From the NCBI GenBank assembly GCA_025454925.1, contig JALONM010000036.1, positions 1-37,802 of the forward strand: a stretch of DNA of 37,802 nucleotides, read 5' to 3'. Every line of letters starts with the position of its first letter. Positions within the stretch are counted from its first letter, which is position 1. Below the pieces are notes generated by a model. The model had not been told where the DNA came from and made no database searches. It worked only from the letters and a program-made list of their open reading frames with translations. The DNA comes from Cytophagaceae bacterium. Lineage in GTDB: Bacteria; Bacteroidota; Bacteroidia; Cytophagales; Cytophagaceae. The translations under genes were made by a program, and so were the position numbers. This document shows, in pieces, positions 1 to 37,802 of the stretch.

Positions 1-1348
1 CCCGTGTGTTTTCAGGAATGATATCTTCGTTGGATACTATATTTTCAATGGAAGGAGATCGGTAGGCATAACTATACAATAATTTGGTATGAAACTTATT
101 TATGATTTTAGTAATCCCGATTCTGGGAACGAGCGAAGGACCAAAAACACTGTGGTGGTTGTAGCGCCCGCCCAAAATAGTATTGAACCACTTATGCCGT
201 ACATTGAGTTGTGAAAATACAGCCATGTTGTCGTAGGATATATAATCTGTTCCATTGTCGAAATACGGACTGGTTTCCTCAGCAAAATTTTTAGCCACAT
301 CGTGAAAATATTCACCTCCTGCCATGAGAGACACCGAAGGACTGAATTGAAAATTGGCAATCACACTTGGGGTAATGCGAGCGGCTTGTAACTTAAACTC
401 CACGGCTTCTTCGGTTGGCTCATTTGACCAAGGTAACTGATTGGTATATGCCAAACGTGGCACCAACGATACTTTTTCGCTCACTTTCCATTGGTACTTC
501 AATTCTCCAAATACATTACGATACCTAATTTTAAGAGGCTCCGGTAATAATTCATCAAACCAAATGGGGGTAATGTTTTCATAATAATCATACACAAACC
601 GGGCACTAAGATTTTTGTAACTCATGCCAAGATTCGAAACAAATGGATTGGCCTTCAACCCGTTCACCAATGAAATGGAATCTCCATAAAAATCACTGTA
701 TTCATCCTGGCTTCGATTGCCTTGCCCTAAAAAGCCATGATACACCACCGAAAAATCATTGAATTTTTTACCCATGCTGAGTGAAACATTCCTCCTGGCA
801 TAACTTTTATCATACTGCCCATAGGTGGCTCCCAATTCCAATCCATTTATTTCCTCTGCCGAATAGGTTGTAATTTTAATAACTCCCAGTTCAGCATAGC
901 CTCCATACGTACTGCTTCCAGGACCACGAATGATTTCAATTTGTTTGATGGAGGAAAGATCGTAGTGATTTCCAAAATTTAAGGTGGAATATAAATTTTC
1001 ATTCAACTCCTGACCATCCAGGATCATCAGAATTTTACCCTCATGCCCCCAATTGCCGCGCATGCCAATACCAACAGAGCCTTGCACATCTTGGTGAAAG
1101 CTTACACCCGGCACAAAACTGAGCAATTCCATCAAATCCCTGGCTCCTGAATTTTTTATTTCTTCCTGCGTAATCAGGGTAACAATACCAGGCGATTCTC
1201 GTGATGTGAGCTCCCCTGCCGAGGCTACCGAAACCTTTACGTTTAGCAAATCTTCTAACGACATTTCATAAAAATCAACTCCTGAACTGTCCGATTGTGC
1301 TCTTAAAACGAAAGAGGCAAACAAAATGAAAGTAAAAAAATGTTTCAT
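1..1348 (-). CDS. TonB-dependent outer-membrane receptor, C-terminal part missing
   Basis: About 449 N-terminal codons read without a stop from the ATG at 1346-1348 to the left edge, so the barrel is cut off by the window. The product starts with a signal peptide (MKHFFTFILFASFVLRAQ) and goes straight into the motif SLEDLLNVKVSVAS, which precedes the plug domain in this family. The plug (about residues 45-165) shows ITQEEIKNSGARDLMELLSFVPGV, then IMLDG-like and IEIIRGPGSSTYGG segments typical of TonB receptors. Alternating beta-barrel strands follow. There is no carboxypeptidase-regulatory-like N-terminal domain, so it is not a SusC type. It should import a siderophore, metal complex, vitamin or similar ligand across the outer membrane using TonB energy; the ligand cannot be read from the sequence. 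I see no neighbouring transport genes and no obvious cobalamin riboswitch upstream. Confidence 0.93.
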   Translation of the reverse strand, partial: MKHFFTFILFASFVLRAQSDSSGVDFYEMSLEDLLNVKVSVASAGELTSRESPGIVTLITQEEIKNSGARDLMELLSFVPGVSFHQDVQGSVGIGMRGNWGHEGKILMILDGQELNENLYSTLNFGNHYDLSSIKQIEIIRGPGSSTYGGYAELGVIKITTYSAEEINGLELGATYGQYDKSYARRNVSLSMGKKFNDFSVVYHGFLGQGNRSQDEYSDFYGDSISLVNGLKANPFVSNLGMSYKNLSARFVYDYYENITPIWFDELLPEPLKIRYRNVFGELKYQWKVSEKVSLVPRLAYTNQLPWSNEPTEEAVEFKLQAARITPSVIANFQFSPSVSLMAGGEYFHDVAKNFAEETSPYFDNGTDYISYDNMAVFSQLNVRHKWFNTILGGRYNHHSVFGPSLVPRIGITKIINKFHTKLLYSYAYRSPSIENIVSNEDIIPENTR

Positions 1349-1400
1349 ACCATTTTTTTACGATGAAATCTAATTAAGGTTAAGGCAACACTGCCAATTC

Positions 1401-1416
1401 TACGTAAAAATACGTA
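1401..1416. promoter_or_regulatory. Paired TACGTA palindromes upstream of the receptor gene
   Basis: Two copies of the self-complementary hexamer TACGTA (1401-1406 and 1411-1416) are separated by AAAA, about 53-68 bases upstream of the receptor start on the minus strand. The symmetric spacing suggests a dimeric regulator site in the promoter region of a TonB receptor gene. No known operator consensus is matched with confidence; this is inference from symmetry and position. Confidence 0.3.
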
Positions 1417-1540
1417 CCCGATTCACCAGCCAACTATGTAGTGTGGTTCCGCAAAATAAAGGAGTAAATTTTGAGTGTAAATTACTATTTACCAAGACAT
1501 TACAATCTTATACCTTTAACTCAACAAACAAACCAAAATA

Positions 1541-1545
1541 GGAGG
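1541..1545 (+). promoter_or_regulatory. Shine-Dalgarno-like GGAGG before the 84-residue gene
   Basis: GGAGG lies four bases before the ATG at 1550. Members of the Bacteroidota rarely use such sites, and the other genes examined in this window lack one, so it stands out. The spacing is short, so it may be partly coincidental. Confidence 0.5.
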
Positions 1546-1549
1546 AAAT

Positions 1550-1804
1550 ATGAAAAAGGTAATCACTGTAATGCTTGTATTTGCGATGGGAACCATGATG
1601 GCAGGTAATAACCCAACGGAGCCTAATTCATCATACAAAAACAGCTATCCGAAGGGATCGAAAGCCTCCAGCAAAGAAATCAAAAAAGATCAGGTGGAGC
1701 GCAATTACAAAAAACAAGGTACCCTGAAGTTGGAACGCGCAGAATCTTCCAACATACAAAAAGCTGGCAAAACGAGCAGCTACAAGCATCCGCAAGGACT
1801 GTAA
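1550..1804 (+). CDS. Small secreted lysine-rich protein, unknown function
   Basis: An 84-residue product with a clear signal peptide (residues 1-18, MKKVITVMLVFAMGTMMA) and a mature part of about 66 residues that is hydrophilic and rich in Lys, Ser, Asn and Gln, with no cysteine and no predicted membrane segment. The mature chain looks disordered (for example SKEIKKDQVERNYKKQG). I recognise no family. The gene stands alone: it is divergent from the TonB receptor gene, has a GGAGG ribosome site, and is followed 33 bases later by a strong intrinsic terminator, which supports it being a real single-gene transcript. It resembles the 53-residue peptide at 16650 in plan (signal peptide, basic tail, own terminator) but not in sequence. 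It could be a periplasmic or cell-surface peptide; nothing more specific is supported. Confidence 0.72.
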   Translation: MKKVITVMLVFAMGTMMAGNNPTEPNSSYKNSYPKGSKASSKEIKKDQVERNYKKQGTLKLERAESSNIQKAGKTSSYKHPQGL

Positions 1805-1837
1805 GTCTATATAAGGAAATAATTTAGTATACGCTAT

Positions 1838-1868
1838 AAGACCCTGCCCATGGTAGGGTCTTTTGTTT
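1838..1868 (+). terminator. Intrinsic terminator after the 84-residue gene
   Basis: AAGACCCT (1838-1845) pairs perfectly with AGGGTCTT (1855-1862) around a nine-base spacer, followed by TTTTGTTTTA. Stem plus T-tract in the plus direction fits the end of the gene at 1550. Confidence 0.85.
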
Positions 1869-1930
1869 TATGTAATTCGAATTCTTTAGTAATGTAGTTA
1901 GGCTCTAACCTTCCCATAATAACGGCATAC

Positions 1931-1962
1931 AATAAAAAAGCGATCAGTAAAACTGATCGCTT
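1931..1962 (-). terminator. Intrinsic terminator of the TraB/GumN operon
   Basis: AAGCGATCAGT (1938-1948) pairs with ACTGATCGCTT (1952-1962) around AAA; reading the minus strand the stem is followed by TTTTTTATT. It ends the minus-strand operon whose last gene stops at 2154, leaving a roughly 190-base 3' tail. Confidence 0.85.
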
Positions 1963-2153
1963 GATAACTATTTGAAGAGATCTGGGAGAAAGTGCCTGGC
2001 GGTGTCTTTCATAAAAAAATTGTTTCTTTCTATAAAAAAGACTCGGACTTAGGTATTTCGTTTCATGATTTTTTCGTTTTTTTTTCAAAACAGCCAGAAA
2101 GAAAAACAAACCACTTATTTTCAATACTTTAACAAAAAAAGCTGGGGTATTTT
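1963..2153 (-). other. Non-coding 3' tail between the last operon gene and its terminator
   Basis: No convincing gene is present. The minus strand holds only short frames, such as a 14-codon one, and homopolymer A/T runs. An open frame of 96 codons covers the region but runs through both neighbouring terminators and has a low-complexity Lys/Phe composition, so it is not called. The length of the tail leaves room for a processed 3' UTR RNA. Confidence 0.5.
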
Positions 2154-2822
2154 TTATTCTTGAAGATTCGACTGCAAGCTTAGCAGCCCTCTTATGGCAA
2201 GAGTATCCGTAGCATACATCCAGAAATGAGTATGCTGAAACAGCTTTTCCTTTATCGAATGAGAAAGGCTAAGGCGCACCGGATATTCGCCTGATGTGAT
2301 TCTGGGTTGAAACCAATATGCCATATGCGACATTCGTGAGATGTCTTGGATGGTATAGATTTCCGTAAATTCGTCAAAAGGTATGGAGGCTTGAAACGAA
2401 TGAGTATCGGCATGAAAGTAAACCTTCCAACGGTGACTAGAAGAGTCAGCCAGTATAGTTCCCATTGATAATTCGGGAGTGTTTAACCATACTTTAAAAT
2501 CTTCGGATGTTTCATTCGAAGAGTACCATCGTTGTACCTGGTCAAGAATACGAAACTTCGCATACTCCATCGATGGAGATTCCAACGGATAAGAATGTTC
2601 TTCGATAAAAAAATAAATAGCGGGTGCATTTCTCCTTGTCAATAAACCTGAAGTGCAATTTTCAGTGGCACATTGTATTTCTGCTTCTGTTGTTAACTTC
2701 AATCGCCCAAGAGTCTTTTGAACTTTCGTCTTTGAATACGCGACCCATAAAATCAAAAGTACCGTGCAGGAGGTAGCCAGCCAGATTCTATTCCGATGCA
2801 GCCAATGTAAGGAACTTGCCAT
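2154..2822 (-). CDS. Hypothetical membrane-anchored protein
   Basis: A 222-residue product with one N-terminal membrane segment (about residues 13-30, IWLATSCTVLLILWVAYSKT) and a soluble remainder that would lie in the periplasm. I recognise no domain. The soluble part has two close cysteines (ATENCTS region) and many aromatic residues, and reads as mixed alpha/beta. It starts five bases after the stop of the giant TraB/GumN-like gene, so the two are almost certainly co-transcribed and end at the terminator at 1931-1962. By context it may be a partner or accessory of that protein, but this is inference only. Confidence 0.75.
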   Translation of the reverse strand: MASSLHWLHRNRIWLATSCTVLLILWVAYSKTKVQKTLGRLKLTTEAEIQCATENCTSGLLTRRNAPAIYFFIEEHSYPLESPSMEYAKFRILDQVQRWYSSNETSEDFKVWLNTPELSMGTILADSSSHRWKVYFHADTHSFQASIPFDEFTEIYTIQDISRMSHMAYWFQPRITSGEYPVRLSLSHSIKEKLFQHTHFWMYATDTLAIRGLLSLQSNLQE

Positions 2823-2827
2823 TGGTA

Positions 2828-5800
2828 TTAAAAGGAATACGAACCGAAACGTTTGGCTCGCTTACGCCCGTATAAGCGTATGTCTTCGGCCGAATCCTGA
2901 AGTATCGATTTGATCTCCGCTTCTTTCCTGAATCGAATCCCTCCTTTAATCATTTGAGGATGGTAGTTTAGTGCCTGTTGATTTTCAGGCTGCACTCCTG
3001 TATAATCTAGTACCCAGGATTCCTGAGTTTTATTATACCTTCTAAAATAGTAAACATATCCCTTCTGCCCTTTGATTACACAAAGGCGCTTGTCGACGAA
3101 ACGTATGCTATCATTGTTTTCCTGAGTATAATCTTCATAAATCAAGGCTCTGCTGAGGTGTTCCTGGGTTAGATAAGTAGAATCAAATAAATCGAGTCGC
3201 TTGATTACGTTGAGTTGCCGGTACATTTCAAGCCGATCAAAATCGCTGGCCGCATAACGTCGCCAGTTACTGTCGGGCACTTGTACCTTATTCTTAACTT
3301 TAAGCACGTCAATCTTAAGTGCCAGGTAAGTATTTTCTGATTTATAAGTACGTTCAAAAAAACGTTTCACTTGTTTTTCTTCATAGAAAGGCAGTAATAT
3401 TTTTGCATAATTCAGCGATGCGTAAGAAGAACGCGTTCCATCGTAATAATCGCCGGAATCGTCGGAATCAGAATCAAGCTTAAGCTTATTGTTTTTTTTG
3501 AGTTCTTCAGCGGAAAGAACCCGTTTAATTTCGGCCTGAGCATCTAACAGAATATCTAGTTTATAGGCCAGGTATTGCGAAGGAGCCACCAGATTACTAT
3601 CGATCAGCTTAGCCAGCAAATCATACACCTCTAATTGATACTCCGGATATCGGGCAAAAGGTATCAATTTTGAAATAATTTTAGCTGACAACTCCAGCGA
3701 GTCGTGTAGTTCTAAAAATAATAATTCCACCTGTTCTTCATCGGCGATGGGCGTTTCCAATTGAATAAGTTCTGCCAGTTTGGAATAGGCATTTATGGTT
3801 TTTTGTCTTGCCAGGGCCGTTAGAATTTTCACTTGGATGAGAGAGGAGTCCTGGGCCTTTAGGTACCAGCGCTCCAAAGCAGGCACAATAGAGGAATGCT
3901 TCCGATCCGACAATTTTTCAATTAGTAAATTTCTTGCACCGAAAACACCTTCCTGCAAATACCGACTTAACTGAGTGCTATTATCAATTACTCGAATTAA
4001 GGCAGGCACTTCCTGATCCTCAAATTCCAGTATGGGCAAATTTTTAAACAATTCGTTGACGCGCAAACTATCGCCTTTATCAATGGCATTAAAAAGCAAA
4101 TGACCTTTGCTTTTCAATGCATCATCCCCTGGAAAATCGTCCAGCAGTTGAAAGGATTCCGTCAGTGTTTTATACAAATACGAATATCCTTGAATGGTAT
4201 CGCTTACATGCGAAAACAGATACAAGGAATTATTTTTCAAAATGACTCTTCCTGCAATTATTCGGGCACTGGCAGTATCAGAAAAAGTGTAATCCATAAA
4301 GTAATACTGTTTCGTCTGACCCGAATTTTTATTCTTCAGGATAAATGAACTCGAAGGATTCAAGCGCTCTAACCTATTTTTCCATACTTCGGCCGTGTCT
4401 TTAAACGATCTGAAATCATTTAATTTAATATAATCCAATCTAACCTCCTGATGCAGCAATGGAAGTGTGAAATTTCGCTGATCCGAGCGTGGCTCATAAA
4501 GTTCTTTGTCGCGTTTGCTTTTGTAATGCGACAACAGGTAACCATAGGTAGCATATTGGTCGGGAAGAACCGGCGTTTGAACCTTATAGTGCAAGGTTGT
4601 ATCAACGAAGGTTTGCAAGGTCATCGTTTCCATGCGATCCGGAGATTTCACGCGCAAACTTTTAAAAAATTCTAAGGCCTTCATCGTGTCTTGCGCTGTA
4701 GTGGCCATGAAATAATACACAGGGCCTTGTAGCTTTACACAAATGCGTAACAAAGGAGCGGTGCGTTTAGAAAAAATACTGGTATGAAAGGCCTCTTCTT
4801 TACTGTTTATTTCTTCTTTGGAAGGAATCAGATTGGCCATGTACACGGGTCTTCCTTGTATATGCTCCAACGATTTCGATTGAATTTTGTAATGAATATT
4901 GTCTGCGAATTGATAGGCCAGCCGCTCCAACTCAAAGGTATCTTCTTCTATATATTGATAATCATGCAAGGCAGTTTCCATCAACCAATAGGTATTTTTA
5001 TCATCAAACGAACAAGCTTCCAATACTTGCTTGTTTTCAAGAAAGCTGGAAGAATAATTTTCATCCCGAGGTCCAGGCATTGCCACTTCCAGATGCTTAT
5101 TATTCCACAAACCTTTACGTCGTGCATCATTCCACTGAATGCTATTGAAATACCGGTCTCCGTTGGTTAGAACGAATTTACCATTCCCATGCATTTTGAA
5201 TACGATAAGTTCAAGTGGTGTTACAAAAATTTTATATCGCTGATAGTCGCCTCTGCGGGTCAGGTTGGTTATATCCAAAAAAGGAATAGACTGCTGAGTT
5301 CCTTTAGTCTTTCGAACAATTTTTCCAGGAATTCCTTCGTACAATAAATTTTCAACAATCGACAGCATAGAATCTTGTGATACGCCGGTAACCGGGGCGT
5401 AGGTATTCAACCGATAAATATTGTAGTAGGCACCATTGGTCATTTCCGGATAAAAATATTCGCTAAACCCATATTCATCGGCACTTTCATACATGGGTCC
5501 GGGCAGGTCCACCGAAAACATGGAGTCGGGCACAAAAGATGTTTTATACTGCATGGGATGAATGGTCTCTTCCAGTTTTTGTTTCATGCGTTCAGCCACC
5601 CGGCCCGACTTAGCACCTACCGGACGCACCGTATACCCTTTGGCACGAAGCATTTCAATCATACCTTTCTGACCTGGCAAATGTGCCGCACCTACCCCCG
5701 TAAAAAGCCTTTGCTTTTTCATGATGGAATCCATTCGCTCCACCATTAGGCGATTGCGCTCATCAATCATAAAATGTATGTAATAATCGGTCGATTGATT

Positions 5801-6514
5801 TACCCGAGTCATGGAATCGATTGCATCCAAATCGCCTTTGCGGTAAGCATCCTGAAGTGCTTCTTCCGCATTCAGCCGAACATCCTTCTTTTTCTCAACG
5901 TAGGTATTCTTTTTATTTTTGGCTTCTTTTTCCAAAATTTTCTTATCTACCGGCATGGTAGCTTTGGCCGATAACTCCTGCACCTGCAGGTAATTTTCTA
6001 ATCCTGTGATTTGTTTTTTTAGTTTCCTTCCTGATTGATAAATGAACAAGTCGAGGAATGTATTTTCTTCAAAATTATCTTCACTGGCATTTTTTCTATA
6101 TAGCATATAGTTAACAAAACTATGTGATCGGGCAAGAAGCCTCACGACACGTTTTTGATTGAGAAGGTTCCATTCAAAGCTGCTGTAAAAATCTTGGTAA
6201 GAGGAATATCGCGTGCGATTCTGATAGGTGCCGGTCTTAATCATATCTTCCATCCAGGTATCCGGATTCAATTCCAGGGCCACAACATCTGCATTTTTAA
6301 TTGCCAGAAAAAAGGTATCGCTAAGCCGGAACGCCAATTTTTTACTAACGTGCATGGTACCGTACAAATACGATGGTTCCTTTAATCCATTTCCGGATAT
6401 TTCCCATAGCAAGCCCTGATATTCCTTTTTAGAGGAAACGGATTGAGCGTTCAACACACCAAGCCCCAACACCAATAAGAGACTCAAGACCAATGTGGAA
6501 GAGTAAGATTTCAT
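2828..6514 (-). CDS. TraB/GumN (Tiki-like) family protein with a large C-terminal extension
   Basis: A 1228-residue exported protein. Signal peptide about 1-23 (ending LNAQ). Residues about 35-300 match the TraB/GumN (PF01963-type) fold: the two GxxH motifs are GTMH at 52-55 and GAAH at 275-278, and the conserved glutamate is in ALELNP (E81). In Tiki-type members these residues bind metal and support proteolysis, so activity is plausible here. Ordinary bacterial TraB/GumN proteins are near 300 residues; this one carries about 930 more. Residues about 310-800 look beta-rich and repetitive, about 800-1050 look like a HEAT-type helical stretch (SIVPALERWYLKAQDSSL and similar), with an acidic DSDSDDSGD linker near 1045. 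The downstream gene follows after five bases. The substrate is unknown. The N-terminal assignment is firm; the rest of the protein is unassigned. Confidence 0.9.
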   Translation of the reverse strand: MKSYSSTLVLSLLLVLGLGVLNAQSVSSKKEYQGLLWEISGNGLKEPSYLYGTMHVSKKLAFRLSDTFFLAIKNADVVALELNPDTWMEDMIKTGTYQNRTRYSSYQDFYSSFEWNLLNQKRVVRLLARSHSFVNYMLYRKNASEDNFEENTFLDLFIYQSGRKLKKQITGLENYLQVQELSAKATMPVDKKILEKEAKNKKNTYVEKKKDVRLNAEEALQDAYRKGDLDAIDSMTRVNQSTDYYIHFMIDERNRLMVERMDSIMKKQRLFTGVGAAHLPGQKGMIEMLRAKGYTVRPVGAKSGRVAERMKQKLEETIHPMQYKTSFVPDSMFSVDLPGPMYESADEYGFSEYFYPEMTNGAYYNIYRLNTYAPVTGVSQDSMLSIVENLLYEGIPGKIVRKTKGTQQSIPFLDITNLTRRGDYQRYKIFVTPLELIVFKMHGNGKFVLTNGDRYFNSIQWNDARRKGLWNNKHLEVAMPGPRDENYSSSFLENKQVLEACSFDDKNTYWLMETALHDYQYIEEDTFELERLAYQFADNIHYKIQSKSLEHIQGRPVYMANLIPSKEEINSKEEAFHTSIFSKRTAPLLRICVKLQGPVYYFMATTAQDTMKALEFFKSLRVKSPDRMETMTLQTFVDTTLHYKVQTPVLPDQYATYGYLLSHYKSKRDKELYEPRSDQRNFTLPLLHQEVRLDYIKLNDFRSFKDTAEVWKNRLERLNPSSSFILKNKNSGQTKQYYFMDYTFSDTASARIIAGRVILKNNSLYLFSHVSDTIQGYSYLYKTLTESFQLLDDFPGDDALKSKGHLLFNAIDKGDSLRVNELFKNLPILEFEDQEVPALIRVIDNSTQLSRYLQEGVFGARNLLIEKLSDRKHSSIVPALERWYLKAQDSSLIQVKILTALARQKTINAYSKLAELIQLETPIADEEQVELLFLELHDSLELSAKIISKLIPFARYPEYQLEVYDLLAKLIDSNLVAPSQYLAYKLDILLDAQAEIKRVLSAEELKKNNKLKLDSDSDDSGDYYDGTRSSYASLNYAKILLPFYEEKQVKRFFERTYKSENTYLALKIDVLKVKNKVQVPDSNWRRYAASDFDRLEMYRQLNVIKRLDLFDSTYLTQEHLSRALIYEDYTQENNDSIRFVDKRLCVIKGQKGYVYYFRRYNKTQESWVLDYTGVQPENQQALNYHPQMIKGGIRFRKEAEIKSILQDSAEDIRLYGRKRAKRFGSYSF

Positions 6515-6669
6515 ACTAATTACCTAATCAAAAAGTATAATGTAGTAAATGTCAAATGGATACAAAAATGTTTGATAGAATTTATTTCAAACAAATTACG
6601 AATCCGGTTGTTCCAAATGATGGAAGGGACACAAGAAATTTGTAACTTTCCCACTATTAAAATCCTATC

Positions 6670-8658
6670 ATGAATTTGCTGGAAGAAAACGTGACCGGGT
6701 ATTGCCCAAGCCTGACGCAGTACCAACGTAGAATTACAAGAGAAGTGAAAATTGGTGACATTGCTATGGGTGGTAATAATCCAATCCGGGTGCAATCTAT
6801 GACCACCATCGACACCATGGATACGAAAGGTTCGGTGGAGCAATGTATTCGTATGGTAGAATCAGGCTGTGAATACATACGCATCACCGCCCCCAGTATA
6901 AAAGAGGCCGAAAACCTAGCCAACATCAAAGCCGAATTACGCCTGCGCGGTTATCAAGTTCCTCTCATTGCCGATATCCATTTTACTCCAAACGCCGCCG
7001 AAATGGCTGCGCGATTAGTAGAGAAAGTTCGCATCAATCCAGGTAATTACGCTGATAAAAAGAAATTTGAAACCATCGAATATACCGATGCCACCTACTT
7101 GCAAGAAATAGAGCGGATACGTGAACGATTTATTCCTTTGATTAAAATATGTAAAGAATACGGTACTGCCATGCGCATTGGCACCAACCACGGTTCATTA
7201 TCCGACCGTATTCTTAGCCGGTACGGAGATACCCCTCACGGCATGGTAGAATCGGCGCTCGAGTTTGTGCGTATTTGTGAGGAGTTCAGTTACTACGACT
7301 TGGTCATCTCCATGAAAGCCTCCAACACACAGGTAATGGTGCAGGCGTATCGTTTGTTGGTAGAAAGGTTGAAAGCAGAGAAATTGCAACCGTATCCCCT
7401 GCACCTTGGTGTTACAGAGGCTGGCGAAGGAGAAGACGGAAGAATAAAATCAGCCGTGGGCATAGGAACCTTGCTGGAAGACGGATTGGGTGATACAGTG
7501 CGTGTATCCCTAACGGAAGATCCTGAATTTGAGGCACCGGTGGCCCGCATGCTCATCGACCGATACACCAATCGTCCGGGGCATAAATTCATACAACCTA
7601 TTGAACATTACCCTATCCACCCATATCAATATTTTAGAAGGGAAACCAAGGAAGTACTTCAGTTCGGACATCATCAGGTACCTCGTGTTATTGCTGACTT
7701 CTCGCAAGTGGAGCCGTTGGCCATGGAAGATTTAAAATCCATCGGTCATTTTTATTTGCCTGTACCCGATAAATGGAACATGAACGACTTAGGGAGCGAT
7801 TTCATTTATACAGGAACTCACCCCGCTCCTTTTATGTTGCCTAATGGATTAAAAGAAATCCTGGATGCCCCAACGTGGAAAGAGCATACGGATCGCAAAA
7901 ATACCTACCCGTTATATTCTGCCGAAGAATTTATGAACGAGGTGGAATTAAATCATGAGTTGATCTTTGTGCGAGCCAACTATGAGGCCATGAACGAAGC
8001 CTTTTATTCAAAAGTAAAAGCAAATACCCAGGTAGTACTGATACTATTTACCCGGAATGAGCATTCCATGGCAGCATTACGCCGACTTATGGTGTATTTA
8101 ATTCAGCATGAAGTAAAAGCCCCGGTGATTTTTGAACGAGGATATGCAGAAATGCCAGAGGAACAATTACAGCTTCATGCCAGCACGGATGTTGGAGGTT
8201 TGCTGATCGATGGGCTGGGTGATGGAGTTTTCATTCGCACAAACCAACGAACTTTCCATGATAAAAAAAGTCAGCTGGCGTATTTAAAGATTTGTAACCA
8301 ACTAGGATTTGGAATTTTGCAAGCAGCGCGGACAAGGATGTCGAAGACTGAATACATTTCCTGTCCTTCGTGCGGAAGAACGCTTTTTGATTTGCAGGAA
8401 ACAACCGCGATGATACGCAGACGTACCGATCATTTAAAAGGAATTAAAATCGGCATCATGGGATGTATTGTAAACGGTCCTGGAGAAATGGCCGATGCCG
8501 ATTACGGCTACGTGGGTGTGGGTAAAGATAAAATCGCCTTGTACCGGGGTCAGAACGTTGTAAAAAAATCGGTGCATTCTGATTTCGCTGTAAATGAACT
8601 GATTGAATTAATAAAAGAAGATGGAAAATGGACCGACCCTGAATCGGTAGAAGTGTAA
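6670..8658 (+). CDS. ispG: 4-hydroxy-3-methylbut-2-enyl diphosphate synthase (large-insert type)
   Basis: IspG (GcpE) makes HMBPP from MEcPP in the methylerythritol phosphate pathway, supplying isoprenoids such as the menaquinone side chain. The 662-residue length is typical of the three-domain form found in Bacteroidota, Chlamydiae and plants, which has an extra domain between the TIM barrel and the iron-sulfur domain. The barrel starts with the conserved NPIRVQSMTT. The 4Fe-4S ligands are visible as C565 and C568 (SCPSCG) and C599 (IMGCIVNGPGE), with the fourth ligand, glutamate, at E606. The ATG at 6670 fits the usual N-terminus of the family. It leads a plus-strand run with the two genes downstream (gaps of 10 and 2 bases). 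Confidence 0.97.
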   Translation: MNLLEENVTGYCPSLTQYQRRITREVKIGDIAMGGNNPIRVQSMTTIDTMDTKGSVEQCIRMVESGCEYIRITAPSIKEAENLANIKAELRLRGYQVPLIADIHFTPNAAEMAARLVEKVRINPGNYADKKKFETIEYTDATYLQEIERIRERFIPLIKICKEYGTAMRIGTNHGSLSDRILSRYGDTPHGMVESALEFVRICEEFSYYDLVISMKASNTQVMVQAYRLLVERLKAEKLQPYPLHLGVTEAGEGEDGRIKSAVGIGTLLEDGLGDTVRVSLTEDPEFEAPVARMLIDRYTNRPGHKFIQPIEHYPIHPYQYFRRETKEVLQFGHHQVPRVIADFSQVEPLAMEDLKSIGHFYLPVPDKWNMNDLGSDFIYTGTHPAPFMLPNGLKEILDAPTWKEHTDRKNTYPLYSAEEFMNEVELNHELIFVRANYEAMNEAFYSKVKANTQVVLILFTRNEHSMAALRRLMVYLIQHEVKAPVIFERGYAEMPEEQLQLHASTDVGGLLIDGLGDGVFIRTNQRTFHDKKSQLAYLKICNQLGFGILQAARTRMSKTEYISCPSCGRTLFDLQETTAMIRRRTDHLKGIKIGIMGCIVNGPGEMADADYGYVGVGKDKIALYRGQNVVKKSVHSDFAVNELIELIKEDGKWTDPESVEV

Positions 8659-8668
8659 AGGAACGTAT

Positions 8669-8851
8669 ATGAAAATTAAAGAATTTTTTAGCGTTGGAGA
8701 AGTATTCCGGTATTTCTTCCGCGTATTCCGGAAACAGGAAGGTGAAAAATCCAACTTGAATCTCCGCATGATGCATTGGACCAACCGCATCTCCATTGTC
8801 ATGTTTCTGATCTGTGTTTTGGTGATTGTTTATCGGTATATGACACGTTAA
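8669..8851 (+). CDS. Small single-span membrane protein (DUF6728-like)
   Basis: A 60-residue protein with an amphipathic, basic and aromatic N-terminal half (VGEVFRYFFRVFRKQ) and one C-terminal membrane segment (about 40-57, ISIVMFLICVLVIVYRY). As I recall, small proteins of this design (GEVFxYFFR, then NLRxMHxxNxIS) form a Bacteroidota-specific family, DUF6728, and often follow ispG. It begins 10 bases after ispG and ends two bases before the MmcQ-like gene, so it is part of that operon. No function is known to me; a role at the inner membrane is all that can be said. Confidence 0.82.
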   Translation: MKIKEFFSVGEVFRYFFRVFRKQEGEKSNLNLRMMHWTNRISIVMFLICVLVIVYRYMTR

Positions 8852-8853
8852 TC

Positions 8854-9204
8854 ATGAACATCGAAGATTTCCGATCGTATTGTTTAGCAAAAAAAGGGAC
8901 GTCAGAAGATTTCCCTTTCGACGAGAGAATTTTGGTATTCAAGGTTGCCGATAAAATTTTTGCCCTCACAGACGTTGATGATTTCGTTTCTATTAATTTA
9001 AAATGTGATCCTGAAAAAGCATTGGAATTGCGAGACAGGTATCATGGTATACAACCCGGATACCACATGAATAAAAAACACTGGAACACCGTATCGCTGG
9101 AAAGTGATGTTCCTGCCAAACTCATTAAAGAATTAATCGATCATTCTTACGAGCAAGTGCTTTTAGGCTTAAGCAAAAAAGTTCGAGACGGCCTTTTAAA
9201 ATAA
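8854..9204 (+). CDS. MmcQ/YjbR family DNA-binding-like protein
   Basis: A 116-residue protein matching the MmcQ/YjbR family: N-terminal MNIEDFRSYCLAKKGTSEDF, central FPFDERILVFKVADKIFAL, then SINLKCDPEKALELRDRY and the characteristic PGYHMNKKHWNTV. Members share a CyaY-like alpha/beta fold with a putative double-wing DNA-binding surface, but their biological role is not established. An upstream in-frame ATG at 8776 lies inside the preceding gene; the start at 8854 gives the family N-terminus and a two-base gap after the previous stop, so I chose it. It is the last gene of the ispG group that is tightly spaced. Confidence 0.92.
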   Translation: MNIEDFRSYCLAKKGTSEDFPFDERILVFKVADKIFALTDVDDFVSINLKCDPEKALELRDRYHGIQPGYHMNKKHWNTVSLESDVPAKLIKELIDHSYEQVLLGLSKKVRDGLLK

Positions 9205-9276
9205 TTCAGAAAGCTTTCCTACCTTTATGTATAAACAAGCTTTCCCGTGCATCGTTTTATACAGTTATTTTTCCTA

Positions 9277-10773
9277 ATGTTACACGATGCGTGGCAACAG
9301 TTCTCCATTCGCGAAGGAGGCTTTATTATCAAAACCTTTTTCCGTGTTATCCCTATTTTTACATTTCTTTTCCTGGCGAACAACATAGCCATGGGGCAAG
9401 AAAAGGAACTCATTCCCGGAGACATCCAATACGACAGCATTGGACCGGGACCATGGAAGTTTTATGGAAACCAAATACAAGGATTAAAAAAAACCAAACC
9501 GTATATTATTCTGCGGGAAATTCCATGGAAAACCGGAGACTCCCTTTCCATCGAAAAATTAAACCAGGAACTGCCCTGGGTCCGCAACCGGATTTTTAAT
9601 ACCGGACTGTTTTTATCTGTATCCTTAGAAATAACTAGGCATGAAGATTCTACCCTGGTATTAGTGGTAAAAGTGAAAGAGCGATTTTACACCTATCCTA
9701 TTCCAATACTGGAGTTAGCCGATCGTAATTTTAATGAATGGTGGTTTCAAAGAGGCCGGGATCTTAACCGACTCGATGTTGGTTTGTATTTAAAACAAAA
9801 AAATGTCCGAGGTAGAAATGAAACTTTCAAACTCAAGTTCACCCTGGGCTTTAACAAAAAGCTGGAAATCCAATATCAGTTTCCATACCTAAATAAAAAA
9901 CTAAAAACAGGGTTGGTTTTGTTTTCCGGAATCATCCTCAACCGCCAAGCGGCAGCCAGCACACAAGACAACCAACTTGTATTTTTAGAAACTTCAGGCA
10001 TATTACGAACCCGCTTTAATGGAGGCTTTTATTTTACAAGAAGGAATTCATTTTATACTGCTCACCAACTAGGTATGCAGTATCAATATATTCGCATCCA
10101 GGATACGCTGGCTAGCGTGAATCCATTGTATTTGTTAGATAGCTCGAATGAACAACATGGTCTTTCCTTGCGTTATCAATGGCTTTTCGACCGGCGCGAT
10201 TTTGCTAAATATCCATTAAAAGGACATTATTGTTTAATGGAACCCGAAGGAATACGATTTGAGAATCAAAAACGAGTGTACTGGATTGCTCAGGCAAGAC
10301 TGGAAGCCGCGCATTATAAGCCTTTGGGAAAACGATGGAATTGGGCGAATACACTTCGGATAAAATGGTCCTCCTCTCCTACTCAAGCCTATTTTAATCA
10401 ACGAGGTTTTGGATATAAAGAGGATTTTGTGAGTGGATACCAATTATATGTAATCGATGGCACTCAATTCTTTTTAACCAAATCACATCTGAGATGGAAA
10501 CTATTCGCATCGAATTTCGAAAATCCATTCATGCCTCTTGCAAAATTCAAACAAACGCCTTTTCTAATAATGCTAAAAGTGTTATTGGAAAGCGGTTATG
10601 TTCACCAACCAATTTTATACGGATCAGAAAATAATTTAGGAAACACCTGGCTGTATGGGTACGGAGTAGGAATAGATATCAGTTCTTACTACGATGCGGT
10701 AGCACGCATTGAGATAAGTCGAAATCACTTACATGAAACAGGAATATATCTACACTTGAAAGCAGCCTTTTAA
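9277..10773 (+). CDS. POTRA plus beta-barrel outer-membrane protein (BamA/TamA-like)
   Basis: About 498 residues from the ATG at 9277 (a GTG at 9247 is also in frame). A hydrophobic export signal lies at about residues 27-40 (FRVIPIFTFLFLANNIAMGQ), after a longer than usual N-terminus, so a rarer internal start cannot be excluded. Next comes one POTRA-like module (KPYIILREIPWKTGDSLS, NRIFNTGLF, VVKVKERFYTYP), then a C-terminal beta-barrel ending in an aromatic residue (HLKAAF), the usual signature for BAM-dependent insertion. With one POTRA it is shorter than BamA itself (five POTRAs, about 800 residues) and is probably a specialised Omp85-type assembly or translocation protein. It ends convergently, overlapping the PorP/SprF gene by four bases. 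Confidence 0.82.
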   Translation: MLHDAWQQFSIREGGFIIKTFFRVIPIFTFLFLANNIAMGQEKELIPGDIQYDSIGPGPWKFYGNQIQGLKKTKPYIILREIPWKTGDSLSIEKLNQELPWVRNRIFNTGLFLSVSLEITRHEDSTLVLVVKVKERFYTYPIPILELADRNFNEWWFQRGRDLNRLDVGLYLKQKNVRGRNETFKLKFTLGFNKKLEIQYQFPYLNKKLKTGLVLFSGIILNRQAAASTQDNQLVFLETSGILRTRFNGGFYFTRRNSFYTAHQLGMQYQYIRIQDTLASVNPLYLLDSSNEQHGLSLRYQWLFDRRDFAKYPLKGHYCLMEPEGIRFENQKRVYWIAQARLEAAHYKPLGKRWNWANTLRIKWSSSPTQAYFNQRGFGYKEDFVSGYQLYVIDGTQFFLTKSHLRWKLFASNFENPFMPLAKFKQTPFLIMLKVLLESGYVHQPILYGSENNLGNTWLYGYGVGIDISSYYDAVARIEISRNHLHETGIYLHLKAAF

Positions 10774-11804
10774 TGCTTGTAGAAACTTGGACAAGGCAGA
10801 CGTTTCATAGGCTTGTATTTTTTGCTCTGGTGATGAACATACGTCAGATTCAACTCATGAGAACCACCCGTTCTCACCGTAGCCAAGGTAGAAACTGTAA
10901 AATCATAGCTGTACCCAGCACTCCAATTGTTGTACTTCCAACCTGCCATTAAGACCAACGATTCATTGTTTTGAAGATTGCTGATGTATTTCTTAAATGG
11001 AATACCTCTATACCACATACCCGCCATTAATTGATCGTATATTAAATACACGCCAATATCTGTTTGGTCAGCCTTCCCTTGAGATTTATAATGAAATGTT
11101 GGTGTCAAACTAATTTCTTTAGAATCTTCCAGATGAGGCAGATAATTTTTCTTCTTTAAGTAAATTTTGTACCCTCCAGTAACCGCGAATTTCATTGGCA
11201 AACGTTCTTCCCCGCCGGTTACCGACTGATTGGGTTGATTGACGTGGTGCAAGGATATACCTCCCCAGAGATTATTAGTATACGCCACTGCTCCCGTTGA
11301 AAAATCGAAGAATCGACGTTGTGCCCCACCACTGGCTACGGTGCCGTCAAATCCATTCCGATCATCGAAATTTTCGGGGAAACGTAATTTAGAATAATCA
11401 ACAGACCTTGAAACGTAGGAAGCTTGTAAACCTGGTCGAATAGTAAGTGATTTGGAAACGGGAATCTCATAGGAATATAGCGCAGCCACCTCCGTAGAAG
11501 CTAGCATAGAGCCGGCCTGCCAATCTTTAAACACCATTAATCCGGCACCACTTCTGTATTTTGCCCAAAAATGATCTACCGAGACCAAACTCGTTGTATA
11601 ACGGCTTAATGATGGTGCTGTGGCAGAACTTCGTATTCCAGGCCATTGAAGCCTGTTGTGAAGCATCATCCTGGGGGCATGTGCACTACCTGCAAAAGCT
11701 GGATTCTGATACATCGGAACCGCATAAAACTGGGAAAACTGTATGTCTTGAGACCATACGGTGCAGGTGATAATCAGCAATATAATTTTCCAAACTAGGT
11801 TCAT
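10770..11804 (-). CDS. PorP/SprF family type IX secretion membrane protein
   Basis: A 344-residue outer-membrane protein. Signal peptide about 1-18 (ending VWSQ), followed by the family hallmark DIQFSQFYAVPMYQNPAFAG and later NRLQWPGI, and a run of amphipathic strands that build the barrel. PorP/SprF proteins work with the type IX secretion system of Bacteroidota; SprF-like members serve as partners for cargo with a type B C-terminal sorting domain, anchoring or helping export it. A suitable type B cargo is encoded at 13196-14806 on the same strand, separated by a DUF4159 gene. The gene is probably transcribed alone: there is a 495-base gap upstream. It shares a four-base convergent overlap with the barrel-protein gene. 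Confidence 0.93.
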   Translation of the reverse strand: MNLVWKIILLIITCTVWSQDIQFSQFYAVPMYQNPAFAGSAHAPRMMLHNRLQWPGIRSSATAPSLSRYTTSLVSVDHFWAKYRSGAGLMVFKDWQAGSMLASTEVAALYSYEIPVSKSLTIRPGLQASYVSRSVDYSKLRFPENFDDRNGFDGTVASGGAQRRFFDFSTGAVAYTNNLWGGISLHHVNQPNQSVTGGEERLPMKFAVTGGYKIYLKKKNYLPHLEDSKEISLTPTFHYKSQGKADQTDIGVYLIYDQLMAGMWYRGIPFKKYISNLQNNESLVLMAGWKYNNWSAGYSYDFTVSTLATVRTGGSHELNLTYVHHQSKKYKPMKRLPCPSFYKH

Positions 11805-12109
11805 CTTCCCTCAAATCTTAAAAATACCTTACTCACTATACGAGAGAATGGACTAAAAAGATGAAAAATGTGGAAATAATTTAAAATCTGTAACTCAATA
11901 GAATTTAAAATCCGCGTATGCAAAACTATTAGCATTTTGTATAGCGGTTCCTTTATGCGTTGAGTTTTAAAAGGATGTGACAGAAAGAAACACTCTTGTT
12001 CAAATAATTATCCTTACCATTTGTTGCAACTAAAATGTAAGTTACAAAACACCTAGTGCTCCTTGCTAGTCCTTTAGTCCTTCATTTGGAGTCATGGTAT
12101 CATACATGA

Positions 12110-12144
12110 AGAAGGGGCACAAACTTTCGTTTGAAGCCCCTTCT
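12110..12144. repeat. Long two-part stem-loop in the 11.8-12.3 kb gap
   Basis: AGAAGGGGC (12110-12118) pairs with GCCCCTTCT (12136-12144), and inside it CAAAC (12120-12124) pairs with GTTTG (12129-12133). The T-tract is poor on both strands, so it is either a weak terminator for the DUF4159 gene (minus) or part of a structured small RNA. Confidence 0.6.
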
Positions 12145-12150
12145 GTTATT

Positions 12151-12174
12151 TAGAATCAGGACCAACAGATTCTA
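12151..12174. repeat. Second hairpin next to the long stem-loop
   Basis: TAGAATC (12151-12157) pairs with GATTCTA (12168-12174) around ten bases and is followed by AAAAATC. It begins seven bases after the preceding hairpin ends. Confidence 0.5.
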
Positions 12175-12299
12175 AAAATCATAAATATTCTATATTGATT
12201 TCCGTGCCAATGTTGAACTTGTATGTATACGAAAAGAAAAAAAAATGTGATATCACTTTTCAAATACATTTATTGCCGAATCAAAGAAGTTTATTAGCC

Positions 12300-12971
12300 T
12301 CACTGATACGAAGTGAACGCATAGGTAAGTATGTTGCAACCCATTTGTAGCGCCTTTTGACGGATTTCTTCAGGGTCATTGTAAATCACCTGATCTTCCC
12401 ATCCATTCCCTAAATCGCATTCGTAGGTATAAAAAACGACCAACCGGCCTTCGTACAACAATCCGTATCCCTTAGGTGGCTTATTATCGTGTTCGTGCAC
12501 TTTAGGCAAACCCGCAGGGAATTTAAATTTTTGGTGATATATAGGATGAGAAAAAGGAAGCTCCACCAATGTTAATTCCGGGAAAACTTTCTTTAACTCA
12601 ATGCGAATAAATTTATCTAATCCATAGTTGTCATCGATATGCAAAAAGCCGCCTGCCACCAGGTAGGATCGTAGGTTACGAGCCTCTGCATCGCTGAAGA
12701 CCACATTCCCATGACCCGTCATGTGCACAAAAGGGTAGTTAAAAATTTCTTTGCTCCCCGCTTCCACCACATCCTCCTCTGGAGCCAGATTGAAGCGCGC
12801 CTGTTGTGAACAGAACTTAATAAGATTAGGTAAAGATGTCTTATTCGCATACCAATCACCACCGCCATTGTATTTTAACCGCGCGATCTTTACAGGAGCT
12901 GTAACAGAGCTTGTAAACATAAAAATTAAGCCAAGCACTAGTAGTAATATTCGCAAGGAGTTTAAACGCAT
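12300..12971 (-). CDS. DUF4159 domain protein, exported
   Basis: A 223-residue protein with a signal peptide (about 1-25, LRILLLVLGLIFMFTSSVTA) and a complete DUF4159 domain: KIARLKYNGGGDWYAN near the start of the mature chain, then YPFVHMTGHGNVVFSD, GGFLHIDDNYGLDKF, HPIYH and a C-terminal YNDPEEIRQKALQMGCNILTYA. The fold resembles class I glutamine amidotransferase-like (ThuA-like) domains, but no catalytic role is established. In many Bacteroidota such proteins sit in gene groups with MoxR ATPases and DUF58 proteins; here it stands alone between PorP/SprF and a T9SS cargo gene. It probably acts in the periplasm. Confidence 0.9.
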   Translation of the reverse strand: MRLNSLRILLLVLGLIFMFTSSVTAPVKIARLKYNGGGDWYANKTSLPNLIKFCSQQARFNLAPEEDVVEAGSKEIFNYPFVHMTGHGNVVFSDAEARNLRSYLVAGGFLHIDDNYGLDKFIRIELKKVFPELTLVELPFSHPIYHQKFKFPAGLPKVHEHDNKPPKGYGLLYEGRLVVFYTYECDLGNGWEDQVIYNDPEEIRQKALQMGCNILTYAFTSYQ

Positions 12972-13195
12972 ACGCAGTATTTACGCGCCTAAAGTAGTAA
13001 AATTTTAAAAATGCTAATAACCATTCATTCAATAATTACTAATAAAAATCAAATGTTTAAACCAACATTTTCCTTTGTTAGATAGTATAGAATTTCCGGT
13101 TTAAGAAATCATCCTAAGAAGTAAAAACATTAAACAAATTAAAAAAACATTAAACAAAACAACTCTTTTAAAATATTAGACTACTCATTCAAGAA

Positions 13196-14806
13196 TTATT
13201 TCACCACATGCACCCAACCCGTTTCGGCAGTGCATGAAGGGTATTGATATTGATAAAAGTAAATACCTCCGCTTAATCCGGAAGCATTCCAATCGTTTTG
13301 ATATTTAGAATTTGTATAAACCAAGGCCCCATAACTATTAAAGATTTGAATGTCTAAGGGAATAACAGGAGTAGTAGTAACCTCAAAATACTCATTCCAG
13401 TCATCACCATTGGGGGTGATGAGGTTTGGAGAGTAAAAGCGAGGAATAATAACCTCGAGGGTATCGGAAACTTTATTGCTGCATACATCCTGAATATCCA
13501 ACCAGTATCGGCCGGGAGATTGAATCTCGAGCTCAAAGGCCTCGGATCCATTATTCCATAATGCTTTCCAATAAGGATTCGATGGTATCTTTATGGAAAC
13601 GTTAGGTTTACAAGACACAATGGGAGAACCCAATTCGAGTGTTGGATTTGTAACGGAAGAAATTTTTATTTCATCATAATACCTGCAACCATCTGAACTG
13701 GTTACCATCAGTGAATAGAGACCCGGGGTTACGACTGTAAATTGCTCGTCCGTAAAAGAGTTTTGCCAGGAACGGGTAGTCACGCCAGCCGGTGCTTGCA
13801 AAATAATCGATGTAGTAGCACAAAGTATAGTGTCGGGGCCTAAGGAAAAAACGGGTATTGGAAAAGCCGTTATAAATTCCGATTTCTCAAGAATTCTTCC
13901 ACAATAATTGGCTCGTGCCCATACGGTAGCCGATTGCTGCACCACAAAATTCAAAGTAAACGAGGGTGCGATTTGTTTACCGGAAGCATCCCACCATTGA
14001 ATTCCTGGTGCGCCAATGGCGGTAAGTTGAATGTTTGATCCCACACATAAAGTAGGATCGCCGCTAATTACAATGGTTGGATCGCTTCGCAATTCTACCA
14101 GAATATCATCCACCAGATAATATGGAAAATCCATTGAATTATTTTTACCTAAATCCAATACCTGTGTATTGGCTTGGGTATCGAAGTTGCCAATAATCAG
14201 ATATTGATAATTTCCTTGTGCAGTAAATGTGCCCGAAATTTTTGTCCATGAAATGGAGTCTGAAATAATGGCCGATTCTTTAATTTGAGGAAGCCTTGAT
14301 ATCATCGTAAAAGATTCCTCAAATTCATCTTGTTCGGTAAAGTACATTCCAAGGTTATTTTGAGCCCGATTGCATTGATCGGCAAGACTCACAAACATTT
14401 CAGCATAATATTCCTGACCGGCAATCATCGGACAATTTAATTTCACTTTCAGGTATTCCCTGCGTGCATCGCGCAAGGGTTTAATGCCTGCCACCACTTC
14501 ACCAGTCCTTGGCATTTGATCTCGTTGTGGGAAAAAAGGATCAAATGCTTCTGTTTGAGGCAAAGCAACTATAGAGTATTCATCTACGCGCGTCGATAAA
14601 ATATCCGTGGTACCATAATTCGGACATTTCCAATCTTTAACTGTATTTTGAAAATCGATGTAGGAACCTGAAGTATAATACGGTGCATAATTCAAATTCT
14701 CAAAACTCGGATTGGGTACCAGATTTTGCGCGTTTGAAAGGGGAAGCAGAATACTATAAAGCGCGGATACCACCGCGAATACCAGTCTGTCTTTTTTCTT
14801 CTTCAT
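13196..14806 (-). CDS. T9SS type B sorting domain (gliding motility C-terminal) surface protein
   Basis: A 536-residue exported protein. Signal peptide about 1-27 (ending PLSNAQ). The N-terminal region (about 28-240) starts NLVPNPSFENLNYAPYYTSG and looks like a carbohydrate-binding-type jelly roll seen in many such surface proteins. About 245-445 holds Ig/PKD-like modules (DPTLCVGSNIQLTA and FSLGPDTILCATTS). The last about 85 residues are the CHU_C type B sorting domain: NLITPNGDDWNEYFEV, LDIQIFNSYGALVY, GLSGGIYFYQ and a final WVHVVK. It should be exported by the type IX system and attached to the surface with a PorP/SprF partner such as the one at 10770. Its start lies 53 bases inside the glycosyltransferase gene; no later methionine would keep the signal peptide, so the overlap is likely real. 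Confidence 0.92.
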   Translation of the reverse strand: MKKKKDRLVFAVVSALYSILLPLSNAQNLVPNPSFENLNYAPYYTSGSYIDFQNTVKDWKCPNYGTTDILSTRVDEYSIVALPQTEAFDPFFPQRDQMPRTGEVVAGIKPLRDARREYLKVKLNCPMIAGQEYYAEMFVSLADQCNRAQNNLGMYFTEQDEFEESFTMISRLPQIKESAIISDSISWTKISGTFTAQGNYQYLIIGNFDTQANTQVLDLGKNNSMDFPYYLVDDILVELRSDPTIVISGDPTLCVGSNIQLTAIGAPGIQWWDASGKQIAPSFTLNFVVQQSATVWARANYCGRILEKSEFITAFPIPVFSLGPDTILCATTSIILQAPAGVTTRSWQNSFTDEQFTVVTPGLYSLMVTSSDGCRYYDEIKISSVTNPTLELGSPIVSCKPNVSIKIPSNPYWKALWNNGSEAFELEIQSPGRYWLDIQDVCSNKVSDTLEVIIPRFYSPNLITPNGDDWNEYFEVTTTPVIPLDIQIFNSYGALVYTNSKYQNDWNASGLSGGIYFYQYQYPSCTAETGWVHVVK

Positions 14807-15902
14807 AATAAACCCGACCTTTCCATTCTACTTTACGAATGAATAAATATTGCAGAATTACCAATGGAGATAATACCAAACTATACCATTCAAATAAAAC
14901 GGTATGCAGCCATAGGTGATATCGCAAACCTACTCTTTTAAAACACATCCTCATAAACATCTGCTGAAAACCTATTTTCAGTATCCAGGCAAAGAGGGTG
15001 AATACCGGCATAAACCAAAAACCCAGGAACAAAGCTGGCAATACCAGCCCTTGCAGAAACAATACAAAAAGCAATACCAAAGGAAGTTTCATAGCGCCTT
15101 GCATCCAGCGCCGGCGTTGCTTTAGCAAAGCGCTCCAGTTGTGAATGGGTTGTGTCAATGCCAGACAGGAGCTATTCATCAAATTTTTAAATTTCCAGCC
15201 GTGCTTGATGGTTTCCAGAAATAACGCCTGATCTTCCGTTACTGAGAAAGGTATTGCTTCATAGCCACCAGTATCTTCATATGCCTTACGACGTATTGCC
15301 ATATTGTTTCCTACCGCACTTACAGGCAGATTCCAATCCGACACTATGCGCACCATACCAAAAGCATACAGCCAATCCAGTTGTTGCGCTTTGCCAAGCC
15401 AATGAATGGGTTGAGAGCTAGTACAACCTGACACAATACCCGTTTGAGGAGTAAAAGCCTCTAACAAACTTTGTATCCAGGTGGTTGGAACCTGAATGTC
15501 GGCATCTGTGATAAAAAAATAGTCTCCCTTTGCTTTCCGTGCCAATTGCGCCAGCACGTTGGCTTTTCCCTTTGCTAATCCAACAGTATCAGTGATATTG
15601 ATGTACTGAATATGTGAAAACAAATGCGCATAGCGCTGTAGTATCAATTCGGTGCAGTCCGTGGAGGCATCGTTCCCGATCCATATTTCAAGTCTATCGA
15701 AAGGATAATCGAGCTGCAACAATGCCTGGAGACACATTTCCAAATTATCTTCTTCATTGCGAGCCGCCACTAATATAGATACTAAGGGAACCTCCTGGTG
15801 CTGTTTTGGGTGTTTTGTACCGTTTGTAATGAAATGTAGCACCACTAAAAGCCACAAGCTGCACAAAAGCAAACTCCAATATAGGATGAGTAGCATGGTC
15901 AT
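14754..15902 (-). CDS. Family 2 glycosyltransferase, membrane-bound
   Basis: A 382-residue processive-type GT2. One N-terminal membrane segment (about 4-25), then the catalytic domain: VSILVAARNEEDNLE (41-54), ND at 77-78, DAD at 133-135 (nucleotide-sugar and metal binding), TED at 222-224 (general base region) and QRRRW at 262-266 (the QxxRW acceptor motif). Two or three further membrane segments follow at about 273-345. This layout matches poly-N-acetylglucosamine or cellulose-synthase-like enzymes that polymerise and may export a glycan. Its ATG overlaps the end of the NodB-like deacetylase gene by four bases (ATGA), and it overlaps the T9SS cargo gene downstream, so the three form an operon. 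A GT2 with a deacetylase suggests a surface amino-sugar glycan; the sugar itself cannot be read. Confidence 0.92.
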   Translation of the reverse strand: MTMLLILYWSLLLCSLWLLVVLHFITNGTKHPKQHQEVPLVSILVAARNEEDNLEMCLQALLQLDYPFDRLEIWIGNDASTDCTELILQRYAHLFSHIQYINITDTVGLAKGKANVLAQLARKAKGDYFFITDADIQVPTTWIQSLLEAFTPQTGIVSGCTSSQPIHWLGKAQQLDWLYAFGMVRIVSDWNLPVSAVGNNMAIRRKAYEDTGGYEAIPFSVTEDQALFLETIKHGWKFKNLMNSSCLALTQPIHNWSALLKQRRRWMQGAMKLPLVLLFVLFLQGLVLPALFLGFWFMPVFTLFAWILKIGFQQMFMRMCFKRVGLRYHLWLHTVLFEWYSLVLSPLVILQYLFIRKVEWKGRVYYEEEKRQTGIRGGIRAL

Positions 15903-16543
15903 AGCGTGGCAGTGGTAAAGGAATTTTTATGCAAGTATTCTAAAAATACAGGTAAAATAGATTTCAGCTTTTGTTCTGCTTTCAGATTATCATGAAAAAC
16001 AATGATAGCACCTGGTTTCGCTCCTCGTATTGCCTTTTGCAGCACTTGCTGGGCTGTTAGGGATGCATTATAATCCTGAGTCAGCACATTCCACATCACG
16101 ATTTCATATTTCTGTTTTAGTCCTTGGTACTGTGCTCTGGTAAATCGACCATACGGAGGCCTAAACAAGGGTTTGCCCGACTTTCCAATATTGGCTAAGG
16201 GAAACGAATGCTTGGAGAATTCCTGCTCCCACAAGCCTATATCCTCCCAATATTTTTCTGCAGAGGTTTTCCAACCTTTGATATGGTGATAGGTGTGATT
16301 GCCGATAGCATGCCCTTCCATACATAAACGATTGAATACACTGGGATGCTTGCGAATATTATCCCCCACACAAAAAAAGGTTGCTTTAAAATTGTATTTT
16401 TTTAGTTCATCCAACACAAATTCAGTAAGACCAGGAATTGGACCATCGTCAAAGGTTAGATAAATCGTTTTTTCCGATGCCTTGACCTTCCAGGTAACAA
16501 ATGGGAATAGTATTTTTAAAAGTGGGTACAAAGAATCGATCAT
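15899..16543 (-). CDS. Polysaccharide deacetylase (NodB/CE4 family)
   Basis: A 214-residue single-domain CE4 enzyme. Visible motifs: TFDDGP at 30-35 (catalytic base and metal aspartates), HTYHH at 83-87 (metal histidines H83 and H87), RPPYGR at 128-133, and the late VFHD motif with H184. Together these are the full metal-binding and catalytic set, so activity is expected, removing acetyl groups from N-acetylated sugars in peptidoglycan, chitin-like or PNAG-like glycans. The N-terminus has a short hydrophobic stretch (LLKILFPFVTW) rather than a clear signal peptide, so it may be a membrane-associated or cytosolic-side enzyme. First gene of the deacetylase, glycosyltransferase and T9SS cargo operon. 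Confidence 0.94.
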   Translation of the reverse strand: MIDSLYPLLKILFPFVTWKVKASEKTIYLTFDDGPIPGLTEFVLDELKKYNFKATFFCVGDNIRKHPSVFNRLCMEGHAIGNHTYHHIKGWKTSAEKYWEDIGLWEQEFSKHSFPLANIGKSGKPLFRPPYGRFTRAQYQGLKQKYEIVMWNVLTQDYNASLTAQQVLQKAIRGAKPGAIIVFHDNLKAEQKLKSILPVFLEYLHKNSFTTATL

Positions 16544-16649
16544 GATGTTTCAAGAAAGTCATTAAAAATACCTTAAAATATTGTAGGTTATTAGAATTTT
16601 TTTCACAAAATTTAGGATAAATTAAACTCTAGTTGGGCTAGAACGCAAT

Positions 16650-16811
16650 ATGAAAAAATTCCTCCTAACACTTATCCTAGCGTTGTTCTCTTTAAGCGCT
16701 GTTGGCGCAATGCCTCCTAAATCAGGAAAACCAGGTAAAGCTGGTAAACACCACAGTCACAAGAGGGCTAAGAAGAAAAAATCCGGGTACTATTTCAACT
16801 TTATGCATTAA
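16650..16811 (+). CDS. 53-residue secreted basic peptide
   Basis: A short gene read directly from the sequence. The product is 53 residues: a textbook signal peptide (residues 1-20, MKKFLLTLILALFSLSAVGA) followed by a 33-residue mature part with a Lys/Gly/His/Ser-rich tail (for example KSGKPGKAGKHHSHKRAKKK) and an aromatic end (GYYFNFMH). There is no cysteine. No family is recognised. Its reality is supported by the signal peptide, the strong bidirectional terminator that starts five bases after its stop, and its lone position between divergent and convergent neighbours. The strongly cationic, His-rich mature peptide could bind nucleic acid, polyanionic glycan or metal, or be antimicrobial; these are guesses. 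Confidence 0.75.
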   Translation: MKKFLLTLILALFSLSAVGAMPPKSGKPGKAGKHHSHKRAKKKKSGYYFNFMH

Positions 16812-16815
16812 TAGA

Positions 16816-16839
16816 AAAAGAGGGCTCAGGCCCTCTTTT
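16816..16839. terminator. Bidirectional terminator between the 53-residue gene and menD
   Basis: AAAAGAGGGC (16816-16825) pairs perfectly with GCCCTCTTTT (16830-16839) around TCAG. A-tract and T-tract flank the stem on both strands, so it can end the plus-strand peptide transcript and the minus-strand menaquinone operon. Confidence 0.88.
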
Positions 16840-16876
16840 CATTTTCAGTATACACACTATTTCCTTTGCTCCATTA

Positions 16877-18538
16877 TTACAAGACCAGTGATTTTTTGAA
16901 TTCCTGAAACGCCCTCGTACAAATCTCTACCTCTGTTTTCCATTCCCAGAACGTTAATCCCGAAGCTTGCAAAAACTGAGAAAGACTTTGCACAAAGTCC
17001 TCTTTGCTTGTAGTGGCTAAATAGAAAGCCCCTGTATCCTGAACGGTATGAGCGATGGAAAACGGTTGTCGTGTAACAAAATATTCTCTGGCTTCAGGCT
17101 GTCGGGCAGGACCATCAATCATATTAAATATAGCCCCTCCTTGATTGTTCAATACGACCACTTTTAAATTTTGTGGAAGATCGTTGTGCCAAAAAGCATT
17201 TCGGTCATAAAAGAAGGACAAATCTCCTGCTATCAGGAGGATTTTTTTTTCAGGATTGGCTAATGCCTCTCCTACCGCTGTACTGATGCTTCCATCAATG
17301 CCGCTGGTTCCTCGGTTGCAGCGAAGCCTAGCCGTTAAGGCACCAAAGGATAAATAGCTGCCATACCGTACCGTCATGCTATTGCTGAGATGAATTACAT
17401 CGAACGAATCCAGGAAAGGGCGCAGTTGCATAAGTCCATAAACATCGCTCCAGGGAAGTTCATCCACGTGGGATATTACTTTTGATAGCGCTTGTTCCGA
17501 ACACTGCTTTGCCTTATTCCAGGCAACCTTGAAGGCATCCTCGTTCTTCCTCTCATACGCTGCTAAAAAGGCTTCGGGAGATACACGTAAAATATTCGTA
17601 AGCCGTTTAAATGGATCGGCAACCTCACCCTGGTCTTGCAAATGCCAATGCGCTGCATCAGAAGTACGAATGAACTGCTTGAATGCTTTGGACAAAAAAG
17701 ATTTTCCTGTGGTAATAATCAAATCAGGACGCAGAACAGACCAACAAGCACTATCGGAAAGCAATATATCTATGGTATGAATACAGGCATCCTCCTTTTG
17801 ATTGGACAATACATCGGCAATCACAGGAATTCCATAATTCGAAAGGGAGCGCAAGGAATTGCCTAAGGCCGGTTCTGATTGCTGTCCGACCGCAATTACA
17901 ATTTTTTTATAGGCCAAAAGTTGCTCCGCCAACACTCCAGATATCGGACCTGCAGAAGGCCATTGGTATTCATGTCGCCAAAGACGAATGGTATCTTTTA
18001 CCAATTCTCCTTCCGGATAAAAAGGCTCTCGTATGGGAATATTAATATGTACTGGCCCGCCTGGGGCTGCGCTTGCCAACAAGGCCGCTTCCTGAATAAT
18101 CCGGTGTGCATGCCATTGTGCATCGGGATGCTCGGTATCCACAGGAAACTGGTAAAATCCTTTAACATGATTTCCAAACAGCTGTTGTTGCCGAATCGAT
18201 TGTCCATCTTGCTGATCAATCCATTCCGGTGGTCGATCGGCAGTCAGTACAATCAAGGGAATTTGCTGGTACCAGGCTTCAATCACGGCAGGCCCGTAGT
18301 TCGCGGCGGCCGTTCCTGATGTACATACCAATACCGCTGGCCTGCCGCTACCCAGGGATGTTCCCAGGCCTATAAATGCTGCACTGCGTTCGTCGGAAAT
18401 GCTGCGTACAGTAAATCCACCATGTCGAGCAAAAGCGATGGTAAGCGGTGCACAGCGCGATCCAGGACTCAACACTACCTGATCGATTCCATAATGATGG
18501 AGAAGATCCGGAATTACATGTATAGAGGATAAATTCAT
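16877..18538 (-). CDS. menD: 2-succinyl-5-enolpyruvyl-6-hydroxy-3-cyclohexene-1-carboxylate synthase
   Basis: MenD joins isochorismate and 2-oxoglutarate, using thiamine diphosphate, in menaquinone synthesis. The 553-residue protein shows the expected features: SPGSR (24-28) and the TPP-activating glutamate in SDER (E50), LVCTSGTAAANYGPAV, LTADRPPE, DQQDGQSIRQ, and the TPP/metal site beginning AGDLSFFYD with D439 and the DRNAFWHND segment. It is the last gene of the men operon, ending just before the bidirectional terminator, and it starts 29 bases after the second propeller lipoprotein. The later pathway genes menB, menC, menE and menA are not in this window. Confidence 0.96.
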   Translation of the reverse strand: MNLSSIHVIPDLLHHYGIDQVVLSPGSRCAPLTIAFARHGGFTVRSISDERSAAFIGLGTSLGSGRPAVLVCTSGTAAANYGPAVIEAWYQQIPLIVLTADRPPEWIDQQDGQSIRQQQLFGNHVKGFYQFPVDTEHPDAQWHAHRIIQEAALLASAAPGGPVHINIPIREPFYPEGELVKDTIRLWRHEYQWPSAGPISGVLAEQLLAYKKIVIAVGQQSEPALGNSLRSLSNYGIPVIADVLSNQKEDACIHTIDILLSDSACWSVLRPDLIITTGKSFLSKAFKQFIRTSDAAHWHLQDQGEVADPFKRLTNILRVSPEAFLAAYERKNEDAFKVAWNKAKQCSEQALSKVISHVDELPWSDVYGLMQLRPFLDSFDVIHLSNSMTVRYGSYLSFGALTARLRCNRGTSGIDGSISTAVGEALANPEKKILLIAGDLSFFYDRNAFWHNDLPQNLKVVVLNNQGGAIFNMIDGPARQPEAREYFVTRQPFSIAHTVQDTGAFYLATTSKEDFVQSLSQFLQASGLTFWEWKTEVEICTRAFQEFKKSLVL

Positions 18539-18567
18539 ACCTGAAAGATAGGCTGAAATACCGAGTG

Positions 18568-19638
18568 CTACAAACGGAGATTGTGTTTGTGCAACGCAAT
18601 GGTTTTCGCGTTACTATTACCGGAAGAAGCAGGAGCAGGTAAGAGATGGGATTGACCATTCTGCCAATATACCGCAGTGGAGTACTCATTATTTTTACCT
18701 TCGGATCCGCAAGCATACCAATCGTCACCATCCAGGTATGCGTCGTAACAATAGGATCGCAAAGGCTTATCATCCAGAAAGGTTACTGTACCCTGTTTCC
18801 AATAGCAAGCCTTAGTCAATTGGGTACTTGGATGTGATTGAAAACCAAAAAAAAGAATATCATCGTTTTTAATCAAAATACTATGAGCTTCGCCCTCCCG
18901 AATATGGTTCGCAAGATCGGTTCGGGAAAAATTCTTCCAACATACGGGATATACAGATCTATTCACCGTATCCTTAGAACCGACTGTTACTACCGAAGTA
19001 TCGTTTATAATTTTCAAATCAAATACTTCTGAAGCATACCTTCCATAATCTAACGTATACAAAACATTTTCTTTCCAATAGGCGGCATGGCTATCCTGTG
19101 AGCCTGCCACATAAAGTTCGTTGTCCTTTACAAAAATGACATTGGCTTTTGAGTTACTTTCTGCATTACCTAATGCTGTCCTGACTCCATTTTTCCAATA
19201 AACAGCTTTAGAATTCCCAAGACTATCAAATTCATATCCGGAAATATAAATATCATTTTTTTCAATAAAGATAGAAGTAGCTTTTGCAAAAGAATTAATA
19301 GAAACGGGCAATTCCTGACTTCGTCCATTTTTCCAATACACTGGAATTGTAACAAATCTATTCAGCCCAAATTTATTGATGTATCCACAGGCATGCACAT
19401 CGTCTCTTATAACTTGCATATCCAAAAATTCTGTCAAATCAGGATACCCTAGCATCAGGTCTGAATTTTTACAAATAAAGGATACTGAATTAAAAATGCC
19501 AGCTACCAAGATGGTAGTGCTTGGACCTGAAAATGGTTTTATGACATCTTCATTGCTTTGCTTTTTATTAATACAAGAATGGAAGGACAAAAATACCCAC
19601 AAGCATATAGCCCATGAACGTTTACTTTCGATTTTCAT
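18568..19638 (-). CDS. Putative lipoprotein, seven YWKNG-type units (probable beta-propeller), copy 1
   Basis: A 356-residue exported protein with a lipoprotein-like signal ending in LSFHSC (lipid-attachment cysteine C22). The rest is a tandem array of units of roughly 45 residues: a YWKNG-type turn, a short strand, then AxxIxxxxxxxYVAG. Units can be traced near VYWKNGRSQEL, VYWKNGVRTAL, AYWKENVLYTL, VCWKNFSRTDL, CYWKQGTVTFL and VYWQNGQSHLL, with a degenerate first unit (FICKNSDLML), giving seven. Seven such units suggest a closed seven-bladed propeller, though the fold is inference. It is clearly a paralogue of the next gene upstream in the operon; both have C22 and matching unit order. It lies between menF and menD. 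Any role in quinone metabolism is unproven; it may only share the transcript. Confidence 0.83.
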   Translation of the reverse strand: MKIESKRSWAICLWVFLSFHSCINKKQSNEDVIKPFSGPSTTILVAGIFNSVSFICKNSDLMLGYPDLTEFLDMQVIRDDVHACGYINKFGLNRFVTIPVYWKNGRSQELPVSINSFAKATSIFIEKNDIYISGYEFDSLGNSKAVYWKNGVRTALGNAESNSKANVIFVKDNELYVAGSQDSHAAYWKENVLYTLDYGRYASEVFDLKIINDTSVVTVGSKDTVNRSVYPVCWKNFSRTDLANHIREGEAHSILIKNDDILFFGFQSHPSTQLTKACYWKQGTVTFLDDKPLRSYCYDAYLDGDDWYACGSEGKNNEYSTAVYWQNGQSHLLPAPASSGNSNAKTIALHKHNLRL

Positions 19639-19663
19639 AGCGTGGTTACGTTGAGAAAGTAAA

Positions 19664-19687
19664 GATATAAATAATTCTATTTATATC
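19664..19687. repeat. AT-rich inverted repeat between the two paralogous lipoprotein genes
   Basis: GATATAAA (19664-19671) and TTTATATC (19680-19687) are perfect complements with an eight-base loop, inside the 66-base gap. There is no strong T-tract on the minus strand (TTTACTTT follows), so partial termination or RNA processing is possible. Confidence 0.45.
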
Positions 19688-19704
19688 CCGAGTTATCCAC
19701 CCTA

Positions 19705-20778
19705 CTATTTAGCAATAGCAATAGCCTGAGATTCTCCCACGATGCCTGGCGAGAGGAATACGGTGGCTTCCTTATTTTTCCAATAGGCAGCAGAATATAC
19801 CCCGGAAGAATGCAATGCTTCTCCGCATGCGTATAAATCTTCGCCATCAAAACAAGCATTGTAGCAATACGAACTGGTAGCGGAATTACCCATATACACC
19901 AGTGAATCGTTTTTCCAATAGCAGGCTTGTTCTAAAGAAGTAGAAGGATTAGTGGCATATCCGAAAATATACGTGTCGCTTTTTTTATTTAAAACCTGGT
20001 AGGCTTCTCCACTGTAAGTAAGTGCCGTAAGTTCTTTTCTGGTAAAATTATTCCATCGTACAGGAAGTCTTACACTGTTGATGGTATCTTTATAACCAAC
20101 CGTAAGAACTGTGGAAGCATCTTGTTTAAGGAGATTATTAAGCGATGATTTGTAATTGCCAAAATCTAATTGATAACGCTGTGCTCCTTTCCAATACACG
20201 GCATGATTATCTTCTTCACCTGCCACATACACTTCTTGATTATCAACGTAAATGGCTTTTGCCAGGGCGTTAACCGCGCCATTGCTCAGCGTTGTTTTAA
20301 CACCATTTTTCCAGTATACAGCCACTAATTTACCCTGAGAGTTCCGCTCCTCTCCGCAGATATACACATCTCCCTGATCAAGCCAAATGGCATTGGCCAC
20401 CGAATAATCAGCAGAAGAGGAAGGAAGGGTAACACTAATTCCATTCTTCCAATATATGGCCGTAAAAGTATTTGAATTATTAAATGATAAGCGTTTAAAA
20501 CCGCAGGCGTAACGATCGGAACCAACAATCTCTAAATCGGTGAAATTGCTCATCGTTGGATAGCTAGTAAACTGGCTTCCTTCCCAAAGAGTCGAAACAT
20601 TATTCACTATATTGTTGCTCTGAAGCGCATATCTACTGCCTGCTATAACTACCTTCGCAGTGGCCGGTACAATAGAAGTCTCATTCTCCTCTTTTACTTT
20701 TTTTAATTTGGTACAAGCCAGTAGGGATAACAATATTAGAAGAGCCAATAGTCTGAAAGTCGCTTGTTTGGATTTCAT
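19705..20778 (-). CDS. Putative lipoprotein, seven YWKNG-type units (probable beta-propeller), copy 2
   Basis: From the ATG at 20778 the product has 357 residues with a classic lipoprotein signal (MKSKQATFRLLALLILLSLL, then AC; lipobox LLAC, C22). An earlier in-frame ATG at 20802 would add eight residues before the signal and is less likely; the chosen start also aligns C22 with the paralogue. Seven units are visible: LWEGSQFTSY, IYWKNGISVTL, VYWKNGVKTTL, VYWKGAQRYQL, VRWNNFTRKEL, CYWKNDSLVYM and AYWKNKEATVF, each followed by a strand ending in YxxG. The N-terminal strand AKVVIAG may close the ring with the last unit. It starts 30 bases after the menF stop. Likely anchored in a membrane facing the periplasm or surface; ligand unknown. 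Confidence 0.84.
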   Translation of the reverse strand: MKSKQATFRLLALLILLSLLACTKLKKVKEENETSIVPATAKVVIAGSRYALQSNNIVNNVSTLWEGSQFTSYPTMSNFTDLEIVGSDRYACGFKRLSFNNSNTFTAIYWKNGISVTLPSSSADYSVANAIWLDQGDVYICGEERNSQGKLVAVYWKNGVKTTLSNGAVNALAKAIYVDNQEVYVAGEEDNHAVYWKGAQRYQLDFGNYKSSLNNLLKQDASTVLTVGYKDTINSVRLPVRWNNFTRKELTALTYSGEAYQVLNKKSDTYIFGYATNPSTSLEQACYWKNDSLVYMGNSATSSYCYNACFDGEDLYACGEALHSSGVYSAAYWKNKEATVFLSPGIVGESQAIAIAK

Positions 20779-20808
20779 AGGTGGAGCAGATTTAATGACC
20801 AAATATAG

Positions 20809-21957
20809 CTACAAAAACCTTCCGATCACATCCATTTTCAGTTCGGTTTCTTTCCATTCATTGTCTGCAATAGAATCTTGTGTAATGCCCGCACCTGCGT
20901 ACAACCAGGCACCGTGGCGAGTTAGTTCCGCGCATCGCAAATGCACAAACAATTGGGTATGCCCTTGCATATTTACCGGTCCGGTGAAGCCACTAAAGTA
21001 AGAGCGCGTTACACCTTCCTGTGTTTCCAGAAAGTGTCTGGATTCGGCGAGGGGCATGCCGCATACAGCCGAAGTGGGGTGCAACAATCGAAGCATAGTG
21101 CTGGCCAAATCCGGATAGTCAAGATCGTTCAGTCGTACAGTAAAATCGGTGCGCAAATGGAGTAATCGGCCAGCCTGGATGGTACGCGGACCATTCTCCT
21201 CAAATTCCCTCAATCGAATTGCTTTAAAGCAATTGATGATGTATCGGCTCACCAGCGCTTGCTCTTCTATTTCTTTCTGCGTCCAACTTACTTTTCTGGT
21301 TTCATAGCCTTCAACGGCCGGCTGAGTACCCGCCAGGGCTACCGTTTCAAAAATTTCTCCGTGCTTTAGCTTAACGAGAATTTCGGGGGAAGCAGAAATC
21401 CATAGTCCTGTCTGCGGATGTTTAAACATGGATACAAACGCATTCGGATAGGCTTGCCTAAGATTTTTATATAACAAAGCCAAAGACTCTGATTGATCGC
21501 TGTAAGCATCAAACTTTTTCCGGGCAAGCACTACTTTCTTCATGGAGCCACGCTCTATTTCCTCCACTGCATTATGGACAAGCCCATAATAATCCTGGTT
21601 AATCTCTGTATTGGATTCTTCTCTCAGAAAATTCTTCCAACCTAAGGTTTCTTGCACGGGCTTCAACAAGGATTCTCCCGTTTCTACAAGAAAGGTTAAG
21701 GGATTGTATTGAATGAGGGCATCGCAAGGAAAAAAATAAGCTTGATTAGAGCTTGTGTTGAACGGATGCACCAAATACCCACTGTTCATCTTTTCCAGAG
21801 GCTCTTCCATGCTCCAGGCACGCGCCTGATTGGTAAGTAGCACATTCTGAATGTGATTTTCCTGATCGTACCAAATGGCAAACGAAGAGTATTGAAATGC
21901 TACGTGCAAAGCCTCTTGTAAAAAATGCTCAAGAGAACGGATTTCGGGAACTGACAT
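20809..21957 (-). CDS. menF: Isochorismate synthase
   Basis: A 382-residue chorismate-binding enzyme that isomerises chorismate to isochorismate, the first committed step to menaquinone. Visible motifs: the conserved SMKKVVLARK (about 138-147, with the general-base lysine), WISASPEILVKLKHGEIFETVALAGT, then the signature LHPTSAVCGMPLAES and a late SYFSGFTGPV with LRCAEL. Because menI precedes it by three bases and menD is in the same operon, menaquinone rather than a siderophore (EntC/DhbC) is the likely fate of the isochorismate. Confidence 0.94.
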   Translation of the reverse strand: MSVPEIRSLEHFLQEALHVAFQYSSFAIWYDQENHIQNVLLTNQARAWSMEEPLEKMNSGYLVHPFNTSSNQAYFFPCDALIQYNPLTFLVETGESLLKPVQETLGWKNFLREESNTEINQDYYGLVHNAVEEIERGSMKKVVLARKKFDAYSDQSESLALLYKNLRQAYPNAFVSMFKHPQTGLWISASPEILVKLKHGEIFETVALAGTQPAVEGYETRKVSWTQKEIEEQALVSRYIINCFKAIRLREFEENGPRTIQAGRLLHLRTDFTVRLNDLDYPDLASTMLRLLHPTSAVCGMPLAESRHFLETQEGVTRSYFSGFTGPVNMQGHTQLFVHLRCAELTRHGAWLYAGAGITQDSIADNEWKETELKMDVIGRFL

Positions 21958-21960
21958 AAC

Positions 21961-22380
21961 TTACTTTTTCTCTACTATAGCCACCGTTAGTCTGCTGATG
22001 CACACCAGTTCGTTTTTGTCGTTTACAATTCTAATGTCCCAAACATGGGTGCGTTTACCACCATGCACCAGGGTAGCTTTGCCGGTAACCATACCCGAAG
22101 ATACGCTGCGGAGGTGATTGGCATTTATTTCCAAACCTACCGGATAGTGTGTAGATAGATCGATGAGTAAACTGGAAGCAATGCTTCCCAAGGTTTCGGC
22201 CAATACTACCGAGGCTCCCCCATGCAATAAGCCCATGGGTTGAACCGTCCTGTGGTCTACGGGCATTCTTCCTTCCAGAAAATCCACTCCAACCGCCGTG
22301 AGTTCTATGCCCAGGTGCTCCACCATTGTTCCTGCCGAACGTTTGTTTATTAAAATAAGGTCCGTTTCTGGATTTATCAT
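21961..22380 (-). CDS. menI: 1,4-dihydroxy-2-naphthoyl-CoA hydrolase-like hotdog thioesterase
   Basis: A 139-residue PaaI-type hotdog thioesterase. It resembles E. coli MenI (YdiI) through most of its length: MPVDHRTVQPMGLLHGG, ASVVLAETLGS, VGLEINANHLRS and SRLTVAIV. The catalytic glutamate is E62 of VVLAET, after HGG at 53-55. MenI hydrolyses DHNA-CoA to DHNA before prenylation. First gene of the operon menI-menF-(two lipoproteins)-menD, three bases before menF, which strengthens the specific assignment over a general PaaI thioesterase. It is divergent from the histidine phosphatase gene with 32 bases between the start codons, so any promoters must be compact or overlap the coding ends. Confidence 0.9.
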   Translation of the reverse strand: MINPETDLILINKRSAGTMVEHLGIELTAVGVDFLEGRMPVDHRTVQPMGLLHGGASVVLAETLGSIASSLLIDLSTHYPVGLEINANHLRSVSSGMVTGKATLVHGGKRTHVWDIRIVNDKNELVCISRLTVAIVEKK

Positions 22381-22412
22381 TACCTTTAACCATTAAGCCT
22401 ACCCTTCATAGC

Positions 22413-23066
22413 ATGAGGGTACCGAACAAAAATAAACTAAATTTAGTGAGCAAAAAAATATACCTTATTCGTCACGGACAGACGGATTACAATAAAAAAG
22501 GAATTGTTCAGGGTAACAAAGTAGACTCTGATTTAAATGCGGTAGGAAAGCAACAAGCGAGTTTATTTTTCGATGCATATAAACATATTCCGTTCGACAA
22601 AATTTATACTTCCAAATTAAAACGCACTCATCAATCGGTGCAGGCGTTTATAGAGGCGGGGATTCCATCCGAATCGTTTGAAGGCTTGAATGAAATCAGT
22701 TGGGGCGACATGGATGGGGTGCAGGCATCTTACCACGACACAGAAGCCTACAAAGATATTGTAAAACGCTGGTCCGCAGGTGAAGTAGACACAAGCTTGC
22801 ACAATGGCGAAAGTCCCTTGCAGGTGTGGAAGCGCCAAGAGCCCGTTTTGAAAAAGCTACTGTTTGAGGAACCGGGAAAAACCTTTTTGGTGTGTATGCA
22901 CGGCAGGGCCATCCGCGTATTGCTTGCCGGTTTGGTACTAAAAGATCTGAGTACCATGGAGTCGTTTATGCACGATAATTTGAGTTTGTATATTTTGAAT
23001 TTTGACGGCGAAAATTCCCACATAGAACTCAGCAACGATACTTCGCATTTGCAATCCTTACGCTAA
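22413..23066 (+). CDS. Histidine phosphatase family protein (phosphoglycerate mutase-like)
   Basis: A 217-residue cofactor-independent histidine phosphatase. Motifs: YLIRHGQTDYN with catalytic R20 and H21, the EISWGDMDG segment with the acid glutamate, and VCMHGRAIRVLLAG with the second histidine. Family members dephosphorylate small phosphoesters (for example alpha-ribazole phosphate, phosphosugars or nucleotides); the substrate is not readable from sequence. The ATG at 22413 is only 32 bases from the divergent menI start; an in-frame GTG at 22446 would start the protein right before SKKIYLIRHG and leave more promoter space, so the true start is uncertain. No cobalamin synthesis genes are nearby. 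Confidence 0.9.
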   Translation: MRVPNKNKLNLVSKKIYLIRHGQTDYNKKGIVQGNKVDSDLNAVGKQQASLFFDAYKHIPFDKIYTSKLKRTHQSVQAFIEAGIPSESFEGLNEISWGDMDGVQASYHDTEAYKDIVKRWSAGEVDTSLHNGESPLQVWKRQEPVLKKLLFEEPGKTFLVCMHGRAIRVLLAGLVLKDLSTMESFMHDNLSLYILNFDGENSHIELSNDTSHLQSLR

Positions 23067-23137
23067 TTTGCGTTAAAGACAAGGCATGGATTGCGGAGTA
23101 CTGGTGAATTTTATACAACAGATATACGATAGAAAGT

Positions 23138-23650
23138 ATGCTGAAATCTGATATTGTCCCCTTGCCTCCTTTTTTTGAGCGGTATATCGTACCTGTGCAG
23201 GAGGAGCATTTGATAGATGCCTTGCGGCATGCCTTGGAAGAGTTAGAAAACTGGGATCTGGCTTATTGGGAGCCACTTCGCCATCACCGCTACGAGGAAG
23301 GGAAATGGACGGTGGCAGAAGTATTGCAGCATGTGCTGGACAATGAGCGCATTCAATCTTATCGCGCCTTACGCTTTGCACGCATGGACGCAACCGTTTT
23401 GCCGGGGTACGATGAAAATGTATTGGCTAAACATTGCCAGGCCAACGAACGAAGCCTTCTCAGCATTTGGGAAGAGTTGGTTCTTTTGAGAAAAAGTAAC
23501 ATATTATTCTTCGCTTCCTTGCCAAAAGAACAGTATTTATTCTGCGGCACCGCATTTCAGGTAAAAATCAATAGTCTGGCTCTTGGCTTCGTTTTAGTAG
23601 GCCATCAACGGCATCATTTGGATGTATTGGAAAAAAGGTATCGAATTTAA
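23138..23650 (+). CDS. DinB family putative metal-dependent protein
   Basis: A 170-residue four-helix protein of the DinB/YfiT type. The three metal histidines can be placed: H65 (EVLQHVLDNER), H156 and H160 (GHQRHHLDVL). The conserved YEEGKWTVAEVLQHV segment is present. Bacteroidota encode many of these; some act as thiol-dependent transferases, most are uncharacterised. It follows the phosphatase gene after 71 bases on the same strand. Cytosolic; substrate unknown. Confidence 0.88.
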   Translation: MLKSDIVPLPPFFERYIVPVQEEHLIDALRHALEELENWDLAYWEPLRHHRYEEGKWTVAEVLQHVLDNERIQSYRALRFARMDATVLPGYDENVLAKHCQANERSLLSIWEELVLLRKSNILFFASLPKEQYLFCGTAFQVKINSLALGFVLVGHQRHHLDVLEKRYRI

Positions 23651-23719
23651 TATAACCAAACGTGTACTATAATCGTATGTACTGCTGATATTTTTTGTTT
23701 CACTAAACCTTACTGTACT

Positions 23720-24310
23720 ATGAAATTACACATTACACACCAGGAATCGTATTCCCGAAGTGAACTGCTTATCCGGGCTTTTTTTGGAATATTCTACATC
23801 CACTTACCTCATGCGTTCTTGTACTTGTTCTGCGCCCTTTGGGATATGATCGGGGGTATTATTTCTTTCTGGACTATTTTATTTACCGGAAAATACCCAC
23901 GCAGTTTCTTTGACTTTCGCCTGAATATGTTGCGCTGGTCTGTACGTCTGGCGGCCCGCCAAAATAATATGGTCGATGGATACCCTGCTTTTTTCCCTAG
24001 CGGAACCGACGATAAAACCAGTTTGGATATTCCGTATCCGGAAGAGTTGAGCCGTGGCACCTTGCTGCTAAAAGCCTTCTTCGGAATTTTCTATTGTTCT
24101 TTGCCGCATGGTTTCATGTTAATGTTCCGCAATCTTTGGGGAGCTATACTAGGTTTTATTGCCTGGTGGATAGTTTTGTTTACTGGTACTTTCCCTAAAT
24201 CCACGCATGACTATCTTCGCAGCAATATGTTGTGGAGCCTGCGCGTAAATGCGTATATGGGCAATATGACTGAAAAATATCCTCCCTTCAACGGTGACGA
24301 TGAAGCATAA
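23720..24310 (+). CDS. DUF4389 membrane protein with an internal duplication
   Basis: A 196-residue protein made of two copies of the same about 85-residue unit (about 12-100 and 108-192). Each unit reads LL(I/K)xAFFGIFYxxLPH, then a hydrophobic span around LW(D/G)xxxG, W-I-LFTGxxP, a D(F/Y)xxNML segment, RxxA(R/Y)xxNM and YPxF. This is the DUF4389 pattern. Each unit has about two hydrophobic segments, giving an inner-membrane protein of about four spans. No function is established. A terminator follows 24 bases after the stop, so it probably ends a transcript. Confidence 0.85.
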   Translation: MKLHITHQESYSRSELLIRAFFGIFYIHLPHAFLYLFCALWDMIGGIISFWTILFTGKYPRSFFDFRLNMLRWSVRLAARQNNMVDGYPAFFPSGTDDKTSLDIPYPEELSRGTLLLKAFFGIFYCSLPHGFMLMFRNLWGAILGFIAWWIVLFTGTFPKSTHDYLRSNMLWSLRVNAYMGNMTEKYPPFNGDDEA

Positions 24311-24334
24311 TATTAGGATGAAGTAATTCTACAC

Positions 24335-24377
24335 AAAGCTGTTTCAGTATTTTATATTGAAACAGCTTTCCTTTTTT
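24335..24377 (+). terminator. Strong intrinsic terminator just ahead of the DUF4870-like gene
   Basis: AAAGCTGTTTC (24335-24345) pairs perfectly with GAAACAGCTTT (24359-24369), followed by CC and six T (24372-24377). It ends the DUF4389 transcript but lies only 16 bases before the next start codon, so it may also regulate the downstream operon. Confidence 0.87.
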
Positions 24378-24393
24378 ACCAACACGTACCTCT

Positions 24394-24888
24394 ATGAATT
24401 ATCACGAACTACCTCAACCCGAAGACCTCAGCAAGAAGGAAAAAGAAGATGCTATGGGGGCATACATGATGATGTTTGCAGCCGTTGCAGTAGGCCTGCC
24501 CTTGCCAATCATCAACCTGATCGCCGCTGTTATTTACTATTTTGTAAACCGCAATGTAAGTCGCTTTGTGCACTTTCATGCGCTGCAAGCGCTTATTTCG
24601 AGCATTCCGCTTACGCTTATGAATGGTGTTGGTTTGTTCTGGGGAATCCGGATTTTATTTTCGGAGGACTGGCATGTCTCACAAGTATTTTATGGCTACC
24701 TGGGCACCCTGATTATACTCAATATTTCGTACTACATCATGGGTATTTTAGCCGCTGTAAAAGCCTACAAAGGAAGAATGTTTTACTATTGGTTTTTTGG
24801 ACAGCTTAGCTACCATTATGTATTTCAGGTGCGTGAGACCGACACCATGGAAAAGAAATCAAGTGTAAACCGACCGCCTCAGCTATAG
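24394..24888 (+). CDS. DUF4870-like membrane protein
   Basis: A 164-residue protein with about three membrane segments (roughly 22-50, 66-88 and 95-120). The motif YYFVNRNVSRFVHFHALQAL is the recognisable part of the DUF4870 family, in which a conserved FVxFHALQA turn links helices. No function is established beyond inner-membrane location. It begins 16 bases after a strong terminator and ends three bases before the M48 peptidase gene, with which it is likely co-transcribed. A membrane protein and a membrane-anchored peptidase together suggest membrane protein or envelope quality control, but this is inference. Confidence 0.85.
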   Translation: MNYHELPQPEDLSKKEKEDAMGAYMMMFAAVAVGLPLPIINLIAAVIYYFVNRNVSRFVHFHALQALISSIPLTLMNGVGLFWGIRILFSEDWHVSQVFYGYLGTLIILNISYYIMGILAAVKAYKGRMFYYWFFGQLSYHYVFQVRETDTMEKKSSVNRPPQL

Positions 24889-24891
24889 TAT

Positions 24892-25725
24892 ATGAAAATC
24901 GTTGGACTCAAACAGTTGCTCATCCTGGCCGGCGTGGTAGTATCGCTCTGGCTGGTTTTTTATTTTGTTTCTGCTCAGTTTCCGAAAGAGAATAGTGTGG
25001 AGCTAATCAGTATTGAACAGGAAGAAAAGCTGGGAAGACTTTTGGTGGATGATGTTTTATTAAAAGATCCTAAAACCAAAATCCTGAACAATGAAACCCT
25101 GGATTCGGCCATGCGCATCATTCAGAAAAGATTGCTGAACAACATTGGACCGACCGAGTACCAATATTCCATACGGGTATTGGAAAGCAGTGAAATCAAT
25201 GCCTTTACCATGCCTGGCGGGAATATTTTTGTTTTCTCCGGCTTGATTAACCAAACTGAATCTCCGGAAGAACTGGCCGCTGTGTTGGCTCATGAAATAG
25301 GACATGCCGAAAAAAGGCATGTGGTAGGACGTTTGGTAAAGGAATTGGGAATTACTATTCTTTTTTCGGTAGTAACCGGTGGAGATGCGGTGTTGTTGCC
25401 TGAAATTTCCAGAACGATTACCAGCACCGTTTTTGACCGTCAACAGGAAAAAGAAGCGGATGATTTCGCCTTGGATTTACTGAGTAAATCGAACATCAAC
25501 CCTAAGGCTATGGCATCTTTCTTTAGAAAGATTGATGCGATAACGGGGAAAATGGATAACTTGAGTGAGTTGATTGCCACTCACCCCAACAATAACTCCC
25601 GAATAAAAAATGCGCTGGAATACAAGCCTGCCAAGGAGTTTAAAGAAATTGCCTTTGACCTGAATTGGGCTAGGGTGAAAGAAACAATTTCCGCAGAGAA
25701 TACGATGGTAACAAAAGAGGAATAA
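24892..25725 (+). CDS. M48 family zinc metallopeptidase, membrane-anchored
   Basis: A 277-residue peptidase. One N-terminal membrane segment (about 8-28) is followed by a linker and the catalytic domain. The zinc site is HEIGH at 134-138 with E135 catalytic, and the third ligand is in QEKEADDFALDLL (E188). The motif INAFTMPGGNIFVFSGLI preceding it is typical of the BepA/YfgC and Oma1-like group, and ATHPNNNSRIKNAL near the C-terminus is the usual end of that domain. No TPR domain follows, unlike BepA. Expected role: periplasmic degradation of misassembled outer-membrane or membrane proteins. Three bases downstream of the DUF4870-like gene. Confidence 0.93.
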   Translation: MKIVGLKQLLILAGVVVSLWLVFYFVSAQFPKENSVELISIEQEEKLGRLLVDDVLLKDPKTKILNNETLDSAMRIIQKRLLNNIGPTEYQYSIRVLESSEINAFTMPGGNIFVFSGLINQTESPEELAAVLAHEIGHAEKRHVVGRLVKELGITILFSVVTGGDAVLLPEISRTITSTVFDRQQEKEADDFALDLLSKSNINPKAMASFFRKIDAITGKMDNLSELIATHPNNNSRIKNALEYKPAKEFKEIAFDLNWARVKETISAENTMVTKEE

Positions 25726-25753
25726 AATCAGAATGTTTTCTTCCTCCCCAATG

Positions 25754-25777
25754 CTTCATAGAAATTCTTCTATGGAG
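25754..25777. repeat. Left flanking hairpin, degenerate copy of the right one
   Basis: CATAGA (25757-25762) pairs with TCTATG (25769-25774), and the stem can extend outward to CT and AG. Its text (CATaGAAaTTCT, then ATGGAG) resembles the right flank at 26112-26133 in the same orientation. Confidence 0.5.
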
Positions 25778-25827
25778 CGACATCTACTAGAATCCTTATC
25801 TTCAGAAGCCTTTGTCCATCAGTAATT

Positions 25828-25875
25828 CGTTGGTGTCCATGATTTTCCTGGTTGAGTAACCGTCATGGATCAACG
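25828..25875. repeat. Long interrupted palindrome
   Basis: CGTTG (25828-25832) pairs with CAACG (25871-25875), TCCATGA (25836-25842) with TCATGGA (25863-25869), and in the loop GGTT (25850-25853) with AACC (25858-25861). The nested pairing over 48 bases without a T-tract argues for an RNA structure or a protein-binding or repeat element rather than a terminator. Confidence 0.7.
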
Positions 25876-25917
25876 ATTGATGAAACGCCCAACAGCACCC
25901 GCATTTCTAAGAATCAG

Positions 25918-26060
25918 AGCCGGCTCGACCACACCGAGGGCATTGCGTGAGGGACAGCGCGTAAAGCCCGCAGTGGCTTGGCGCCGTAGGCGCCACCACG
26001 AGGACTTGAAGCAATGGCCCGGCCCACAGTGGCGCTGAAAGCGCCGCGCAGGGACACGCC
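25918..26060. repeat. GC-rich multi-hairpin element, repeat-like
   Basis: Three stems are visible: TGGCGCC (25979-25985) with GGCGCCA (25989-25995); GGCGCT (26031-26036) with AGCGCC (26040-26045); and an outer closing pair GCGTG (25945-25949) with CACGC (26055-26059). The word CAGTGGC occurs twice (25971-25977 and 26027-26033), each after a GCCCG block. From memory, GC-rich intergenic stretches of this general wording (beginning with GCGTGAGGGA, ending near GGGACACGCC followed by A-runs) recur in many Bacteroidota genomes, but I cannot check copy number here. It may be a mobile, REP-like or RNA-encoding element. Confidence 0.6.
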
Positions 26061-26107
26061 AAAAAAGAAAGAAATCTTGTGTTTGTGTTAGGAGATTGAA
26101 TACTCAT

Positions 26108-26135
26108 TTCTCCATTGAATTTCTGCGATGGAGAA
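26108..26135. repeat. Right flanking hairpin
   Basis: TTCTCCAT (26108-26115) pairs perfectly with ATGGAGAA (26128-26135) around a 12-base loop. It lies just beyond the stop of the minus-strand SixA-like gene and could be its terminator, though no good T-tract follows on the minus strand. Confidence 0.55.
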
Positions 26136-26142
26136 GTGTCCG

Positions 26143-26649
26143 TTAAATATCAGTGGCTTCTTTGGGATAAATAAACCATTTGAGCTGACCGGTACCTTCG
26201 CTTACCATGTCCCATTCAGGCACCTCGAATTCAATGCACACCACGCCAGCGGTAGGTATATTGCCAATTTCGGCTTTGGAAAGATATTCGGCCAGGTATG
26301 TGATGCTGGGATTATGGCCAAAAATAATGAAAGAGGATATTGCAGGAGAAACCTGATTGATAATTTGAAGTAAGGTGCGAACGGGAGCTTCGTAAATTTC
26401 TTCGTTCCAGTCTATTTTATCGAGGTCGTAATGCAATTGCTCAGCCACGTATTCGGCAGTCATTTTGGCACGCAAGGCTGGACTGGAAATTATTAAATCG
26501 GGTAGGATCCCCATGCCTTTCAGGCGCGCTCCCATTTTGGGAGCATCCATCAACCCTCTTTGATTGAGACTTCTGTCAAAATCTTTCTGTCCGGAAATGG
26601 ACCAGTCGGATTTTGCATGACGCATAAAATATACTGTTTTTTTGCTCAT
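26143..26649 (-). CDS. SixA-like histidine phosphatase
   Basis: A 168-residue SixA-type member of the histidine phosphatase superfamily, shorter than the phosphoglycerate mutase type. The catalytic start is MSKKTVYFMRHAKSDW (R10, H11), followed by DFDRSLNQRG, ISSPALRAKMTAE and the second catalytic histidine in IFGHNPSIT. An upstream in-frame ATG at 26733 would add 28 unrelated residues; the start at 26649 gives the family N-terminus. SixA in E. coli dephosphorylates phosphohistidine on phosphotransfer proteins; most Bacteroidota homologues are uncharacterised. It is divergent from topA with a 244-base gap. Confidence 0.92.
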   Translation of the reverse strand: MSKKTVYFMRHAKSDWSISGQKDFDRSLNQRGLMDAPKMGARLKGMGILPDLIISSPALRAKMTAEYVAEQLHYDLDKIDWNEEIYEAPVRTLLQIINQVSPAISSFIIFGHNPSITYLAEYLSKAEIGNIPTAGVVCIEFEVPEWDMVSEGTGQLKWFIYPKEATDI

Positions 26650-26793
26650 TTGATTTACAATCAAAAAGTTAGGTAGTGAAAAAAGATGGTAATCTGGGGA
26701 CGATAATTTCTCATGGTGCACCGACAGTTGCAAAAATAGTCAATTCCTGCCGAATACAAATTTATATTATCAACGGGGCGTTTTAAAGAGGAA

Positions 26794-26825
26794 TTGTAAT
26801 TTGTCTGAAAAAATTTCCATCTTTG
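26794..26825 (+). promoter_or_regulatory. Candidate Bacteroidota-type promoter for topA
   Basis: TTG at 26794-26796 and CATCTTTG at 26818-26825 (one mismatch to TAnnTTTG) are separated by 21 bases, within the usual range. A start about seven bases on would leave a leader of roughly 60 bases before topA. Confidence 0.4.
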
Positions 26826-26893
26826 GGGCATTTCCTTTTCCAAAACTCCGTAAGAGTATTGCCTAAGGATGTATTTTAACAGAGGATTTCAGA

Positions 26894-29416
26894 ATGTCTA
26901 AAAATCTGGTAATAGTTGAGTCGCCTGCCAAAGCGAAAACCATTGAAGGGTACCTGGGTAAGGATTTTACCGTCAAATCCAGTTATGGCCACGTGCGTGA
27001 TCTCACGAAGGGCGACAAAGCCATTGATATTGCCAAAGGGTTTAAACCTACCTACGAGATATCGGAAGATAAAGTAGAGGTAATCAAAGACCTGCGGAAG
27101 TTGTCTCAGAAAGCGGAAATTGTGTGGTTGGCGACTGACTCCGACCGTGAGGGGGAGGCCATATCGTGGCATTTAAAAGAGGTATTGGAACTTGCTGATA
27201 CCAAAACCAAACGTATCGTTTTTACAGAAATCACTAAAAAAGCAATACTGGAAGCGATACAAAAACCTAGAACGCTGGATTATGATTTGGTGGATGCCCA
27301 GCAGGCTCGCCGGATCCTGGACAGGTTGGTAGGTTTTGAGATTTCTCCCATTTTATGGAAGAAAATAAAAACAGGTCTTTCCGCCGGTAGGGTGCAATCG
27401 GTGGCGGTACGCTTAATTGTAGAAAGAGAACGGGAAGTAGAACAATTCAACGCGACGTCTTCATATAAAGTGACCGCGCGCTTTGAACTGGATAAAGGGA
27501 AAATATTGCATGCCGAGTTGGCAGAAAAGTTTTCTACGGAGAAAGAAGCCATGGACTTTCTGCGCTCTTGCTTGGGAGCCGCCTACTCGGTAAAAAACCT
27601 GGAGAAAAAACCGGCTAAAAAATCTCCGGCTCCTCCGTTTACGACTTCTACCTTACAACAGGAAGCCAGCCGCAAACTGAGCTTTTCGGTAGCTCAGACG
27701 ATGGCAGTTGCCCAAAAGCTCTACGAAGCGGGTAAAATATCGTATATGCGTACTGACTCGGTGAATTTGTCCGACGACGCCTTACAATCGGCAAAACAGG
27801 CGATAGAAAACAATTTCGGCAACAACTTCTGGCATCAACGCAAATACGCTACTAAAAACGCCTCTGCTCAGGAAGCGCACGAAGCCATTCGTCCGACTGA
27901 TTTTTCGGTACAAATAGCCAGCGATGACCGCAATGAGCAACGCTTATACGAATTGATTTGGAAACGTGCCATTGCTTCGCAAATGGCAGACGCTCAATTG
28001 GAACGTACCATTGCCACCATTGGTATTTCGACCAACGGAAGAAACCTAACCGCTACGGGTGAGGTAATAAAATTTGAAGGATTCCTGAAAGTGTACCTGG
28101 AATCTTCCGACGATGAAACGGAAGAAGAAGATTCCAAAGACATGCTTCCTCCCCTCAATATAGGGCAAGCACTGGAATTGGGCGATATGAAAGCTGCCGA
28201 ACGATACAGCAGACCAGCTCCCCGCTATACGGAAGCCAGCTTGGTGAAAAAGCTGGAAGAACTGGGCATCGGACGACCTTCTACCTATGCACCTACTATA
28301 TCGACGGTACAAAAGCGCGGCTATGTTGTTAAAGAAAACCGCGACGGCAGAGAGCGTAAGCTGAAAGAGCTCATTCTTGCCAAAGAAAAAATCTCGGAAA
28401 AAATTACCACCGAAATAACCGGACAAGAAAAGAATAAATTGTTCCCGACCGACTTGGCCATGATTGTTACTGATTTTTTGGTGCAATACTTTCCAACGGT
28501 AACGGATTACTCCTTCACCGCCAATGTTGAAAAAGAGTTTGACGAAATCGCGGAAGGAAAAAAGAAATGGGCCAAGATGCTGGATGAGTTTTATTCCAGC
28601 TTCCACGAAACGGTAATTTCCACTGAAAAGGTAGAGCGCTCTACGGTAAACTCTGCCAAGGATTTGGGAATACACCCGGTTACAGGAGAAAAAGTAATAG
28701 CACGCCTGGGTCGCTTTGGCCCTATCGTTCAAATTGGTGAGGCCAACGAAGAGACGGGAAAAAAACCACAATTCGCGAGCTTACGCAAAGGGCAATTCCT
28801 GGAAACTATTACCATGGCCGAGGCCCTTGAACTATTCAAACTTCCCCGAGAAGTGGGTGAATTTGAGGGAATGAAAATGACGGTTGCCATTGGCAGGTTT
28901 GGACCTTACATTAAACATGGTTCTACTACCAAAGACACTAAATTTTATTCGTTGCCCAAAGGCGACGACCCCATGGAGGTTACGGAAGAGCGTTGCGTTG
29001 AAATTATACAAGCCCGCCGCATCGTAGAAGCCGAGCGGCTTTTGAAAACCTTTGAAGGCAACGACGAGGTGAAGATTGTAAAAGGTCGTTGGGGGCCCTT
29101 TATTGCGGTAGGCAAATTGAGTGTTAAAATCCCCAAAGGCCGGGAAATAGAAAGCATCACCCTGGAGGAATGCTTGGCCTGGGCTGACGAAACGCCTAAA
29201 GGCAAAGCCTTGAAAGCGAAAGCAGATAAGGAAGCTGAGAAAAAAGCGAAAGCAGAAGCAAAAAAGAAAAAGCCGAGCGAGAAGAAAACAGCCGTTAAGA
29301 AAACTAGCACTGCTAAATCAGGCTCTACGGCTACCAAAAAAACCACTACCAAAAAAGCTTCCGGCGAAAGCACCAAAGCCGCTTCTAAGACCGCCACTAA
29401 AAAGGCTAAGAAGTAA
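26894..29416 (+). CDS. topA: DNA topoisomerase I
   Basis: An 840-residue type IA topoisomerase that relaxes negative supercoils. The Toprim domain is N-terminal (VESPAKAKTIEGYL with E9; DSDREGE at 82-88, metal binding). The active-site tyrosine is Y284 in ISYMRTDSVNLS. The C-terminal region lacks the cysteine zinc fingers of the E. coli enzyme and instead has three Topo_C-type repeats recognisable by GRFGPIVQIG, GRFGPYIKHG and GRWGPFIAVG. The last about 75 residues are a Lys/Ala/Thr-rich, histone H1-like tail (KKKPSEKKTAVKKTSTAK and similar), which should bind DNA without specificity. The methyltransferase gene begins two bases after the stop. Confidence 0.97.
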   Translation: MSKNLVIVESPAKAKTIEGYLGKDFTVKSSYGHVRDLTKGDKAIDIAKGFKPTYEISEDKVEVIKDLRKLSQKAEIVWLATDSDREGEAISWHLKEVLELADTKTKRIVFTEITKKAILEAIQKPRTLDYDLVDAQQARRILDRLVGFEISPILWKKIKTGLSAGRVQSVAVRLIVEREREVEQFNATSSYKVTARFELDKGKILHAELAEKFSTEKEAMDFLRSCLGAAYSVKNLEKKPAKKSPAPPFTTSTLQQEASRKLSFSVAQTMAVAQKLYEAGKISYMRTDSVNLSDDALQSAKQAIENNFGNNFWHQRKYATKNASAQEAHEAIRPTDFSVQIASDDRNEQRLYELIWKRAIASQMADAQLERTIATIGISTNGRNLTATGEVIKFEGFLKVYLESSDDETEEEDSKDMLPPLNIGQALELGDMKAAERYSRPAPRYTEASLVKKLEELGIGRPSTYAPTISTVQKRGYVVKENRDGRERKLKELILAKEKISEKITTEITGQEKNKLFPTDLAMIVTDFLVQYFPTVTDYSFTANVEKEFDEIAEGKKKWAKMLDEFYSSFHETVISTEKVERSTVNSAKDLGIHPVTGEKVIARLGRFGPIVQIGEANEETGKKPQFASLRKGQFLETITMAEALELFKLPREVGEFEGMKMTVAIGRFGPYIKHGSTTKDTKFYSLPKGDDPMEVTEERCVEIIQARRIVEAERLLKTFEGNDEVKIVKGRWGPFIAVGKLSVKIPKGREIESITLEECLAWADETPKGKALKAKADKEAEKKAKAEAKKKKPSEKKTAVKKTSTAKSGSTATKKTTTKKASGESTKAASKTATKKAKK

Positions 29417-29418
29417 TT

Positions 29419-30195
29419 ATGTTTTCTTTGATTCGAAAAAAGTTTTTAAACCCGGGCAGATATTATTTCTATTATTATCTGCTCAGGTACCAACTTTTAG
29501 GAAAACATACCAGCCACCAAAAAGTATTGATGCGTTTTCCGGAATGCAAGCTATGGTGTCGGGACCCGCTCAGCGTGCTTTGGCAATACAAAGAAATATT
29601 TTTAGACGAAGCCTATTCCCTGGATTCGCTGGAAGAAAATGCCCTGTTGTTGGATTGCGGATCGAATGTAGGCATGAGCCTGATTTATTTTCGAAAGCGG
29701 TTTCCCAACTGTTCTCTTATGGCTTTTGAAGCCAATCCTGAAATTGCTCAGCTATTGAAGGAAAATTTAAAACTGAACCGGATTGATAACGTGGAGGTAA
29801 TAGAAAAGGCCGTTTGGAAAAATGATGATGGCGTAAAAATGTCTATTAGTCCTGACGATGCGTCGAGCACCCAAGGAACCGAAAACATAGTCTTAATACC
29901 CTCAGTTGATTTCAAGAAGATATTAGAGCAGCAGCAGGAGCCTGTGTATATAAAAATGGATATCGAAGGCGCTGAGTGGACGGTGCTCTCGCACTGTGGA
30001 GCGGCGTTAAAAAAAGCCAAACACCTCTGGCTCGAATACCATGCTTATTATCAGCAAAAACAAGAGTTAGACCTGGTATTGCGCTTATTATCAGAGCAAG
30101 GATTTCGGTACTGTGTAGCGCGTTCGTATATTTTTAATAATCCAACTCAGCCGGTTGAATTTGTGGTGAACTTAATTGCCCGCCAACAGGCATAA
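29419..30195 (+). CDS. FkbM family methyltransferase
   Basis: A 258-residue class I SAM-dependent methyltransferase. The SAM site reads LLLDCGSNVGMSLIYF (about 76-91), followed by FEANPE (103-108) and the FkbM signature YIKMDIEGAEWTVL. The family usually O-methylates sugars or polyketides. No glycan cluster is adjacent: it follows topA by two bases and may share its transcript by default, so its target cannot be inferred from context. It converges on leuB, and the terminator in between appears oriented for leuB. Confidence 0.9.
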   Translation: MFSLIRKKFLNPGRYYFYYYLLRYQLLGKHTSHQKVLMRFPECKLWCRDPLSVLWQYKEIFLDEAYSLDSLEENALLLDCGSNVGMSLIYFRKRFPNCSLMAFEANPEIAQLLKENLKLNRIDNVEVIEKAVWKNDDGVKMSISPDDASSTQGTENIVLIPSVDFKKILEQQQEPVYIKMDIEGAEWTVLSHCGAALKKAKHLWLEYHAYYQQKQELDLVLRLLSEQGFRYCVARSYIFNNPTQPVEFVVNLIARQQA

Positions 30196-30230
30196 AAAAA
30201 ATCAACCCCAGAGAGTACTCCAGGGTTGAT
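30194..30230 (-). terminator. Intrinsic terminator of the leucine/isoleucine operon
   Basis: ATCAACCC (30201-30208) pairs with GGGTTGAT (30223-30230), and inside GAG (30211-30213) can pair with CTC (30218-30220). On the minus strand the stem is followed by seven T (30200 down to 30194), a good T-tract, 26 bases after the leuB stop. Confidence 0.88.
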
Positions 30231-30255
30231 GTATACTTCTGAAATCGAATCTTTC

Positions 30256-31329
30256 TTACAAAAACTTCAGCACCTCGTTTCCGATGGCTTCTGTGCCAAG
30301 AATTTTATCGGCAGGTGTGTTGGCGTCCGCAATATCACGGGTCCTGAATCCTGCCTTCAACACTTTGTCTACAGCGCTGATAACTGCTTCCGACTCCGCT
30401 TTCATGCCGAAAGAAATATCGAGCAATAAAGCCGCCGATAAAATAGAGGCTAATGGATTCGCTACTCCTTTGCCGGTAATGTCGTGTGCCGAACCATGAA
30501 TAGGCTCGTATACGCCGGTGCCATCACCTACAGAAGCCGACGCGAGCATACCCATAGAACCTGCAATCTGAGAAGCCTCATCGGTTAGAATGTCGCCAAA
30601 AAGATTAGCGGTAACCACCACGTCGAAACGGCGAGGATCCTTAATTAAAATCATAGCCGCAGCATCTACGAACATATGTTCTACTTCTACATCCGGATAT
30701 TCAGGCGCAAGTTTCTGAATTACTTCTCTCCACAAGCGGGAAGTTTCGATCACATTAGCTTTATCGACCGAGCATAATTTTTTGCGACGGGTACGGGCTG
30801 CTTCAAAGGCTTTACGACCAATGCGTTCCACCTCGTATCGGCTATACTCTGCAATGTCGTAGGCCGTGTCCCCGTTATTCTTTCTTCCTTTTTCTCCGAA
30901 ATAAATATCTCCGGTAAGCTCACGGAAGAATAAAATATCAGCACCTTTCAGAATCTCTGGCTTAATGCTGGAAGCTTCGAGCAACTCATCGAACAATTTG
31001 ATCGGACGAAGGTTGGCGTACAAACCAAGCTCTTTTCTCATTTTCAACAAGCCTTGCTCCGGACGAACTTTAGCAGAAGGGTCGTTGTCGTATTTGGGAT
31101 GCCCTACAGCTCCAAACAATACCGCATCCGATTTTTTCATTTTCTCCAGGGATTCTTCCGGTAGCGGATTTCCGGTGGCCTCGATGGCTACGTGACCAAT
31201 CAATGCCTCGTCGTAATGAAATGTATGGTTAAAGCGCGCTGCAATTTTATCCAGCACTTTTTTTCCAACGGCTGTTACCTCCTGGCCTATGCCATCTCCG
31301 GGTACAATTAGGATGTTTTTTGATGCCAT
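30256..31329 (-). CDS. leuB: 3-isopropylmalate dehydrogenase
   Basis: A 357-residue NAD-dependent decarboxylating dehydrogenase. Visible features: ILIVPGDGIGQEV at the N-terminus, AVLFGAVGHPKYD, the substrate loop LLKMRKELGLYANLRPIKLF, FFRELTGDIYFGEKGR, YEVERIGRKAFEAA, VTANLFGDILTDEASQIAGS (metal aspartates) and the NAD-binding EPIHGSAHDITGKGVANPLA. The length is normal. Besides leucine synthesis, LeuB oxidises 3-methylmalate to 2-oxobutyrate in the citramalate route to isoleucine, which matters here because a cimA-type gene precedes it (gap 28 bases). Last gene of the operon. Confidence 0.97.
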   Translation of the reverse strand: MASKNILIVPGDGIGQEVTAVGKKVLDKIAARFNHTFHYDEALIGHVAIEATGNPLPEESLEKMKKSDAVLFGAVGHPKYDNDPSAKVRPEQGLLKMRKELGLYANLRPIKLFDELLEASSIKPEILKGADILFFRELTGDIYFGEKGRKNNGDTAYDIAEYSRYEVERIGRKAFEAARTRRKKLCSVDKANVIETSRLWREVIQKLAPEYPDVEVEHMFVDAAAMILIKDPRRFDVVVTANLFGDILTDEASQIAGSMGMLASASVGDGTGVYEPIHGSAHDITGKGVANPLASILSAALLLDISFGMKAESEAVISAVDKVLKAGFRTRDIADANTPADKILGTEAIGNEVLKFL

Positions 31330-31357
31330 TTTTCTTTTGTAAACTATAAATTAAAAA

Positions 31358-32881
31358 TCAGATCAGGTTCAGCATCTTCTCTGTAGCTTTTATTGCAGCT
31401 ACGGTCTGATCGCTGTCCAGGCCTCTTGTTTTAAATTCTTTATGCTGATGGGACCAGGTGATGATGGTTTCGCAGAGTGCATCTGTTTTACCGCCTGGAG
31501 GGATACGCACTGTGTAATCGGTAAGAGTTGGTAATACCAATTTCTTTTTATCGTAAACCAACTTGATGGCATTCATAAATGCATCGTATTGGCCATCGCC
31601 TTGTGCATGCTCTTCAAACTCCTCGCCATCGATGCTTACACGCAGGGTTACCGAAGGATTGAGATTCTTAGAATGCGTCAGTACGTAATTGATGATTTTG
31701 ATTTTATTCTGAAACGATTGACTATCGAGTATATCGGAAATGATAAAAGGTAAATCAGCTTGAGTCACCATTTCTTTTCGATCGCCAAGCTCAATGACAC
31801 GTTGGGTAACTTTCTTTAAATCTTCATCGGAAAGTTTAATGCCCAGTTGCGCAAGGTTATTCTCGATATTGGCCTTGCCGCTGGTTTTGCCGAGTGCGTA
31901 TTTGCGCTTGCGCCCAAAACGCTCTGGCATAAGATCGTTGAAATATAAATTATTTTTTTTGTCCCCGTCGGCATGAATTCCAGCGGTTTGGGTAAATACA
32001 TTCTCACCTACAATAGGTTTATTTACTGAAATTCTGAATCCGGAAAAAGCTTCCACGAGCTTGCTTACCGAATACAGGGATTGTTCGGCAACCCTTGTTT
32101 TGACAGAGGGGAGAAAATCATTCAATACCGCAATAGTACTGGCCAGCGGAGCGTTTCCAGCGCGCTCTCCCATACCATTCACCGTAAGGTGAAGTCCTTT
32201 GGCACCCGCTTTTACAGCTTCGAGCACATTGGCAATGGCTAAATCATAGTCATTATGCGCATGAAAATCAAAATGCAGGGAAGGATAACGCTTTACTAGT
32301 AAATCTATATATTGAAAGGTATCGGAAGGCGTCAATACACCCAAGGTATCCGGAAGTAAAATACGTTTGATGGGCAAATGCTGAAGGAAGTCTACAAATT
32401 CCAGCACGTACTCTTGAGAGTGCCGCATACCATTGCTCCAATCTTCCAGGTACACATTGCACCAAAGTCCCTTGGAAGTGGCAAGTTCCACCACTCTTTT
32501 GATTTCATCAAAATGTTGTGTAGGCGTTTTTTTTAGCTGATGGGTAAGGTGATTGAGGGAGCCTTTAGTGAGCAAATTCATCACTTTAGCGCCTGCATTC
32601 AACATCCAATTTACCGAAACCTCACCATCCACAAACGTGAGCACTTCCACCTTTTCCAGGCATTGATGTTGTGTTGCCCATTCGGTGATTTTTTTCACTG
32701 CGTCAAATTCCCCGTCGGAAACACGGGCCGAGGCAATTTCTATCCGGTCAACTTTAACCTCAGTCAGCAAAACCTGGGCAATGGATAACTTTTCAAAAGC
32801 AGAAAACGACACACCGCTGGTTTGTTCACCATCGCGGAGTGTCGTATCCATTATTTCTATATAGCGTTCAGGAGGCACCAT
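31358..32881 (-). CDS. cimA: Citramalate synthase (isopropylmalate synthase family)
   Basis: A 507-residue acyltransferase with an N-terminal TIM barrel (IMDTTLRDGEQTSGVSFS, FHAHNDYDLA, NGMGERAGNAPLAS) and a C-terminal regulatory (LeuA dimer) domain (GDGQYDAFMNAI, DYTVRIPPGGKTDAL). It resembles the Leptospira interrogans citramalate synthase, as I remember that sequence, more than classical LeuA. The three residues that select pyruvate in that enzyme (Leu81, Leu104, Tyr144) fall at the same numbers here: L81 in EVLTF, L104 in NLLTKG and Y144 in NVYLEDWSNG. The expected reaction is pyruvate plus acetyl-CoA to citramalate, feeding LeuCD and LeuB to give 2-oxobutyrate for isoleucine. Leucine-type activity cannot be excluded, since no separate leuA is visible. 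The start at 32881 follows a hairpin. Confidence 0.85.
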   Translation of the reverse strand: MVPPERYIEIMDTTLRDGEQTSGVSFSAFEKLSIAQVLLTEVKVDRIEIASARVSDGEFDAVKKITEWATQHQCLEKVEVLTFVDGEVSVNWMLNAGAKVMNLLTKGSLNHLTHQLKKTPTQHFDEIKRVVELATSKGLWCNVYLEDWSNGMRHSQEYVLEFVDFLQHLPIKRILLPDTLGVLTPSDTFQYIDLLVKRYPSLHFDFHAHNDYDLAIANVLEAVKAGAKGLHLTVNGMGERAGNAPLASTIAVLNDFLPSVKTRVAEQSLYSVSKLVEAFSGFRISVNKPIVGENVFTQTAGIHADGDKKNNLYFNDLMPERFGRKRKYALGKTSGKANIENNLAQLGIKLSDEDLKKVTQRVIELGDRKEMVTQADLPFIISDILDSQSFQNKIKIINYVLTHSKNLNPSVTLRVSIDGEEFEEHAQGDGQYDAFMNAIKLVYDKKKLVLPTLTDYTVRIPPGGKTDALCETIITWSHQHKEFKTRGLDSDQTVAAIKATEKMLNLI

Positions 32882-32891
32882 TCAAAAATCA

Positions 32892-32920
32892 CCGGAGCCC
32901 TTGTCAGACAAGAGTTCCGG
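32892..32920 (-). promoter_or_regulatory. Hairpin in the leuD-cimA gap
   Basis: CCGGA (32892-32896) pairs with TCCGG (32916-32920) and CTTGT (32900-32904) with ACAAG (32908-32912). On the minus-strand transcript the stem ends 10 bases before the cimA ATG and is followed by TGATTTTTG. It may act as a partial terminator, a translation-gating structure or an RNA processing site. Confidence 0.6.
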
Positions 32921-32973
32921 CTACATTTGTTCTTCTTCGTTCGTTTTAGTGTAAGCCAGTCTAACGAAAGCCT

Positions 32974-33567
32974 TTACACTTTATTTTTAGCAAACTCTAC
33001 AATCTCACTTTTCATGGATTGCAAATAATCGATATCATCGAAGCCATTCATCAGGTTATGTTTTTTATATCCGTTGATTTGGAATGACTCGTGCTCACCA
33101 GTACTTAGCAAGGTAATGGTTTGCTTGTCCAAGTTTACTTCTAATTCTGTTTTAGGATCTTTTTGAATGGCCGCAAAAATCTTCTCCAAAAACTCAGGAG
33201 AAACCGTTACTGGCAATATTCCGATATTCAATGAATTTCCTTTGAAAATATCAGCGAAAAAGCTTGACACTACGCAACGGAAGCCATAATCGTAAATAGC
33301 CCAGGCGGCATGCTCTCTCGAACTTCCACTCCCGAAGTTTTTTCCTGCTACTAATATTTTACCTGAGTAGGTAGCATTATTAAGCACAAAATCCGCTTTA
33401 GGAGAATTGTCGGCATTGTAGCGCCAATCGCGGAATAAATTATCTCCGAAACCTTCGCGCTTGGTCGCTTTCAAAAAGCGCGCAGGAATGATCTGATCCG
33501 TATCCACGTTTTCGATGGGAAGTGGTACTGCGGAACTTTTTAATACTGTAAATTTATCGTAAGCCAT
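32974..33567 (-). CDS. leuD: 3-isopropylmalate dehydratase small subunit
   Basis: A 197-residue small subunit of isopropylmalate isomerase, forming the swivelling domain of the aconitase-type enzyme with LeuC. Features: VPLPIENVDTDQIIPARFLK at the N-terminus, DNLFRDWRY, and the signature ILVAGKNFGSGSSREHAAWA, whose GSGSSREH loop contacts the substrate; then VVSSFFADIFKGNSLNIGILP. In this cluster LeuCD should also isomerise citramalate to 3-methylmalate. It lies 90 bases after leuC, with a hairpin between them, and 92 bases before cimA. Confidence 0.96.
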   Translation of the reverse strand: MAYDKFTVLKSSAVPLPIENVDTDQIIPARFLKATKREGFGDNLFRDWRYNADNSPKADFVLNNATYSGKILVAGKNFGSGSSREHAAWAIYDYGFRCVVSSFFADIFKGNSLNIGILPVTVSPEFLEKIFAAIQKDPKTELEVNLDKQTITLLSTGEHESFQINGYKKHNLMNGFDDIDYLQSMKSEIVEFAKNKV

Positions 33568-33605
33568 GATGTCATCTAAATTATCTGTTCAACCTTTACT
33601 TCCTG

Positions 33606-33648
33606 CCATACTTGCGGCCCTCCATTCATCAGGAGGGTTGAGGTATGG
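33606..33648 (-). promoter_or_regulatory. Hairpin in the leuC-leuD gap
   Basis: CCATAC (33606-33611) pairs with GTATGG (33643-33648) and CCCTCC (33618-33623) with GGAGGG (33632-33637). The structure starts about 10 bases after the leuC stop codon on the minus-strand transcript. No T-tract follows, so an mRNA stabiliser or processing element is more likely than a terminator. Confidence 0.6.
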
Positions 33649-33657
33649 AACCGATGG

Positions 33658-35064
33658 TTAGTTCATTAACTCTCTAGGATCAGTAACATATCCGGTCACC
33701 GCAGCAGCAGCAGCCACCAATGGGCTTGCCAATAAGGTGCGGCTTCCAGGCCCCTGACGTCCTTCAAAATTACGGTTGCTGGTACTCACTGCATACTTTC
33801 CAGCAGGAATCTTATCGTCGTTCATAGCCAAACAAGCCGAGCAACCAGGTTGTCTTAATTCGAACCCTGCTGCTTTCAGAATATCGAGTATACCTTCTTC
33901 GCGAATTTGTTTTTCTACTATGTGAGAACCCGGCACAATCCAGGCAGTAACATGCTCTGCCTTTTTGCGACCTTTAATGATGGAAGCAAAGGCTCTGAAG
34001 TCTTCAATTCTACCGTTGGTGCATGAACCGATGAATACGTAGTCAATCTTTTTACCCAACATTTTCTCCTCTTCTTTGAAGCCCATGTAGGTAAGAGCTT
34101 TCACGAAGGTCGCCACTCCACCATCTACGTCGCTGGCTTTAGGAATCAGTTGACTGATGCCAATACCCATTCCAGGATTGGTTCCATAAGTAATCATAGG
34201 CTCAATTTCAGAAGCGCTGAAAGTAAGCTCGGCATCAAACACAGCGTCTTCGTCTGTCTTTAATGTTTTCCAATAGGCCAATGCTTTATCCCAGGCTTCT
34301 CCTTGAGGAGCTTTTTCTCTTCCTTTCAGATAATTGAAGGTAGTTTCATCCGGAGCAATCATACCACCGCGAGCTCCCATTTCGATGCTTAGGTTGCATA
34401 CGGTCATGCGCCCTTCCATGCTCATGGAACGGAACACATCACCAGCATATTCTACGAAGTAGCCCGTAGCGCCGGCAGTGGTTAATTTGGATATGATGAA
34501 CAATGCCACATCTTTAGGAGTTACCCCTTTGCTCAGGGAACCGTTTACGTTGATGCGCATCTTTTTAGGCTTGGGTTGCATGATGCATTGGGAAGAAAGC
34601 ACCATTTCTACTTCCGAGGTTCCGATACCAAAAGCAATGGCTCCAAAAGCTCCATGGGTAGAAGTATGCGAGTCACCGCATACAATGGTCATGCCTGGCT
34701 GTGTAATTCCATTTTCCGGACCTACCACGTGCACAATACCATTTTTAGGATTGCCCAATCCCCAGTGCGAAATACCGTACTTAGCTGAGTTTTGCTCGAG
34801 GGCCTTCAATTGGTTGGCCGACAATGGATCCGCCACTGGCAAATGTTGATTGATCGTAGGAGTGTTATGGTCGGCTGTAGCGTACGTTCTTTCCGGGAAC
34901 AAAACACCGATGCCTCTGGTTTCAAGCCCCAGAAAAGCAACCGGACTGGTTACCTCATGAATAAAATGACGGTCGATGAAAAACACATCCGGACCATCTT
35001 CAATCTTACGTACCACATGGGAATCCCACACTTTGTCAAACAAGGTACTTGGCGTTTTGCTCAT
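33658..35064 (-). CDS. leuC: 3-isopropylmalate dehydratase large subunit
   Basis: A 468-residue aconitase-family catalytic subunit with a 4Fe-4S cluster. The cluster cysteines are C348 ([11 protein letters not shown]), C408 and C411 ([10 protein letters not shown]), nearly the same positions as in E. coli LeuC. Other family blocks are [43 protein letters not shown] and [19 protein letters not shown]. First gene of the operon leuC-leuD-cimA-leuB; its promoter should be within the 298-base gap to rpsF, but I found no T-box, leader peptide with leucine codons, or clean promoter on this strand. Confidence 0.97.
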
Positions 35065-35290
35065 GGTAATTGTTAACTTTTAAACTTGAAAACTCAAAAT
35101 TCTTCTGAATTCAGGCTGCGAAATTACAAACTAAAAATCATAAACGAAAAGGTTTTAAGGCGCTAGGGTTCAGATTGTTAATATTTAGGTTCCGGAGCTA
35201 AGGTCTTAGGCGGGACTTGGTTAACAAGAGTAGCAGGCTGATTGTCAAGAGATTTATTCCAGTGTCCCCTGTCAATAATTATCCGGAAAG

Positions 35291-35321
35291 TTTGTAGAAA
35301 TAGATAAAAATGGTAATTTTG
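35291..35321 (+). promoter_or_regulatory. Bacteroidota primary-sigma promoter of the rpsF operon
   Basis: TTTG (35291-35294) and TAATTTTG (35314-35321) are separated by 19 bases, an exact match to the Bacteroidota consensus TTTG-N19-TAnnTTTG. Transcription would begin near 35327, giving a leader of about 35 bases before rpsF. Confidence 0.85.
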
Positions 35322-35362
35322 CACCCTGTTTAAACAAAAATTAAACATCAATTCAAAAACAA

Positions 35363-35731
35363 ATGAGTCTTAACAACTACGAGTCGGTATTCATTTTAAC
35401 TCCCGTTTTATCTGATAGTCAGATGAAGGATACCGCTGAGAAATTTGTGAAGTTATTGAAAGATAACGGAGCAGAAATTATCAACGAAGAGAGCTGGGGA
35501 TTGCGCAAATTGGCCTATCCTATTCAGCACAAAAACACTGGATTCTATCACTTTGTGGAATTCAACGCTCCCGCTACCTTGATCAACACCCTGGAAACTG
35601 AGTACAGACGTGATGAGAAAGTGTTGCGTTTTTTAACGACTAAACTTGATAAGTTTGCTGTTGAGTACAACAAGCGTCGTAAGAAAGGTGAATTTAAAAA
35701 ATCAACTGAAAAGCAGGAGGCCGTTAAGTAA
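35363..35731 (+). CDS. rpsF: 30S ribosomal protein bS6
   Basis: A 122-residue bS6. It shows [17 protein letters not shown] at the N-terminus, the central [21 protein letters not shown] (in which the WGxRxLAYPI motif is diagnostic) and [15 protein letters not shown], then a lysine-rich tail. It binds the small subunit as a pair with bS18. Start ATG at 35363 is preceded by a short leader from the promoter at 35291-35321. Its stop codon overlaps the rpsR start by one base (TAATG). Confidence 0.98.
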
Positions 35732-35982
35732 TGACACTAGTAAACGAATCGGTTCAAAGAACTGAAATCAGAAAAAAATACTGCCGTTTCAAGAAAAATG
35801 GTATCCGTTACATCGACTACAAGGATGCTAACTTTTTATTGAAGTTTGTGAACGAACAAGGAAAAATTCTTCCTCGCCGTATCACAGGTACCAGTTTAAA
35901 ATATCAGCGCAAAGTAGCACAAGCTGTTAAGCGTGCTCGTCACATTGCGTTGCTTCCTTATGTTACAGATTCTTTAAAATAA
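35731..35982 (+). CDS. rpsR: 30S ribosomal protein bS18
   Basis: An 83-residue bS18 with the conserved [18 protein letters not shown] segment, then [19 protein letters not shown] and [21 protein letters not shown] single cysteine remains near the N-terminus (KKYCRF), so the multi-cysteine zinc-binding form is not present. It starts on the last base of the rpsF stop codon and is followed by rplI after seven bases, the usual bacterial order. Confidence 0.98.
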
Positions 35983-35989
35983 TTGAGCC

Positions 35990-36433
35990 ATGGAAATCAT
36001 TCTGAAAGAAGACGTAAAAGGACTTGGCTACAAAAATGATATTGTAGAAGTTCGCCCAGGATATGGCCGTAATTTCCTGATCCCTCGTGGAATGGCTATT
36101 GAAGCTACTCCTTCCGCTAAAAAAGTGGTAGCCGAAGATGTAAAACAAGCAGCACACAAAGCTGAGAAAATCAAAACAGAAGCGGTGGCTCTTGCTGCTA
36201 AGCTTGCTGAACTTTCCATCGAACTGAAAGCTAAAGTTGGTGAGTCTGGAAAGATTTTCGGAGCTGTTACTACCCTTCAACTTTCTGATGCATTGAAAGA
36301 AAAAGGATATGCCGTAGATCGTAAACGCATTTCTTTCAAAGGCGAAGTAAAAGAAGTAGGTCAGTACCTTGCTGTTCTTGATCTTCATAAAGAAGTAAAA
36401 CAAGAAATCAAATTCTCAGTGGTAGGCGAATAA
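35990..36433 (+). CDS. rplI: 50S ribosomal protein bL9
   Basis: A 147-residue bL9. The N-terminal domain reads MEIILKEDVKGLGYKNDIVEV followed by RPGYGRNFLIPRGMA (rRNA binding); a long connecting helix rich in Ala, Lys and Glu (about 45-75) leads to the C-terminal domain with GKIFGAVTTLQLSDAL and RKRISFKGEVKEVGQY. Length is normal. Third and last gene of the rpsF-rpsR-rplI operon, ended by the terminator at 36461-36493. Confidence 0.98.
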   Translation: MEIILKEDVKGLGYKNDIVEVRPGYGRNFLIPRGMAIEATPSAKKVVAEDVKQAAHKAEKIKTEAVALAAKLAELSIELKAKVGESGKIFGAVTTLQLSDALKEKGYAVDRKRISFKGEVKEVGQYLAVLDLHKEVKQEIKFSVVGE

Positions 36434-36460
36434 CACTTACCAGAGTACCTTTTATTAAAA

Positions 36461-36493
36461 ACTCCCAGAGCTTTGCTCCGGGAGTTTTTTTTT
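36461..36493 (+). terminator. Intrinsic terminator of the rpsF-rpsR-rplI operon
   Basis: ACTCCC (36461-36466) pairs with GGGAGT (36480-36485), extended inside by GAGC (36468-36471) with GCTC (36475-36478), followed by nine T (36485-36493). Confidence 0.93.
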
Positions 36494-36652
36494 CTAACAC
36501 TTTCATTGCACCTGGATCTGAAAATAGGCTGACTGCGGTATCAAGCAGCTTCTGGCATTCTACACATATGCGATTATTCTGCTTTTTACCTGATATTTTT
36601 TATTAATTTAGCCTTGTCAGAACGAATGCTTCTGGACCATTGTTAAACGGAT

Positions 36653-37456
36653 ATGGAAGAGCGCTTTTTACAGGATTTATTAAACAAACATCAACGTACC
36701 GAACATTTCCCATCCACCTCTTCGGTATGCAGGCTGGTGAGTCGGGTGTTGCTGATCCTGTTTCCGGAACAGACTAAAAATCATTTTACTTCCACCGAAG
36801 AAATTCAACAGGCATTTGTGTCGATTGAATCGGATCTTCGTTCCATGCTGCATTCCATGCAATCCAGCTTACCTGCTCCTGCCGACTCGCTGACAAGTTC
36901 TTTCATGAAGGAACTACCCTATGTATATGAATTACTAACCTCTGATATCGATGCAGCGTTGGCTGGAGATCCGGCAGCGAAAAGTGAATTCGAAATCATT
37001 CGCACCTATCCTGGATTTTATGCCATCGCATTTTTCAGGCTTGCCAACATTCTACATCGACTTCAAGTGCCCATTTTACCAAGAGCCCTCACGGAATACG
37101 CTCATTCTAAAACTGGCATTGATATACATCCTGGCGCTACAGTGGGGTCGCATTTTTTCATCGATCATGGCACGGGCATTGTTATCGGGGAAACTGCACA
37201 CATTGGCAACCATGTTAAAATCTATCAATGTGTAACACTCGGCGCCCTCAGTGTTAGTAAAGACATGGCTTCGCAAAAACGTCATCCAACGATCGAAGAC
37301 TATGTGGTAATTTACGCCGGCGCTACCATCCTGGGCGGAGAAACCACCATTGGTCACCATAGTGTAGTAGGAGGTAACGTATGGCTAACGCGCAGCATTG
37401 CTCCCTACACCAAAATTTATCATCAGGAACAAGTAAAAATAATTGATAACGGATAA
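36653..37456 (+). CDS. cysE: Serine O-acetyltransferase
   Basis: A 267-residue serine acetyltransferase, making O-acetylserine from serine and acetyl-CoA. The N-terminal half is helical (about 1-150, with DIDAALAGDPAAKSEFE and the family FYAIAFFRLAN), and the C-terminal half is a left-handed beta-helix of hexapeptide repeats: DIHPGATVGSHFFIDHGTG (with the catalytic histidine in DHGTG), IVIGETAHIGNHVKIYQCVT and GATILGGETTIGHHSVVGGN. The N-terminal region is longer than in short EpsC-type enzymes. The cysteine synthase gene starts two bases after the stop, so both steps of cysteine synthesis are co-transcribed. Confidence 0.95.
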   Translation: MEERFLQDLLNKHQRTEHFPSTSSVCRLVSRVLLILFPEQTKNHFTSTEEIQQAFVSIESDLRSMLHSMQSSLPAPADSLTSSFMKELPYVYELLTSDIDAALAGDPAAKSEFEIIRTYPGFYAIAFFRLANILHRLQVPILPRALTEYAHSKTGIDIHPGATVGSHFFIDHGTGIVIGETAHIGNHVKIYQCVTLGALSVSKDMASQKRHPTIEDYVVIYAGATILGGETTIGHHSVVGGNVWLTRSIAPYTKIYHQEQVKIIDNG

Positions 37457-37457
37457 T

Positions 37458-37802
37458 ATGGCCTCTTTGCTGGATCTGGTGGGAAATACACCACTGGTGG
37501 AATTAAAAAAAATAAACCCTAATCCCAAGGTAAAGATTTTCGGAAAATTAGAAGGTCATAATCCGGGTGGTTCTGTGAAAGACCGGGCTGCTTACGGCAT
37601 GATCAAAGGCGCTCTGGACCGTGGCGAACTTAAACCGGGCATGAAACTTATTGAAGCAACTTCCGGAAATACCGGCATTGCACTCGCCATGATTGCCAGG
37701 CTCTTTGATCTGGAGCTGGAATTGGTAATGCCAGAAAACTCTACCAGGGAACGTGTACTTACGATGGAAGCCTTTGGCGCCAAAGTCGTGTTAACCTCGG
37801 CA
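37458..37802 (+). CDS. cysM: Cysteine synthase, CysM-type, C-terminal part missing
   Basis: The first 115 codons are present before the window ends. The product is a fold-type II PLP enzyme that replaces the acetyl group of O-acetylserine with sulfide to give cysteine. Visible: LLDLVGNTPLVEL at the N-terminus, FGKLEGHNPGGSVKDRAAY with the PLP lysine in SVKDR, and LIEATSGNTGIALAMIARL, whose SGNTG loop binds the substrate carboxylate. The wording of the last two blocks follows E. coli CysM more than CysK, as I remember those sequences. Two bases after cysE. Confidence 0.93.
   Translation, partial: MASLLDLVGNTPLVELKKINPNPKVKIFGKLEGHNPGGSVKDRAAYGMIKGALDRGELKPGMKLIEATSGNTGIALAMIARLFDLELELVMPENSTRERVLTMEAFGAKVVLTSA

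Follow-up and report, generated by a model that had tools for sequence, protein, structure and literature searches.

A tandem pair of putative seven-bladed propeller lipoprotein genes between menF and menD of a Cytophagaceae bacterium, probably acquired by insertion and old duplication

Two tandem lipoprotein genes, here called lipoA and lipoB, separate menF from menD in the window, a stretch of 37,802 nucleotides of a Cytophagaceae bacterium. The arrangement probably reflects the insertion of a propeller lipoprotein gene, from a family otherwise scattered over the phylum, and its old duplication in tandem, the genes using the men transcript with no role of their products in menaquinone metabolism. 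On the minus strand, running from 22380 down to 16877, the order is TE (a MenI-like hotdog thioesterase, 21961..22380, which opens the run), a menF-like isochorismate synthase gene (20809..21957), lipoA (19705..20778, 357 aa), lipoB (18568..19638, 356 aa) and menD (16877..18538), all on the same strand and separated by spacers of 3, 30, 66 and 29 bases. Both lipoproteins carry Cys22, and the first-pass annotation was right in placing two tandem same-strand lipoprotein genes between menF and menD. The presumed insertion junctions are the 30 bases between menF and lipoA (20779..20808) and the 29 bases between lipoB and menD (18539..18567), on the same strand, and no 9-mer is common to the two junction regions.

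The men genes of the window differ in how firmly they are identified. The menD product scores 370.6 bits with TIGR00173, above the cut-off of 244.2 for MenD equivalogs; the isochorismate synthase model TIGR00543 is the best match of the menF-like product, at 208.7 bits under a curated cut-off of 224.75, and TE scores under the MenI/DHNA-CoA hydrolase cut-offs and passes at the domain level only. The lipoA open reading frame extends upstream to a possible TTG at 20802, and the signal peptide begins at the ATG at 20778. GC3 is 0.325 and 0.360 in lipoA and lipoB versus 0.41-0.49 in the men genes, a weak contrast since a nearby gene (15899-16543) has 0.381. Directly downstream of menD there is a terminator-like inverted repeat (16816..16839, scored on the plus strand and near-symmetric); taken overall, the terminator scan found such sites no commoner than in shuffles, and promoter scans for sigma-70-type and Bacteroidetes-type signals found no clear excess over shuffles. 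The same hairpin follows a 53-aa open reading frame on the plus strand (16650-16811), whose product has a signal-like start and a tail rich in Gly, Lys and His. Elsewhere in the window (10770-14806), a PorP/SprF-type protein and a CHU_C-tailed protein point to type IX secretion in the organism.

The proposed paralogy of the two lipoproteins was confirmed by 37% identity over 347 alignment columns (BLASTP E 4e-82), with both open reading frames intact. A relaxed W-unit motif occurs seven times in LipoA, with spacings of 45, 46, 40, 46, 46 and 45, and six times in LipoB, with spacings of 46, 40, 46, 46 and 45; shuffled sequences contained on average about 0.2 units, and none of 10,000 shuffles of either protein equalled the observed count. 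The seven matching YWKNG-type units claimed for each protein in the first-pass annotation were therefore found in LipoA (as W-K-N units), but LipoB has only six of them and a degenerate unit in first place, with ICKN at the position of the LipoA Trp, and exact YWKNG occurs just twice in each protein. The equal spacing of the units in the two proteins indicates duplication of a whole gene, which must be old because identity is just 37%, and given that both genes have stayed intact through such deep divergence they are probably selected for something. Neither protein had a match above cut-off in Pfam or NCBIfam, including Kelch, WD40, NHL and other named repeat families of Pfam, and neither matched PHROGs better than E 0.1. 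When 13 members of the wider family were scanned against Pfam, IPT/TIG was detected in four and three other models in single members, including FG-GAP_3 at E 0.0072. YWKNG was found in no paper searched, and no paper title (only titles were considered) concerned a tie between such lipoproteins and menaquinone.

AlphaFold2 modelling with 13 sequences gave pLDDT 85.7 for LipoA and 85.2 for LipoB, with pTM 0.82 and 28 strands after the signal region in both. In strand order, as distinct from measured geometry, the ring closes in a 3+1 manner, the last strand (349-356 in LipoA, 342-351 in LipoB) completing the first blade. These models support the view that LipoA and LipoB are seven-bladed propellers with four-stranded blades, in agreement with the seven-bladed appearance noted earlier, for which structure prediction had been named as the check. 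In structural comparisons of the LipoA model, the Foldseek matches were Kelch-type, TolB and designed propellers at TM-scores that were modest and for the most part 0.4-0.5, and VIA-align gave Z 20-28 to many propellers of differing function. These matches support the fold and not a function. A single-sequence search of the PDB returned four matches to unrelated molecules, at E 0.026 or worse, which were discarded.

Both proteins have a lipobox with its cysteine at position 22, the FHSC of LipoB being atypical, and would be anchored in the outer membrane. By a rule devised for this analysis, a lipobox-like Cys is present in 74 of 77 family members, and in 60 of these 74 at least one of the positions +2 to +6 is acidic. 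According to PMC5080379, the Bacteroidetes signal for the export of lipoproteins to the surface consists of acidic residues that immediately follow the Cys, such as K-(D/E)2. Measured against this signature, which may not be the signal of the window species itself, LipoA (CTKLKK) and LipoB (CINKKQ) lack D or E at +2 to +6, and so does a third family copy of the same genome. All three may therefore face the periplasm.

To place the arrangement in context, men loci were read in relatives, none of which belongs to the genus of the window. In the same family (f1) 18 genomes were sampled and 17 men loci read, the remaining genome (G008, 69% complete) having no menD match. TE-menF-menD occurs at 14 of the 17 loci, in the same order and orientation as in the window, and the genes are directly adjacent in 11 of these 14; in one further genome (G004) the contig ends at menD, and in two (G009 and G013) the stretch that was read showed no menF upstream of menD. 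Four genomes from three other families of the order (f13, f16 and f19) also have the cluster, which was present at 18 of 38 men loci of relatives order-wide. The lipoprotein family was found at none of these 38 loci, several of which are cut by contig ends, and LipoA had no match at E 1e-5 in any of the 18 same-family genomes. Moreover, menB follows menD in all four relatives tested, whereas the window has no menB directly after menD and carries the two lipoprotein genes at the menF-menD junction. Since menF and menD are uninterrupted in most relatives with the cluster, the arrangement in the window is derived. It had been proposed that intact menF-menD neighbourhoods in relatives, with the lipoproteins scattered elsewhere, would make the location accidental, and this is largely what the survey revealed.

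The junction accepts other cargo too, since other material was found in the menF-menD gap of three relatives: an open reading frame for a four-helix bundle (TIGR02436) in G002 (L072 6495-6860) and, by eye, repeat-like sequence in two genomes of one genus, G010 and G014 (L074 6600-6900 and L075 6740-7030). This differing cargo lends itself to a second explanation, which overlaps the one we prefer and is a possible but clearly less probable account, namely that TE-menF-menD junctions are permissive sites for unrelated cargo and that the lipoprotein family common to the window and to the case of family f42 described below is there by coincidence.

The lipoprotein family is patchy across Bacteroidota, with several tandem copies in some genomes. 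It was detected in 12 of 147 other relatives (13 of 148 with the genome of the window) and, by profile search, in at least 17 of 394 other genomes of the class (at least 18 of 395 with the own genome) and at least 30 of 395 genomes of the phylum. At most five candidates per genome were scored in the class, phylum and f42 searches, so that their counts are lower bounds, and four of the five matches outside the class in the phylum search sit in open frames of 790-2409 aa. The 12 named loci with a family member include Cytophagales, Chitinophagaceae, Sphingobacterium, Flavobacterium, Winogradskyella and Paludibacter, and a third copy of the window genome lies at an unrelated place (contig C27, L102 6839-8020). 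The named Cytophagales contig at L133 proved identical to contig G139:C743 of the same order as the window, which makes an origin of the window in Cytophagales probable. Most members are at places with no TE, menF or menD nearby: among 52 loci read up to about 8 kb around members (L133-L184), only L145 of genome G167 has TE and menF near the lipoprotein gene. Because LipoA and LipoB have no Pfam, NCBIfam or PHROG counterpart and their relatives are patchy and in some genomes multi-copy, naming the family would annotate many uncharacterised proteins.

Four propeller lipoprotein genes stand in tandem in a genome of the same order (L166 7608-11870). Relatives at L134, L135, L137 and L138 reach about 410 aa or more, and their N-terminal part probably contains an IPT/TIG domain, the four IPT/TIG matches among the 13 scanned members being assigned to these loci by length and sequence. 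A match on contig C76 of the own genome proved to be an antisense fragment with a stop and was rejected as a further copy, and a scan of viral contigs with LipoA gave 18 pattern matches and no relative.

The locus in G167 led to a second men-linked case, in family f42, for which 197 genomes were searched. At least 28 of them have a family member and at least 21 have the lipoprotein gene 2.0-4.3 kb from menF, with TE on its far side in 20 of the 21 (in G572 the contig starts there). The order, on one strand, is plsC-TE-lipoprotein-sigma-barrel-menF (L145 4177-8790), and G721 has three consecutive lipoprotein genes. The sigma gene is ECF-like, with Sigma70_r2 and r4 and TIGR02937 above cut-off, and the barrel-like gene has a sub-threshold OMP_b-brl match. 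All 24 sigma orthologues found among the 197 genomes lie 844-941 bases from menF (five short matches of about 180 aa, at E 7e-28 to 1e-25, were excluded, so that 24 of 29 genomes were kept), and each of the 24 is accompanied by a recognisable barrel-like gene; the propeller lipoprotein is present in 21 of the 24, G670, G538 and G549 being without it. No copy beside menF was seen in seven of the 28 genomes with a family member; in G613 and G632 the copies were not placed relative to menF, and there is no TE or sigma gene beside the best ones. A further member, in G551, was picked up by the phylum search about 67 kb from menF. Of the 197 f42 genomes, 40 had their men locus read completely; 34 of these loci had no cassette, and TE and menF are neighbours in 33 of the 34, the exception (G716) having an unlabelled open reading frame. 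Like the window, therefore, f42 has the same lipoprotein family inside a men gene pair, but at another junction (TE-menF), with sigma and barrel-like partners and with lipoproteins that form a clade of their own.

This recurrence, with its constant gene order and its fixed distance from menF, is what speaks for a functional tie, at the envelope, between the lipoproteins and the metabolism of menaquinone or isochorismate. The men cluster would then have recruited them repeatedly for that reason, for instance to bind a quinone-linked component or to serve an envelope process that must be matched to quinone supply. We consider such a tie unlikely, given that the family is absent from the 38 men loci of relatives noted above, that nearly all members outside f42 are away from men genes, and that the window and f42 differ in junction and partners, no sigma or barrel gene being found near members other than at L145 (E 0.01) and no match to them in the window. 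Permissive junctions are also compatible with f42, where the cassette occupies one site and is patchy on the menF tree (52 of the 197 genomes, including 20 of the 24 with the cassette), with nine changes, four of them forced by starred branches, and may have been maintained there or passed from genome to genome through recombination in the conserved flanks. That the same uncommon lipoprotein family is found in both the window and f42 is left unexplained by permissive sites.

Whether the two cases go back to one event was addressed with a family tree of 77 proteins, restricted to rows of 300-480 aa. The 22 f42 men-locus proteins form one group and LipoA and LipoB a separate pair (SH-aLRT 100), so that the men-locus label needs two changes on the tree, as repeated recruitment for a functional tie would also demand. 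A constraint uniting all 24 men-locus proteins costs 39.5 log-likelihood units; the AU test gives p 0.088, and a single origin, which would weigh against a functional tie, is thus not formally rejected. Taken with the different junctions and the empty clusters in relatives, the tree favours two separate recruitments over one origin.

As a control for common neighbours, genes within 4 kb were compared across 49 family loci. TE and menF are common to the window and L145, and 14 other groups of open reading frames are also common to differently labelled loci, which weakens the case for a functional tie. Thirteen of the 14 groups link two labels each (one consists of two loci of Chitinophagaceae) and the last is a wide group of signalling proteins. 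In three groups a locus of f74 (L153) is matched with one of f5 (L170), their common neighbours being what we take to be an HxlR-like regulator, a SnoaL-like protein and a short-chain dehydrogenase. One common neighbour alone is therefore weak evidence, and the men case is set apart by its position inside a gene cluster and by its persistence at one site in f42. Assuming about 47 other loci and about 4,000 genes per genome, a rough estimate is that chance alone would give 0.04 further cases inside the cluster, and 0.1-0.2 at up to 4 kb from it. Histidine kinases and similar signalling proteins accompany the family at 9 of 47 other loci, about the number estimated from gene density, and were not counted as enriched.

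In the scenario that we prefer, an ancestral lipoprotein gene would have been inserted, in the lineage of the window, between menF and menD of an ancestral TE-menF-menD cluster, with tandem duplication before or after this event. After export and lipidation on Cys22, the products would sit at the outer membrane as seven-bladed discs, in which three N-terminal strands and the last C-terminal strand are predicted to close the ring, and would act by binding a ligand or a partner protein. Presumably on the same transcript as TE, menF and menD, lipoA and lipoB are probably co-expressed with them, with no part in menaquinone chemistry, and the location of the pair in the men cluster is probably chance. 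Of the two alternatives raised in the first-pass annotation, insertion with local duplication on the men transcript is thus the better supported, and the link between an envelope process and quinone supply is kept alive by the f42 case, which makes the chance location less certain. A more specific version of that link, which strikes us as improbable, is that part of the family is an envelope module that is coupled to the supply of menaquinone and was recruited at least twice, as a bare tandem pair in the window and with a sigma factor and an outer-membrane barrel in f42; if so, one transcript would set both quinone synthesis and a lipoprotein of the outer membrane. Were the recurrence in men clusters functional, it would hint at an outer-membrane partner for menaquinone supply; otherwise it illustrates clearly how unrelated lipoprotein cargo can ride on a run of core biosynthetic genes.

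Among known systems, the propeller fold of LipoA is common to lactonase, virginiamycin B lyase and CylK-type propellers (Z 22-28), which have seven blades. These proteins are enzymes with 6-14% identity to LipoA, and a common function is not shown. A closer parallel in anchoring is BtuG (PDB 3DSM, 8ptf and 8ptd), which, like the window pair, is a Bacteroidota lipoprotein with a seven-bladed propeller and is reported to be at the cell surface (PMC6143338). The LipoA model aligns with 8ptf at Z 21.1 and rmsd 3.2 over 267 residues, and a profile search reaches the BtuG chains 8ptf and 8ptd at E 0.024 over partial length. One might then suppose that the propellers bind naphthoquinones or menaquinone precursors for scavenging, as BtuG binds vitamin B12. 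We regard this as very unlikely, since Z 20-28 is common to many propellers of other function, the sequence similarity is marginal at that E value, and LipoA and LipoB have no acidic residues right after Cys22. The defining trait of BtuG is femtomolar binding of B12, and it is linked to btuB and cobalamin genes (PMC6143338), whereas the window pair is flanked by TE, menF and menD, with no transporter among the flanking genes.
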